Source: Silanimonas sp.
GTDB lineage: Bacteria > Pseudomonadota > Gammaproteobacteria > Xanthomonadales > Xanthomonadaceae
Assembly (NCBI GenBank): GCA_018334015.1
Contig: JAGXTI010000037.1
Coordinates: 21,390-85,389 of the forward strand
DNA length: 64,000 nt
Direction of reading: 5' to 3'
A program made the translations under genes and the position numbers. Under the pieces are notes generated by a model. It made no database searches. It saw nothing but the letters and a program-made list of their open reading frames with translations, and had not been told where the DNA came from. This document shows, piece by piece, positions 1 through 64,000 of the stretch. Each line of letters begins with the position of its first letter. Positions within the stretch are counted from its first letter, which is position 1.

Positions 1-408
1 ATCGGGCAGCGAGCGCACCGCCGTGCCCGGCTTCAGGCCGAGGTCCCAGAGTGCGGCGAAGAAATCGCCCAGCGCCGTGGCATGAGCCTGCTGTGCGGCC
101 GGCTCGCCCAGCACCAGCAGGTCGACGTCGGAGAAGGGGTACTGCTCGGCACGGCCGTAGCCGCCGGTGGCCAGCAGGTCGAGGGCCGCGTCGGCCGGGA
201 CGGTGGCCGCCCAGGCCCGGCGCACCACCGCATCGACGGCCGCCGCCTGCGCCGCCAGCAGGCGTTCGATGGCCTCGCCGGCATCGAAGCGCGCGGCGAC
301 GCCCTCGCAGGCCGCGACGAAGGCCGCCCGCGTCGCCTCCTGCCAGCCCCGCGCGCCGTCCGGCGCCGCGACGGACGCAGGCGCCGGCACGGGCATGGCA
401 TCGCTCAC
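1..408 (-). CDS. glnD: [Protein-PII] uridylyltransferase GlnD (N-terminal part, cut by window edge)
   Basis: Bifunctional PII uridylyltransferase / uridylyl-removing enzyme that reads glutamine status. Only the N-terminal 136 residues lie in the window; the gene continues to the left. About 95 residues in, the nucleotidyltransferase signature is clear: GGYGRAEQYPFSDVDLL, with the paired Asp residues that bind metal in this superfamily. A GTG start at 406-408 overlaps the TGA of map (GTGA), which implies translational coupling. The map-glnD order is usual in gammaproteobacteria. The open frame drawn at 33-401 on this strand is a shadow in another frame. Confidence 0.88.
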   Translation of the reverse strand, partial: MSDAMPVPAPASVAAPDGARGWQEATRAAFVAACEGVAARFDAGEAIERLLAAQAAAVDAVVRRAWAATVPADAALDLLATGGYGRAEQYPFSDVDLLVLGEPAAQQAHATALGDFFAALWDLGLKPGTAVRSLPD

Positions 409-1181
409 GGCGTGTTGTCGTCGCCCGGCAGGCGGGTGAGGATCTCGACGCCGTCGCGGGTCACCGCCACCGTGTGCTCCCACTGCGCGGAGAGCGATTT
501 GTCCCTGGTCACCACCGTCCAGCCGTCCGGCAGCAGCCGGGTGTGGCGGGCACCGGCGTTGATCATCGGCTCGATGGTGAAGGTCATGCCCTCCTGCAGG
601 CGCAGGCCCTCGCCCGGCTTGCCGTAGTGCAGCACCTGCGGGTCCTCGTGGTAGGTCTGGCCGATGCCGTGCCCGCAGTACTCGCGCACCACCGAGAAAC
701 GCTCGCTCTCGGCATAGCTCTGGATGGCGTGGCCGATGTCGCCGAGCGTCGCGCCGGGGCGCACCTGGCGGATGCCGCGGAACATCGCCTCGCGGGTCAC
801 GTCGATCAGGCGCCGGGCCAGCACCGAGGGCGTGCCGACCACGTACATGCGCGAGGTGTCGCCGTGCCAGCCGTCCTTGATGACGGTCACGTCGATGTTC
901 AGGATGTCGCCGTCCTTGAGGATCTTCGACTCCGACGGGATGCCGTGGCAGACCACGTTGTTCACCGAGGTGCAGACGGTCTTCGGGAAGCCCTTGTAGC
1001 CGACGTTGGCCGGAATGGCTTTCTGCACGTTGACGATGTGATCGAAGCAGAGGCGGTCGAGTTCGGCCGTGCTGACCCCCGGCCTCACGTGATCGGCGAC
1101 CATGTGAAGCACCTCGGCGGCCAACCGGCCGGCCGCGCGCATCTTCTCGATCTGCTCGGGCGTCTTGAAGGTCACTTTCAT
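405..1181 (-). CDS. map: Methionine aminopeptidase, type I
   Basis: Cytosolic metalloprotease that removes the initiator methionine from nascent proteins. The 258-residue product is full length for the family. Metal-ligand segments are present: NIDVTVIKDGWHGDTSRMY (two Asp), EYCGHGIG (His), FTIEPM (Glu) and QWEHTVAV (Glu). ATG 1181 gives MKVTFKTPEQIEKMR, the usual family beginning. An in-frame GTG at 1208 would add nine residues and cannot be excluded. The gene is divergent from rpsB and overlaps the start of glnD by 4 bases. Confidence 0.95.
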   Translation of the reverse strand: MKVTFKTPEQIEKMRAAGRLAAEVLHMVADHVRPGVSTAELDRLCFDHIVNVQKAIPANVGYKGFPKTVCTSVNNVVCHGIPSESKILKDGDILNIDVTVIKDGWHGDTSRMYVVGTPSVLARRLIDVTREAMFRGIRQVRPGATLGDIGHAIQSYAESERFSVVREYCGHGIGQTYHEDPQVLHYGKPGEGLRLQEGMTFTIEPMINAGARHTRLLPDGWTVVTRDKSLSAQWEHTVAVTRDGVEILTRLPGDDNTP

Positions 1182-1200
1182 GACTGCCGATTGTGCCGAC

Positions 1201-1230
1201 TTGTCCACAAGCCCGCCAGCGGGCTAGAAT
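1201..1230 (+). promoter_or_regulatory. Probable rpsB-tsf promoter
   Basis: TTGTCC (1201-1206) and TAGAAT (1225-1230) are separated by 18 bases, a plausible sigma-70 promoter reading towards rpsB. The -35 box overlaps the alternative GTG start of the divergent map gene. Confidence 0.5.
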
Positions 1231-1480
1231 AAAGGGCTTCACATTTCGGCTAACCATGCCGGCGTGTGGGCGCCGACCTCCGGCGGTTCAGGGCCCAAGG
1301 CCCTGCGCAAGCTGAGGAATCCACACCCGCGTGAACCATCCCGTGCCGGGGTGCCCCAGCCTTGCGAGGCGCGACGGGGTTCGGCCACGGACGCGCGGGG
1401 AGGCCCAACCCCGGAACCACGCCCCAACGGGCGACCGCGCCCACCTTTTTGCGCGGCGGTTCCTCACCAGGAGTCATGCA
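1231..1480 (+). promoter_or_regulatory. Long rpsB leader, possible S2 autoregulatory region
   Basis: About 250 bases lie between the putative promoter and the rpsB start and contain no convincing gene. The stretch is GC rich and full of short inverted repeats. In gammaproteobacteria the rpsB-tsf transcript has a leader through which S2 represses its own synthesis, so the same role is inferred here. No conserved fold was verified. Confidence 0.35.
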
Positions 1481-2359
1481 ATGCCCCAGGTCACCATGCG
1501 CCAGATGCTGGAAGCCGGCGTCCATTTCGGCCACCAGACCCGCTACTGGAACCCCAAGATGGGCCCCTACATCTTCGGCGCCCGCGGCAAGATCCACATC
1601 ATCAACCTCGAGAAGACGCTGCCGCTCTTCACCGACGCGATGAACTTCATTTCGGGCATCGCCCAGCGTCGCGGCACCATCCTGTTCGTCGGCACCAAGC
1701 GCTCGGCGCGCGAGTCGATCAAGGAAGAGGCGATCCGCTGCGGCATGCCCTACATGAGCCAGCGCTGGCTCGGCGGCACGCTCACCAATTTCCGCACCCT
1801 GAAGGGCTCGATCTCGCGCCTGAAGGAGCTGGAAGCCGGCGAGACCGACGGCAGCTTCGAGCGTCTGGTCAAGCATGAAGTGCTCTCGCTGCGCCGTGAG
1901 CGCGACAAGCTCGAGCTGTCGCTGGGCGGCATCAAGACGATGAACCGCCTGCCCGACGCCCTGTTCGTCATCGACATCGGCCACGAAGAGATCGCCGTCC
2001 AGGAAGCCCGCAAGCTGGGCATCCCGGTGGTGGCCGTGGTCGACTCGAACTACGACCCGAGCCTCGTCGACTACGCCATCCCCGGCAACGACGACGCCAT
2101 CCGCGCCGTGCAGCTCTACACCCGTGCCGTGGCCGACGCCGTGCTGGAAGGCAAGGCCGCCGCGCCGATCCAGGCCAATACCGGCGACGACGAGTTCATC
2201 GAACTCGACGCCGAGGGCAATCCGGTCGCCAAGGAAGCCGACAACCGCCGTCCGCGCAACGACAAGCCGCGTGGCGACCGTCGTCCGCCGGCCAAGAAGG
2301 GCGCCCCGCGCCGTGGCAACGGCACCGGCCGCGCCACCGCCGAGACCGACAGCGAGTAA
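1481..2359 (+). CDS. rpsB: 30S ribosomal protein S2
   Basis: Primary component of the 30S subunit that helps bind S1. The start at 1481 follows AGGAG (1469-1473) at good spacing and gives [19 protein letters not shown], the family N-terminus. The 292 residues exceed the usual ~240. The last ~55 form a low-complexity, highly charged tail rich in Arg, Lys and Pro, following the normal DDEFIEL end. It is the first gene of rpsB-tsf. The longer open frame from 1331 has no supporting initiation site. Confidence 0.97.
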
Positions 2360-2509
2360 AGCCCTGCCGCCACGACGGCAACGGCCAAGTCCGCCGCCGT
2401 CGCTGGACCGCAACGCGGCCCGCGCATGATCGCGGGCTGCCATCGAGACATCCCGCGGCCGTCCTCCGGCCGGCCGCGCCCGCATCCCGAACACCACGAG
2501 GTCCGTTCC

Positions 2510-3382
2510 ATGGAAATCACCGCTTCGCTCGTCAAGGATCTGCGCGAGCGCTCCGGCGCCGGCATGATGGAGTGCAAGAAGGCGCTCACTGAATACGGCG
2601 GCGACATCGAAGCCGCGATGGAGCATCTGCGCAAGACCGGGCTGGCCAAGGCCGACAAGAAGGCCGGCCGGGTGGCCGCCGAGGGCCGCATCGCCATGGC
2701 CGCCACCGGCAGCAAGGCCGTGCTGGTCGAGATCAACTCCGAGACCGACTTCGTCGCCAAGGACACCCATTTCGTCGCCTTCACCGAGGCCGTCGCGCAG
2801 GCCGCCCTGGCTTCGGGTGTGGCCGATGTCGAGGCGCTGAAGACCGTCAAGCTGGGCGAGGTCACCGTCGAGGAAGCCCGCGCCCTGCTGATCGCCAAGA
2901 TCGGCGAGAACATCCAGGTGCGCCGCATGGCCCGCGTCGATGCCGGCCATACCGTGGGCGCCTACATCCACGGCGGCAAGATCGGTGTGCTGGTCGAACT
3001 CAAGGGCGGCAATGACGAGCTGGCCCGCGGCATCGCCATGCACGTCGCGGCGATGAACCCGCCCTACATGACCGCCGCGCAGGTCCCGGCCGAATTCCTG
3101 GCCAAGGAAAAGGAGATCGAGCTGGCCAAGATGTCCGACAAGGACCGCGCCAAGCCGGCCGAAATCCTCGAGAAGATCGTCAGCGGCAAGATCGCCAAGA
3201 TCGTCAACGAGAACACCCTCACCGGCCAGGCCTACGTGATGGACACCAACCTGAGCGTCGAGGCCGCCCTCAAGGCCGGTGGCGCCGAGATGGTTTCGAT
3301 GACCCGCCTTGCGGTTGGCGAGGGCATCGAGAAGGTGGTCGAGGACTACGCCGCCGAAGTGGCCAAGGCCATGCAGGTCTGA
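2510..3382 (+). CDS. tsf: Elongation factor Ts
   Basis: Guanine-nucleotide exchange factor that regenerates EF-Tu-GTP during translation. The 290-residue product starts [20 protein letters not shown], the UBA-like N-terminal domain, and carries the EF-Tu-contact signature SETDFVAKD near residue 80. The start at 2510 is chosen because it begins the conserved domain and is preceded by GAGG. It lies 150 bases after rpsB in the same unit and is followed by a strong terminator, so rpsB-tsf looks like a closed two-gene operon. Confidence 0.97.
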
Positions 3383-3439
3383 ACTCGTGGCTTGCGCTGT
3401 CGATGGCCCGGCCGTCGACAGCGCCTCGCCCCGCCGTAC

Positions 3440-3469
3440 AAGACAACCCGCCGCGAGGCGGGTTGTCTT
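3440..3469 (+). terminator. Intrinsic terminator after tsf
   Basis: Perfect stem AGACAACCCGCC (3441-3452) / GGCGGGTTGTCT (3457-3468) with loop GCGA, extendable by one A-T pair and followed by T residues. It closes the rpsB-tsf operon about 60 bases after the tsf stop codon. Confidence 0.9.
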
Positions 3470-3522
3470 TGGGCACTGCCTGAGCAAACCGGCCGGCCGG
3501 GTCATCATGCTGTCATCGGAGC

Positions 3523-3552
3523 GTGACGGGGCCGGCCTGTCACCGCTAGACT
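3523..3552 (+). promoter_or_regulatory. Putative pyrH promoter
   Basis: TAGACT at 3547-3552 is a recurring -10 form in this window. GTGACG at 3523-3528 gives an 18-base spacer. The pyrH start lies 28 bases downstream, with GGAG as ribosome-binding site. Its position right after the tsf terminator supports it. Confidence 0.5.
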
Positions 3553-3580
3553 CCCGCTGTTTGCCTGACGGAGATCGCCC

Positions 3581-4306
3581 ATGAGCGTGCCTGCACTGAA
3601 GTACAAGCGCGTGTTGCTGAAGCTCTCCGGCGAGGCCCTGATGGGGCGCGGCGACTACGGCATCGACCCCGACGTATTGACCTGGCTGGCCAAGGAGGTC
3701 ATCGATGCGCAGAAAGCCGGGGCGCAGATCGGCCTGGTGATCGGCGGCGGCAACATCTTCCGCGGTGCTGGCCTGCAGTCGAAGGGCATGGACCGCGTCA
3801 CCGGCGACCACATGGGCATGCTGGCCACGGTGATCAACGCGCTCGCCATGCAGGACGCGCTGGAGCGCCTCGGTGCCTACGCCCGCACCATGAGTGCGTT
3901 GAAAATCAACGAAGTGGCCGAGGACTACATCCGCCGCCGCGCCATCCGCCACCTCGAGAAGGGCCGCATCGTGATCTTGGCCGCCGGCATCGGCAACCCC
4001 TTCTTCACCACCGATTCGGCCGCCGCCCTGCGCGCCATCGAGATCGGCGCCGATCTGCTGCTCAAGGCCACCAAGGTCGATGGCATCTACGAGGCCGACC
4101 CGAAGAAGGTGCCGGAGGCCCGCCGCTTCGACAGCTTGAGCTACGACGAGGTGCTCACCCGCAACCTGCAGGTGATGGACACCACCGCCTTCGCCCTCTG
4201 CCGCGACCAGAACCTGCCGATCCGCATCTACGGCATGATGCAACAAGGCGCGCTGATGCGGATCCTGCGCGGCGAGCCGCTCGGCACCCTCGTCCACGCC
4301 GCCTGA
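3581..4306 (+). CDS. pyrH: UMP kinase
   Basis: Phosphorylates UMP to UDP in pyrimidine nucleotide synthesis. It belongs to the amino-acid-kinase fold typical of bacterial UMP kinases, not the eukaryotic type. The 241-residue length is exact for the family. Visible motifs are KLSGEALMG (nucleotide binding, near residue 13), [14 protein letters not shown] (near 47) and [17 protein letters not shown] (near 135). GGAG sits seven bases before the ATG. It appears to open a new transcription unit after the tsf terminator. Confidence 0.97.
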
Positions 4307-4331
4307 CCGCCAGCCTCGCAAGCGCCCCGGC

Positions 4332-4337
4332 TATACT
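4332..4337 (+). promoter_or_regulatory. Putative -10 box before frr
   Basis: TATACT in the 70-base pyrH-frr gap. The frr start follows 40 bases later and is preceded by CCAGGA. No convincing -35 box was seen, so frr may also be read from pyrH. Confidence 0.35.
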
Positions 4338-4377
4338 TCGCGGCCAGCTCCGCGCCCGCTTCCCAGGACACCGCGCC

Positions 4378-4935
4378 ATGCTCAACGACATCAAGAAGGA
4401 CGCCCAGGTCCGCATGCAGAAATGCGTCGAGGTGCTGAAGACCGACCTCACCAAGCTGCGCACCGGCCGCGCCACCACAGCCATCGTCGACCACCTGCAG
4501 GTCAACTACTACGGCTCCAACGTGCCGCTCTCACAGGTCGCCTCGGTGGCGGTCGCCGACGCCCGCTCGCTGACCATCACGCCGTGGGAGAAGCCGATGG
4601 TGGCGGCGGTCGAGAAGGCCATTCTCGCCTCCGACCTCGGCCTGACCCCGAACACCGCCGGCACGGTCATCCGCATCAACCTGCCGCCGCTCACCGAGGA
4701 ACGCCGCAAGGACCTCTCGAAGCACGTGGCGCACGAAGGCGAGAACACCAAGGTCGCCATCCGCAACGTGCGTCGCGACGCGATGACGCACGTCAAGGAA
4801 CTGCTCAAGGAGAAGAAGATCTCCGAGGATGAGCAGCGCAAGGCCGAAGAAGACATCCAGAAGCTCACCGACCAGTGGGTGAAAGGCGTCGACGAGGTGG
4901 TGAAAGCCAAGGAACAGGAACTGCTGGCCCTTTAA
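4378..4935 (+). CDS. frr: Ribosome-recycling factor
   Basis: Acts with EF-G to split post-termination ribosomes. The 185-residue length is exact for the family. The N-terminal helix begins MLNDIKKDAQVRMQK. LRTGRATTAIVDHLQVNYYG is the conserved hinge and domain region, and the C-terminal helix carries RRDAMTHVKELLKEKKISEDE. It follows pyrH as in most proteobacteria and precedes uppS by only 12 bases, which suggests cotranscription. Confidence 0.97.
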   Translation: MLNDIKKDAQVRMQKCVEVLKTDLTKLRTGRATTAIVDHLQVNYYGSNVPLSQVASVAVADARSLTITPWEKPMVAAVEKAILASDLGLTPNTAGTVIRINLPPLTEERRKDLSKHVAHEGENTKVAIRNVRRDAMTHVKELLKEKKISEDEQRKAEEDIQKLTDQWVKGVDEVVKAKEQELLAL

Positions 4936-4947
4936 AGCGCCAGCGCG

Positions 4948-5694
4948 ATGTCCACGAGCCCTGCGCTGCCCCGCCACCTTGCCGTCATCATGGACGGCAA
5001 CGGCCGCTGGGCGAAACAACGCCAGCGCCCGCGCACGCTCGGCCACCGCGCCGGCGCCCGCGCCGTGCGCACCATCGTCGAACACTGCCTCGAACGCGGC
5101 ATCCCGGCGCTGACCCTGTTCGCCTTCTCCAGCGAGAACTGGAACCGGCCCGAGGACGAGGTCGGCGCGCTGATGCGCCTGTTCCTGCGGGTGCTGGAGT
5201 CGGAGGTCGAGGAACTGACCCGCCGGCAGGTGCACCTGCGCTTCATCGGCGAGCGCGCGCGTTTTCCAGAGGCGCTCCGCAGGCGCATGGCCGCCGCCGA
5301 GGCGATCCACCACAATGCGCCACGCCTCGTGCTGACCCTGGCCGCCGGCTACGGTGGCCGTGCCGACATCGCCGCTGCCGCCCGCCGGCTCGCCGAACGC
5401 GTGCAGGCCGGCACGCTCTGCCCCGAACAGATCGACGAGAGCACGCTCGGCCAGGCCATGAGTCTGGCCGATCTGCCGCCGCCCGATTTGTTCATCCGCA
5501 CCGGTGGTGAGCGGCGGATCAGCAATTTCCTGCTTTGGCAGCTGGCTTACACCGAACTGTGGTTCACCGACGTGCTGTGGCCGGATGTCGATGCCGCCCT
5601 GCTCGACGCCGCCCTCGCCGACTATGCCCGGCGCGAGCGCCGCTTCGGCCTGCTGCCGGGGCAGTGCGAAACCGCCGCGGTGGAGAGCCGATGA
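4948..5694 (+). CDS. uppS: Undecaprenyl-diphosphate synthase (cis-prenyltransferase)
   Basis: Condenses isopentenyl diphosphate onto farnesyl diphosphate to make the C55 carrier for peptidoglycan and O-antigen. The 248-residue product has [11 protein letters not shown] (catalytic Asp16), [11 protein letters not shown] and the C-terminal [15 protein letters not shown] and YTELWFT segments of the family. The stop TGA overlaps the ATG of cdsA. The neighbouring ispA, dxr and cdsA supply related lipid precursors. Confidence 0.96.
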
Positions 5695-6515
5695 GCCGGG
5701 TCCGCATCGCCAGCGGCCTCGTGCTCGGTCCGATCGCCATCGCCGCGGTGCTGTGGCTGCCGACGCCTTGGCTGGCCCTGGTGGCCGCCGTGCTGGTGCT
5801 GGGCGGCCTGTGGGAATGGACCCGGCTCACCGGCCTCTCGCAGCCGATGCCGCGGCTCGGCTACCTCGCCGCCAACGGCCTGGTGATGGCGGTGCTGGCC
5901 TGGGCCGCCGGCCCACAGCTGTTCGCGCTGAAAGCCGCCGTGCTGCTCGGCACCGGCTGGTGGGTGCTGTCGCTGGCCTGGCTGTGGCGTTTCGAGTTCG
6001 CCCAAGCCGATCGCGGCCGCTACCGCATGCTCAAGCTGGCCGCCGGCAGCCTGGCCGCCGTGCCGGCCTGGGCAGCGCTGGTGCTGCTGCACGAATCGCC
6101 CGAACACGGCCCGCGCTGGGCCTTGTTCGCGGTCGCCTTGGTCTGGGCCGCCGACACCGGCGCCTACTTCGTCGGCGTCCGGCTGGGCAAGCGCAAACTG
6201 GCCCCCAGCATCAGCCCGAACAAGAGCTGGGAAGGTTTCTGGGGCGGTCTGACCGGTGCCGGCCTTGTCGCCATCATCGGCGTGCTTCCGCTCGGGCTGG
6301 GCTGGACCGACCTGCCCGCCCTGCTGCTGCTGACCCTGGTGGCGGCCATGATGTCGGTGGCCGGCGATCTGTTCGAGAGCCTGCTCAAACGCCACTCCGG
6401 CCACAAGGACTCGGGGCGCATCATTCCCGGCCACGGCGGCATGCTCGACCGGCTCGACAGCATCCTCGCTGCCCTGCCGGTGTTCGTGGTGGGCAAGTTG
6501 TGGCTCGGTCTTTGA
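5691..6515 (+). CDS. cdsA: Phosphatidate cytidylyltransferase (CDP-diglyceride synthase)
   Basis: Integral inner-membrane enzyme making CDP-diacylglycerol for phospholipid synthesis. The 274 residues contain about seven hydrophobic segments. The C-terminal family signature is present as [21 protein letters not shown] followed by [13 protein letters not shown], with [14 protein letters not shown] upstream. The ATG at 5691 overlaps the uppS stop (ATGA). The longer same-frame opening from 5535 lies inside uppS and is spurious. Confidence 0.95.
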
Positions 6516-7684
6516 GGCGGATCGCGCTGCTCGGGGCGACCGGCTCAATCGGCGCCTCGGCGCTCGATGTCATCGCCCGCCACCCGGATCGCTACGTGGT
6601 CGATGCGCTCAGCGCGCATGCCCAGGTGGACGCACTGATCGCCTTGTGCGTCCGTTTCCGGCCACGGCGGGCGGTGATCGCCGAACCCGCCCGCTACGCC
6701 GCCTTGCGCGACGGTCTGGCCGCTGCCGGGCTGCCGACGGAGGCCATGGCAGGCCCGGAAAGCCTGGTCGAGATCGCCGCCGCTGCCGAAAACGACACGG
6801 TCATCGCCGCCATCGTCGGCGCCGCCGGCGTGGCTTCGACCCTGGCCGCCGCCCGCGCCGGCAAGCGCCTGCTGCTGGCCAACAAGGAATCGGTGGTGCT
6901 GGCCGGCGAGCGGCTGATGGCCGAACTGCGCGCCTCCGGGGCCCATCTGGTGCCGATCGACAGCGAGCACAACGCCATCTTCCAGTGCCTGCCGGCCGAC
7001 GGTTCGCGGGCCGGCATCCGCCGCATCGTGCTGACCGCCTCGGGCGGCCCCTTTCGCGGCTGGGACCGCGAGCGTCTGACCGAAGTGACGCCGGAGCAGG
7101 CCTGCGCCCACCCGAACTGGTCGATGGGCCGCAAGATTTCGGTCGATTCGGCCACCCTGATGAACAAGGGCCTCGAGGTGATCGAAGCCCATCACCTGTT
7201 CGAGCTGCCGGCCGAGCGCATCGAGGTGGTGGTGCATCCGCAGTCCAGCATCCACTCGCTGGTCGATTACGTCGATGGCTCGATGCTGGCCCAACTCGGC
7301 CAACCGGACATGCGCACCACCCTGGCCGTGGGCCTGGCCTGGCCGGAGCGCATCGAGGCCGGGGTGGCACCGCTTGATCTGGTGGCGCTTGGCCGCCTCG
7401 ATTTCCAGGCACCCGACACCGCGGCCTTCCCCTGCCTGCGGCTGGCCTACGCCGCCCTGCAGGCGGGCGGCAGCCTGCCTGCCGTGCTGAACGCTGCCAA
7501 TGAAATCGCGGTTTCAGCCTTTCTTCAGCGCCGACTGGCTTTCCTTGGCATCCCCGCGCTGATCGAAGACACCATGGACCGGCTTCACGCCTTGCCCGGC
7601 GACACCCTCGAAGCGCGATTGGCGGCGGACGCCGAGGCCCGAAACGTGGCCAGCGAACGGCTCGCCCGCGGAGCCGTCTCATGA
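6512..7684 (+). CDS. dxr: 1-deoxy-D-xylulose-5-phosphate reductoisomerase
   Basis: Second enzyme of the MEP isoprenoid pathway (IspC), NADPH dependent. The 390 residues include GATGSIG (NADPH binding, near residue 9), [26 protein letters not shown] (metal and substrate) and [21 protein letters not shown]. The TTG at 6512 overlaps the cdsA stop (TTGA) and gives [14 protein letters not shown], the best fit to the family. An in-frame GTG at 6500 is the alternative. No ATG is available near this point. Confidence 0.93.
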
Positions 7685-9027
7685 GCGAGGTGCTGGGACC
7701 GCTGCTCTGGTTCCTGTTGGCGATCGGCCTGTTGATCACCTTCCACGAGTACGGCCACTACTGGGTGGCCCGGCGCTGCGGCGTGCGCGTGTTGCGCTTC
7801 TCGGTGGGTTTCGGTCGCGCGCTGTGGTCGCACACCGACCGCCAGGGGGTCGAGTGGCGGATCGCCGCGATCCCGCTCGGTGGCTACGTCAGCATGCTCG
7901 ATGAACGCGCCGGTGGCGTCCCCGAGGCCGAGCGCGAGCGCGCCTTCAACCGCCGGCCGGTGGGCGAGCGGATCGCCATCGTCGCCGCCGGCCCGGCCGC
8001 CAATGCCCTGCTCGCGGTGCTGCTGGTCTACGCCATGCTGGTGATCGGCAAACCCGACCATGCACCGGTGCTGGGCGAGCCGCAGGGCCTCGCCCTGGAG
8101 GCCGGATTCGCCGCCGGCGACCGCCTGATCGCAGTGGGCCAGCGCGAGACCCCGACCTGGACCGAGGCCACCCAGGCCCTGCTGGTGCCCCTGATCGACC
8201 GCGAGGCGGTCGAGGTGCGGGTGCGCGAGGCCGATGGCGACGAGATGCTGCGCCGCCTGCCGCTCGATCGCATCGACCCCGCCCTCGCCGAGCCCGAGGC
8301 CTTTGCCGCCACCGGCCTGCGTGGCCGCCCGCCGGTGCTGCCACCGGTGGTTGCGGCGGTGCTGCCCGGCGGCCCGGCCGATGGCCTGCTGCGGCCCGGT
8401 GATCGGGTGCTGACCATCGACGGTGAGCGCATCGCGGATTTCAGCGGCATCGGCGAGGCCCTGCGCCGGCATCCGGTCGATGGCCCGGCCCCGCAGCTGG
8501 CGCTGCGCGTCGAGCGCCGTGGTGAGATTCTGGACCTCCAGCTCGTGCCCCGGCTGGAGACGGCCGGCGAGGAGCGACTGTGGCGGCTCGGCCTGCGCGC
8601 TGGCGACGGCCGCGACGTCCTGCTGCGCTACGGCCCGATCGAGGCCGTGCCGCAGGCTCTGGCCGCCACCGCGAGGCTGGCCGGCGACACCGTCGGCGTG
8701 CTCACCCGAATGGTGACCGGCGAGGCCTCGCTGGCCAACCTGTCCGGGCCTTTGACCATCGCCCAGACCGCCGACAGCACCGCCCAGCGCGGTCTGGCCT
8801 GGTTCCTGTACTTCCTCGCCATGCTCTCGGTGAGCATCGCCATCCTGAACCTGCTGCCGATCCCCGTCTTGGACGGGGGTCACCTGCTGTATTACCTTAT
8901 CGAGCTGGTCCGGGGGCGGCCGCTCAGCGACCGCACTCTGGTCGCCGGGCAGTACGTTGGCCTCGCTCTGCTCGTGTCCCTGATGGGGCTCGCGCTGTTC
9001 AACGACGTGCTTCGGCTCGCCTCCTAG
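7681..9027 (+). CDS. rseP: Site-2 intramembrane protease RseP
   Basis: Inner-membrane zinc protease that cleaves anti-sigma factor RseA to release sigma-E. It has 448 residues. The HExxH motif is in the first membrane segment (HEYGH, residues 22-26), tandem PDZ domains occupy the middle, and [15 protein letters not shown] near residue 395 carries the third zinc ligand. The ATG overlaps the dxr stop. Its place just before bamA fits a role in envelope stress. Confidence 0.96.
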
Positions 9028-9071
9028 ACCGACCCCGCGGGCCCGCCGGACCCGTCGCCTTTGGACACCTC

Positions 9072-11480
9072 ATGACGCATCGCCCGACCCGCCGCCTGCT
9101 CGCCCTCGCCCTCGCCGCCGCCCTTTCCGGTCAAGCCTTCGCCCAGCAGATCGGCGCCTTCACGGTGCAGGACATCCGCGTCGACGGCCTGCAACGCATC
9201 TCCGCCGGCACCGTGTTCGCCTACCTGCCCATCGAACGCGGTGAACGCATCGACCCGGCCCGCGCCGGCGAAGCGATCCGCGCATTGTTCCGCACCGGCT
9301 TCTTCAGTGATGTCTCGCTCTCGCGGGAGAACGGCATTCTGGTGATCAGCGTGGTCGAGCGGCCGGCCATCAACAGCATCACCCTCTCCGGCAACCGCGA
9401 CATCCAGACCGACGAGCTGCTGCGCGGCCTGCGCGGCATCGGCCTTGCCGAGGGCGAGACCTTCAACCCGCTGGCGGTCGACCGGGTCACCCAGGAACTG
9501 ATCCGGCAGTACAACAACCGCGGCAAGTACTCGGTCACCATCACGCCCTCGATCACCGCGCTGCCGCTCAACCGGGTCGATGTCGCCATTGCCATCGACG
9601 AGGGCGATGCCGCCCGCATCCGCGACATCAACATCGTCGGCAACACCCTGTTCAGCGACGCCGAACTGCGCCAGGGCTGGGAATCGAACACCAGCAACTG
9701 GCTGTCCTGGTTCCGCCGCGACGACCAGTACTCGCGGGAGAAGCTGGCCGGCGACCTGGAGCGGCTCACCAATTTCTACCTCGACCGCGGCTTCGTCGAT
9801 TTCAATGTCGAATCCACCCAGGTCGCGATCAGCCCCGACCGCCGCGACATGACCATCGCCGCCAGTGTCGTCGAGGGCGAGAAGTTCACCATTTCCTCGG
9901 TGCAGATCAGCGGCGATACCGTGCTGCCCTTGACCGAGGTCGAAGGCATGGTGCTGGTGCAGCCGGGCCAGACCTTCTCGCGGCAGCTGCTGGAGATCAC
10001 CTCCGACGGCATCGCCGCCGTGCTCGGCAACATCGGCCACGCTTTCGCCGAGGTCAACCCGGTCCCGACCATCGACCGCGAGAACAACGAGGTCGCCATC
10101 AACCTGGTGGTCAACCCCGGTCCGCGTGTGGCGGTACGGCGCATCGTCTTCCGCGGCAACAACACCACCGCCGATGAAGTGCTGCGTCGCGAGTTCCGTC
10201 AGTTCGAGGGCACCTGGTATTCGCAGGCCGCGATCGACCGCTCGAAGGTCCGCCTGCAGCGCCTCGGTTACTTCGAGACGGTCGAAATCGAGACCCCAGC
10301 GGTGGCTGGCCAGCCCGACCAGGTCGATGTCGTGGTCACGGTCAAGGAACGCCAGTTCGGCCAGTTCCAGTTCGGCCTCGGCTTCAGCCAGGTGTTCGGC
10401 GCCTCGATCCAGCTGGCGCTCTCGCAGAACAACTTCCTCGGCTCGGGCAACCGGGTGTCGATTTCGGCGCAGCGCAACAGCTTCAGCCGGGCTCTGAGCT
10501 TCTCCTTCCTCGACCCCTACTTCACCGACGACGGCATCTCGGTCGGTTACAACGTCGCCTTCAGCGAGAACGATTTCAGCGATTTCAACATCGCCAACTT
10601 CTCCAGCGACAACGCCAGCTTCGAGGCGGTGTTCGGCCTGCCGCTCTCGGAGACCGACTCGATCACCGCCGCTTTCGGCATCGACCGGGTCGATCTCACC
10701 ACCACCGACGGCGGCACGCCGCCGGAACTGATCGACTTCCTGGTCGGCGCGCTCGGTGACCGTGCGCGTTTCCCGGAGTTCTGCATCGACGATGACAACG
10801 ATCCGGCCACGCCCTGCGTGATCACCCCGGGCGCCAACCGGCAGTGGACGGTCAACGCCTGGCGTGCGCAGTTCGGCTGGGCACGCGACAGCCGCAACCA
10901 CTTCCTGACCCCGACCGCCGGCACCTTCAACCGCATCGGTGCCGAGATCGCCCTGCCCGGCTCCGACCTCGAATACTTCAAGGTTTTCTACGACTTCTCG
11001 AAGTTCTGGCCTCTCCACCGCGCCCTGGTCATCGAAACCCGTACTTCGCTCGGCTTCGGCGACAGCTACGGCGATTCCGGCGACATCGGCCTGCCCTTTT
11101 TCGAGAACTTCTACGCCGGCGGCCCCGGCTCCCTGCGCGGCTTCGAGCAGAACACCCTCGGTCCGCAGTCCACACTGCAGTTCGCCTCCGACTTCCGCCA
11201 GTCGCTGGGCGGTGCCTTCAAGGCGATCGGCTCGATCGAGGCCTACTTCCCGACCCTGTTCGACGCCCGCGGTGCGCGTCTGTCCAGCTTCATCGACTTC
11301 GGCAACGTCTGGCGCAGCGCCAGCGATTTCGATGCCAACGATCTGCGCGCCTCGGCCGGCGTGGCCCTGCAGTGGCAGTCGCCGATGGGCCCGATCTCGA
11401 TCTCTTGGGCGGCCCCGCTGCGCCAGCGCGAGGGCGACCGGATCGAGCGCCTGCAGTTCACCTTCGGCGGACAGTTCTGA
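9072..11480 (+). CDS. bamA: Outer-membrane protein assembly factor BamA
   Basis: Central outer-membrane component of the BAM complex that inserts beta-barrel proteins. The 802 residues comprise a signal peptide (cleavage after AFA, residue ~24), five POTRA domains (about 25-425) and a C-terminal barrel ending in Phe. The barrel contains the conserved GGPGSLRGFEQNT (RGF loop 6). An apparent surface loop has two Cys (571 and 582) enclosing IDDDNDPATP, an acidic stretch that looks calcium- or disulfide-related. No skp gene follows. Confidence 0.96.
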   Translation: MTHRPTRRLLALALAAALSGQAFAQQIGAFTVQDIRVDGLQRISAGTVFAYLPIERGERIDPARAGEAIRALFRTGFFSDVSLSRENGILVISVVERPAINSITLSGNRDIQTDELLRGLRGIGLAEGETFNPLAVDRVTQELIRQYNNRGKYSVTITPSITALPLNRVDVAIAIDEGDAARIRDINIVGNTLFSDAELRQGWESNTSNWLSWFRRDDQYSREKLAGDLERLTNFYLDRGFVDFNVESTQVAISPDRRDMTIAASVVEGEKFTISSVQISGDTVLPLTEVEGMVLVQPGQTFSRQLLEITSDGIAAVLGNIGHAFAEVNPVPTIDRENNEVAINLVVNPGPRVAVRRIVFRGNNTTADEVLRREFRQFEGTWYSQAAIDRSKVRLQRLGYFETVEIETPAVAGQPDQVDVVVTVKERQFGQFQFGLGFSQVFGASIQLALSQNNFLGSGNRVSISAQRNSFSRALSFSFLDPYFTDDGISVGYNVAFSENDFSDFNIANFSSDNASFEAVFGLPLSETDSITAAFGIDRVDLTTTDGGTPPELIDFLVGALGDRARFPEFCIDDDNDPATPCVITPGANRQWTVNAWRAQFGWARDSRNHFLTPTAGTFNRIGAEIALPGSDLEYFKVFYDFSKFWPLHRALVIETRTSLGFGDSYGDSGDIGLPFFENFYAGGPGSLRGFEQNTLGPQSTLQFASDFRQSLGGAFKAIGSIEAYFPTLFDARGARLSSFIDFGNVWRSASDFDANDLRASAGVALQWQSPMGPISISWAAPLRQREGDRIERLQFTFGGQF

Positions 11481-11486
11481 AGGCCG

Positions 11487-12521
11487 ATGGACGGCAAGGC
11501 CGCCGGCCACCGCCTCTCCGGACTGGCTGCGCGCTTCGGCCTCGATTGGCGTGGCGAGGACGTGCTGCTGCAGGGCGTGAGCACGCTGCAGGCGGCTGAG
11601 CCGGCACCGGGCTCGCTGGCCTTTCTCGCCAACCCGGCCTACCGCCGCCATCTCGCCAGCACCCGCGCCGCCGCCGTCCTGCTGCACCCGGCCGAAGCGG
11701 CGGTCTGCCCGGTGCCGGTGCTGCTGAGCGACACGCCTTACGCCAGCTACGCCCGCATCGCCGCGCTGTTCGAACCGAAGCCGAATCGCCCGGCCGGCGT
11801 GCACCCGAGCGCAGTGGTCGATACCACGGCCCAGATCGATCCCAGCGCCCATGTCGGTGCGCAGGCCGTGATCGGCGCCGGCAGCCGGATCGCTGCCCGT
11901 GCCGTGGTTGGCCCCGGCTGCGTGGTCGGCGAGGATTGCGTGCTGGGCGAGGACTGCGAACTGGTGGCCCGGGTCACCCTGGTCCGCCGCGTCCGCCTCG
12001 GCCGCCGCGTGCTGGTGCATCCGGGCGCGGTGCTCGGCGCCGACGGCTTCGGCATCGCGGTGGAGGGCGGCAGCTGGCTCAAGGTGCCGCAACTGGGCGG
12101 CGTGGTGATCGGCGACGACTGCGAGATCGGCGCCAACACCACGATCGACCGCGGCGCCATCGAGGACACCGTGCTCGAGGAGGACGTCCGCCTCGACAAC
12201 CAGATCCAGATCGGCCACAACGTCCACATCGGCGCCCACACCGCCATGGCCGGCTGCGCCGCCATCGCCGGCTCGACGCGGATCGGCCGCTGGTGCCTGA
12301 TTGGCGGCGGGGCGGGCATCGTCGGCCACATCAGCATCACCGACCGGGTCAGCATCGCTGCGATGAGCCTGGTCACCGGCAGCATCGAGCAGCCCGGCGA
12401 GTACGCCTCTGGCACGCCGCTGCTGCCCAAGCGCCAGTGGCGCCGCAATGCCGTGCGTTTCGGCCAGCTCGACCGGATCGTCCGCGCCCTCAAGACCCAG
12501 GAGTTCGTCCCGCATGACTGA
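11487..12521 (+). CDS. lpxD: UDP-3-O-(3-hydroxyacyl)glucosamine N-acyltransferase LpxD
   Basis: Third lipid A step: adds a 3-hydroxyacyl chain from ACP to the glucosamine amine. The 344-residue product has an N-terminal uridine-binding domain, then left-handed hexapeptide repeats (I/V/L-G-x-x-x). His244 in QIGHNVHIG is the likely catalytic base. The start lies six bases after bamA, and its end overlaps fabZ by 8 bases. Confidence 0.95.
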   Translation: MDGKAAGHRLSGLAARFGLDWRGEDVLLQGVSTLQAAEPAPGSLAFLANPAYRRHLASTRAAAVLLHPAEAAVCPVPVLLSDTPYASYARIAALFEPKPNRPAGVHPSAVVDTTAQIDPSAHVGAQAVIGAGSRIAARAVVGPGCVVGEDCVLGEDCELVARVTLVRRVRLGRRVLVHPGAVLGADGFGIAVEGGSWLKVPQLGGVVIGDDCEIGANTTIDRGAIEDTVLEEDVRLDNQIQIGHNVHIGAHTAMAGCAAIAGSTRIGRWCLIGGGAGIVGHISITDRVSIAAMSLVTGSIEQPGEYASGTPLLPKRQWRRNAVRFGQLDRIVRALKTQEFVPHD

Positions 12522-12981
12522 TCCCCGCCTCCCGCTCGATGTGCGCTGCATCGAACGCCTGCTGCCGCACCGTTACCCCTTCCTGCTGATCGACCGGGTG
12601 ATCGCCTTCGAGGCCGGCCGCTCGATCGTCGCGCTGAAGAACGTCACCGCCAACGAGCCGCATTTCACCGGCCATTTCCCCGGCAACCCGGTGATGCCGG
12701 GCGTGCTGGTGATCGAGGCCATGGCCCAGGCCGGCGGCCTGCTGACCATCCTGACCGACGGCGCAGGCTGCGACGAGAACGGCCAACCCAACCGGTTCTA
12801 CCTGGTCAAGGTCGACAAGGCCCGCTTCAGCCGGATGGTGGTGCCGGGCGACCAGTTGCGGCTGGAGGTGCAACTCAAGCGCAGCATCCGCAACATGGCG
12901 CTCTACGAGGGACGCGCCCTGGTCGATGGCAAGGAGGTCGCCAGCGCCGAAATGCTGTGCGCGGAGACCCGCTCGACATGA
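12514..12981 (+). CDS. fabZ: 3-hydroxyacyl-[acyl-carrier-protein] dehydratase FabZ
   Basis: Hot-dog dehydratase of fatty-acid elongation acting on 3-hydroxyacyl-ACP, the same pool used by LpxA and LpxD. The 155 residues include [14 protein letters not shown] and [14 protein letters not shown]. The catalytic pair falls at His54 and Glu68, exactly the family spacing. It starts inside the lpxD end and its TGA overlaps the lpxA ATG. Confidence 0.96.
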
Positions 12982-13751
12982 GCATCCATCCTTCGGCCCT
13001 GATCGATCCGGCCGCCCGCCTGGAGGAGGGTGTCTCGGTCGGGCCGTTCACGGTGATCGGTGCCGGCGTCGAGATCGGCGCGGGCAGCCGCATCGGCAGC
13101 CACTGCGTGATCGCCGGCCCGACCCGGATCGGCCGCGACAACACCATCCACGCCCACGCCAGCCTCGGCGGCGAGCCGCAAGACAAGAAACACAAAGGCG
13201 AAGCCACCCGGCTCCTCATCGGCGATCGCAACACGTTTTTCGAGTTCACCACCGTCTCGCGCGGCACCGTCGACGGCGGTGGCGTCACCCGTGTCGGCAA
13301 CGACAACTGGATCATGGCCTACGCCCACATCGCCCACGATTGCGTGGTCGGTGACCACTGCGTGCTGGCCAACAACGCCACCCTGGCCGGCCATGTGGTG
13401 CTGGAGGACTGGGTGATCCTGGGTGGCTTCGTCGGCATCCACCAGTTCTGCCGGATCGGTGCGCACGCCTTCATCGGCATGGGCAGCCTGGTCAATGCCG
13501 ATGTGCCGCCTTTCGTGATCGCCGCCGACCAGTACGCCGTGCCGCGCGGCATCAATGTGGAAGGGCTCAAGCGTCGCGGCTTCGAGCCCGAGCGCATCGC
13601 CACGATCAAGCGCGCCTACCGTGCGCTGTTCATGTCGGGCGCGCCGCTGGCCGCGGCCAAGCAGCAGCTCGCCGAGACCGCCGAAAGCTCGGCGGACGTG
13701 GCCCGGATGCTCGCCTTCATCGAGAAGAGCGAGCGCGGGCTGCTGCGCTGA
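12978..13751 (+). CDS. lpxA: UDP-N-acetylglucosamine acyltransferase LpxA
   Basis: First lipid A enzyme, O-acylating UDP-GlcNAc in the cytosol. Its 257 residues are standard. Hexapeptide repeats run from about residue 5 to 180, with His120 of [10 protein letters not shown] as catalytic base. The C-terminal helical domain begins near [10 protein letters not shown]. The ATG overlaps the fabZ stop (ATGA). The next gene, lpxB, starts ten bases after its stop. Confidence 0.96.
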
Positions 13752-13761
13752 AGGCCCGGCG

Positions 13762-14934
13762 ATGAGCGAGGCCGCGACGCGAGCGCTTCGCATCGCCTTG
13801 GTCGCCGGTGAAGCCTCGGGCGACCTGCTCGGCGCGGCACTCGTGCGCGACCTCAAGGCCCTGCACCCCGAGGCTGAATTCGCCGGCATCGCCGGGCCGG
13901 AGATGCGCGCCGCCGGCGTGGTGGCCTGGCACGACTGCGAGGAGCTGGCGGTAATGGGCCTGGTCGAGGTGCTGAAGCACCTGCCGCGTCTGCTGCGCCT
14001 GCGCAAGGCCCTGCGTGAGCGCCTGTTGGCCTGGCAGCCCGATGTGCTGATCGGCATCGACGCGCCGGACTTCAACCTTGGCCTCGAAGCGTGGCTGAAG
14101 AAGCGCGGCATCCGCACCGTGCACTACGTCAGCCCGTCCGTGTGGGCTTGGCGCGAGAGCCGCGCGGCGACGATCGGCCGCTCGGCCGACCGCGTGCTCT
14201 GCCTGTTCCCGATGGAGCCCGCGATCTACGCGAAACACGGCGTGGACGCGCGCTTCGTCGGCCATCCGCTGGCCGCCATGCTGCCCCTGCGCCCCGAGCG
14301 CGAGGCCGCCCGCAGCGCACTGGGCATCGCCGGCGATGGACCGCTGCTGGCCCTGCTGCCGGGCAGCCGCGGCAGCGAGATCGCCCGGCTGGGGCCGGTC
14401 TTCCTCGATGCCGTGGCCCTGCTGCTGCACGACCAACCCGGCTTGCGCGTGCTGGCACCGATGGCCAACGCCCGCTGCCGCGAACGCTTCCAGCGCCTGC
14501 TCCTCGAGCACCCGGCCTCGCTGGCCCTGCACGCTGCCGTGCATCTGGTCGATGGCCGCGCCCGCGAGGCGATGGTGGCCAGCGACGCGGTGCTGCTGGC
14601 CTCCGGCACCGCCGCGCTGGAGGCCATGCTCGCCAAGCGGCCGATGGTGGTGGCCTACCGCATCGCCCCGCTCACGCATTTCATCGTCAAGGCTTTCGGC
14701 CTGCTCAAGGTCGATCGCTACAGCCTGCCCAACGTGCTGGCCGGCGAGGCGCTGGTGATCGAGCGCATGCAGGCCGACTGCCGGGCTGAGCAACTGGCCG
14801 AGGACATCGGCAGCCTGCTCCGCGAAGGCCTCACACCGGCGCAACTGGCGCGCTTCGAGGCCCTGCATGAATCGCTGCGGGCACCGGCACCGCGTGCCGC
14901 CGCGCTGGCGGTGGCCGAGGGCCTGCAGCGGTGA
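13762..14934 (+). CDS. lpxB: Lipid-A-disaccharide synthase LpxB
   Basis: Glycosyltransferase (GT19) that joins UDP-diacylglucosamine to lipid X. The 390 residues begin with [19 protein letters not shown], the family N-terminal motif. [13 protein letters not shown] (near 120), [10 protein letters not shown] (near 198) and [11 protein letters not shown] (near 278) are recognisable. ATG 13762 is selected because it opens this motif. The GTG of rnhB overlaps its stop. Confidence 0.95.
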
Positions 14935-15608
14935 GCCGTCCAGCCGCCACGCAGCCTTGCTCGACGGCGGCGGGCGATGCCGGCTTCCTCGATCCGTCCT
15001 GGGACGGCAGCGGCATCGCCGGCGTCGACGAGGCCGGCCGCGGGCCACTCGCCGGACCGCTGGCGGTGGCGGCGGTGATCCTCGATCCGCGCCGTCGCAT
15101 CGAGGGGCTGGCCGACTCCAAGCGGCTCAGCGCTGCCGCGCGCGAGGCCCTGTTCCCACGCATCCAAGCCCAGGCTCTGGCCTTCTCGATCGTTCGAGTG
15201 GACGCCCTCGAGATCGACCGCATCAACATCCTGCAGGCCACCCTGGCCGGCATGCGCCGCGCCGTCGAAGCACTCGCGGTCGCGCCGACGAAGGTGCTGG
15301 TCGATGGCAACCGCGTTCCGCCGGGGCTTGCCCTGCCGGCCTATGCCATCGTCCGGGGTGATGCCCGGGTGGCGGCGATCGCGGCGGCCTCGATCCTCGC
15401 CAAGGTCGCCCGCGACCGCTGGCTGCACGAGCTCGACGCGCAGCATCCGGGCTACGGCTTCGCGGCGCACAAGGGCTACCCGACGCCGACCCATCTCGAT
15501 GCCCTGCGCCGGCTCGGACCCTGCCCGGCGCACCGGCGCAGCTTCGCGCCAGTGCAGGCCTGCCTGCCCACCGTCTCGGGCCTTGTCCGGCCGGGAACGG
15601 GCACGTAG
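14931..15608 (+). CDS. rnhB: Ribonuclease HII
   Basis: Endonuclease that cuts RNA in RNA-DNA hybrids and at single misincorporated ribonucleotides. The 225-residue product contains [16 protein letters not shown], with the first catalytic Asp-Glu pair, plus [18 protein letters not shown] and [17 protein letters not shown] 14931 overlaps the lpxB stop (GTGA). The ~25 residues before the core domain are somewhat longer than usual and of low complexity. Confidence 0.94.
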
Positions 15609-15635
15609 CCTGCCGCACCCGCCCCGGACGCCGCC

Positions 15636-19124
<3,489 letters not shown>

Positions 19125-19141
19125 ACGCCCCGTCCGCTTGC

Positions 19142-19147
19142 TAGACT
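19142..19147 (+). promoter_or_regulatory. Putative extended -10 box of accA
   Basis: TAGACT preceded by TGC (extended -10). It lies 17 bases after the dnaE stop and 53 bases before the accA ATG. No good -35 box is visible. Confidence 0.4.
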
Positions 19148-19200
19148 GTTTGCTCTAGTGCACCGCGCTCAGCGCGCCGTCCCCGTCCAGATCCGGCCGA

Positions 19201-20160
<960 letters not shown>

Positions 20161-20219
20161 GGGGCATCGCCGGGCGTCGCCGTTTGCGGCCGATGGCGCT
20201 CGACAGGCAGGCTTGCGGC

Positions 20220-21512
20220 ATGGACCTGCCCGCCCTGCCCGATCCCACCGCCCACCGGCTGCTGCTGGGCTTCAGCGGTGGCCGCGATTCGAGCGCCCTG
20301 CTGCACCGGCTGGCGGCGCTGCGATTCGAGCGCGGCTGGAGCCTGCGCGCGGTCCATGTCGACCACGGCTTGCACCCGGACTCGACTGAGTGGGCGGTGC
20401 AGGCCTGCGCCACCGCCGCTGCACTGGCGGTGCCCTGCAGCGTTCGGCGGGTCGATGTGCAGGCCCACGGCCAAGGCCCCGAGGCCGCCGCCCGTCGTGC
20501 CCGAATGGCGGCCTTCGCCGCAGAGCGCCAGCCCGATGAAGTGCTGGTGCTGGCCCAGCACCGCGACGATCAACTGGAAACCCTGCTGCTCGCCCTGTTG
20601 CGCGGTCGCGACCGCGGTCTGGCCGGGATGCGGCCCTGGACCGTGGACGCCCGAGGTCCGGTCTGGCGGCCCCTGCTTGATGTGGCCGGCGCGACCGTGG
20701 CCGCCTACGCCACCCGGCACGGGCTGGCCTGGATCGAGGACCCCTCGAACCGTGACCCGCACTTCGAGCGCAATGCCCTCCGGCACGAGGTACTGCCGGC
20801 GATCCACGCGCGCTTTCCAGCCGCGGCATCGGCCATGCTGGCCTTGGCCGAGCGCCAGGCGGCGGCCCAGCGGGTGCTGGCCACGCAGGCCGAGGCCGAC
20901 CTCGCCCGGCTCTCCGAGAACGGCCATCTGGGCCTCGATGCCGCGGGTCTGCGCGCCCTCGGCCCTGATCGCGGCGGCATCGCCCTGCGGCACTGGGCGG
21001 CATCGCAGGGCGGAAGACTGAGCAGCGATGCGCTCCAGCGCGTGTTCGGCGAATGGGCCGCGCTGCCGGCCGGCCGCGCCACCCGGCACGCTCAAGGCCG
21101 GCATTGGCTGCGGCAATGGAAGGGGCGCCTGTGGTGGACTCCGCGCGGGTCGCCCGGCTTGGCAAGGCCCGGGCCGAGTGCTGCCTGGGATGGCCGTGCG
21201 CCCCTCGATCTCGGTGCTGGCGGCCGGCTGCAACTGATCGGGGCCGAGGCCCTGCCCGAGCCACTGCATCCACGCCGGCGTGACGAGGGCGACTGGCGGC
21301 TGGCCAGCACCGGGCAGCCTGCCCGACGCCTGTCGGACTGGCTGGCGCGCTGGCGGCTGCCGCCCTGGTTGCGCGACGAGGTGCCGGTGCTGGTGGACGA
21401 GCAGGGAACGGTGCAGGCGATCGCCGATCTCGCCTACGCGCCGCACTTCGAGGCCTGGCTGCAGGCCCGCGGCGCCCGCCTGCTTTGGCAGCCGGGGCCG
21501 GGCCTTGGGTAG
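20220..21512 (+). CDS. tilS: tRNA(Ile)-lysidine synthase
   Basis: Converts the wobble cytidine of the tRNA-Ile CAU anticodon to lysidine, so the tRNA reads AUA. The 430-residue product has the PP-loop LLLGFSGGRDSSALLH near residue 13, VHVDHGL near 44, and RHGLAWIEDPSN near 166. ATG 20220 is chosen because it opens the conserved domain; an in-frame ATG at 20193 is possible. C-terminal substrate-binding domains appear intact but diverged. Confidence 0.92.
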   Translation: MDLPALPDPTAHRLLLGFSGGRDSSALLHRLAALRFERGWSLRAVHVDHGLHPDSTEWAVQACATAAALAVPCSVRRVDVQAHGQGPEAAARRARMAAFAAERQPDEVLVLAQHRDDQLETLLLALLRGRDRGLAGMRPWTVDARGPVWRPLLDVAGATVAAYATRHGLAWIEDPSNRDPHFERNALRHEVLPAIHARFPAAASAMLALAERQAAAQRVLATQAEADLARLSENGHLGLDAAGLRALGPDRGGIALRHWAASQGGRLSSDALQRVFGEWAALPAGRATRHAQGRHWLRQWKGRLWWTPRGSPGLARPGPSAAWDGRAPLDLGAGGRLQLIGAEALPEPLHPRRRDEGDWRLASTGQPARRLSDWLARWRLPPWLRDEVPVLVDEQGTVQAIADLAYAPHFEAWLQARGARLLWQPGPGLG

Positions 21513-21515
21513 ACT
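21485..21515 (+). promoter_or_regulatory. Putative promoter of a leaderless xseB transcript
   Basis: TTGGCA (21485-21490), a 19-base spacer, and TAGACT (21510-21515). The xseB ATG begins 6 bases after the -10 box, so transcription would start at or next to the start codon. Confidence 0.5.
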
Positions 21516-21521
21516 GCTCCC

Positions 21522-21764
21522 ATGCCCACCCCCCCGAATGCCCCGCAGGCTTTCGAGCAGGCCCTCGAAGAACTCGATGGCCTGGTGAGGACGCTGGAAT
21601 CCGGCGACCTCAGCCTTGAAGCATCGCTTGCCCTCTACGAACGCGGCGTCGTCCTCTACCGCCAGTGCCAGGGCGCGCTGGAGCAGGCCGAGTTGCGCAT
21701 CCGCCTGCTCGCCGATCCGGCCGACCCCGCCTCGGCCCGCGAGTTCCAGCCCGATGGCGGTTGA
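21522..21764 (+). CDS. xseB: Exodeoxyribonuclease VII small subunit
   Basis: Small subunit that, with XseA, degrades single-stranded DNA from both ends. The 80 residues form the expected two-helix hairpin, with [32 protein letters not shown] as the conserved core. It starts just after a TAGACT box, and no Shine-Dalgarno is possible if transcription begins at +1. Its end overlaps ispA by 11 bases, the usual partner in many proteobacteria. Confidence 0.94.
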
Positions 21765-22680
21765 GGCCAAACTCGAGGCCTGGCGGGCACGCATCGACGC
21801 CTTCCTCGACGCCCGCCTGCCGCCCGCCGACGAAGCCCCCGAGGCCCTGCACGCGGCCATGCGCTACGCCGTGCTGGGCCAGGGCAAGCGCCTGCGGCCC
21901 TTGCTGGTCTACGCGGCCGCCGAGGCGGTCGCAGGCCCCGGCCCCGAACCGATGGCGGCCCTCGACCACGCCGCTGCAGCCATCGAACTGGTGCACGCCT
22001 ACTCGCTGGTCCATGACGACCTGCCGGCGATGGACGACGACGCCCTGCGTCGTGGCCGACCGACCGTGCACATCGCCTTTGACGAAGCCACCGCCATCCT
22101 TGCCGGCGATGCCCTGCAAAGCGCCGCGTTCGAGGTGCTGGCCGCCGCCCCCGCCGCCCCCGAACGCGTGGTCGCGGCGCTTCGCGAACTTGCCCGGGCC
22201 GCGGGTGCTTCGGGCATGTGCGGCGGGCAGGCCATCGACATGGCGATGACCGGACGGATGCAGTCGGTGGATGCCCTCGCCGCCATGCACCGCAAGAAGA
22301 CCGGTGCCCTGATCGAAGCCGCGGTGGTGATGGGCGGGCTGCTGCGCGGTGCCGATGAGGCCCAGCTTGTCGCGCTCCGGCGCATCGGCACGCTGCTCGG
22401 CCTCGGCTTCCAGATCAAGGACGACCTGCTCGACGCCGAGGCCGATTCCATGACGCTCGGCAAAACCGCCGGCAAGGACGCGGCGCAGGGCAAGAGCACC
22501 TACGTCACCCTGCTGGGCCTCGAGGGCGCTCGTGGGCGGCTCGAGGCCGTGGCCAGCGAACTCGACGAGGCCCTGACCCTGCTCGCGGCGCAACACCAGA
22601 GTGGCGATGCGCCTGCCACCAAGGACAGCGGCCAGGCCCTTTCGGACCTGGCCGCCATGGCCCTGCGGCGCTCGCGCTGA
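21754..22680 (+). CDS. ispA: Farnesyl-diphosphate synthase (class II polyprenyl synthetase)
   Basis: Makes C15 farnesyl diphosphate, the substrate of UppS and other prenyltransferases. The 308-residue product has [11 protein letters not shown] near residue 47, the first aspartate-rich motif DDLPAMDDD near 89, and the second, [10 protein letters not shown], near 223. The ATG at 21754 overlaps the end of xseB. The stop codon abuts the stop of the opposing DUF4870 gene with no spacer. Confidence 0.95.
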
Positions 22681-23103
22681 TTACTTGATCAGGCGCAGCG
22701 TGAACGGGTAGCGGTAGCTGCGGCCCTCGTTGGCCCGGATCGCGGCGAGGATGGTCAGGATCAGCCAGACAAGGACGAAGGCGGCCACCAGCGGCACCAC
22801 GATGATCAGGCCCAGCCCCAGCGTGATGACGGTGAACAGGCCGAAAAGGCCGGCCATGAGCAGCGCGATGATGGCCACCGTGATGTTGAAGTTCAGGGCT
22901 TCCTTGGCCTGGTCGTCGACGAAGGGCATGGTGTCTTTTTTGATCAGCCAGACGATCAGCGGACCGATGAAGGTGCCCCAACCGCCCGCCACGCTGGTCA
23001 GGAGGCCGCCGATAAGCGCGGAGAGGTGGGCGAACATCGCCCACTGACGCTGGTCGGCGGGGATGGCGGCGGGAGCCGGAGGCGGCGCATAGGGCTCGTT
23101 CAC
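22681..23103 (-). CDS. DUF4870 domain-containing membrane protein
   Basis: Predicted inner-membrane protein of 140 residues and unknown function. A Pro/Ala-rich cytoplasmic start (about 20 residues) is followed by RQWAMFAHLSALIGG, the typical DUF4870 beginning, then three or four hydrophobic helices and a short basic C-terminus. KKDTMPFVDDQAKEALNFN between helices is the family's conserved loop. It stands alone, converging on ispA and 66 bases downstream of pmbA, so it could be read with pmbA. Confidence 0.8.
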   Translation of the reverse strand: MNEPYAPPPAPAAIPADQRQWAMFAHLSALIGGLLTSVAGGWGTFIGPLIVWLIKKDTMPFVDDQAKEALNFNITVAIIALLMAGLFGLFTVITLGLGLIIVVPLVAAFVLVWLILTILAAIRANEGRSYRYPFTLRLIK

Positions 23104-23169
23104 GGGAACTCCTGAGGGGGGGGGAACGCCCCACTGTCGTCAAAAGGTGAAGGCGCGTCAAGGACGCGC

Positions 23170-24561
23170 TCAGGCGCCTGCGCCCGCCACCGTCATCCGC
23201 CCCACCAGCAGGCTGCCGACGGCGGTGGCCGAGCGCGGATCGATGTCGGCGCCCACGGCCTCGATCGCCAGAAACATCTCGCGCAGTTTGCCGGCGATGG
23301 TGAGTTCGTCCACGGGGTACGCAATCGCGCCGTCCTCGACCCAGAAGCCGGCCGCACCCCGCGAGTAATCGCCGGTGACGGTGTTCACACCCTGCCCCAT
23401 CAGTTCGGTCACCAGCAGGCCGCGGCGCATGCCCTTCAGCATCGAGGCGAGGCCCTCGGCATTGGCCGCGACCTCGAGGTTGTGCACACCACCGGCGTTG
23501 CCGGTGCTCTCCAGCCCCAGCCGCCGTGCCGAATAGGTGCCGAGCACGTAGCGTTGCAGCACGCCGTCCTCGATGAGGGCGGATTCGCGGGTGGCCACAC
23601 CATCGGCATCGAAATCGCCGCTGCGCCATCCGCCCTTGAGGTGCGGGCGCTCGACGATGCGGAATCCTTCGGGGAACAGCCGCTGGCCCTGCGCACCAAG
23701 GAGGAAGCTGGCCTTGCGGTACAGCGCGCCGCCCGATACGGCACCCACCAGGTGCGCGATCAGCGAACGCGCCACCTCGGGGGCGAACAGCACCGGGAAC
23801 TCGCCGGTCGGTGCAGGGCGCGGATCCAGCTTCTCCAGCGTGCGCAGGGCGGCCTTGTGGCCGACCTCGACGGCCGATTCCAGCGCCTCGGCGCGCAGTG
23901 CCGCCGTGTACCAGTGGCCACCCTGCATGGCATCGCCGCCGCCGGCGATCAGTGCAGCGCTGATCGAGTGGCTGGTGTTCTTCTCGCGACCGATGAAGCC
24001 GTGCGAATTGGCGTAGACCGACAGGCCCTCGTTGGTCGAGACGGAAGCCCCTTCCGAATTGCTGATGCGCGCATCGAGGCCGCGACCGGCGGCTTCCGCC
24101 TCCAACGCCAAAGCGACGGCAGCATCGGCCTCGATCGCCCAGGGGTGCCACTGCTCGAAATCACGCGAGCTGCGGGCCATGCGGGCTTCGTCGGCCAGGC
24201 CGTTGGCGGCATCGGCCTCGGTGTGCTTGGCGATGGCGCAAGCCATCTCGACCGTGCGGCGCAGGCTCTCGGGCTTCAGGTCGGCGGTGCTGGCATGGGC
24301 CTTGCGCTGGCCGAAATACACCGTGACAGCGATGCCGCGATCGCGGGTGCGCTCGACCGACTCGACCTCACCCACTCGCACATTGACCTCCAGACCGCAC
24401 TGATCGTGAGCGCTGGCTTCGGCTTGGCTGGCGCCGAGGCGGCGCGCTTCAGCCACAGCAAGAACGGAAAGCTCGGCCAGACGGTCGAGGGTGGTGTCGG
24501 CATCGGAGCGCGGCGCGGCGCTGGTGCTGGGGTTCACTGCGTTATCCTGTGCATTGTTCAT
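23170..24561 (-). CDS. pmbA: Metalloprotease PmbA (TldE)
   Basis: Partner of TldD in the heterodimeric TldD/TldE protease, which cleaves unfolded peptides and matures some RiPPs. PmbA is thought to be the non-catalytic half. It has 463 residues. Recognisable parts are ERTRDRGIAVTVYFGQRKAHASTADL (near 70), PVLFAPEVARSLIAHLVGAVSG (near 255), and the C-terminal NTVTGDYSRGAAGFWVEDG. It is divergent from darP, and tldD follows on the other side of darP. Confidence 0.93.
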   Translation of the reverse strand: MNNAQDNAVNPSTSAAPRSDADTTLDRLAELSVLAVAEARRLGASQAEASAHDQCGLEVNVRVGEVESVERTRDRGIAVTVYFGQRKAHASTADLKPESLRRTVEMACAIAKHTEADAANGLADEARMARSSRDFEQWHPWAIEADAAVALALEAEAAGRGLDARISNSEGASVSTNEGLSVYANSHGFIGREKNTSHSISAALIAGGGDAMQGGHWYTAALRAEALESAVEVGHKAALRTLEKLDPRPAPTGEFPVLFAPEVARSLIAHLVGAVSGGALYRKASFLLGAQGQRLFPEGFRIVERPHLKGGWRSGDFDADGVATRESALIEDGVLQRYVLGTYSARRLGLESTGNAGGVHNLEVAANAEGLASMLKGMRRGLLVTELMGQGVNTVTGDYSRGAAGFWVEDGAIAYPVDELTIAGKLREMFLAIEAVGADIDPRSATAVGSLLVGRMTVAGAGA

Positions 24562-24578
24562 CTGTACGGCCCCGGCGC

Positions 24579-25157
24579 ATGCGCGGACGCGACCCCGAAA
24601 CCGGCGAATTTCTCGACGAAAGCCGCAGCCAGAAACGGCGCGAAGCCCTCGATGTGCTGACCATGGCCGGCAAGCTGATGGACACCGGGCCTGCGACGCT
24701 GGCTCTGCTGCCGATGCCGGAGGAACTGCGCGCGCTGGTGCTCGACTCGCAGCGCATCAGCTCGCACATCGCGCGCAAGCGGCAGATGCAATGGCTGGCC
24801 AAGCAGATGCGCCGCGAAGACGACGAGGTGCTGGAGGTGCTGCGCGCCGCGCTCGAACACACCAAGGAGGACGCCCGCCGCGAGGCCGCCGCCCTGCATC
24901 GCGTCGAGCACTGGCGGCTGAAGATCGTCGACGGCGGCGATGAGGGGCTGGCGGCGTTCGTCGCGCTCTACCCGCTGGCCGACCGCCAGCAGCTGCGCAC
25001 ACTGGCGCGCAATGCCAAGGCGGAGCGCCTGGCCAACAAGCCGCCGCACGCCTTCCGCGAGCTGTTCCGGGTGCTGCGCGAGCTGATGGACGAGGCCGGA
25101 TCGCGGTCGCCGGGTGCGGGCACCGACGAGGACGGCCTCGAGCCCGACACCGGCTGA
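24579..25157 (+). CDS. darP: Ribosome biogenesis factor DarP (YjgA, DUF615)
   Basis: Binds 50S precursors and promotes peptidyl-transferase-centre maturation. The 192-residue product is highly charged and helical. KSL-type features of the family are present: RDPETGEFLDESRSQKRRE at the start, HIARKRQMQWLAKQMR near 75, and LRTLARNAKAERLANKPPHAFRELFRVLRE near 150. ATG 24579 is chosen because it opens the conserved region. A TATCCT at 24543-24548 in the 17-base divergent gap and the pmbA 5' end may be its -10 box. Confidence 0.9.
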   Translation: MRGRDPETGEFLDESRSQKRREALDVLTMAGKLMDTGPATLALLPMPEELRALVLDSQRISSHIARKRQMQWLAKQMRREDDEVLEVLRAALEHTKEDARREAAALHRVEHWRLKIVDGGDEGLAAFVALYPLADRQQLRTLARNAKAERLANKPPHAFRELFRVLRELMDEAGSRSPGAGTDEDGLEPDTG

Positions 25158-25198
25158 AACTGCGGCACTCACGCCCCCACGGGGCTTGGCCCCGCGCA

Positions 25199-26638
25199 TC
25201 AGGCTTTCGTCCCACCCACCGTCATCTGCGCGATCTTGAGCGAAGGCTGGCCCACGCCCACCGGCACGCTCTGGCCGTTCTTGCCGCAGACGCCCACGCC
25301 GGCATCGAGCTGCAGGTCGTTGCCGATCATGGTGACGCGGTTCATCACTTCGGGGCCGTTGCCGATCAGCGTGGCGCCCTTCACCGGCGCGGTGATGCGG
25401 CCGTTCTCGATCAGGTAGGCCTCGCTCGCCGAGAACACGAACTTGCCGGTGGTGATGTCGACCTGGCCGCCGCCAAAGTTCGGCGCGAACAGGCCACGCT
25501 CGACCGAGGCGATCATGTCGGCCAGCGTGTGCGAACCGGCGGCCATGGTGGTGTTGGTCATGCGCGGCATCGGCAGGTGGGCGAAACTCTCGCGGCGGCC
25601 GTTGCCGGTGCGCGCCACACCCATCAGGCGGGCGTTGAGGCTGTCCTGCAGGTAGCCCTTGAGGATGCCGTCCTCGATCAGCACGGTGCGCTGCGTCGGT
25701 GTGCCTTCATCATCGATGTTCAACGATCCTCTGCGCGCGTCGAGCGTGCCGTCGTCGATGACGGTGACGCCTGCGGCTGCGACGCGCTCACCGATGCGGC
25801 CCGAATAGATCGAGGTGCCCTTGCGGTTGAAATCGCCCTCCAGACCGTGGCCGACCGCCTCGTGCAGCAGCACGCCGGGCCAGCCGGGACCGAGCACCAC
25901 CGGCATCGCACCGGCCGGGGCATCGATCGCTTCGAGGTTCACCAGCGCCTGGCGCAACGCCTCCTTCGCGAATCCTTCCGCACGGCCGCCCGCGAACAGT
26001 TCGATGTAATCAAAGCGCCCACCGCCGCCGGCATAACCGGATTCGCGGCGACCGTTCTGCTCGACGATCACCTGCACATTGAAGCGCACCAGCGGGCGCA
26101 CGTCGGCGGCCAGCGTGCCGTCGGCGCGGGCGATGAGCACCGTGTCGACCGCGGCCGACAGCGAGGCGCTGACCTGCACCACGCGCGGGTCGGCGGCGCG
26201 CACCCAGGCCTCGATCTCGCGCAGCTTGGCGAGCTTGCCCTCGGGTGCGTAGCACTCGATCGGATCGATCGCCGGGTAGAGCGCGTGCCCATGCACCGAG
26301 ACACGCTGGCCGCGCGGCGTCTTCAGGCCCTCGCGGCTGATCGCACGGGCGGCGCGGGCCGATTCGAGCAGGGCCGGCAGGTCGATTTCATCCGTGTAGG
26401 CGAAGCCGGTCTTCTCGCCGCTGAGGGCGCGCACGCCCACACCCTGCTCGATGCTGTGGGCGCCGTCCTTGACGATGCCGTCCTCGACCGTCCAGCTCTC
26501 GCGACGGCTGTGCTGGAAATAGAGGTCGCCGTCGTCAACACCGGGGCCGAGCAGTTCGGCCAGCGCGCGGTCGACGTCGTCGAGGCCGAGGCCGGTCGGG
26601 GTCAGCAGGGTGCGTTCGGCGAGTTCGAGCGGGGTCAT
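25199..26638 (-). CDS. tldD: Metalloprotease TldD
   Basis: Catalytic half of the TldD/TldE protease. The 479 residues contain the HExxxH zinc motif in [13 protein letters not shown] (near residue 258) and the C-terminal [17 protein letters not shown] with its metal-liganding Cys. The start ATG overlaps the stop of yhdP (ATGA), so it is coupled to that gene. The maf-rng-yhdP-tldD order matches other gammaproteobacteria. A longer same-frame opening to 27052 lies in yhdP and is not real. Confidence 0.95.
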
Positions 26639-29600
26639 GGCGGATCCGGGGGGCGCAGGGCGGGCGAGACAACGGGGGGTGCGGGCACCGTTGTCGGAGT
26701 GCTGCGGGCCGTGACCGCCGGCAGCCCCGGCAAGGTGATGGGGGCGGCTGCGGTTTCCGGCAAGGGCCGTGCTGTTGGCCGGCCCGGGCCGCGTTCGAGC
26801 ACCCGCACCTCGGGATCGGCCCACGGCCCCTGCACGCTGTAGACGGTGCGGGTGGCCTGCTTGAGCGGCAACTGGAACACCGCCTGCGCCACGGCGCCGA
26901 GGGCCGCGCCGGCCGGTCCGCCGGTGAAAGCGCCGAGAGCCGGCAACACCCCGCCGGCCTTGGGCAGCACCTCGACGCGCTGGTCGTACTGGCGTGCTGC
27001 CAGCGCCGTGGTGCCGCTGATGCGGATCTCGGCAGCCGGCCCATCGATCCACAGGTTCTCGGTGCGGGCGGCGCCGGCCTCGAACTGGAAATCACCGCGC
27101 ATGGCGTTGAAGGCAAAGCCCTTGGCGAAGAAATCGCTGAAATCCAGCGCCAGTCGGCTCGGAATCTCGGCGATCGAAACGAGACCCAGCAACCGACCGG
27201 TGCCCGGCTCGACATCGAGCAGGCGGCCCTTGCCGACCTCGACCCGCAGGCTGCCCTCGTAACGGTCGAGGCGGAAACTGCCGGGCGAGCCGGGCCAGCC
27301 GCCGACCATCCGCGCATTGATCGGCCCGTCCTCGACCATGCCGACAAAGCCCAGGGCATCCAGCATGCTGCCCAGACTCGCGGCCTCGAAATCGAGCACG
27401 AAGCGCGAGCGCGTGCGATCACCGATCCGCGTCCAGTGGCCGCTGGCGGCCAGGTCAAAGGCTTCGGATGCCGTGCTGAAACGGTCGATGTGCAGGCCCT
27501 CCGGGGTCGGGAAGGTCTGCAGCACGGCACGTCCCAGTCGGGCCTCGCCGAGCCGGAGGTCCTCGATGCGGAAATCCATCGGCGGCAACCGTGCCGGGTC
27601 GGCGTCGTCCACCGCCGGGGCGTCGCCAGCGCGGCCGGTCATCGCCTCGGTGTCCATCGGCGGCCAGTGGAGCCGCGCGAAGCGGCCCTGCACTGTCGCG
27701 CCCTCGCCCAGCGGTACCCGCACCGTCCCGGCGATGGCCGCGCCCTCGAAGGCCACGTGCAGGCCCTGCAGATCGCGGCGGAGTTCGACCCGGCCGTCGC
27801 CGAAACTGCGATCCAGCACATCGATCGCACCGACCTCGACATCGACCGAGCGCAGGCCGCCCTGACCGGCACCCCCGGCCGCCGCGGCCGCCACCCAGCC
27901 AGCGATGTCGAGGCTCGGCATCCGACCGTGCACGGCGATACCGGCCTCGGGCAGTGCCATCGGCCGGGCAATGCCACCGAACTCGGCCACCGCCGCGAAC
28001 GGCCGGACGCCATCGCCCAGCTGACCGCGCAGGCGCATCAGACGCCCGAGGTTGAGCTGCATTTCGCCGGCGTTCACCGGCAACGGCAGCTCCAGGCGCA
28101 GTGGCAGGGCGGTGGCGGCGCTTTTTCGCAGCGGGGCCGGCAGGCCGAGCCGGGTGCCGACCAGGTCGGAGGCCAGCCGCAGTCGCGCCGGCGGCAGACG
28201 ACCATCGGCCGCGCGCTCGGGCACCGTCACCGCGACCCGCCAGGCACTGCTGCCCTGCAACCAGCTCTCCAGCCAGGCCAGCTCGGGTGCCCGGCGCAGC
28301 AGCACCGCGGGGGGCAACTCGGCCTCGACATCGAACTCGGCGGCGTTGGCTGCATCGGTCACACGATCGCCCAAGCGCAAGCTGAAACGGGCCGGATGCT
28401 GCTGGTAGAGCACCGGCAGCGCGTCCACCGACATGCCGCGCTCAGTGAAGGGCACCGTCCCGCGCACGTCATCAAAGCGCAGGTCCCAGCGGCGATCGGC
28501 CAGGCGGGTGCCGTCGAGGTGCAACTCGCCGGTCACCTGTTCTTGACCGAGGCCCCGCACCAGGGGCAGGCGCAGGCGCACATCCGCCCGTGCCGGGCCA
28601 CTGATCGAAAGCGCATCGAGGTGTTCGCCGAGTTCCCGCCGCAGCGGCGAGGCCAGCAGCAAGCGGCGCAGCCCGGCGGCCTCCTCGCCGCCGCGCAGTT
28701 CGAGGTCCAGCCAAGCGCGACGGAAATCGGTGATGCGGCCCTCGGCCGCGGCCACCGGCACCTCGAGCAAACGCCCCTGCAGGCCCTCCAGACGCAGGCC
28801 CGGTCCGTCGAACACCACCTCACCCGAAAGGTCGGTGGCCTCAGGCCAGTCGGGGTTGAACCGCAGCCGCACATCGTCGAGCCGGACCCGCGCCTCGAAG
28901 AGCCCCTCGCCGGTGCGGAACGGCCAGTCTCCGAACGCCCCGGCCATGACCAGCCGCGCCGAATCGGCACGGCCGGCCAACAGAGCCTCGTCGAGCCAGC
29001 GCCGGGTCGGTTCGGGCATGGCGGTGTGCGGCCAGTAGCGGCGCAGAGCCTGCAGATCGAAAGGCTCGAAAGCGGCCGCCAGCTCGAGGCGTGGCGCGGC
29101 ACCGGCACCGGGCAGCTCGAGCGCGAAACGCGGCTGTAGGCGCAGGCCCGGCGCATCGATCTGCAGGCCGCCACTGCCGAGACCGAACCCCGCCGAAGCT
29201 TCGCTACCGGTGTCTGCCGACTCGCGCCAGAGCACCAGATCACCATCAAGACGGAGCGGCAGCGGCACCGACCATTCGCTCGGCCAGTCGAGTTGCAGGT
29301 CCTGCTGGCGCAGGGCCAGCACAGCACCCGCGCCATCGAACTGCAACTCACCCGCAAGGCCGGCGAGACCGGGCTTGCGCCCGACCGCAACGAAGCCGGC
29401 CGATTCCAGGCGTGCCCGGCCGTGCAGGGCACCGCTTTCGCCCGCGAGGGCGAGCTCGCGCAGGGTGCCAGAGGGTCGCGCCGCGGCCAGCCAGCCGGCC
29501 AGCGCGGGCGACAGCGGGCCGTTGAGCGCGGCCAGCGCCAGCAGGGGTGCGAGATCGATGCGATCGGCCTCGACCGCGCGGACCGGACCGCCGGCCATCC

Positions 29601-30573
29601 AGAACCGCTCGATCCGCTGCGAGGCACCGGCATGGCGGAAGCGCCCCTCCGGCACCGACAACTGCCAGCCGCCCTCGGCACCGGCGCTCCAGCGCGCGGC
29701 AAAACGCGCTTCCTCGAAGCGCAGTGCCGGACCGCCCTCTTGCCGCGCCAGATCGAGGCCGCGCAGATCGGCGTCGAACTGCAGGACGCTGACGCGGTGC
29801 TCCTGCAGCCGTCCCCAGACCTCGAGGCGGCCGGCACCGGCCGTCCATTCCAGTTGATGGCCGGCGAGCAGGCCGCGCCAGTCGGCCAGGCCCTCACCCT
29901 CGGTGCCGAGCCAGAACGCCCCTTCGCTGCCGTCGCGGGCCAGCCGCACGGCCAACTCGAGCGGTTCGCCGCCCTGCGCCGGCCAGAGCCGGGCACCGCC
30001 CCGCAACTGGCCGCCATCGACCCGCAGCCGCAGGTCGGCGCGGGGCAGTGTCTGCTGCATGCCCCAGCGTTCGGCCGCGATCACGAGCCGGGCGTTCTGC
30101 ACCCGCAACTCACCAAAGCCTTCGAGCAGATCGAGTGGATCGACCCGCGGCAGCCGCGGCCTCGGCAGGCCCTCGATCCGCCAGCGGCCCTCGTCGTCCT
30201 GGTGCAGGGTGAGGGCCAAGCCAGAGATGCTCAACTCGGTGAAGGGCATGCCGGGCAACAAGCCGGAATAGACCGAGAACTGCAGTTCAGCCGTGCCCAC
30301 CACCAGCGCTGCCTCGCCCTCGCCCACCACCAGATCGTGCAGGCGTAGACGCGGGCCGCGCCGGGTCCAGCGGGCATCGAGGGCGGAAAAAGCCACCGGC
30401 TGATCCACCCGTTCCGAGAGCCAGGCCGCCACTTCGTCGGGATGCCGATCGACCACCGGAAGCAGCTGGTTGGCGAGCCCGACCAGCGCGGCCAGCAGGA
30501 TCAGCGCGACCAGAGCGCCATAGGTCAAGCTCCGGCGGAGACGACGCCAGCGGCGGCGGGGACGGGCATGCAC
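26635..30573 (-). CDS. yhdP: YhdP family AsmA-like lipid-transport protein (DUF3971)
   Basis: Very large inner-membrane-anchored protein of the AsmA/VPS13-like group. In E. coli YhdP helps move phospholipid from inner to outer membrane. The 1312 residues start with a basic cytoplasmic segment and one membrane helix (about 17-37). A long periplasmic beta-rich region follows, ending in an AsmA-like C-terminal domain with [27 protein letters not shown] Pro-rich tail of about 40 residues closes it. It lies 19 bases after rng and overlaps tldD. Confidence 0.92.
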
Positions 30574-30592
30574 GGGTGCGATCCGGGCCGCC

Positions 30593-32070
30593 TCAGAGCA
30601 GGACCACGTCGTACTGCTCCTGGCCGTACTGCTCGTCGGCCTGGAAGCGGATCGACTTGCCGAGGAACTCCTCCAACTCGGCCACCGCCACCGACTCCTC
30701 CTCGGTGATGCGGTTGACCACCGCCGGCGCGGCGATCACCAGCAGCCGCTCGGCCTCGAACTGACGCACGGCGCGGGTGCATTCGCGGAACACTTCGTAG
30801 GTCACCGTTTCCGGCGACTTGACCACCCCGCGGCCGTTGCAGGCCACACAGGGCTCACAGAGCTGGCGCTCCAGGCTCTCGGTGGTGCGTTTGCGGGTCA
30901 TCTCGACCAGGCCAAGCGGCGAGAAGTCGTAGACCGTGGTCTTGGCATGGTCACGCGCCAGCCCCTTCTCCAGCGTGCGCAGCACCTGGCGGCGGTGGTC
31001 GGCATCGTGCATGTCGATGAAGTCGATGATGATGATGCCGCCCAGGTTGCGCAGTCGCAGTTGCCGCGCCACGGCCTGGGCGGCTTCGAGGTTGGTGCGG
31101 AAAGCGGTTTCCTCCAGGTTGCGCTGACCGAGGAAGGAGCCGGTGTTGACATCGACCGTGGTCATCGCCTCGGTCTGGTCGAGCACCAGGTAGCCGCCCG
31201 ACTTCAGCGGCACCTCCTTCTGCAGGGCGCGGGAAATCTCGTCCTCGACACCGTTCAGGTCGAACAGTGGCCGTTCGCCAAGGTAATGTTCGATGCGGCC
31301 GGCCAACTCGGGCATGAACTGGCCGGTGAAACGCAGCAGCCGTTCATGCGTCTCGCGGGAATCGACCAGCACGCGGTCGATCTGGCCGCACATCAGGTCG
31401 CGCAGGGCACGCAGCGGCAGCGCGAGGTCCTCGTAGATGCACGCACCGACCGCGGTGGCGGCGCTGGCCTCGCGGATCAGTTGCCAGGCCAGCCGCAGGT
31501 AGGCCACATCGGCCTCGAGGGCTTCCCGCGCCAGGCCCTCGGCATTGGTGCGGACGATGAAGCCCATGCCGCTGCCGTTCGCGAGCTCGGCGACGACGGC
31601 CTTCAGTCGGGCACGCTCGGCGTCGTCCTCGATGCGGGCGGAAACGCCGATCACCTTCGAGTAGGGCAGCAGCACGAGGTAGCGCGAGGGAATGCTGACC
31701 TGCGTGGTGAGCCTGGCCCCCTTGCCGCCGATCGGGTCCTTGACCACCTGAACGACCAGTTCCTGACCCTCGTGCACCAAGGCCGTGATCGAGGGCGGTG
31801 GCGACGGTGGGCCGGCGTCTTCACCGTCGGCCGGTGCCCCTTGAGGAGGACGCACGATGTCGGAGGCGTGCAGGAAGGCGGCCCGCTCCAGCCCGACATC
31901 GACGAAGGCCGCCTGCATGCCCGGCATGACCCGCTGCACCCGGCCCCTGTAGAGGTTGCCGACCACCCCGCGACGCAGGCTGCGCTCGAGGTGCAGCTCC
32001 TGCAGCATGCCCTGCTCGACCAGAGCGACCCGCGTTTCACGCGGGGTGACGTTGATCAGGATCTCGGCGC

Positions 32071-32074
<4 letters not shown>
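30593..32074 (-). CDS. rng: Ribonuclease G
   Basis: Endoribonuclease of the RNase E/G family, processing 16S rRNA 5' ends and some mRNAs. The 493 residues begin [16 protein letters not shown], followed by the S1 domain ([22 protein letters not shown]), the DNase-I-like catalytic part ([27 protein letters not shown]) and the zinc-link Cys pair CEPCVAC. The TTG start at 32072-32074 overlaps the TGA of maf (TTGA). No in-frame ATG or GTG lies nearby, so the rare start is well supported. Confidence 0.95.
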
Positions 32075-32640
<566 letters not shown>

Positions 32641-32665
32641 GCCCCAAGCATACCCAGCCCTGCGC

Positions 32666-32671
32666 TATCCT
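32666..32671 (+). promoter_or_regulatory. Putative -10 box of leaderless diguanylate cyclase gene
   Basis: TATCCT, followed after exactly 6 bases by the ATG at 32678. No clear -35 box is seen. The maf start is at 32640 on the other strand, so the two genes share this small control region. Confidence 0.4.
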
Positions 32672-32677
32672 AGGCGG

Positions 32678-35600
32678 ATGGTCTGGGCCATCTCCCGCGC
32701 CGCGTTGTGGCTCCTGCTGCTGGCCCTGACGGCTGGCCCTTTGGCCGCGCTCGATCCGCAACGCCGCTTCACCGATCTCGCCCTCGACCAGTGGACCGCC
32801 GCCGACGGCCTGCCGCAGAACGCCGTGCTGGCTCTGGGCCAGGACCGGCACGGCTACCTCTGGGTCGGCACCCAGGCCGGGGTGGCGCGCTTCGACGGCG
32901 TGCGCTTCGAACGCTTCGATCGCCGCCGCACCGGCGGAATCGATACGGCGGCCCCGGAATCCCATTTCCGCGACAGCGCTGGCCGGGTCTGGTTCGGTAC
33001 CCGCAACGGTGCACTGCGCCTGTACGGCGACGCCATCCATCGCCATGCCGCTGCCGGCACCCCGCAACCGGTGCAGGCCATCGCCGAATGGCCGGCCGGG
33101 CGCCTGCTGTTCGGCACCCCGACCGGTCTGCTGGCCAAGGCCCCGGACGGCGCGCTGCTGCCGGCCGCCCTGCCTGGCTTTGACATCACCGCCCTGCTGG
33201 CGGCGGACGAGGGCCTCTGGGTCGGCACCCCGGGCCGACTGTTGCGTCTCGATGACCACCGGCAACGCAGCATCGAACTGCCCGGCCAACCCAGCCCACG
33301 CATCCAGCACCTGCTGGCGGAAGGCAGATCCCTCTGGATCGGCACGCCCACGGGCCTGTGGCGGATGGAGGGCGAGGCCGCTCCGCAGAAGCTGGCCGAC
33401 ACCCCCGGACTGGCCGGCCAGCCGATCAGTGAACTGTGCGCCGATGCCGGCGGCAGCCTCTGGGTGGCGACCCCACAGCGCCTGTTCCGGCGACCGCCGG
33501 GCGGGGGCTTCGAGCCGATCGCCGACCGCGATTTCGTGCGCAACGCTTGGATCAGTGCCTGCTTCGAGGACCGCGAGGGCCATCTCTGGCTGGGCAGCCA
33601 CACCGAGGGCCTGTTCCGGCTCTGGGACGGCCTGATCACCCGGATCACCGAGCGCGACGGCCTGAGCGAGCCCTTCGTCTGGTCGCTCGAACGCGCCCCC
33701 GACCGGGCCGTGTTGATCGGCAGCAACCGCGGCCTCTTCCGCTGGCAGGCCGATCGCGTCGAACGTCTGGTGGCCCCCGAAGCCCTGCCCGATCCGGCGG
33801 TCTACGAACTGGCGCGGGTCGGCCCAGCGGCGGTCTGGGTGGGCACCCGCGGCGGCCTGCGCGCCTGGCAGGACGGTCGCCTGCAACGCCCCGCCGGTGC
33901 CGAGGCGCTCGAGGGTCTGCAGATCAACACCATCGTCGAGGACCACGGCTCGGTCTGGGTCGGCAGCAGCGGCGGCCTGTTTCGCGCCCAAGCCGGCGGG
34001 CCGCTTGCCGCCGTGGCCAGTGCCGAACTGGACGGAACGCTCGCTCGCGTCCGTGCCCTGTTGCCGCTCGACCCCGACAGTGTGCTGGTCGGGACCGAAT
34101 CCGGCCTGCGCCGGCTCGACGGCGAGGTGCTGAGCAAACCGGTCTGGGCCCGGCTGCTGCGCGAACGGATGGTGACGAGTTTCCTGCCGCTCGACGACGG
34201 CCGCCTGCTGGTGGCCGGCCTCGATGCCGGCATCGTGGTGGTGGCCAGCGACCGGGCCGTGTTGCTGGAGCCGGGCCTGCAACTGCCGGAGGCCAGCCTC
34301 TGGGCCATGCGCCGGATCGGCGATTGGATCTACGTCAGCTCGACCGAAGGCCTGTTCCGGCTGCCGCTCGCCGCCCTGCCCGACCCGCGCACTGCCGCAC
34401 CGGCCGAAAACCTGCTCGCCGAATGGGTGGTGTCGATGGACGGTCGCAGCCAGAGCGGTCAGCGAGCCCGCTGCTGCAACGGTGGCGCGCGTTCGCGGAT
34501 GCTGCTGGTCGACGACCAGTTGTGGCTGCCGTCGATCTCGGGCGTGCTCAAGATCGATCCGGAGGCGGCGAGCCGGACGCGGGTCGAGCCGCTGGTGCGC
34601 ATCGAGGCGGTGCAACAAGGCGAACTTCGGCATTTCGCCGATGCCGGCGAATTCGTGCTGCGCGGCGAACACCGCGACCTGCGCATCGACTACACCGCAC
34701 TCTACTTCCGCAACCCGGCGGCACTGCGCTTCGAGTACCGGCTGGAGGGTTTCGATCGCGACTGGATCGATGCCGGCGTGCGGCGCAGCGCCTTCTACAC
34801 CAACCTGCCGCCCGGCGATTTCCGCTTCCGGGTACGCGTCCTCAACGGCCGAGGTGCGCCGATCGAGGCCGAGTCACCGATGCCGATCCGCGTGCTACCG
34901 CACTGGCACGAACGTGGCGATGTGCGGCTGCTGCTCGGCCTGTTGGCCCTGGGCCTGGTCGCCGCCGGCGTGCTGCTGGCCCTGCGCGCCCAGCGCCGGC
35001 AGACGCTGCGCCTGCAAGCCCTGGTGGCCGAACGCACCGCGCAATTGCAGCGCGTCAACACCCGGCTGCAGCAGGCCAACGAGTCGCTGGCCATCGAAAG
35101 CCAGACCGATCCCCTGACCGGACTGCCCAACCGCCGGGCCCTGTTCCGGCAAATGCCGGAACTGCTGGCCCGTCATCCCGAGGGCGTGGTGCTCGCCCTC
35201 ATCGACCTCGACCACTTCAAGCGGGTCAACGACCATTTCGGCCATGCCACCGGCGATGTGGTGCTGCGCGAGTTCGCCGGCTTCCTGCGGCGCACCATCC
35301 GCGACGGCGACCTGGTCGGGCGCTGGGGTGGCGAGGAGTTTCTGGTGGTATTCGCCGGGCTGAGCGTGGCCCAAACGCCGGCACGTTTGTCGCGGTTGCT
35401 GGAGGACGGCAACGCCTTGGTGCTCGAGATCGAAGGCCAGCGTCTGCAACCGGGGTTCTCGGTGGGCTGGACCTGCCACCCCCTGGGCCGTACCGCCACC
35501 AGCGATTGGGCGCACGCTTTGGAACTGGCCGATGCCGCCCTCTATGACGCCAAGCACCGGGGCCGTGCCACCTGGTCCGGGCTGGTGGCCGGGCCGGCTG

Positions 35601-35707
35601 CCGCCCAGTTGGCGCTGGAGCCCAACTGCGGAACAAAAATCGAGACGCTGGTGGCCGAAGGCCGGCTGGCCTGGGTGCGGCCCCGACGTTCGGCTCAGAC
35701 CCGGTGA
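32678..35707 (+). CDS. Propeller-sensor diguanylate cyclase (two-component regulator propeller, Y_Y_Y, GGDEF)
   Basis: Likely membrane-bound c-di-GMP synthase that senses a periplasmic signal. The 1009 residues comprise a signal peptide or anchor (about 1-24), repeated propeller blades with W-V/I-G-T-x-x-G-L motifs (about 30-620), a Y_Y_Y domain (about 655-740), one membrane helix (about 752-772), a short coiled coil, and a GGDEF domain. Its active site reads GGEEF at 884-888. An inhibitory-site RDGD lies five residues before it, so both activity and product feedback are expected. The gene is inserted against the orientation of a conserved housekeeping series and overlaps rlmH at its 3' end by 13 bases. 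Confidence 0.9.
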   Translation: MVWAISRAALWLLLLALTAGPLAALDPQRRFTDLALDQWTAADGLPQNAVLALGQDRHGYLWVGTQAGVARFDGVRFERFDRRRTGGIDTAAPESHFRDSAGRVWFGTRNGALRLYGDAIHRHAAAGTPQPVQAIAEWPAGRLLFGTPTGLLAKAPDGALLPAALPGFDITALLAADEGLWVGTPGRLLRLDDHRQRSIELPGQPSPRIQHLLAEGRSLWIGTPTGLWRMEGEAAPQKLADTPGLAGQPISELCADAGGSLWVATPQRLFRRPPGGGFEPIADRDFVRNAWISACFEDREGHLWLGSHTEGLFRLWDGLITRITERDGLSEPFVWSLERAPDRAVLIGSNRGLFRWQADRVERLVAPEALPDPAVYELARVGPAAVWVGTRGGLRAWQDGRLQRPAGAEALEGLQINTIVEDHGSVWVGSSGGLFRAQAGGPLAAVASAELDGTLARVRALLPLDPDSVLVGTESGLRRLDGEVLSKPVWARLLRERMVTSFLPLDDGRLLVAGLDAGIVVVASDRAVLLEPGLQLPEASLWAMRRIGDWIYVSSTEGLFRLPLAALPDPRTAAPAENLLAEWVVSMDGRSQSGQRARCCNGGARSRMLLVDDQLWLPSISGVLKIDPEAASRTRVEPLVRIEAVQQGELRHFADAGEFVLRGEHRDLRIDYTALYFRNPAALRFEYRLEGFDRDWIDAGVRRSAFYTNLPPGDFRFRVRVLNGRGAPIEAESPMPIRVLPHWHERGDVRLLLGLLALGLVAAGVLLALRAQRRQTLRLQALVAERTAQLQRVNTRLQQANESLAIESQTDPLTGLPNRRALFRQMPELLARHPEGVVLALIDLDHFKRVNDHFGHATGDVVLREFAGFLRRTIRDGDLVGRWGGEEFLVVFAGLSVAQTPARLSRLLEDGNALVLEIEGQRLQPGFSVGWTCHPLGRTATSDWAHALELADAALYDAKHRGRATWSGLVAGPAAAQLALEPNCGTKIETLVAEGRLAWVRPRRSAQTR

Positions 35708-36165
35708 TAGGGATGCTTGCCGAGGATCGAGCAGGCCCGGTAGAGCTGCTCGGCCACCAGCAGGCGCACCAGCATGTGCGGCAGGGTCATCGGACCGAGG
35801 GCCCAGCGCTCATCGGCGCGTGACCACGGTTCGGGGGCGTGCCCTTCCGGGCCGCCGATCAGCAGGGCGAGGTCGCGCCCCTGCAGCCGCCAGGCGGCCA
35901 GGCGTTCGGCCAGCTGCTCGGATGAATACAGCTTGCCGCGGCCGTCCAGGGCCACGACCCAGGCGTTTTTCGGCAGCGCGGCGAGCACGCGCTCGCCCTC
36001 CTCGTGCAGGGCGCGCGCGGTGTCGCGGCCCTTGCCACGCCAGCCCGGCGCCACTTCGACCAGCTCCAGTGGCAGCTCGCGCGCGAGCCGCTTCGAGTAC
36101 TCGGCGAAACCCTCGGCCAGCCAAGCAGGCGGGCGTTCACCGACGGCGATCAGGCGGGCTTTCAT
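35695..36165 (-). CDS. rlmH: 23S rRNA (pseudouridine1915-N3)-methyltransferase RlmH
   Basis: SPOUT methyltransferase that modifies pseudouridine 1915 of helix 69 on 70S ribosomes. The 156-residue length is exact. Motifs are MKARLIAVGERPP at the N-terminus, LLIGGPEGH (SAM-binding knot) and the C-terminal RACSILGKHPYHRV. The longer opening to 36300 is rejected because it enters rsfS without conserved sequence. It follows rsfS by 43 bases, the usual partner. Confidence 0.96.
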   Translation of the reverse strand: MKARLIAVGERPPAWLAEGFAEYSKRLARELPLELVEVAPGWRGKGRDTARALHEEGERVLAALPKNAWVVALDGRGKLYSSEQLAERLAAWRLQGRDLALLIGGPEGHAPEPWSRADERWALGPMTLPHMLVRLLVAEQLYRACSILGKHPYHRV

Positions 36166-36208
36166 CCACACCACACGGCGACGACGCGAACGCGCCGGCG
36201 CGCTGCGA

Positions 36209-36598
36209 TCAGGCTTCTGGCGGCTGGTCGCCGACCGTCCACAACCGCTCCAGCGCGTAGTACTCGCGGATCCGTGGCAGCATGACGTGGACCACGACAT
36301 CGCCCAGATCGACCAGCACCCACTCGGCCTCGCGCTCGCCCTCGACGCCGAGCGGCAGGTAGCCGGCCTGCTTGGAGGCCTTCACGACTTCATCGGCCAG
36401 CGACTTGACGTGCCGGGTCGAGGTGCCCGAGGCGATCAGCAGGTAGTCGCAGATCGAGGTCTTGCCGCGCACGTCGATTTCGACGAGGTCTTTGGCCTTG
36501 ATTTCCTCCAGCGCGCCGATGGCGAGTTTCAGGAGGTCGGCGGGGGCCGGCAGCGGGTTCGGGGGCTGCGGCTTGATGACGTGCTGCGGCTGCGACAA
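36209..36598 (-). CDS. rsfS: Ribosomal silencing factor RsfS
   Basis: Binds L14 and blocks subunit joining in starvation. The conserved core runs from KLAIGALEEIKAKDLVEIDV to WVLVDLGDVVVHVMLP and includes CDYLLIASGTSTRHVK. No ATG precedes the core. A TTG at 36598 with CCAGGA upstream gives 129 residues and is the most likely start. A -10-like TATACT lies 29 bases upstream on this strand. The longer frame into nadD is rejected. Confidence 0.9.
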   Translation of the reverse strand: MSQPQHVIKPQPPNPLPAPADLLKLAIGALEEIKAKDLVEIDVRGKTSICDYLLIASGTSTRHVKSLADEVVKASKQAGYLPLGVEGEREAEWVLVDLGDVVVHVMLPRIREYYALERLWTVGDQPPEA

Positions 36599-36626
36599 CG
36601 GGGCGGTCCTGGGTGGGGTGGCTGGC

Positions 36627-36632
36627 AGTATA
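36627..36632 (-). promoter_or_regulatory. Putative -10 box of rsfS
   Basis: TATACT on the minus strand, between the nadD stop and the rsfS TTG start. A TTGAGT 14 bases upstream is too close for an ideal -35 box. It would separate rsfS-rlmH from the upstream leuS series. Confidence 0.35.
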
Positions 36633-36648
36633 CCCGCGCCCTCTCGAC

Positions 36649-37362
36649 TCAAGCCGGCGGCCGGTCGCGGTACAGGCCCAGCGCCGCGATGCGGGCCACC
36701 ACGGCGGCCGGCAGGCCCTGGGGCGTCTGGCCCTGAGCCAGGGTTTGGCGGACCGCCGTGGCGTTCTCCGGCTGCAAGGGCAGATCGACAATGAACACCC
36801 GACCGGCTGGCTCGGCATGCAAGGCCGCCGGCTGGTCGGTCCAGCGCCCGCTCGTGGCCGCGCGCAGCGAAGCACAGAGACCCACGGCGGCGGGGGCGTC
36901 GTGGAGAGGCCCCAGGGCATGGCCGGGGCGGCACGCCACGACGAGGTGCGCGAGATCGAACAGGGCCGTCCAGGCCCGCCAGCCCGGCAGGCCGAGAAAA
37001 GCGTCGGCCCCGAGCAGGAAACCGAGCGGGCGGCTGGGACCGTGCTGGGCGCGCCAATCGCGCAGGGTGTCGACGGTGTAGCTGGGGCCGCTGCGACGGC
37101 TTTCCCGCAGGTCGAGGCCCCAGCCGCCGAGCGCCGGCGGCGCTTCGCTGGCCAGTGCGGCGTCCAGCAGGGCCACCCGTTCGGCGAAGCTGGCACCGGG
37201 TGCGGCGCGGTGCGGCGGGTCGGCGGCCGGCACGAAATCGAGACGCGCCGCGGCGGTGGCGGCCAGCGCTGCGCGCGCAACGGCGAGGTGGCCGAGGTGG
37301 ACCGGATCGAAGGTGCCGCCGTAGAGCAGGTGCAGCGGCGCGATGGCGGTGATCGCGCCCAT
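36649..37362 (-). CDS. nadD: Nicotinate-nucleotide adenylyltransferase NadD
   Basis: Adenylates nicotinate mononucleotide in NAD synthesis. The 237-residue product has LLYGGTFDPVHLGHLAVAR, which contains the nucleotidyltransferase HxGH motif, and GPSYTVDTL, a family signature. ATG 37362 gives a short lead-in to the motif; earlier codons would fall in holA. It begins eight bases after the holA stop, consistent with one leuS-lptE-holA-nadD transcript. The usual C-terminal SSTxIR appears as NATAVRQ, slightly diverged. Confidence 0.93.
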   Translation of the reverse strand: MGAITAIAPLHLLYGGTFDPVHLGHLAVARAALAATAAARLDFVPAADPPHRAAPGASFAERVALLDAALASEAPPALGGWGLDLRESRRSGPSYTVDTLRDWRAQHGPSRPLGFLLGADAFLGLPGWRAWTALFDLAHLVVACRPGHALGPLHDAPAAVGLCASLRAATSGRWTDQPAALHAEPAGRVFIVDLPLQPENATAVRQTLAQGQTPQGLPAAVVARIAALGLYRDRPPA

Positions 37363-37369
37363 GCCGGCT

Positions 37370-38407
37370 TCAGCGGGCCAGCAGGACCGCGGCGGTGCCC
37401 GGCCGGGCGATGGCCAGCAGCAGGCGCTCCAGGGCCAGCCAGGCATCGCCCTTGGCCCGCCCCTTGGCGATCCGCTCGACCTGGCCCGCGGCCAGCGCGA
37501 AGCGTTCCCAGTCGGCGACCGGGTGGCGATCGAGCGCCCGCCGGATCTGGACCATCTTCGACTCCCAGAGCTTGGCCTCGCGCATGGCCGCCATCAGGTT
37601 GCCGCCCGTCGCCTGCACCGCTGCAAAGCCGGCGATGCGCGGCAGTTCCAGCAGGATCCAGCCCAGCAAGCCGGCCACCGCCTCGCCCTCGCCGCGCAGG
37701 CCGGCGAGGATGCGCGGCACGCGGGCGGCATCGCCGGCCAGGGCGGCGTCCAGCAGTTGGAAGACGTCGTAGCGCGAGGCCTCGGCCACCAGCCGTTCCA
37801 GGGTGTCGACCTCGATCGGCGGGGCGTTCGGGCCCAGCAGCAGGCCGAGTTTGTCGATCTCCTGAGCGGCGGCGAGCAGGTTGCCCTCGACCCGTTCCAC
37901 CAGCCGCAGAAGCGCCTCGGGGCGGGCCACCAGGCCGTGCCTGCGCAGGCGGGCGGCCAACCAGTCGGGCAGGTCCTGCGGCTTGAGCGGCCAGACCGGC
38001 ACGAACCAGCCGGTTTCGGCGATCGCTTCGCTCCATTTGCCGGCGTGCTGGCGGCTCCAATCCAGGCCGGTGATCAGCAGCACGGTGTCCGGTGGTGGAT
38101 GGGCGCAGTACTGGCGGATCGCCTCGCTGCCGTCCTTGCCCGGCTTGCCGCTCGGCAGCCGCAAATCGAACAGCCGGCGCTGCGCGAACAGACTGAGGGC
38201 GGCAAGGCCCATGCCCAAGCGGCTCCAGTCGAAGTGGGTGTCGGCCTCGAAAACTTCGCGCTCACCATAGCCCTCGGCCCGGGCCCGGGCGCGCACGGCA
38301 TCGGCGCACTCCTGCACGATCAGCGGTTCATTGCCGGAAATCAGCAGCACCGGCGGCAAGGGGCCGCTGGCGGCCCGGCGCAACAGCAGGTCGGGGCGCA
38401 GTTCCAC
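37370..38407 (-). CDS. holA: DNA polymerase III delta subunit
   Basis: Clamp-loader subunit that opens the beta ring. The 345-residue product has the expected low-conservation AAA-like fold. LISGNEPLIVQECADAVR near residue 22 is the typical N-terminal signature, followed by VFEADTHFDW. The helical C-terminal collar lies after about residue 210. The GTG start at 38407 is seven bases after the lptE stop. The lptE-holA order is conserved and supports the call. Confidence 0.92.
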   Translation of the reverse strand: MELRPDLLLRRAASGPLPPVLLISGNEPLIVQECADAVRARARAEGYGEREVFEADTHFDWSRLGMGLAALSLFAQRRLFDLRLPSGKPGKDGSEAIRQYCAHPPPDTVLLITGLDWSRQHAGKWSEAIAETGWFVPVWPLKPQDLPDWLAARLRRHGLVARPEALLRLVERVEGNLLAAAQEIDKLGLLLGPNAPPIEVDTLERLVAEASRYDVFQLLDAALAGDAARVPRILAGLRGEGEAVAGLLGWILLELPRIAGFAAVQATGGNLMAAMREAKLWESKMVQIRRALDRHPVADWERFALAAGQVERIAKGRAKGDAWLALERLLLAIARPGTAAVLLAR

Positions 38408-38413
38408 GGTGCC

Positions 38414-38956
38414 TCAGTCGGCGCGCAGGGCGATATCGACGCGGCGCAGGATGGCGGCCTGCATGTCGCGGCGCAGTTCGTCCTGGACGATCTCCTGCTC
38501 GCCGGGGTTGCCGAAGGCCTCGACCACGTCGTAGAGGTAATCGCGCGAAAGCTCGATGCGCTGCTGTTCCAAGCGCCGCCTGCCGTTGGCGTCGATCAGG
38601 TCGAAGCTCACCGCGTAGCGCGTTTCGACCTCGCGGGTGGCGACAAAGGCATCGACCGCAAGCGCCCGCGTGCTCCAGACCTCGGCGGTGATCACGAGTT
38701 TTGCTGCACCCTCGGCATCGGCCGCCTCCAGCACCGGGGCACCGGCCCGGCGCAGCTCGCGGCGCAGGCCCTCGGCCAGCGGGCTGTGGGGGTCGGCGGT
38801 GCTCACGGCGATGGCGCCGAAACCCTCCGGCAGCTTCAGCGCGCCGCGCGGGGCGAAGCCGCAACCGGCCAGCAGCACCGCCACAGCGAGCGCGAGAGCC
38901 CAGGCACCGTGTCGTGCGAACCGCAGGAGCGGGCGGGAACGGCTAGACGTGTGCAT
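38414..38956 (-). CDS. lptE: LPS-assembly lipoprotein LptE
   Basis: Outer-membrane lipoprotein that plugs the LptD barrel and takes part in LPS export. The 180-residue precursor has a positively charged signal peptide and lipobox LLAGC; Cys32 would be lipidated, followed by GFAPRG, the characteristic LptE mature start. EQQRIELSRDYLYD and RRDMQAAILRRV match the family C-terminal region. It starts six bases after leuS ends. The ATG at 38956 is set by the signal peptide. Confidence 0.93.
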   Translation of the reverse strand: MHTSSRSRPLLRFARHGAWALALAVAVLLAGCGFAPRGALKLPEGFGAIAVSTADPHSPLAEGLRRELRRAGAPVLEAADAEGAAKLVITAEVWSTRALAVDAFVATREVETRYAVSFDLIDANGRRRLEQQRIELSRDYLYDVVEAFGNPGEQEIVQDELRRDMQAAILRRVDIALRAD

Positions 38957-38961
38957 GCGAT

Positions 38962-41801
<2,840 letters not shown>

Positions 41802-41818
41802 TAGGATGAATCATCCTA
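41802..41818. promoter_or_regulatory. Palindromic operator of vapBC, overlapping a -10 box
   Basis: Perfect inverted repeat TAGGATGA-A-TCATCCTA. Its left half contains TAGGAT, a good -10 box for the plus strand, and a related half-site GATGATT lies about 5 bases downstream. Binding by the VapB-VapC complex would block transcription. Confidence 0.7.
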
Positions 41819-41835
41819 AAAAAGATGATTCCGCC

Positions 41836-42084
41836 ATGCCGATCAGCATCAAAGACCCGGACACCGACGCCAAGATCCGCGACCTTGCCGCGCTGACCGG
41901 CGAGTCCATCACCGTGGCGGTGCGCACCGCGATCGAGCTGCGCCTGCGCCGCGAGTCGGCGCGCCGCCGTGCCGGCGTCGCGCAGCGCCTGCTGGATCTG
42001 TCGCTGGCGAAGCGTGCGACCAAGCGCTTCGAGGAGAGCGCCGAGGACGCCATCGGCTACGACGACCAAGGGCTTCCGCGATGA
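41836..42084 (+). CDS. vapB: VapB-family antitoxin
   Basis: Antitoxin and autorepressor of the downstream PIN toxin. The 82 residues begin MPISIKDPDTDAKIRDLAALTGESITVAVRTAIELRL, a short strand and helix-turn pattern of the Rv0623-like / PSK transcription-factor family. A charged C-terminal part should embrace the toxin. ATG 41836 gives the standard beginning. An in-frame ATG at 41806 would sit inside the operator and is less likely. The stop overlaps vapC (ATGA). Confidence 0.85.
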   Translation: MPISIKDPDTDAKIRDLAALTGESITVAVRTAIELRLRRESARRRAGVAQRLLDLSLAKRATKRFEESAEDAIGYDDQGLPR

Positions 42085-42476
42085 TCATCGACACCTCGGC
42101 GGTTGTCGCGATCCTGGCCGGTGAGACCGACGCCGAACACTTCGCCCGACTGATCGAGCAGGACCCGACGCCGCGCATCGGCACGCCGGCCCTGCTCGAA
42201 GCCTCCATCGTGCTGACGCGCTGGTTCGGCGAGACCGCCGAGCCGGCGCTGGACGCCTTCATCCGCGAGTCGGGCGCGGAAGTCGTGCCCTTCGATCTGC
42301 CGCAACTGCGGCTCGCGCAAGAGGCCCACCGCCGGTTCGGCAAGGGCCACCACCCGGCCGGACTGAACTTCGGCGACTGCATGAGCTACGCGCTGGCACG
42401 CGCCTGCGACGAACCCCTGCTCTTCAAAGGCGAGGACTTTTCACGAACGGATATCGCACGGGCGACCACCACCTGA
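42081..42476 (+). CDS. vapC: VapC-family PIN-domain ribonuclease toxin
   Basis: Type II toxin, probably a tRNA- or rRNA-cleaving PIN nuclease. The 131 residues keep the acidic residues of the site: Asp4 (MIIDTSAV), a Glu in PALLEAS near 40, Asp near 98 in NFGDCMSYALA, and a further Asp in GEDFSRTD near 119. It is translationally coupled to the antitoxin. The pair looks intact and functional. Confidence 0.9.
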   Translation: MIIDTSAVVAILAGETDAEHFARLIEQDPTPRIGTPALLEASIVLTRWFGETAEPALDAFIRESGAEVVPFDLPQLRLAQEAHRRFGKGHHPAGLNFGDCMSYALARACDEPLLFKGEDFSRTDIARATTT

Positions 42477-42556
42477 GCGTCGTCCTTGGGGAAGCGCATC
42501 GAGCCGGCACGCGGCATACTTCGAGCCACCCTCACCCGACGCTTGGAGAACGCCCG

Positions 42557-43852
42557 ATGACGCTTCGCTTCAGCCTGCTGGCGGCTTCGCTCAGCCTCGC
42601 CCTGCCGGCCCACGCCGCCACCACCGCCCTGCACTGCGGCAATCTCTTCGATGCCGCCAGCGGCCGGCTGCTCGGGCCAAGCACGGTCCTTGTCCAGAAC
42701 GAGCGGGTCCAGGCCGTGCGCCCCGGCCGGGTCGAGGTGGCCGGTGCCACCGTCATCGACCTCGGCGACCACACCTGCTCGCCGGGTTGGATCGATCTGC
42801 ACGTGCATGTGGGCCAGCAGTCCAACCCGAACAGTTTCAGCGAGGGGTTCCGGCTCGACGACGTCGACTTCGCCCTGCGTGCCACCCGCTACGTCAGGCG
42901 CACCATCGAGGCCGGTTTCACCACCGTGCGCGACATGGGCGGCGAGATCGCCCCGCACCTGCGCGACGCCATCAATCAAGGTGTCATCCCCGGGCCGCGC
43001 ATCTTCGCCGCCGGCAAGTCGATCGCCACCACCGGCGGCCACGGCGACCCGACCAACGGCTGGAACCGCCGGCTGTCCACGCTGGCCGGGCCGCCCGGCC
43101 CGACCGAGGGCGTGATCAACGGCCCCGATCAAGCCCGCCAAGCGGTCCGCCAGCGCTACAAGGACGGCTCCGACACGATCAAGATCACCGCCACCGGCGG
43201 GGTACTGAGCTATGCCCGCAGCCCGGATGCGCCGCAGTTCACCATCGAGGAGATCCGCGCGGTGGTCGAGACGGCCAAGGACTACGGCTTCACCGTGGCC
43301 GCCCACGCCCACGGCGACGAGGGCGCGCGGCGGGCCATCGAGGGCGGGGTGACCACCATCGAGCACGGCAGTTTCATGAGCGAACGCACCCTGCGGCTGA
43401 TGAAAGACCGCGGGGTGTGGTACGTGCCGACCCTGAGCGCCGGCCGGTTCGTGACCGAGAAGGCCGAGATTCCGGGCTATTTCCCCGAGATCATCCGGCC
43501 CAAGGCCCGCGCGGTGGGCGCACGGATGATGGACACCTTCGCCAAGGCCTGGCGGATGGGCGTGCCGATCGCCTTCGGCACCGATGCCGGGGTCAGCCCG
43601 CACGGCGACAACGCCCGCGAGTTCGAGTTCATGGTCGAGGGCGGCATGCCGGCTGCCGCCGCCCTGCAGTCGGCGACCTTGCACGCGGCCACCGTGCTCG
43701 GCCAGACCGACCTCGGGCAGTTGGCACCCGGCTTCCGCGCCGACCTCGTGGCGGTGGCCGGCAACCCGCTCGAGGACATCAGCGCCACTTCACGGGTGGT
43801 GTTCGTGATGAAGGACGGCGCGGTGGTGCGGCCGTTGGAGTCCACGCCTTGA
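42557..43852 (+). CDS. Secreted amidohydrolase-family metal-dependent hydrolase
   Basis: Probable periplasmic dipeptidase or related hydrolase; the substrate is unknown. The 431-residue precursor has a signal peptide cleaved after AHA (residue ~21). The amidohydrolase ligands are visible: WIDLHVHVG (HxH), a likely carboxylated Lys in TIKITATGGV, His in AAHAHGDEG, His in TIEHGSF, and Asp in FGTDAGVSPHG. GGAG precedes the ATG, and CATACT at 42515-42520 may be the -10 box. Its end overlaps the next gene (TTGA). Confidence 0.88.
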   Translation: MTLRFSLLAASLSLALPAHAATTALHCGNLFDAASGRLLGPSTVLVQNERVQAVRPGRVEVAGATVIDLGDHTCSPGWIDLHVHVGQQSNPNSFSEGFRLDDVDFALRATRYVRRTIEAGFTTVRDMGGEIAPHLRDAINQGVIPGPRIFAAGKSIATTGGHGDPTNGWNRRLSTLAGPPGPTEGVINGPDQARQAVRQRYKDGSDTIKITATGGVLSYARSPDAPQFTIEEIRAVVETAKDYGFTVAAHAHGDEGARRAIEGGVTTIEHGSFMSERTLRLMKDRGVWYVPTLSAGRFVTEKAEIPGYFPEIIRPKARAVGARMMDTFAKAWRMGVPIAFGTDAGVSPHGDNAREFEFMVEGGMPAAAALQSATLHAATVLGQTDLGQLAPGFRADLVAVAGNPLEDISATSRVVFVMKDGAVVRPLESTP

Positions 43853-44757
43853 TCCGGCTCGACAGCCGGCAGCCCGGCCCGACCAGCGCCGCGCCGGAGG
43901 CGCCTTCGCCACATGTCTTCGACGCCAGCCTTGCCAGCTTCGAGCAGGACGTGCTGCTGGCCTCGCGCCAGCAGCCGGTGCTGGTCGATTTCTGGGCGCC
44001 CTGGTGCGGCCCCTGCAAGACGCTCACGCCGATCCTCGAAAAACTGGCCGCCGAACACCATGGCGCTTTCCGGCTGGCCAAGGTCGATGTCGACAAGGAA
44101 CAGCAGCTCGCTGGCTATTTCCAGATCCGCTCGGTGCCGACGCTCGTGCTGGTCAAGGACGGCCAGATCGTCGACGGTTTCCCCGGCGCGCTGCCCGAGG
44201 GCCAGCTGCGTGAATTCCTGAAATCCCACGGCATCCAGCCCGCCGCCGTACCGCCGCCCGAGCTCGAAGCCATCGTCGAACCGCCGGACCCGGAGACCGA
44301 GGTGGTGCGCCTGCGCCAGGCCGTCGCCGGCCAACCCGACGACGAGGCCTTGAAGCTCGATCTCGTGGTCGCCCTGCTCAAGGTGGGTGGCGCCGCCGAA
44401 GCGGAGCGCCTGCTCGACGCCCTGCCCGCCAAGTTCGCCACCGACGAGCGCGCGGTGCGGGCGCGGGCCCGGCTCGGTTTCATCGCCCTGCTGAAGAACG
44501 CCCCACCTGCCGCCGTGCTCGAACAGGCCATCGCCGCCAACCCCGGTGATCTGCGCGCCCGCCACCTGCTGGGCGCCCGCCACCTCATCGAGGGCGATCC
44601 GGAGGCCGGCCTCGCCCAGTTCCTGGCGATGCTCCAGCGCGACCGCGGCTTCGAGGACGGGCTGCCGAAGAAAGCCCTGCTCGATGCCTTCCGGGTGATC
44701 GACGACGAGGACCTGGTCGGCCGCTACCGGCGCAAAATGGCCTCGGTGCTGTTCTGA
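43849..44757 (+). CDS. Thioredoxin-TPR co-chaperone (YbbN/CnoX-like)
   Basis: Likely cytoplasmic holdase and redox protein. It has 302 residues: a thioredoxin domain (about 25-125) with active site WCGPC, where Cys53 and Cys56 are both present, then a helical TPR-like C-terminus (about 150-300), as in E. coli CnoX. E. coli CnoX lacks the canonical CGPC, so this homologue may still have oxidoreductase activity. The TTG start at 43849 overlaps the stop of the amidohydrolase; no other plausible start is near. Confidence 0.87.
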   Translation: MIRLDSRQPGPTSAAPEAPSPHVFDASLASFEQDVLLASRQQPVLVDFWAPWCGPCKTLTPILEKLAAEHHGAFRLAKVDVDKEQQLAGYFQIRSVPTLVLVKDGQIVDGFPGALPEGQLREFLKSHGIQPAAVPPPELEAIVEPPDPETEVVRLRQAVAGQPDDEALKLDLVVALLKVGGAAEAERLLDALPAKFATDERAVRARARLGFIALLKNAPPAAVLEQAIAANPGDLRARHLLGARHLIEGDPEAGLAQFLAMLQRDRGFEDGLPKKALLDAFRVIDDEDLVGRYRRKMASVLF

Positions 44758-44760
44758 TCC

Positions 44761-45222
44761 ATGCCGCCCCGACTGCTTCGCCACGTCTTCAACCTCTGGC
44801 CGCCTTTCCTGTTCACCGGCATCCACGTCACCCGGCTCGCCGCCGATTGGCGCAGTGCCGAGGTTGAACTGCGGATGCGGCCGTGGAACCGAAACTACGT
44901 CGGCACCCATTTCGGCGGCTCGCTGTTCGCCATGACCGATCCGTTCTGGATGATCCTCGTGATGCGTGCCCTCGGCCCGGATTACCTGGTCTGGGACAAG
45001 GCCGGCGAGATCAGCTTCGTCAAACCCGGACGCGGCACGGTGCGCTGCCGCTTCGATCTCGACACCGCCGTGATCGAGGCCTTGAAGGCTGCAGCAGCCG
45101 ATGGCAGCCGCGTGCTGCGCTGGTTCGATTGCCCGGTGTTCGATGCCAGCGGCGATGTCGTGGCGCAGGTCCGCAAGCAGCTCTACGTCCGCTTGAAGCC
45201 GCGCGCCCGGCCAGCCGCCTGA
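44761..45222 (+). CDS. DUF4442 hot-dog thioesterase-like protein
   Basis: Protein of 153 residues resembling the YiiD C-terminal / DUF4442 hot-dog family, which is related to acyl-CoA thioesterases. The segment RNYVGTHFGGSLFAMTDPFWM near residue 41 is the family's conserved helix region, and WDKAGEISFVKPGRGTVR follows. Substrate is not known. It starts three bases after the thioredoxin-TPR gene and may be cotranscribed. Confidence 0.75.
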   Translation: MPPRLLRHVFNLWPPFLFTGIHVTRLAADWRSAEVELRMRPWNRNYVGTHFGGSLFAMTDPFWMILVMRALGPDYLVWDKAGEISFVKPGRGTVRCRFDLDTAVIEALKAAAADGSRVLRWFDCPVFDASGDVVAQVRKQLYVRLKPRARPAA

Positions 45223-45334
45223 ACCGCGGCCCGGAACCGGGCGGCGCCGGCGCGGCCCGAGGCTGGACAGGCGCGCCCGCCCGGCCCAAGCTGGCAAGCC
45301 TCCCCCGCCCGCCCCGCCACGTCCACGCCGCCCC

Positions 45335-47755
45335 ATGGCCATCCTGCGCTTCACGCCGTCGCCGGACGAGGAGATGTCGCCGGAGGAACTCGCGGCCTAC
45401 CTGACCTCGATGATGCCGGAGATCCCCGGCTACCGGGTCATGCGCCGGATCGGCAAGGGCGGCATGAGCTTCGTCTACCTCGCGGTGCAGGAATCGCTCG
45501 ACCGTCAGGTGGCGATCAAGATCACCGCACCCGAGATCCTCCGCGACGAGGTCAGCAAGCAGCGCTTCGAGCAGGAGGCGCGCACCATCGCCAAGCTCGA
45601 ACACCCCTGCATCGTCGGTATCTACGAGGTCGGCCGCTCGCCGCAGGGGCTGATGTACTACGTGATGCCCTACCTCTCGAAGGGCCACCTCGGCCAGCGC
45701 GATCTGCGCAACGATGAGATGCGGATCGTCGCGGTGCTTCGTTCGCTGCTGTCGGCGCTCGGCTACGCGCACACCCGCGGCATCGTCCATCGCGACGTCA
45801 AGGCCGAGAACGTGCTGTTCGACAACGCCGACCGGCCGGTGCTGGCCGATTTCGGCATCGCCCTGCCGTTCCGCAATGCGGCCCGCATCACCAACGTCGG
45901 CTTCGCGGTCGGCAGCGCGGCCTATATGGCGCCCGAGCAGGCGCGCGGCGACAACGTCGACGGTCGCGCCGACCTCTACGCGGTCGGCGTGCTGGCCTAC
46001 GAAATGCTCACCGGCCGGCTGCCCTTCCAGGGCAACGACGCGCTGGCTCTGGCGGTGATGCACGCCCACGATCCGGTCCCGCCGCTGCCGATCGAGCGCC
46101 GGCACTGGCAGCCTTTCCTCTCGATCGCCCTGGCCAAGTCACGCGACCAGCGCTTCCGCAACGCCGAGCAGATGCAGAGCGCCCTCGACGAACTGGAGCG
46201 CAAGCTGCGCGGCCAGCCCTCGGCGCGCCTGCCGGCGGCGCCTGCCGGTGATGGTGCGCTGGCGGGCGAGCCGCCCGACTCGTCCAACCCGAGGGCCAAC
46301 ACCGCCGTCGCTGCAGTGGCACCCGCTGACCCGGAGGTTTCCGCAGCCGCCACCAGCAGCGCCTTCCGGCCCTGGCCCTGGGCGGCGGCCGGTGTCCTGG
46401 CGCTGGGCCTGGCCGCCGGCACTTGGTGGCTGGTTTCGGGCCTGACCAGCGACGGCAGCGGGCGCATCGTTCTCGATCCGATCCTGCCGCAACCGGATCC
46501 AGCCAGCGTCGATGATCCGATCGGCGCGGTGGCGGCCGCGGTCGGCGCCATTGCCACCGAGGCTCCGCTCCCACCCGCCGACGCCGACACCCCGGTTGCG
46601 GCTGCCGGCGAGCCCTTGCCTGCGGGCGCGGCCGGCCGGCTCGAGTTCCACACCGCGCCCCTGCCCTACGACCCGCGCATCCCGGCGGCCCGTGAACTTG
46701 TGGCGGCCGAGCACCAGATCGCCCGCCTGCGGCTCAGCCTGCCGCCTGGCGACAACGCCATCGACTCGCTGCGTGCCGCGCGCGGTCTGGCACCGCGCGA
46801 CCCGGCCCTGCCCGCGCTCGACGACGCGCTGCTGGCCGCCTTTGCCGGGCAATTCGACCGGCTGTTGGCCGAAGGCCAGCGCGAGGCCGCCGGCGCGGCC
46901 TGGCAACGACTCGGTGCCTACGCCGATGAGGCCGGGCTGCGCACACGGCCAGCCTGGGCGAGGCTGGTCGCCGCTCGCGAGGCTGGCATCCGCACTGCGC
47001 TGGCCGAGGCCGCCCGTCGGCGCGACCCTGCCCTGCTGGCCAACGCCGAGGCCGACATCGCCCGCTTCGGTCTGGATCCCGCCGTCTTCGCCGCGCCCCT
47101 GCGCGCCGCCCGGCTGGCCCTGCTGCCGGGTCCCGGCGCCCGGCTGGCTGGGCCGGGTCCGGCGATGCGCCTGGTGGTGGCCCCAACCGAAACCCGCAGC
47201 GGCTGGGCGGCGATGGAAACCGAAGTGAGCCGCGCCGACTACAGCGCCTTTGCCAGCAGCACCGGCCGTGCCGCCTCGCGCTGCCGCGGTGGCTTTCTCG
47301 AGCGCCGCAGCTGGGAGGCACCCGGCTTCCAGCAGGCCGGTGACGAACCGGTGGTCTGCGTCACGGTTGCCGATGCCGAGGCCTATGCGCAATGGCGCGG
47401 GCAGCGCCACGGCCAGCGCTACCGCTTGCCGAACGCCGCAGAATGGCAAGCCATGGCCCGCGGTGCGGCGAACAGCTGCTCCGGCACCCGCCTCGACTGC
47501 GACCGCCGTCCCGGCACCGTCCGCGCCGGTACTGGCCAAGCCTCACCGCTCGGCCTGCGCGACATCGGCGGCAACGTCCGCGAATGGCTGGCCGGTGGCC
47601 GCGAGGCCGGCGGCGGCGGCTGGCGCACCCTGCCCGGCAGCGCCCCCGAGGCCATCCAGACGCTTGCCGATCCGCGCGGGCAGGACGACCTCGGTTTCCG
47701 CCTCGTCCGCGAGGTCACCCTCGACGAATTGCTGGCGGCAGGGAGCCGCGACTGA
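45335..47755 (+). CDS. Serine/threonine protein kinase fused to a sulfatase-modifying-factor (FGE) domain
   Basis: Predicted membrane signalling protein of 806 residues. The Hanks-type kinase (about 32-290) is complete: glycine loop GKGGMS at 40, Lys62, HRDVKAEN with Asp154, and DFG at 172. A single membrane helix (about 346-370) leads to an extracytoplasmic part rich in Ala and Pro, ending in an FGE/SUMF1-like domain (about 610-800) with YRLPNAAEWQAMARG and RDIGGNVREWL. Such domains often act as binding modules, not enzymes. The stop overlaps the DUF502 gene (TGATG). Confidence 0.88.
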   Translation: MAILRFTPSPDEEMSPEELAAYLTSMMPEIPGYRVMRRIGKGGMSFVYLAVQESLDRQVAIKITAPEILRDEVSKQRFEQEARTIAKLEHPCIVGIYEVGRSPQGLMYYVMPYLSKGHLGQRDLRNDEMRIVAVLRSLLSALGYAHTRGIVHRDVKAENVLFDNADRPVLADFGIALPFRNAARITNVGFAVGSAAYMAPEQARGDNVDGRADLYAVGVLAYEMLTGRLPFQGNDALALAVMHAHDPVPPLPIERRHWQPFLSIALAKSRDQRFRNAEQMQSALDELERKLRGQPSARLPAAPAGDGALAGEPPDSSNPRANTAVAAVAPADPEVSAAATSSAFRPWPWAAAGVLALGLAAGTWWLVSGLTSDGSGRIVLDPILPQPDPASVDDPIGAVAAAVGAIATEAPLPPADADTPVAAAGEPLPAGAAGRLEFHTAPLPYDPRIPAARELVAAEHQIARLRLSLPPGDNAIDSLRAARGLAPRDPALPALDDALLAAFAGQFDRLLAEGQREAAGAAWQRLGAYADEAGLRTRPAWARLVAAREAGIRTALAEAARRRDPALLANAEADIARFGLDPAVFAAPLRAARLALLPGPGARLAGPGPAMRLVVAPTETRSGWAAMETEVSRADYSAFASSTGRAASRCRGGFLERRSWEAPGFQQAGDEPVVCVTVADAEAYAQWRGQRHGQRYRLPNAAEWQAMARGAANSCSGTRLDCDRRPGTVRAGTGQASPLGLRDIGGNVREWLAGGREAGGGGWRTLPGSAPEAIQTLADPRGQDDLGFRLVREVTLDELLAAGSRD

Positions 47756-48429
47756 TGCGCAAATTGCGACGCTGGTTCATCGCCGGCCTGCTGACCCTGT
47801 TCCCGCTCTGGCTCGCCTGGCTGGTGGTCAGCGTGCTGTTCGGGCTGTTCTCCGACCTGTCGCGGCCCTGGGTCGAACCTTTGCTCGATGGCCTCGCCGG
47901 CCGCTACCCCGAAACCTTCGGCTGGGCCGGTCACAACGCGGCCATGGCCGTGTTCGGCCTGATCGGCACCTTCGCCATCATCGTCGCTGTCGGTGCTCTG
48001 GTGCGGCGGGTGATCGGCCAGACCCTGCTCGCCGGCATCGAGAACCTGATCGCCCGCCTGCCGCTGGTCAACATCGTCTACTCCAGCGCCCGCAAGCTGC
48101 TCGATCTGTTGCAGCAACCACCGGGCAAGGCACAGCGGGTGGTGCTGATCGAGTTCCCGCACCGCGACATGAAAGCGGTCGGCTTCGTCACCCGCATCCT
48201 CCGCGAGGAAGGCAGCGGACGCGAACTGGCGGCGGTCTACGTGCCGACCACGCCCAACCCCACGTCCGGCTACCTCGAGGTGGTGCCGGTCGATCGTCTG
48301 GTGGTGACCGACTGGACCGTCGACGAGGCGATGGCCTTCATCATTTCCGGCGGCGCGGTGGCGCCGGCCTCGATGCCTTTCGAGGTCAAACCCCCAGGCC
48401 GCACGGACGGCGGCAGCGCCATGCCATGA
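47755..48429 (+). CDS. DUF502 family inner-membrane protein
   Basis: Membrane protein of 224 residues with two N-terminal hydrophobic helices (about 8-30 and 62-85) and a soluble C-terminal domain. FPLWLAWLVVSVLF, PLVNIVYSSARKLLD and VPTTPNPTSGYLEVVP match the DUF502 pattern. Function is unknown; homologues occur in many bacteria and plants. It overlaps the kinase gene before it and the thioredoxin-fold gene after it, so the three are likely coexpressed. Confidence 0.85.
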   Translation: MRKLRRWFIAGLLTLFPLWLAWLVVSVLFGLFSDLSRPWVEPLLDGLAGRYPETFGWAGHNAAMAVFGLIGTFAIIVAVGALVRRVIGQTLLAGIENLIARLPLVNIVYSSARKLLDLLQQPPGKAQRVVLIEFPHRDMKAVGFVTRILREEGSGRELAAVYVPTTPNPTSGYLEVVPVDRLVVTDWTVDEAMAFIISGGAVAPASMPFEVKPPGRTDGGSAMP

Positions 48430-48980
48430 GGCGGGAGCGACCCGAATCGAGCCGCCATCCGCTGCTGCAACGCAGCGTGCTCATCGGTTTGGTGATGGCG
48501 ATCCTGCTCGGCGTCTGGCTGCGTGATCTGCCTGCCTTGTTCCGCCAACCGCCGGTCGAAACGGTCGCGCTGGAGCGGCCGCGCGTCGACGCCCTGGGCA
48601 CGCCGCGCCAACTCGCCGAGTGGCAGGGGCGGCCGGTGTTGGTCGCCTACGGCGCCGCCTGGTGCCAGGATTGCCCGGCACTGGTGGCCGCCGCCGAGGC
48701 GGCCGGACAGCGCGACGGGCTCGTCGTCCTGCACATGCTGACGAGCACCGTCGCCGGCTACGGCCACCCTCCCGGTGCCAGCGACGCCGCGACCTGGGCC
48801 GAACGGTTCGGCCTGCCGCCGGAACGGGTCTGGGCCGCCGACCTCACGGCCAAGCCGCTGCCGGCCTGGACCCTGTTCGACGCCGAGGGCCGGGTGCGGG
48901 CCGAACACGAAGGCCCGATCGACCCGAGGCGTCTGGCCGCGGCCCTCGACCGCCTGCCGGCGGAGACGACCGCCCCCTGA
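48426..48980 (+). CDS. Membrane-anchored thioredoxin-fold protein
   Basis: Protein of 184 residues with an N-terminal membrane anchor (about 16-34) and a thioredoxin-like domain facing the periplasm. The active site reads AAWCQDCPAL, a CxxC with unusual Gln-Asp between the cysteines. It may reduce or oxidise periplasmic thiols, but no family member with proven function was recognised. Its ATG overlaps the DUF502 stop. The stop lies three bases from the stop of opposing slyD. Confidence 0.7.
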   Translation: MRRERPESSRHPLLQRSVLIGLVMAILLGVWLRDLPALFRQPPVETVALERPRVDALGTPRQLAEWQGRPVLVAYGAAWCQDCPALVAAAEAAGQRDGLVVLHMLTSTVAGYGHPPGASDAATWAERFGLPPERVWAADLTAKPLPAWTLFDAEGRVRAEHEGPIDPRRLAAALDRLPAETTAP

Positions 48981-48983
48981 AGC

Positions 48984-49466
48984 TCAGTGGTGGTGGCCGC
49001 CCGGGCCGTGGACGTGGCCGTGCAGCACCTCTTCGACCGAAGCCTCACGGACCTCGACGATCTCGATGTCGAAGTGCAGCGGCATGCCGGCAAGCGGGTG
49101 GTTGGCATCGATGGTGACGGTGTCGGCCTCGACGGCGGCGACCACTACGGTGATCGGCCCCATCGGTCCCTGTGCCTCGAACTGCATGCCCGGCGCCAGT
49201 TCGGCATCCGCCGGGAAAGCCGAGCGCGGCACCGCCTGCAGCATTTCGGGGTTGTGCTCGCCGTAACCCTCGCTGGCGGGCACGACGACCTGGAAGCTGT
49301 CGCCGACGACCCGACCGGCCATGGCTTTCTCCAGCCCCGGCACGATCTGGCCGACGCCATGCAGGTAAGGCAGCGGCTCGCGGCCGCGTGAGCTATCGAT
49401 GACCTGACCCTCGGGGCTGGTCAGGGTGTAGTGGAAGGAAGCGACGGTGCGCTCGGCGATCTGCAT
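48984..49466 (-). CDS. slyD: FKBP-type peptidyl-prolyl isomerase SlyD
   Basis: Cytoplasmic proline isomerase and chaperone that also binds nickel and other metals. The 160 residues have the FKBP core (VIDSSRGREPLPYLHGVGQIVPGLEKAM) with the insert-in-flap domain (FPADAELAPGMQFEA). The C-terminus is a short His-rich tail, HGHVHGPGGHHH, a metal-binding end shorter than the E. coli one. The ATG at 49466 follows an excellent GGAGAGGAG site. Confidence 0.93.
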   Translation of the reverse strand: MQIAERTVASFHYTLTSPEGQVIDSSRGREPLPYLHGVGQIVPGLEKAMAGRVVGDSFQVVVPASEGYGEHNPEMLQAVPRSAFPADAELAPGMQFEAQGPMGPITVVVAAVEADTVTIDANHPLAGMPLHFDIEIVEVREASVEEVLHGHVHGPGGHHH

Positions 49467-49485
49467 CGGGTTTCTCCTCTCCAAA

Positions 49486-49513
49486 GAAAAACCCCGGGCG
49501 CAAACCCGGGGTT
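49486..49513 (-). terminator. Intrinsic terminator after the cold-shock gene
   Basis: On the minus strand, AACCCCGGG / CCCGGGGTT form a 9-bp stem with a 6-base loop (49490-49513), followed by a run of T. It separates csp from slyD. Confidence 0.88.
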
Positions 49514-49538
49514 CGTCACGCTCACGCGTGGTGCGGCT

Positions 49539-49748
49539 TCAGAGCGCCTGGACGGCGTCGGCCTGCAGGCCCTTCGGGCCCTTCACGACGGTGAAGCTGA
49601 CCTTCTGGCCTTCCTTCAGCGTCTTGAAACCCGCGCCCTGGATGGAGCGGAAGTGCACGAACAGGTCTTCGCCACCATCGCGCGAGATGAAGCCGAAGCC
49701 CTTGGCGTCGTTGAACCACTTGACGGTGCCGGTCTGACGATCGGACAT
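49539..49748 (-). CDS. Cold-shock protein (CspA family)
   Basis: Single-stranded nucleic-acid-binding OB-fold protein acting as RNA chaperone or antiterminator. The 69 residues contain [16 protein letters not shown] (RNP1) and DLFVHF (RNP2). The start at 49748 follows CAGGAGAC. The upstream ~110 bases on this strand are probably a transcribed leader, as in other csp genes, although temperature control cannot be judged here. Confidence 0.95.
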
Positions 49749-49964
49749 GAGTTGTCTCCTGAAAACAGTTTGAAAGAAATACACCGGGGGGCCGGCGGCT
49801 GTCTGCTGGGAGGCAACACAAGGGCGATGTAGCGGATCAACGATCTACCGCATCGGGACACAATTCACCGTGACCCGGCAAGCTCAGCACCGCCATCGTA
49901 AGCCTTTCCAAGCCGCTTGCCAACCGTTTGTCAAGGCCGCCCACAAAAAAGGCCGGGGTGGTGC

Positions 49965-49970
49965 TAGACT
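49965..49970 (+). promoter_or_regulatory. Extended -10 box of the first CopL-like gene
   Basis: TAGACT preceded by TGC. The GTG start follows after exactly 6 bases, so the transcript is expected to be leaderless. A -35 box is not evident, which fits an extended -10 promoter. Confidence 0.5.
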
Positions 49971-49976
49971 GGGCCG

Positions 49977-50366
49977 GTGAAACGCTCGTCCCGCCCCCTG
50001 CTGCGCTGCATCGGCCATGGCCTGCTGACCCTGCTGCTGGTGCTGCAGGCGAGCATGGTGCTGGCCCTCGGGGGCGCTGGCTGCGCCACGGCGGCGGTCA
50101 CCGTGACGGCCAGCGAAGCCGCGGCCACCCCGCCCTGCCACCCGGCCACCCCGGCGTCTGGCCTGCCCGCCGGTAACCCGGCTGCCGGCGAGGACTGCCT
50201 CGCGGGCGGCGGCACCTGGTGCGCCTGGGCCTGCTCGCTGGCGGCCAGTGCCCTGCCCCTGCCGATCGTGCCGGTGGCCCTGCCGCCGCCCGGCGCGCCC
50301 GATGCGCCCCCCACCCTGCTCGCCAGCCGCGCCCTGCCGGTTCCCCTGCGCCCACCCGCGGCCTGA
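49977..50366 (+). CDS. CopL/DUF2946-like Cys-His small exported protein (copy 1)
   Basis: Putative copper-responsive regulatory mini-gene of the Cus operon. The 129-residue product has a basic N-terminus and hydrophobic segment (about 12-33), then PPCHPA (Cys54-His55), Cys74, and WCAWAC (Cys82, Cys86), ending LPVPLRPPAA. The second copy at 58369 shares this plan and end. CopL of Xanthomonas, upstream of copAB, has a signal peptide, Cys/His-rich middle and similar end; assignment to CopL or DUF2946 rests on this pattern. No Shine-Dalgarno precedes the GTG. Its stop begins a base-paired leader. Confidence 0.65.
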   Translation: MKRSSRPLLRCIGHGLLTLLLVLQASMVLALGGAGCATAAVTVTASEAAATPPCHPATPASGLPAGNPAAGEDCLAGGGTWCAWACSLAASALPLPIVPVALPPPGAPDAPPTLLASRALPVPLRPPAA

Positions 50367-50438
50367 TTCCGTTGCTCGATACCCCGCCGGCACCCCCGGC
50401 GGAATGTCCCGCGGGCTTCAGCCCGCTTGCGCGGAATC
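50365..50438 (+). promoter_or_regulatory. Structured junction between CopL-like gene 1 and the efflux operon
   Basis: GATTCCG (50365-50371), overlapping the TGA stop, is complementary to CGGAATC (50432-50438), just before the next start. Inside are hairpins CCGCCGG/CCGGCGG (50384-50402) and GCGGGC/GCCCGC (50411-50426). A terminating ribosome would cover the left arm and free the downstream start. Confidence 0.55.
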
Positions 50439-50441
50439 CCC

Positions 50442-51734
50442 ATGATGAACCCCCGTTTGCTGATGGCCACCCCGGCCCTCTTGGCGGCGTTGTTGCTGGC
50501 CGTGCCATGCCGGGCGGCCACTGCCCGTGTGCCGGCGACCGCACCCGGAGCCACGCTCGACAGCCTGTTGGCGATCGCACGCGAACAACACCCCGAGTTG
50601 CGCACGATGCAGCACGAGGCCGAGGCCGCCACCCAGCGCCTCGACGCCGCCGGCACCCTTCCCGACCCGATGTTCGGCATCGAATTGCGCGACGTGACCA
50701 ATGCCGCCAGCAACGGCGACTTCAGCCTGTCGCCGGCCCGCGTCGGCAGCACCCGTTACCGGGTCGGCCAGACCTTCCCGCCCTGGGGCCAGCGCAGGGC
50801 ACAGCGTACGGCAGCGCAGGCCGGAGCCGACGAGGCTGCGCACCGCGTGGACTCGACCTGGGCCGATCTGGCACTGCGCATCAAAACCGCTCATGCGCGC
50901 TGGCAGCAGGTGCATGCCACGCTCGAGCAGACGCGGGAGATCGTCGCGCTGACCGAGCGTCTGGAGGCCCTGGCCCAGACCCGTTACGCGAGCGGGCTGG
51001 CACCGCAGCAGGACGTGATCCGAGCGCAGGTCGAACGCACGGCAATCGCCACCGAGATCGCAATGCTGGAAGCGGAGCGAGGGGCACTGAGCGCACGCCT
51101 GAACGGCCTGGTGGCGCGCCCCGCCGATGCACCGCTGGCAGCACCGCAGGCCGAGCCGGCCCTGCCGCCGGCTGCGCCGTCTGATCCCGCCACGCTGCGC
51201 GAGCGCATGCTGGCGCGCAACCCGCAACTGGCCGCCGAGGACGCGCGCATACGCGCCGCCGAGGGCAACAGGGAGGTCGCCCGCAGCAGGCGCTACCCGG
51301 AACTGACCATCGGCGTGGCTCCGATGCAGATGCGCAACCGCATCGACGAATGGGAGCTAATGCTCGAAATCAGCATCCCCTTGCAGCGGGGCAGGCAGCG
51401 GGCCGAGGAACGCGAAGCACAGGCGCTGCTGGCGGCGGCGCAGGCGCGCAAGGACAGCGCCGCCAATGAACTGCTGGCGCAACTGGGCGAGCAGTGGGCG
51501 GCACTGGCTGCGGCCCACCACATCGAATCACTGACCCGCACCCGCCTGCTGCCGCAGGCGAGCCTGACGCTGCAGGCCGCACTTGCCGGCTACGAGACCG
51601 GCCAGGTGGACTTCGCCACCGTGCTCGATGCCCTGCGCCAGAACCGCCAGGCGCAACTCAAGCTGATCGATACCCGTACCGAAGCACGCATACGGGCTGC
51701 CGAAATCGAGCGCCTGCTGGGAGAACGTCCATGA
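50442..51734 (+). CDS. TolC-family outer-membrane factor of a heavy-metal efflux pump (CusC/CzcC-like)
   Basis: Outer-membrane channel for the CusBA pump. The 430-residue precursor has a signal peptide (cleaved near residue 25, PCRA|ATA), then two long alpha-helical coiled-coil halves rich in Ala and Glu, typical of outer-membrane efflux proteins. The beginning SLLAIAREQHPELRTMQHEAEAA matches the family repeat. Unlike E. coli CusC there is no lipobox. A double ATG at 50442/50445 is the start; a TTG at 50427 is less likely. The stop overlaps cusB (ATGA). Confidence 0.85.
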   Translation: MMNPRLLMATPALLAALLLAVPCRAATARVPATAPGATLDSLLAIAREQHPELRTMQHEAEAATQRLDAAGTLPDPMFGIELRDVTNAASNGDFSLSPARVGSTRYRVGQTFPPWGQRRAQRTAAQAGADEAAHRVDSTWADLALRIKTAHARWQQVHATLEQTREIVALTERLEALAQTRYASGLAPQQDVIRAQVERTAIATEIAMLEAERGALSARLNGLVARPADAPLAAPQAEPALPPAAPSDPATLRERMLARNPQLAAEDARIRAAEGNREVARSRRYPELTIGVAPMQMRNRIDEWELMLEISIPLQRGRQRAEEREAQALLAAAQARKDSAANELLAQLGEQWAALAAAHHIESLTRTRLLPQASLTLQAALAGYETGQVDFATVLDALRQNRQAQLKLIDTRTEARIRAAEIERLLGERP

Positions 51735-53314
51735 GCAACGAAATGCAAGGCGCAAAACGCACGCCCTCCGTTCATCGCCTCGCTGCCATGGCCACCATCG
51801 GTGGGCGCACCGGCGTGACCCTGCTGGTGTTGCTGGCCGGGGTGGTGATCGCGGCGGCGGCCGGCTACTGGTTCGGTCAGCGCAGTGGGCAAGAGCAGGC
51901 CGCGGCCGCTCCGGCCGGGGACGAGGGCAGGAAAATCCTTTACTACCGCAACCCGATGGGGATGCCCTCAACCTCGCCGACGCCGAAGCAGGACTCGATG
52001 GGAATGGACTACATCCCGGTCTTCGAGGGCGAAGACGACGCGGGCGGCGGCATCAGGATTTCGGCCGAGCGCGTGCAGAAGCTCGGCGTGCGCGTGGTGC
52101 CCGTCGAGCGCCGCGCGCTCGACGAGACGGTGCGTGCCAGCGGCCGCATCGAGGCCGACGAGAGGCGCTTGGCCACCGTCACGGCGAAGTTCGACGGCTT
52201 CATCGAGAAGCTGCATGTCAACGCCACCGGCCAGCCGGTGGGTCGCGGCGCGCCCCTGTTCGATGCCTTCAGCCCCGAGCTCCTGGCCGCGCAACGCGAG
52301 TACGCGGTGGCAGCGCAGGGCCTGGCCCAGCTCCACGAGGCCGATGCCCAGGCGCGTGCGGGCATGCAGCGGCTGGCGGAGGCTGCGCTGGCGCGGCTGC
52401 GGCTGTGGGATGTGACCGAGGAAGAGATCGCCCGCCTGGTGGCCAGCGGTGAACCACGCCGCACACTGACCTTCCGGGCACCGGCAGACGGCGTGGTGGT
52501 CGAGCGCAAGGCGGTGCAGGGCATGCGCTTTGTGGCCGGCGAGACGCTGTTTGGCATCGCCGATTTCTCCAGCGTCTGGCTGATCGCCGATGTCGCCGAG
52601 CAGGACATCGGCCGCGTTCGGGTCGGCATGCCGGCGCGCGTTCGGCTCGACGCCTATCCGGGTGAGGTGCTCGACGGCCGCGTCACCTTCATCGCCCCGA
52701 CCTTGCGTGCCGAGACCCGCAGCGCCCAGGTGCGCGTCGAACTGGACAACCGCGATGGACGGCTGAAACCGGCGATGTTCGCGCAGGTCGAGTTGCCGGT
52801 CACCACCACCGACCTGCCACTCGTGGTGCCGAGATCGGCGGTCATCGACAGCGGGGTTCGAAGCGTGGTGATCGTCGATCGGGGTGCCGGCCGCTTCGAA
52901 TCGCGCGAGGTCAAGACCGGCCGTCGCGGCGACGAGTCCGTCGTCATCAACGAGGGCTTGAGGGAGGGCGAGAGCGTGGTGGTGGCCGCCAATTTCCTGA
53001 TCGACGCCGAAAGCAATCTGCGGGCGGCACTCGCCGACCTGAAGGGCGGCAGCAATACCAACCCGGACGCGGTGCCGGTGGTGCATGTCGCCATCGGCAC
53101 GCTCGACGATATCGACATCACGACCGGCACCTTGCTGATCACGCACGATCCGGTTCCGAGCCTGAATTGGCCGACCATGACGATGGAGTTCGTTCCGGCC
53201 GATGAGGCCGTTGCCAAGGCGGCACAACCCGGCGACGCGATCCGCTTCGAGTTCATCGAACGCAAGCCGGGCGAGTGGGTGGTGACCGCGATCGAAAGGC
53301 GGGAGGAGCAATGA
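51731..53314 (+). CDS. cusB: Cu/Ag RND periplasmic adaptor CusB with fused C-terminal CusF domain
   Basis: Membrane-fusion protein linking CusA to the outer-membrane channel and passing Cu(I)/Ag(I). The 527 residues have one anchor helix (about 28-46), a heavy-metal-binding segment (YYRNPMGM, DSMGMDYIPV, about 70-97), barrel-sandwich and beta-barrel domains (about 105-430), and a CusF-like domain at about 445-527. In the last, His472, Trp480, Met483 and Met485 reproduce the spacing of the CusF copper site (His36, Trp44, Met47, Met49). Adaptor and metallochaperone are thus fused. Its ATG overlaps the upstream stop. Confidence 0.92.
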   Translation: MSNEMQGAKRTPSVHRLAAMATIGGRTGVTLLVLLAGVVIAAAAGYWFGQRSGQEQAAAAPAGDEGRKILYYRNPMGMPSTSPTPKQDSMGMDYIPVFEGEDDAGGGIRISAERVQKLGVRVVPVERRALDETVRASGRIEADERRLATVTAKFDGFIEKLHVNATGQPVGRGAPLFDAFSPELLAAQREYAVAAQGLAQLHEADAQARAGMQRLAEAALARLRLWDVTEEEIARLVASGEPRRTLTFRAPADGVVVERKAVQGMRFVAGETLFGIADFSSVWLIADVAEQDIGRVRVGMPARVRLDAYPGEVLDGRVTFIAPTLRAETRSAQVRVELDNRDGRLKPAMFAQVELPVTTTDLPLVVPRSAVIDSGVRSVVIVDRGAGRFESREVKTGRRGDESVVINEGLREGESVVVAANFLIDAESNLRAALADLKGGSNTNPDAVPVVHVAIGTLDDIDITTGTLLITHDPVPSLNWPTMTMEFVPADEAVAKAAQPGDAIRFEFIERKPGEWVVTAIERREEQ

Positions 53315-53353
53315 GCGCGCGAATCCCACCGTCATCGAATCGGAAGCCTAGCC

Positions 53354-56300
53354 ATGATTGAAAAACTCATCGACTGGTCGGTCCGCAATCCGTTCCTGAT
53401 CGGCCTGATGACGCTGGCGCTGATCGTCGGCGGCACCTTGGCGCTGCTGCGCACGCCACTGAGTGCGCTGCCCGACCTGTCGGACGTGCAGGTGATCGTC
53501 TATACCGAGCTGCCGGGCCAGGCACCGCAGGTGGTCGAGGACCAGGTCACCTACCCGCTGACGACCGCGATGCTGAGCGTGCCGAAGAGCCGGGTGGTGC
53601 GCGGTTTCTCGTTCTTCGGCGTGTCGTTCGTCTACGTGATTTTCGACGATGGCACCGACATCTACTGGGCGCGCTCGCGCGTGCTGGAGTACCTCGATGC
53701 GGCCAGCGCCCGGCTACCGCCGGGTGTCGCACCCACGCTCGGCCCGGATGCGACCGGCATCGGCTGGGTCTACCAGTACGTGGTGCAGGCCAAGCACCTG
53801 ACGCTGGCCGAGCTGCGCACGCTGCAGGACTGGTTCATCCGCTTCCAGCTGACCAAGGCGCAGGGGGTGAGCGAGGTGGCTTCGGTCGGCGGCTTCGTCC
53901 AGCAATACCAGGTGATCGTCGATCCGGCACGGTTGCGCGCCTATGGCATCCCATTGGCACGCGTGGCCGAAGTGATCCGGGCCAGCAACCGCGATGTCGG
54001 TGGCCGGACGATCGAAATGACCGGAACCGAGTACATGGTGCGCGGCCGCGGATTGCTGCGCGACAAGGCCGATATCGAGAACCTGGCACTGATGGCCGCC
54101 GACGGCACGCCGGTGCGGGTGCGCGACGTCGCGCGCGTCGAACTCGGCCCGGACGAGCGCCGGGGACTGGCGGAACTCGATGGCGAAGGCGAGGTGGTCA
54201 GCGGCATCGTGGTCGCGCGCCACGGCGAGAACGAGCTGGAGGTCATCGACAACGTCAAGCAGCGCATCGAGGAGATCAAACCGGGATTGCCCGAAGGCGT
54301 CGAGATCGTAACGGTGTACGACCGCTCGCAACTGATCCACGCGGCGATCGGCACCTTGAGCAGCACCCTGGTGCAGGGCTCGATCATCGTCGCACTGGTA
54401 TGCGCGCTGTTCCTGCTGCATGCGAGAAGCGCGCTGGTGGTGATCGTGGTGCTGCCACTGGCGGTGCTGTTCTCGTTCATCTGCATGTACCTGCTCGGTA
54501 TCAACTCGAACATCATGAGCCTGGGGGGTATCGCGATCGCGATTGGATCGTTGATCGACTCCGCAGCGGTGATGGTCGAGAACGCGCACAAGAAGTTGGA
54601 ACGGCGTTTGGACCGATCAAGCGACTCGACGCGCATCGAAGCACTCATCGATGGTTGCCGTGAGGTCGGCCCTGCGCTGTTCTTCTCGCTCTTGATCACC
54701 GCGGTCAGCTTCCTGCCGGTCTTCACGCTGGAGGCCGAGGAAGGGCGTCTGTTCTCGCCGCTCGCCTACACCAATACTTTCGCGGTGCTGGGCGGTGCGC
54801 TGCTGTCGGTGACGCTGCTGCCGCTGCTGATGGTGTGGTTGATCCGCGGCCACATCCTGCCGGAGAGCGAGCACCCGGTTTCGCGCTTGCTGATCGCCGC
54901 CTACCGGCCAGTGGTCGACTGGGTGCTGCAGCGGCGCTGGCTGACGATCAGCCTGGCGCTGCTGGTCACGGCGGCGTCGATCTGGCCAGCCAGCCGGCTT
55001 GGCAGCGAGTTCATGCCGACCCTGAACGAGGGTTCGATCTTCTTCATGCCGACCTCACTGCCCGGCATGTCGGTGACCGAAGCCGCCGAAATGCTGCAAA
55101 CGCAGAACCGGATCATCAAGAGCTTCCCGGAAGTGGATTCGGTGATCGGCAAGGCCGGTCGCGCCGCCACCGCCACCGATCCGGCACCGCTGGAGATGTT
55201 CGAGACGGTGATCAACCTGAAGCCGGAGGACCAATGGCGGCCGGGAATGGACATCGACCAACTGATCGCCGAAATGGATGAGGCATTGCGGTTTCCTGGC
55301 GTGGCCAACAGCTGGACCATGCCGATCCGCGCTCGTATCGACATGCTGGCCACCGGCATCCGCACCCCGGTCGGCATCAAGGTGTTTGGTGCCAACCTCG
55401 TGGACATGGAGAGCGTGGCCCGCCAGATCGAGACCGTGGTGCGCAAGGTGCCAGGTGCCTCGAGCGTCTTCGCCGAACGCATCACCGGCGGCTTCTATCT
55501 CGACATCGAACCGGATCGCGAGCAACTCGCACGCCACGGCCTGACAGTGGGCGACCTGATGGATGTGGTGTCGATCGCGATCGGTGGTGAAGTGATCACC
55601 ACCATCATCGAAGACCGCGCACGCTTTGGCGTGATCGTGCGCTACCCACGCGATGCACGCTCCACTCCGGAGGCGATCGAACGCGAGGTGCTGATCGACC
55701 TGCCCGCAATACCCGGGCGTCCAGCGGCCACGATTCCGCTCGGACAGGTGGCCGAGGTGAACGTCGTGCAGGGCGCACCGGTGATCCGCACCGAGAACGG
55801 CCTGCTGGCGGCCTACATCTACGTCGACATCCGCGAACGCGACATCGGCGGCTTCGTGCGCGAGGCGCGGCGCGTCGTCAACGACAACATCGACTTCCCG
55901 CCGGGCATGTTCGTGACCTGGAGCGGGCAGTACGAGTACCTGGAGCGCGCGGTCGACAGGCTCACGCTGATCGTGCCGCTGACCCTGGCGATCATCTTCG
56001 TGCTGCTGTACCTGGCGCTGTCGCGGTTGACCGAAACCATCCTGGTGATGCTGTCGGTGCCGTTCTCGCTGGTCGGCGGCGTGTGGCTGCTGTGGGCGCT
56101 CGACTACCACCTGAGCGTGGCCGTCATGGTCGGCTTCATCGCCTTGGCCGGCGTGGCGACCGGAACCGGCGTGGTGATGCTGGTCTTCATCGACACCGCC
56201 TGGAAGGACATGCAGGCGAAATGCCGGGGCGAGGGCCGGCTGCCGACCAGGGACGAGCTGCGCTCCACGGTGGTCTATGGCGCGGTCGCGCGGGTTCGGC

Positions 56301-56530
56301 CGGTGGCCATCACCGTGGTGACCACCCTTGCCGCGCTTGGCCCGCCGATGTGGAGCATCGGCCCCGGCAGCGAGATCATGCAGCGCATCGCCGCACCGAT
56401 GTTCGGCGGCATGGCCAGCTCCGCCATCCTCACCCTGATCGTGATCCCAGCGATGTACCTGCTGGTGCTGGAGCGACGCCTGGCGCGCGACGCGCATTCG
56501 GCAAGCACCGCAAGCACCGCAAGCGCCTGA
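53354..56530 (+). CDS. cusA: Cu(I)/Ag(I) RND efflux transporter CusA
   Basis: Inner-membrane proton-driven pump of the heavy-metal RND class. It has 1058 residues, 12 expected membrane helices and two large periplasmic loops. Met565, Met615 and Met664 align by spacing (50 and 49) with the CusA metal triad Met573, Met623, Met672, so Cu/Ag is favoured over Zn/Co/Cd. In helix 4, IGSLIDSAAVMVENAH keeps Asp402. Two later positions reported as proton-relay residues in E. coli CusA, Glu939 and Lys984, appear as Gly937 and Val984. The C-terminus holds three 9-base repeats. Confidence 0.94.
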   Translation: MIEKLIDWSVRNPFLIGLMTLALIVGGTLALLRTPLSALPDLSDVQVIVYTELPGQAPQVVEDQVTYPLTTAMLSVPKSRVVRGFSFFGVSFVYVIFDDGTDIYWARSRVLEYLDAASARLPPGVAPTLGPDATGIGWVYQYVVQAKHLTLAELRTLQDWFIRFQLTKAQGVSEVASVGGFVQQYQVIVDPARLRAYGIPLARVAEVIRASNRDVGGRTIEMTGTEYMVRGRGLLRDKADIENLALMAADGTPVRVRDVARVELGPDERRGLAELDGEGEVVSGIVVARHGENELEVIDNVKQRIEEIKPGLPEGVEIVTVYDRSQLIHAAIGTLSSTLVQGSIIVALVCALFLLHARSALVVIVVLPLAVLFSFICMYLLGINSNIMSLGGIAIAIGSLIDSAAVMVENAHKKLERRLDRSSDSTRIEALIDGCREVGPALFFSLLITAVSFLPVFTLEAEEGRLFSPLAYTNTFAVLGGALLSVTLLPLLMVWLIRGHILPESEHPVSRLLIAAYRPVVDWVLQRRWLTISLALLVTAASIWPASRLGSEFMPTLNEGSIFFMPTSLPGMSVTEAAEMLQTQNRIIKSFPEVDSVIGKAGRAATATDPAPLEMFETVINLKPEDQWRPGMDIDQLIAEMDEALRFPGVANSWTMPIRARIDMLATGIRTPVGIKVFGANLVDMESVARQIETVVRKVPGASSVFAERITGGFYLDIEPDREQLARHGLTVGDLMDVVSIAIGGEVITTIIEDRARFGVIVRYPRDARSTPEAIEREVLIDLPAIPGRPAATIPLGQVAEVNVVQGAPVIRTENGLLAAYIYVDIRERDIGGFVREARRVVNDNIDFPPGMFVTWSGQYEYLERAVDRLTLIVPLTLAIIFVLLYLALSRLTETILVMLSVPFSLVGGVWLLWALDYHLSVAVMVGFIALAGVATGTGVVMLVFIDTAWKDMQAKCRGEGRLPTRDELRSTVVYGAVARVRPVAITVVTTLAALGPPMWSIGPGSEIMQRIAAPMFGGMASSAILTLIVIPAMYLLVLERRLARDAHSASTASTASA

Positions 56531-56598
56531 TCCATACCACTGCACTGCTTTTGTCAGAACCCGCTCCGCCCGACTTTCCACCCGAACGAGGATCCCCC

Positions 56599-56943
56599 AT
56601 GAAGCTCCGCCTTGCCCTTGCCACCGGCACCCTCCTGGTCCTGGCAGCCATCGCCACACCGTCCTTCGCCCAACACCGGCACGGCGTAGACCTGCCGGCC
56701 ACGTCAAGCACACAGGAGCTGGCCGACGGTGAAGTGCGCCGTATCGATCCCGCCAAAGGCACGGTCGTTCTCAGGCACGGCGAGATCAAGGCCATCGGCA
56801 TGGGCCCGATGACCATGAGCTTCAAGTTCAAGGATCCGACAATGGCAACCGGCCTCCAGGTCGGCGACCGGGTGCGGTTCCTGGTCGAACGGCAAGGCGA
56901 CGACTTCGTGATCACGCAGATCCAGAAAGCCAAGGAATCCTGA
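56599..56943 (+). CDS. CusF-like periplasmic copper-binding protein
   Basis: Small periplasmic metallochaperone. The 114-residue precursor has a signal peptide cleaved after SFA (residue ~24) and an OB-like CusF domain. The copper ligands fall at His60, Met71 and Met73 (HGEIKAIGMGPMTM); the position of the capping Trp in E. coli CusF is Met68 here. A second CusF unit is fused to CusB, so the operon encodes two different copper sites. ATG 56599 follows GAGGA. copC begins two bases after its stop. Confidence 0.88.
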   Translation: MKLRLALATGTLLVLAAIATPSFAQHRHGVDLPATSSTQELADGEVRRIDPAKGTVVLRHGEIKAIGMGPMTMSFKFKDPTMATGLQVGDRVRFLVERQGDDFVITQIQKAKES

Positions 56944-56945
56944 CC

Positions 56946-57305
56946 ATGCCTTGCCTGAAATGCATCGTCCGCGTGGCGCTGGCGCTGTACCTGCTACTGG
57001 CGGCAACCCAACTACTGGCCCATGCCCAACCGGAAGGCTCGCTGCCCGCGCACGGCAGCACCGTCAACGGCAGCCCGAACCGGATCGCGGTCTGGTTCGA
57101 TCACCCGATGCGGCTGACGCTGTTCGAAGTCAGCGGCCCGCGGGGCGCAGTGCCCTTGAGCCAAAGCCCGGGCCGCGACGCGCTCACCCGCTTCGAGACC
57201 AGCCCGGCCACACCGCTGGCACCCGGCAAATACACGGTGCGCTGGCGCGGCTTGGCGTCCGACGGGCACGTCATGGCCGATGAAATTTATTTCACCGTGC
57301 GCTGA
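56946..57305 (+). CDS. copC: Copper resistance protein CopC
   Basis: Periplasmic copper-binding protein of the CopC fold. The 119-residue precursor would be cut to leave an N-terminal His (LLA|HAQPEGSLPA). With Asp and His of LASDGHVMADEIYF, it forms the known Cu(II) site of type His-Asp-His. The Met-rich Cu(I) loop of Pseudomonas CopC is absent. It lies between the CusF-like gene and copD, its usual partner. Confidence 0.92.
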   Translation: MPCLKCIVRVALALYLLLAATQLLAHAQPEGSLPAHGSTVNGSPNRIAVWFDHPMRLTLFEVSGPRGAVPLSQSPGRDALTRFETSPATPLAPGKYTVRWRGLASDGHVMADEIYFTVR

Positions 57306-57341
57306 GGTGGACGCAGGCCTTGGCTTGACCGTGCTTGCGGC

Positions 57342-58274
57342 ATGAGCACCGCCCTGTCGCTGCTGCAACCCCTACTGGATCTTCTCGCGCAGACCGATGG
57401 CTGGGCCTGGCTGCGCGTGCTGGTGGCGGCAGCCTTCTACGCCAGTGCCTTGGTCGCCGTGGGCGGGGTGTGGTTTGGCTTGGTTTTCGGCGGCAATCCA
57501 GCGCTGGACCGGGCCGCCGGGCTGCGCACGCTGGTGCCCGCCGCCGCCGGCTTGGCGCTGGCCCTGCTGCTGCTGCAGTGGCCCTTGCAGGCGGGTTTCC
57601 TGGGTGGGGGCACCTGGGCGGCGGCCTTCGACCCCGGTTTGCTCGCGCTGGTGTTCGACGGCGCAGCGGGGCAGCGCATCCTGCTCGCTGGCAGCGGCTT
57701 GCTGCTGTTGTTCGGCGTATGGATCGAATCGGACCGCTGGCGTGGGCTCGGTGCGGCAGCGAGCCTACTGGGCGCGGCGCTGGTGCTGCTGGCCTTCACG
57801 CAAGTCGGGCACAGCGCCGGTGCACCGCGCCTGCTGCTGGCCAGCCTGCTGCTGTTGCACCTGGGCGCGGTGGCGTTCTGGGTCGGTGCCTTGCTGCCCT
57901 TGTACCGCATCAGCGGCCCGCCGCACTTGAGCCAGCCGGCGGCCCGGGTACTGCGGCGCTTTGGTCGGCTGGCTTCAGGAGCGGTGGCCGCCTTGATCGC
58001 GACGGGGCTGTGGCTGGCCTGGCACTTGATGGAGGGTTGGTCGTCTCTGCTGCACAGCGCTTATGGGCAAGTCTTGTCGCTCAAGCTCGCCGCGCTGCTG
58101 CTGCTGTTGGGCTTGGCTGCGCTCAATCGCTGGCACCTGGTGCCGGCCTTTGCGGCCAGCGCCCCGCGCGCACGGCAGCGGCTGCGCGCCAGCATCGCTT
58201 GCGAAGGATTTTTGGTGGCCCTGATCCTGCTCCTGACGGCTTTTTTGACCACCACCACCTCGCCGACGGGCTGA
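57342..58274 (+). CDS. copD: Copper resistance membrane protein CopD
   Basis: Inner-membrane protein of the CopD family that works with CopC; transport direction is debated in the family. The 310 residues contain about eight hydrophobic helices. LLLHLGAVAFWVGALLPLYRI near residue 170 has the conserved His and Trp of the family, and LWLAWHLMEGWSSLLHSAYGQVLSLKLAALLLLL follows. It ends block A; the next promoter is 60 bases downstream. Confidence 0.9.
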   Translation: MSTALSLLQPLLDLLAQTDGWAWLRVLVAAAFYASALVAVGGVWFGLVFGGNPALDRAAGLRTLVPAAAGLALALLLLQWPLQAGFLGGGTWAAAFDPGLLALVFDGAAGQRILLAGSGLLLLFGVWIESDRWRGLGAAASLLGAALVLLAFTQVGHSAGAPRLLLASLLLLHLGAVAFWVGALLPLYRISGPPHLSQPAARVLRRFGRLASGAVAALIATGLWLAWHLMEGWSSLLHSAYGQVLSLKLAALLLLLGLAALNRWHLVPAFAASAPRARQRLRASIACEGFLVALILLLTAFLTTTTSPTG

Positions 58275-58333
58275 TGTGCGCCTGCTGCCTGGTTCGCCAC
58301 GCCGCCGCATACATCGCTGGACAAGACGCGCAC

Positions 58334-58362
58334 TTGACCGGCCCATGCGGCACTGCTAGCAT
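58334..58362 (+). promoter_or_regulatory. Strong promoter of the second CopL-like gene
   Basis: TTGACC (58334-58339), 17-base spacer, TAGCAT (58357-58362) preceded by TGC. The ATG follows after 6 bases (CCCGGG), so the mRNA should begin at the start codon. Confidence 0.7.
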
Positions 58363-58368
58363 CCCGGG

Positions 58369-58782
58369 ATGACCACGCTGCCACCCCGCCGCCTGCGCGC
58401 CTGCCTGCACCTGATCCTGGTGCTGGTGCTGCTCGTGCAGTCGGCAACGGCGCTGGCCTTGGGAACCGGGCATGCACGCGCCCTGGCCCAGCCCGATGTG
58501 CCCGAGTCCTCCGCCGTGCTTGCTGCAACCGCAGCCGAACCCGACGCCGCGGCCCTCCCCTGCCATCCAGCCGTGCCCGACGCTGCACCCGAGCCCGTGA
58601 AGGGCTGCTGTCCGCTGGCGGCCTCCGGCCTGTGCACGTGGGCCTGTACCTTCGGCTCGGTGCCACTGCCCGTGCTCGATCACACGCCACACGCTCCTTG
58701 GGCTGTCTCGTCCTCGCTGCCACCGATGACCACCTTCCGGTCCATCGCCCTGCCCGTCGAGTTGCGGCCGCCGATCGCCTGA
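58369..58782 (+). CDS. CopL/DUF2946-like Cys-His small exported protein (copy 2)
   Basis: Paralogue of the 49977 gene, heading block B. It has 137 residues: basic start, hydrophobic segment (about 12-32), LPCHPA (Cys65-His66), a Cys80-Cys81 pair, CTWAC (Cys89, Cys93), then LPVELRPPIA at the end. The shared PCHPA, WAC and LRPP elements show common origin, while the intervening sequence has diverged. It could bind copper as it emerges or once exported. No Shine-Dalgarno is available if the mapped promoter is correct. Confidence 0.65.
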   Translation: MTTLPPRRLRACLHLILVLVLLVQSATALALGTGHARALAQPDVPESSAVLAATAAEPDAAALPCHPAVPDAAPEPVKGCCPLAASGLCTWACTFGSVPLPVLDHTPHAPWAVSSSLPPMTTFRSIALPVELRPPIA

Positions 58783-58862
58783 TTCCGCTGCACCGCCCGC
58801 TGCCACCACGCCTGCGCGTGGTGGCTGGATCGCAGGCCTCATGGCCCGCCCTGCACGGAATC
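58781..58862 (+). promoter_or_regulatory. Structured junction between CopL-like gene 2 and block B
   Basis: GATTCCG (58781-58787) overlaps the TGA stop and pairs with CGGAATC (58856-58862), just before the next ATG at 58868. With a one-base bulge, TGCA (58789-58792) and TGCA (58852-58855) extend the stem. Inside is a 9-bp hairpin CCACCACGC/GCGTGGTGG (58803-58824). The layout mirrors copy 1. Confidence 0.6.
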
Positions 58863-58867
58863 CTCCC

Positions 58868-59515
58868 ATGACACTTCGTTTCCCACTGGCCGCTTTGGCC
58901 ATTCTGGCTTCGTCCTTCGCCACCGCTCCTCAAGCCCGCCCCGTCACCTACGCCGGCGGCCATGTGCTGGTCCTCAGCCACCAGCCCACGCTCGACCAGT
59001 GGCGCTACACCCACTCCCCCAGCTTCCGCTGGTCGGTGAGCGTCGGCGGCCTGCGTGCCGATCATCTGGGCGAGACCCAGTCGCTCGATGTCGACTACCT
59101 CCGCGCCGCCCGCCTGCTGCATCGATGGAACCTGCCCGAGGCGCAGGCCAACGCCTTCCTCTGGGGCGGCATCGGCCAGACCCGCAGCGGAAAAGGCGAT
59201 GGCCTCGGCCGTCATGTCGGCCTGCAACTCGACTACGAGACCCGGCGCATCTACACCGCCCTGGTCAGCGAACTGCACGAGGGCGATGGCTGGTCGCATC
59301 GATTCGACACGGTCATGCTGGGTTGGTCACCCCACCCGCACGATGTCGACCGCATGGCCAGCTGGGTCGTGCTCAAGGGCATGCACACCAGCAATACCGA
59401 CGACAGCCGACTCAAGGGGGCGCTGGTGCTGCGCTTCTTCACCACCCGCTGGTGGCTGGAGGCCGGTGCCGACGAGGACGGCCGCCCGCTCGCCAACCTG
59501 ATGGTCAATTTCTGA
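58868..59515 (+). CDS. Uncharacterised exported protein, possible outer-membrane beta-barrel (block B)
   Basis: Function not recognised. The 215-residue precursor has a signal peptide (cleavage near TAPQA, residue ~22). The mature part is rich in aromatic residues and alternating hydrophobic positions (RWSVSVGGLRADHL, HVGLQLDYET, WWLEAGADEDG) and ends LANLMVNF with a terminal Phe, like outer-membrane barrels. Several His residues could bind metal. Its start is preceded only by CGGAATCCTCCC, part of the junction stem. A small palindrome, GCCGTT-CTG-AACGGC, follows its stop. Confidence 0.6.
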   Translation: MTLRFPLAALAILASSFATAPQARPVTYAGGHVLVLSHQPTLDQWRYTHSPSFRWSVSVGGLRADHLGETQSLDVDYLRAARLLHRWNLPEAQANAFLWGGIGQTRSGKGDGLGRHVGLQLDYETRRIYTALVSELHEGDGWSHRFDTVMLGWSPHPHDVDRMASWVVLKGMHTSNTDDSRLKGALVLRFFTTRWWLEAGADEDGRPLANLMVNF

Positions 59516-59550
59516 GCCGTTCTGAACGGCCCACCCACGAGGAGAACCCC

Positions 59551-59889
59551 ATGAACATCCGCACAACGCTTGTCCTGCTCGCCCTGGCGCTCACCACCGT
59601 GTTCGCCAGCCCCCGTCTCGATGCCCGCAGCCTGCGGGTGGAAGTCAACGGACTGGTCTGCGCCTTCTGCGCCCACGGCATCCGCGCCGCCTTCGCCCGC
59701 CAGCCGGCCGTCGCCGAGGTGTTCGTGAGTCTGGAAGACCGGCTGGTCGCCATCGCCCTGAAACCCGACCAGGACATCAGCGACGCCATCACCAAGGAGC
59801 TGCTCACCGACGCCGGCTACACCGTGGTGCGCATCGAGCGCACCGAGGCCACGCTGGCCGAGATCCGCGCCGAGGCCGATCGTGACTGA
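59551..59889 (+). CDS. MerP-like periplasmic heavy-metal-associated (HMA) protein
   Basis: Exported metal-binding protein. The 112-residue precursor has a signal peptide (about 1-26) and a ferredoxin-like HMA domain with VNGLVCAFCAHGIR. Cys37 and Cys40 form the CxxC metal site; the spacing residues Ala-Phe differ from the usual GMTCxxC. A short charged tail follows. AGGAG precedes the ATG. It overlaps the MerT-like gene by eight bases, so the two are likely made together. Confidence 0.85.
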   Translation: MNIRTTLVLLALALTTVFASPRLDARSLRVEVNGLVCAFCAHGIRAAFARQPAVAEVFVSLEDRLVAIALKPDQDISDAITKELLTDAGYTVVRIERTEATLAEIRAEADRD

Positions 59890-60292
59890 AGCCGGCGATT
59901 CGGCCCAGGCCCTGCTGACTCCGGTCCGGCAGAGCCTGTGGGGTGCTGGTGGCGCACTGCTCACCAGCACCGGCACCCTGATCTGCTGCGTGCTGCCGGC
60001 GGTGATGGTGAGCCTGGGGGCCGGTGCCGCGCTGGCCGGGCTGGTCAGCGCCGTGCCGCAGATCGTCTGGCTGTCCGAACGCAAGGGGCTGCTGTTCGGC
60101 ATCGCCACGGTCGCCCTGCTGCTGGCCGGCGCGCTGCTGTGGCGGGCGCGCTCGGCGCCCTGCCCGGCCGATCCGGCACTGGCACGGACCTGCATGCGGC
60201 TGCGGCGCTGGTCGAACGGGCTTTACCTCGCCTCGGTGCTCGCCACGATCACCGGCGCGCTGTTCGCCTTCGTGCTGCCAGCGCTGGGCTGA
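59882..60292 (+). CDS. MerT-like metal transport membrane protein
   Basis: Small inner-membrane protein of MerT topology. The 136 residues have helix 1 with adjacent Cys35-Cys36 (TLICCVLPAVMVSLGAG), helix 2 (about 70-88), a loop with Cys94 and Cys104, and helix 3 (about 112-134). MerT carries the same Cys-Cys pair and two loop cysteines and takes Hg from MerP into the cytosol. No mercuric reductase or MerR is near, so another metal such as copper is possible. GTG start at 59882. Confidence 0.8.
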   Translation: MTEAGDSAQALLTPVRQSLWGAGGALLTSTGTLICCVLPAVMVSLGAGAALAGLVSAVPQIVWLSERKGLLFGIATVALLLAGALLWRARSAPCPADPALARTCMRLRRWSNGLYLASVLATITGALFAFVLPALG

Positions 60293-60316
60293 TCCGGCGA
60301 AACAACGGAAGTGGAA

Positions 60317-60338
60317 ACGGCGGCCCGAGGGCCGCCGT
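60317..60338. terminator. Bidirectional terminator-like hairpin
   Basis: Perfect inverted repeat ACGGCGGCCC / GGGCCGCCGT around GA, between the convergent MerT-like gene and rluF. On the minus strand it runs into TTT; no T run on the plus strand. Confidence 0.6.
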
Positions 60339-60376
60339 CATCCCGCCTCACCTCGCAGCGCGCGGACGCGCGGCGA

Positions 60377-61096
60377 TCACCACTCGGCGCGGTTCGGCAG
60401 CAGGCCTCTGAGCTCGGCATCGGTGAGCTTGCGCCACTGGCCCGGCTTCAGATGCCCGATCGGGATGTTGACGATGCGGCTGCGGAACAGGCGCTTCACC
60501 CGGTAGCCGAAGTGCTGGCACATCAGCCGGATCTGCCGGTTCAAGCCCTGGGTCAGCACGATGCGGAAACCGACCGGGCCGATCTTGCTGACCTTGCAGG
60601 GCAGCGTGGTCTGGCCGTGCATGGCGATGCCGCCTTTGGCCATCCCGCGCAGGAATTGATCGGTCACGTCCTTGTTGACGCCGACCAGGTACTCCTTCTC
60701 CTTGCTGTTCTCGGCGCGCAGGATCTCGTTGACGATGTCGCCGTTGCTGGTCAGCAGGATCAGCCCCTCGCTGTCCTTGTCGAGCCGCCCGATCGGGAAG
60801 ATGCGCTGCTCGTGGCCAATGGCCTCGACGATGTTGCCGGCCACCTCGGCCTCGGTGGTGCAGGTGACCCCGACCGGCTTGTGGTAGGCGATGTAGACGT
60901 GCTTGCGCTTGTTGGGCGCACCCGGTGTGCGCGGTGCGACGGTCTGGCCATCGACGGCGACCTTGTCGGCCTCGCCCAGTTCGGCACCGACGCGGGCGCG
61001 CAGGCCGTTGACGGTGACCCGGCCCTCGCCGATCAGGCGGTCGGCTTCGCGGCGCGAGCAGTAGCCCGCCTCGGAGAGGTACTTGTTCAGGCGCAT
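60377..61096 (-). CDS. rluF: 23S rRNA pseudouridine synthase RluF
   Basis: Modifies uridine 2604 (and in E. coli also tRNA-Tyr) on 23S rRNA. The 239 residues start MRLNKYLSEAGYCSRREADR, the S4-like domain. The catalytic motif is FPIGRLDKDSEGLILLTSNGD, with the Asp in RLDKDSEG. NRQIRLMCQHFGYRVKRLFR places it in the RluF branch of the RsuA family. ATG 61096 is the first residue of the S4 domain; longer frames upstream are shadows of the S9 peptidase. Confidence 0.9.
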   Translation of the reverse strand: MRLNKYLSEAGYCSRREADRLIGEGRVTVNGLRARVGAELGEADKVAVDGQTVAPRTPGAPNKRKHVYIAYHKPVGVTCTTEAEVAGNIVEAIGHEQRIFPIGRLDKDSEGLILLTSNGDIVNEILRAENSKEKEYLVGVNKDVTDQFLRGMAKGGIAMHGQTTLPCKVSKIGPVGFRIVLTQGLNRQIRLMCQHFGYRVKRLFRSRIVNIPIGHLKPGQWRKLTDAELRGLLPNRAEW

Positions 61097-61189
61097 CGCT
61101 GCGTGCCGAAAGGGGAAGGGCGCGCAGGATAGCGCCCGCCGGCGTTTTCGGCGATGCTCCGTTTTCCGCCACCGCCCGCCAAAGCCCGT

Positions 61190-63298
61190 ATGCGCCTGCT
61201 CCGCCCTGTCCTTGCCGCCGCCCTGGCCCTGGCCGCCCTGCCGGCGGCCTTGGCGAACGGCCGACCGATCACCCACGAGGATGTCTGGACCTTCGCACGC
61301 TTGTCGGCACCGGCACTGTCGCCGGATGGCCGGCAGAGCGCCGTGGTGGTGACCCGGCCGGCCTACGACCCGGCCGAACAGAGCGCCGACCTCTGGCTGC
61401 TGCCCACCGACGGGCGCGGCGAACCGCGCCAGCTCACCTTCAGCCGCGCCGCCGAGGCCGGGCCGGTGTTCAGCCCGGACGGCACGCGACTCGCCTTCAC
61501 CGTGCAACGCGAGGGCGACACGGTGCCGCAGGTCTACCTGCTCGATCTGGCCCAGGGCGGCGAACCGCGCCGCGTCACTTCGATTTCGACCGGCGCCCGC
61601 ACCCCGCAGTTCTCGCCGGACGGCTCGCGCATCCTGTTCGTCAGCAGCGTCTTCCCCGGCACCGCCAACGATGCCGACAACGTGCGCATCGCCACCGAAC
61701 GCGCCGCCCGCCGCGACAATGTGCGCATCTACACCGGCTTCCCGATCCGCAACTGGGACCGCTGGCTGGACGACCGCCAGCAGCGCCTGTTCGTGGTGCC
61801 GGTGGCCGGCGGCGAGCCTCTCGACCTGCTGGCCGGCAGCGAGCTGGTGAAGCAGCCCGGCTTCGGCGGCCGCTTCACCGACACCGGCGAGGAGATCGAC
61901 GCCACCTGGACCCCGGACGGCACGGCGGTCGTGTTCTCTGCCACCGTGAACCGCCACCGTGCGGCCTTCGCCGAAACCCACGCCGACCTCTACCGGGTTC
62001 CGGCCAGCGGCGGTGAGGCCCAGCGGCTCACCGGCAACGGTTCGCTGGAAGGCCAGGACAGCTTCGCCCGTCCGCAGTTCAGCGGCGACGGCCGGCACCT
62101 GCTGGCCCTGGTCACGCCGCGCAGTGAGCGCGTCTACAACGCCACCCGGCTGGCCAGCTTCGCCTGGCCGACGATGGCCGCCGTCTCGACCCTGACCCTG
62201 CCCGAGGCGCTGGCGGTGTCCACTTTCGGCATCGACGCCGACCACCGTACGCTGTGGATGAGCGCCGAACAGGACGGCCACGAGAAGATCTTCACCGCCC
62301 GCATCGGCGACAGCACCGGCCGCCGCGCCTTCGCCATGGAGCGCGGCGTCTACACCGGCCTGCAGGTGGCCGATGCGGCGCGTGGCGTGCTGGTGGCCAA
62401 CTTCGACAGCTCAGTGAATCCGCCCGAGGTTGTGCGCATCGATCCCCGCCGTGGCGGCCACACGCCGATCAGCGCCTTCAACCGAGACCGTGCCGCGGAA
62501 CTCGATCTCGCCCCGATCGAGCATTTCTGGTTCGAAAGCGAGCGCGGCGCCCGCATCCACAACATGATCGTGCGCCCGGCCGGCTTCGACCCCTCGCGGG
62601 AGTACCCGCTGTTTGTGCTGATCCACGGCGGCCCGCACATCATGTGGCGCGACACCTTCTTCGTGCGCTGGAACTACCACCTGATCGCCGGCACCGACCG
62701 CGTGGTCCTGCTCACCAACTACACCGGCTCGACCGGTTTCGGCGAGGCGTTCGCGCAGGGCATCCAGTTCGATCCCTTCGAAGGCCCGGCCAAAGAGATC
62801 AACCAGGCCGCCGATGTCGCCATCGAGCGTTTCGGCTTCATCGACGGCAACCGCCAGTGCGCCGGCGGCGCCAGCTACGGCGGGCATCTGGCCAACTGGC
62901 TGCAGGGCACCACCACCCGCTACCGCTGCCTGGTCAGCCATGCCGGCCTGATCAACCTCGAATCGCAGTGGGGCAGTTCGGATTCGATCTTCCACCGCGA
63001 GCAGAATGCCGGCGGCCCGGTCTGGGAGCGCGGCCCGGTGTGGACGGCGCAGAACCCGATGCTCAAGGCCGCGAACTTCCGCACCCCGGTGCTCGTCACC
63101 ATCGGCGAGCTGGACTTCCGGGTGCCGATCAACAACGTGATCGAGTACTGGTCGCTGCTGCAGCGCCAGCAGGTCGAGAGCCGGCTGGTGGTGTTCCCGG
63201 ACGAGAACCACTGGATCCTGCGCGGCGAGAACAGCCGCACCTTCTACAAGGAACTGGAAGCCTGGCTGGATCGTTGGGAGGCGGCACCAGCCCAGTGA
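61190..63298 (+). CDS. S9 family prolyl-oligopeptidase-like serine peptidase
   Basis: Exported peptidase of the acylaminoacyl-peptidase / DPP type. The 702-residue precursor has a signal peptide (cut after LAN, residue ~23), a beta-propeller (about 30-440) with repeated SPDG motifs, and an alpha/beta-hydrolase domain. The catalytic triad is visible: Ser562 in GGASYGGH, Asp642 in GELDFRV and His674 in ENHWIL. It is divergent from rluF with a 93-base gap. ATG 61190 is chosen as the signal-peptide start. Confidence 0.92.
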   Translation: MRLLRPVLAAALALAALPAALANGRPITHEDVWTFARLSAPALSPDGRQSAVVVTRPAYDPAEQSADLWLLPTDGRGEPRQLTFSRAAEAGPVFSPDGTRLAFTVQREGDTVPQVYLLDLAQGGEPRRVTSISTGARTPQFSPDGSRILFVSSVFPGTANDADNVRIATERAARRDNVRIYTGFPIRNWDRWLDDRQQRLFVVPVAGGEPLDLLAGSELVKQPGFGGRFTDTGEEIDATWTPDGTAVVFSATVNRHRAAFAETHADLYRVPASGGEAQRLTGNGSLEGQDSFARPQFSGDGRHLLALVTPRSERVYNATRLASFAWPTMAAVSTLTLPEALAVSTFGIDADHRTLWMSAEQDGHEKIFTARIGDSTGRRAFAMERGVYTGLQVADAARGVLVANFDSSVNPPEVVRIDPRRGGHTPISAFNRDRAAELDLAPIEHFWFESERGARIHNMIVRPAGFDPSREYPLFVLIHGGPHIMWRDTFFVRWNYHLIAGTDRVVLLTNYTGSTGFGEAFAQGIQFDPFEGPAKEINQAADVAIERFGFIDGNRQCAGGASYGGHLANWLQGTTTRYRCLVSHAGLINLESQWGSSDSIFHREQNAGGPVWERGPVWTAQNPMLKAANFRTPVLVTIGELDFRVPINNVIEYWSLLQRQQVESRLVVFPDENHWILRGENSRTFYKELEAWLDRWEAAPAQ

Positions 63299-63363
63299 AT
63301 GAAGCGCGGATCAGTTGGCCAAACCATCCGCCTGCAATAGGCAGTACACGGAGACCTGATGCG

Positions 63364-63780
63364 ATGAATATCGATGAAGCCACGGAGCTTTTTTTTAGCC
63401 GCCACTGGGTCAGAAGTGCGATCGGAAGCGAGCCGCCGCGCTGGGTGGAATGGAAGTCGTTCCTTTTTGGCCCTGTCCCAAACCACGACAAGGCTGGTTG
63501 CTACGCACTATTCAGAAATACCGAATTGGTTTACGTCGGATTGGGTGCGAGCAAAGGAAGCGGAATTTACACCGAGCACGGCCTGGCTACTCGATTGATG
63601 AAAAACGTGCTGTGCAAGGACTGGTCGAAAGAAGGTGATTGGGCAAAACTTAATCCCAAGTGGGATTACATCACGAGCCTTCGAACGATCGGTTTTGCTG
63701 CCGACACGGCATATTTGGCTGCCTCTCTAGAATCTTTCCTGATTCGTCAGCTTCGCCCCCCAGAAAACAAAAAAGTCTAG
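63364..63780 (+). CDS. GIY-YIG-like nuclease-domain protein, lower GC
   Basis: Protein of 138 residues, not firmly identified. The segment GCYALFRNTELVYVGLG resembles the GIY-YIG core (G-C-Y ... VYVG), followed by HGLATRL, where the Arg may be catalytic. LESFLIRQLRPPENKK resembles the helix with a conserved Glu at the end of such domains. Base composition is markedly lower in GC than the neighbours and contains T-rich codons, so recent acquisition is likely. Partners are not seen in the window. Confidence 0.6.
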   Translation: MNIDEATELFFSRHWVRSAIGSEPPRWVEWKSFLFGPVPNHDKAGCYALFRNTELVYVGLGASKGSGIYTEHGLATRLMKNVLCKDWSKEGDWAKLNPKWDYITSLRTIGFAADTAYLAASLESFLIRQLRPPENKKV

Positions 63781-64000
63781 GATCTCCTGCCCCGTCAACA
63801 CAGGGCCACCGTTATTGCCTCGGTGAGTTCAACCCCGTAACGCAACACCCAAGGTGCTGAAGTGATTCAGGCGGCCTAGGGATGGTCTGAACAACCCGCC
63901 GAACCCTCGTGATTTCGCGGCTTGAAGGCCGAAATCGCGCCCATCCGGTCGGAATTCCACGTTTTGCCGCGCCGCCAGACGGGTTTCCCCGTCCAGCGGA
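63781..64000. other. Non-coding right end with a possible insertion-sequence terminus
   Basis: No supported gene. From about 63879 the sequence GGGATGGTCTGAACAA resembles terminal repeats of IS5-type elements of Xanthomonadales as remembered, followed by a GC-rich stretch with CGCGGC-TTGAAGG-CCGAAATCGCG. No transposase lies inside the window, so this remains a guess. Confidence 0.25.

Follow-up and report, generated by a model that had tools for sequence, protein, structure and literature searches.

CopL-like leader genes in Silanimonas and a predicted co-varying helix between the end of the leader and the next ribosome-binding site

Two leader loci and the genes that follow them

The window (the whole 64,000-nt stretch of Silanimonas DNA analyzed here) contains two loci built from the same set of parts, which we call copy 1 (49965-50444) and copy 2 (58334-58870) (Table 1). 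Copy 2 consists of a promoter, a leader ORF of 137 codons, an 85-nt gap, and the start codon of the next gene (58868-58870), and its leader starts 94 bases downstream of CopD. The TAGCAT hexamer is followed by 6 nt and then by the leader ATG (58369), and this promoter was the sole sigma-70-like match within 58250-58900 (mean of 0.0 in shuffled sequences). From this spacing we can predict that transcription starts at or adjoining the ATG, i.e., that the mRNA is leaderless. In copy 1, a -10-like TAGACT (49965-49970) likewise stands 6 nt ahead of the GTG (49977), and a search for a canonical plus-strand promoter upstream of this leader found none. An Rfam cspA thermoregulator (89.9 bits; 49485-49884, minus strand) adjoins copy 1 upstream, on the opposite strand; at the leaders themselves, Rfam gave no family.

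Table 1. Coordinates in the window of the features of both leader loci and of the genes that follow them.
Feature	Position	Strand	Description or basis
Leader ORF, copy 1	49977..50366	+	GTG start, 129 aa, CAWAC, C terminus LRPPAA-stop
5' arm GATTCCG, copy 1	50365..50371	+	Sequence, folding
Internal hairpin 1, copy 1	50384..50402	+	Folding
Internal hairpin 2, copy 1	50411..50426	+	Folding
3' arm CGGAATC, copy 1	50432..50438	+	3 nt to ATG 50442
Copper gene set 3' of copy 1	50442..58274	+	Profile searches
Copper set: OEP	50442	+	
Copper set: CusB-like MFP with CusF domain	51731	+	
Copper set: RND pump	53354	+	
Copper set: CusF	56599	+	
Copper set: CopC	56946	+	
Copper set: CopD	57342	+	
Sigma-70-like promoter, copy 2	TTGACC 58334-58339, N17, TAGCAT 58357-58362	+	Sequence scan
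Leader ORF, copy 2	58369..58782	+	CopL-like, 137 aa, hydrophobic N terminus, CTWAC (CxxxC), C terminus LRPPIA-stop
R-P-P-I-A codons, copy 2	58765..58779	+	Putative ribosome arrest motif, before the stop
5' arm GATTCCG, copy 2	58781..58787	+	Anti-SD strand; overlaps the TGA stop 58780-58782 (GA)
TGCA, 5' half of stem extension, copy 2	58789..58792	+	Folding
Internal hairpin, copy 2	58802..58825	+	58803-58811 with 58816-58824; 10 pairs in the MFE
TGCA, 3' half of stem extension, copy 2	58852..58855	+	Folding; partner 58789-58792
3' arm CGGAATC, copy 2	58856..58862	+	Carries GGA ribosome-binding core; 5 nt to the ATG
First gene after copy 2 leader	58868..59515	+	215 aa, signal-like N terminus, C-terminal Phe, OMP-like by eye
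Second gene, copy 2 operon	59551..59889	+	HMA-like metal-binding protein (NGLVCAFCAHGI)
Third gene, copy 2 operon	59882..60292	+	Small membrane protein, weakly MerT-like (MerT 18.2 bits, cut-off 150)

An earlier note made on this DNA had described the promoter of copy 2 with the ATG 6 bases on, the two arms at the leader stop and before the next start, and a TGCA/TGCA extension with an internal hairpin; every coordinate of the promoter, ATG, and arms was verified, and the extension and hairpin were both found. Its statement that the arms are identical in both copies while the sequence between them has diverged also holds, the intervening stretches being unlike by eye and the leaders 38% identical.

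Judged by their scores, the leader proteins are CopL-like and not curated members of the family. Against the NCBIfam CopL profile (NF033807), the leader of copy 2 scores 21.5 bits and that of copy 1 28.2 bits, both below the curated cut-off of 40, with matches covering positions 3-129 and 6-127 of 129, respectively. Besides both window leaders, this cut-off misses several RPP leaders, and a model weighted toward the C terminus and the Cys motif might find more. Neither window leader matches Pfam DUF2946 (PF11162) up to an E value of 1, and one CopL leader protein had no match in a plasmid collection. Both window leaders end in RPP plus two residues and the stop, as in most of their relatives, and both pass the filters for CutF-like proteins given in the available part of PMC9973294 (<150 aa, PP in the last 15 residues, an N-terminal signal, and a same-strand next gene within 1,000 nt), with 137 and 129 aa, RPP, and same-strand gaps of 85 and 75 nt for copies 2 and 1; the N-terminal signals were judged by eye. 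The copper-gene context that belongs to the CopL family definition is present at copy 1, and for copy 2 an HMA-like gene stands second in line.

The 215-aa protein encoded first after the copy 2 leader had no match in Pfam, NCBIfam (both searched with a version beginning one codon inside), or PDB sequences. The second gene scores 22.7 bits against HMA, under the cut-off of 24.8, and is MerP-like, again with a score under the cut-off; its product contains NGLVCAFCA and is probably exported. These first two genes recur in loci of Lysobacteraceae, Methylophilaceae, and Burkholderiales. A scan of named genomes found 24 loci with the family of the 215-aa protein (in Silanimonas, Pseudoxanthomonas, Lysobacter antibioticus, Methylotenera, Aquabacterium, and others), with a leader ending in RPP or EPP immediately 5' of the gene in 15 and none in 7; L280 and L281, where the RPP ORF lies >200 nt upstream, were excluded. 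A gene with NGxVCxFC follows in all seven orthologous loci inspected (L261, L264, L266, L268, L272, L276, and L281). An uncharacterized three-gene operon (OMP-like, HMA-like, and MerT-like) is now tied to a leader of the CopL/CutF/CruR kind, and the metal is less certain for copy 2 than for copy 1, because the gene set of copy 2 lacks a named copper protein.

Of 299 genomes examined from the order, 157 contain the CopL family at an E value of 0.001, and in 83 the match exceeds the cut-off. We retrieved 130 matches, which, read to their stops with further loci and the two window copies, make 140 rows. RPP lies inside the last 16 residues in 131 of these, mostly as RPPIA or RPPIG right at the stop. 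Eight of the nine others are unusable readings (L013 to L017 are weak matches, while L138, L141, and L143 were misread through a partial-match offset), and L011, with EPP, is the true exception. The distance from the last Cys of the Cys motif to RPP is 36 to 42 residues in 91 of the 92 nonredundant loci that have the motif, and 39 to 41 in 76. The leader is used with several gene sets: the proteins of 93 next genes include Cu-oxidase_3 (45), OEP (30), TonB plug (10), and cytochrome c domains (3), which bears out the earlier suggestion of a cassette heading different gene sets, one that may be portable as a unit and whose role would presumably be regulatory.

Evidence for the helix across loci

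In both window copies, GATTCCG at the leader stop forms a stem with CGGAATC at the next gene's ribosome-binding site, and this stem closes two hairpins in the minimum free energy and centroid structures. The SD-masking stem that characterizes CutF is thus present in the predicted folds of both copies. The folded gaps beat 200 of 200 shuffles (z of -4.06 and -4.80); with longer flanks the stem persists and z weakens to -1.68 and -2.91, with 10 and 1 of 200 shuffles doing as well. The arm words themselves are not enriched in the window, TGATTCCG occurring 3 times against 1.88 expected and CGGAATC 12 times against 11.1. Exact-word searches were uninformative, and their reversed-pattern control was biased, because the reversed word is rare in GC-rich DNA. 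The third TGATTCCG (41826-41833) lies directly 5' of the ATG of a small ORF that looks antitoxin-like.

The decisive support for the predicted helix is comparative. For each position of a 14-nt window moved through leader and gap, we scored the best ungapped stem that it could form with the 19 nt ahead of the next start and compared this with stems between the same window and the ribosome-binding regions of other loci. The CopL set comprised 94 of 98 nonredundant loci, after L064, L096, L036, and L116 had been dropped for want of a plausible next start; L137 (no next ORF) and L142 (no stop) were left out, L010 is the window copy itself, and next starts were as automatically picked except that of copy 2, set by hand at 58868. 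Windows starting at -6, -3, -1, and 0 from the stop gave z of 8.1, 6.9, 5.5, and 5.5, flanked by 4.4 at -12 and -9 and by 4.9, 3.7, and 2.7 at +1 to +3, and z stayed between -1.8 and 1.8 at -18 or less and at +6 or more. Stems scoring at least 17 occur in 19 of the 94 loci, against 3.3 expected, and the other 75 lack a strong ungapped stem at the stop. As a negative control, the same procedure was applied to generic tandem gene pairs drawn from 20 genomes and the window; in the first 160 of these 210 pairs z did not exceed 2.43, a slight excess. A prior duplex test with 26- to 27-nt windows was noisy and was superseded by the sliding windows: own arms averaged -14.5 kcal/mol and swapped arms -12.9, with 0 of 5,000 permutations as good, the own partner was in the best 5% for just 15 of 98 loci, and the two window copies were beaten by 17% (copy 1) and 11% (copy 2) of swapped partners.

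The sequence of the stem differs between loci, as in CTAAGCGTC/GACGCTTGG, AAGCCCTCC/GGAGGGTTT, TCCGCTGAT/GTCAGCGGA, TGATTCCA/TGGAGTCA, CGTTGGC/GCCAACG, TGACTCC/GGAGTCA, and others. Related loci show stepwise changes, e.g., from AAGCGTC/GACGCTT through AAGTGTC/GACGCTT (G-U) to AAGTGTC/GACACTT and from GATTCC/GGAATC through GATTCC/GGAGTC (G-U) to GACTCC/GGAGTC; these steps were read by eye, as two alignments (A4 and A5) misplace the arms and pairs were not counted there. In a sister-swap test, arms were exchanged between nearest relatives by leader similarity whose arms differ at three or more places. Own arms won 65 to 26 of 102 pairs (P = 1.4e-6; 39 to 17 of 63 for CopL and 25 to 10 of 39 for DUF2946), against 41 to 44 (P = 0.61) for an upstream control stretch, so the pairing signal is not only shared ancestry and co-evolution of the arms is supported. 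When bulges were allowed in a partition function over a 13-nt SD region, at least 4 arm pairs were expected in 43 of 85 CopL and 40 of 67 DUF2946 loci (fewer than 4 in the remaining 42 and 27), compared with 21 of 192 control loci, these sets being the 94, 73, and 210 loci without those with long or very short gaps. In the gap of L073 the complement is very long, with GAGTGT and TGATGGT downstream of the stop matched by ACACTC and ACCATCA upstream of the next start, whose pick is uncertain.

The orthologues of copy 2 behave in the same way. With the window copy they number 16, of which 13 are distinct (arm windows with <80% identity); three (L261, L263, and L270) coincide with CopL-set loci L012, L011, and L139, and the two sets thus partly overlap. 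Own stems of the 13 exceeded all 5,000 permutations in the windows at -6, -3, and 0 (z of 5.1 to 7.0), with arms such as GAATCGAGC/GCTCGATTC (L258), AACTCCATTGG/CTGATGGAGTT (L265), TCACGCCC/GGGCGTGA (L266), TTCTCCGT/ACGGAGAA (Lysobacter, L268), CTTTCTTAAAG/TTTTAAGAAAG (Methylotenera, L272), and GATTCCGT/ACGGAATC (L262). The stem score is 14 or less in 4 of the 16 (L259, L260, L263, and L269).

The earlier note had read the identical arms as a sign of selection on the pairing and had proposed beforehand to look for their co-occurrence and co-variation in Lysobacterales, where paired arms are indeed enriched and co-vary. It had also named two trivial origins. Conserved coding sequence does not account for the arms, as 22 of 35 CopL stems of at least 14 begin no earlier than the first base of the stop, nor does ordinary ribosome-binding sequence, since swapped-in ribosome-binding regions match worse. 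What survives of the paired arms at the stop and the next start is the conserved pairing; the words TGATTCCG and CGGAATC do not, being one of many versions of the helix.

Position of the arm and of the promoter

Of 398 genomes from the phylum, 113 contain DUF2946, the family of CruR, and 90 loci were retrieved (79 usable, 73 nonredundant), with RAPP near the C terminus in 60 of the 90 and RGPP in 11. The sliding test on the 73 loci gave z up to 8.15, with the arm slightly more upstream, in the last codons. Once loci are anchored on the first Pro codon, the families line up, with z of 7.85 (CopL) and 9.23 (DUF2946) in the +6 window, and DUF2946 stems of at least 17 rise from 13 to 17 of 73 (2.4 expected). 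In CopL, the Pro motif lies 12 nt from the stop in 85 of 94 loci, and this near constancy makes the two anchors inseparable. Splitting DUF2946 by the distance from Pro to stop left the peak relative to Pro steady at +3 to +9 (z of 6.8 at +3 in the 47 loci with 15 nt or less and 6.2 at +3 in the 26 with 18 nt or more), while the peak relative to the stop shifted from -9 (z of 6.6) to -18 (z of 6.3) as the distance grew. Only this shift between classes favors the Pro anchor; within a class the stop fits about as well or better, with z of 6.3 against 6.2 for Pro in the 26 distant-stop loci and 5.9 against 4.6 in the 18 loci with at least 21 nt.

We therefore regard the Pro-Pro motif, and not the stop codon, as the probable determinant of where the arm lies. 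The CruR arrest has been toeprinted with two Pro codons in the P and A sites, according to the part of PMC12992588 at hand, which would place the arm close to the leading edge of a ribosome halted at that point. Since CopL carries R-P-P where the tested motif is R-A-P-P, its arrest register could be shifted by one codon; the same source reports RxPP, with x being Gly, Ala, Ser, or Pro, as recovered in arrest screens. The hairpin that hides the next start would begin about where the ribosome probably stalls, which suggests how CopL may work.

As for transcription, TAnnnT ends 6 nt (33 loci) or 7 nt (15 loci) ahead of a candidate leader start in 48 of 94 CopL-family loci (those among the 98 nonredundant loci with enough upstream sequence), compared with 0 to 9 loci at each other distance from 0 to 24 nt, a count that is an estimate, since several candidate starts were tried per locus. 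The peak is weaker in DUF2946 (9 and 5 of 62). A -10 box at 6 to 7 nt puts the transcription start on or adjoining the start codon and suggests leaderless mRNAs in the CopL-family loci with this spacing.

A candidate arrest mechanism, its rivals, and known systems

The leader ORF and its motifs, the helix with its co-variation, and the location of that helix with respect to Pro-Pro are computed features of these loci, and on them we base the view, which we hold with good confidence, that the leader is a nascent-chain metal sensor of the CopL/CutF/CruR kind; this short gene probably senses copper during its own synthesis. What we infer beyond these features is the arrest, copper as the signal, export, the metal-on direction, and control at translation rather than transcription. 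The mRNA would begin at or adjoining the leader start codon, so that the ribosome loads at the 5' end, and the peptide would be exported as it is made. When the Cys motif, some 39 to 41 residues ahead of R-P-P, meets metal, most likely copper, the ribosome would pause on R-P-P, its front edge covering GATTCCG and preventing the helix with CGGAATC, and the next ribosome-binding site would stay open. Without a pause, the ribosome would terminate and depart, the hairpin would close, with the two internal hairpins bringing the arms together, and the next gene would be silent. The sign, with metal opening the site, was chosen because efflux and oxidase genes follow; it could be the opposite, by analogy with CruR, where copper relieves arrest (PMC9426467, in part). 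For CutF, the Pro motif alone gave no strong arrest in the part of PMC9973294 available, which describes leader, Cys motif, Pro motif, and SD-masking stem as working jointly.

With moderate confidence only, we favor a rule for metal-sensing arrest leaders: the anti-SD strand would sit where the Pro-Pro-arrested ribosome has its leading edge (about 6 to 24 nt after the P-site codon) and not at the stop, the Lysobacterales leader would often be leaderless, and CopL would be a CutF-like translation-arrest sensor. The equally good fit of the stop within classes lowers the probability of the Pro-Pro position. If the rule is true, the paused ribosome is itself the switch, and in Lysobacterales sensing starts at the first codon of the mRNA. 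Such switches could then be predicted from sequence, by locating the Pro-Pro motif and seeking an SD complement directly 3' of it.

Among the other readings, Rho-dependent attenuation deserves the most weight, and we still regard it as unlikely. As in CruR, a paused ribosome would shield the transcript until copper frees it and Rho terminates before the next gene. CruR, in which this operates, is a relative in kind (RAPP, with 45 residues between Cys motif and RAPP; consulted part of PMC9426467), and a search for terminator-like sites around both gaps found none. Attenuation, however, does not predict an SD-complementary strand right after Pro-Pro, which both families have, and the efflux and copper-resistance genes found here should go on, not off, with copper; Rho and SD masking could also act together. 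Plain translational coupling, in which the terminating leader ribosome melts the hairpin at each translation without sensing metal, would account for an arm that overlaps or abuts the stop, as seen in both window copies and many CopL loci, and the stop anchor does fit about as well within each Pro-to-stop class. We nevertheless find it improbable, as it leaves unexplained the almost invariant RPP and Cys spacing and the shift of the arm away from the stop where stop and Pro motif are more separated.

Still less probable is an operator in the DNA for a copper-responsive repressor or activator. An exact inverted repeat found twice in one copper island invites this reading, but the repeat lies >400 nt downstream of the promoter, and its arms vary between orthologous operons yet stay complementary, unlike a fixed binding site. 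Least of all do we credit chance pairing of common stop-codon context with SD words in GC-rich DNA: the words alone lack enrichment and generic gene pairs do show their slight excess (z up to 2.43), but the swap tests preserve SD words and composition and still give z of about 8, with the sister pairs at P = 1.4e-6.

The class of mechanism that we favor is already known from CutF, CruR, and SecM, which we compare here from parts of the papers cited. CutF-cutO of Rhodobacter capsulatus has an exported CxxxC leader (CTWAC here), a C-terminal Pro-Pro, cis action, and a stem that masks the SD of the next gene, which copper switches on (PMC9973294); it differs in that the next gene is a multicopper oxidase and in its shorter gap of about 40 nt (PMC8456105), compared with 75 and 85 nt in the window. 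CutF-like proteins and their gap lengths were already surveyed in PMC9973294, whose consulted part states no position rule relative to the arrest site for CutF. CopL of Xanthomonas and Stenotrophomonas (NF033807) is of the same order, matches the window leaders over nearly its full length, though below the cut-off, and precedes copper genes; the classical CopL heads copAB, whereas the window leaders are followed by an OEP/RND set (copy 1) and by another operon, of three genes (copy 2). Copper regulation of copA requires copL, which has no action in trans and is possibly isofunctional with CutF (PMC9973294, in part). A 2023 paper, in the part available, notes that copL was not predicted as coding and that its exact function is largely unknown, and its introduction calls it a transcriptional activator (PMC10312155). 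CruR (DUF2946) of Bordetella pertussis shares the Cys motif, fixed spacing, Pro-Pro arrest motif, and copper-regulated genes, with 45 residues from CXXC to RAPP against 36 to 42 to RPP in CopL loci, but it has RAPP instead of RPP, is repressed by copper in a Rho-dependent manner, and precedes a TonB-dependent transporter (PMC9426467). In SecM-secA and the related Sec/YidC monitoring leaders, an arrested ribosome likewise holds an SD-masking stem open (PMC10987492), although what these monitor is protein export and not a metal; no SD-masking hairpin is predicted for ApcA, ApdA, and ApdP in the part of PMC7897499 consulted.

The literature searched, to which some older copL/cutF work does not belong and which was available in part, contained no statement that ties the place of an SD complement to the arrest motif across both families, and none on a leaderless copL or on the copy 2 operon; the position rule or a leaderless copL may be partly in print already. 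The co-variation indicates that two copper-leader families, and not only the Rhodobacter system, mask the SD with a helix that lies just 3' of the arrest motif, and the role of copL, a loose end, becomes specific and cheaply testable.

The genome itself holds a third leader (L009, contig C20:18167-18481, minus strand), which ends in FRPPIG and the stop and has a His-rich middle without the Cys motif. No clear SD helix was seen at this locus; the gene 3' of it is TolC/OEP-like by eye, and L009 is possibly the sensor of a different metal.
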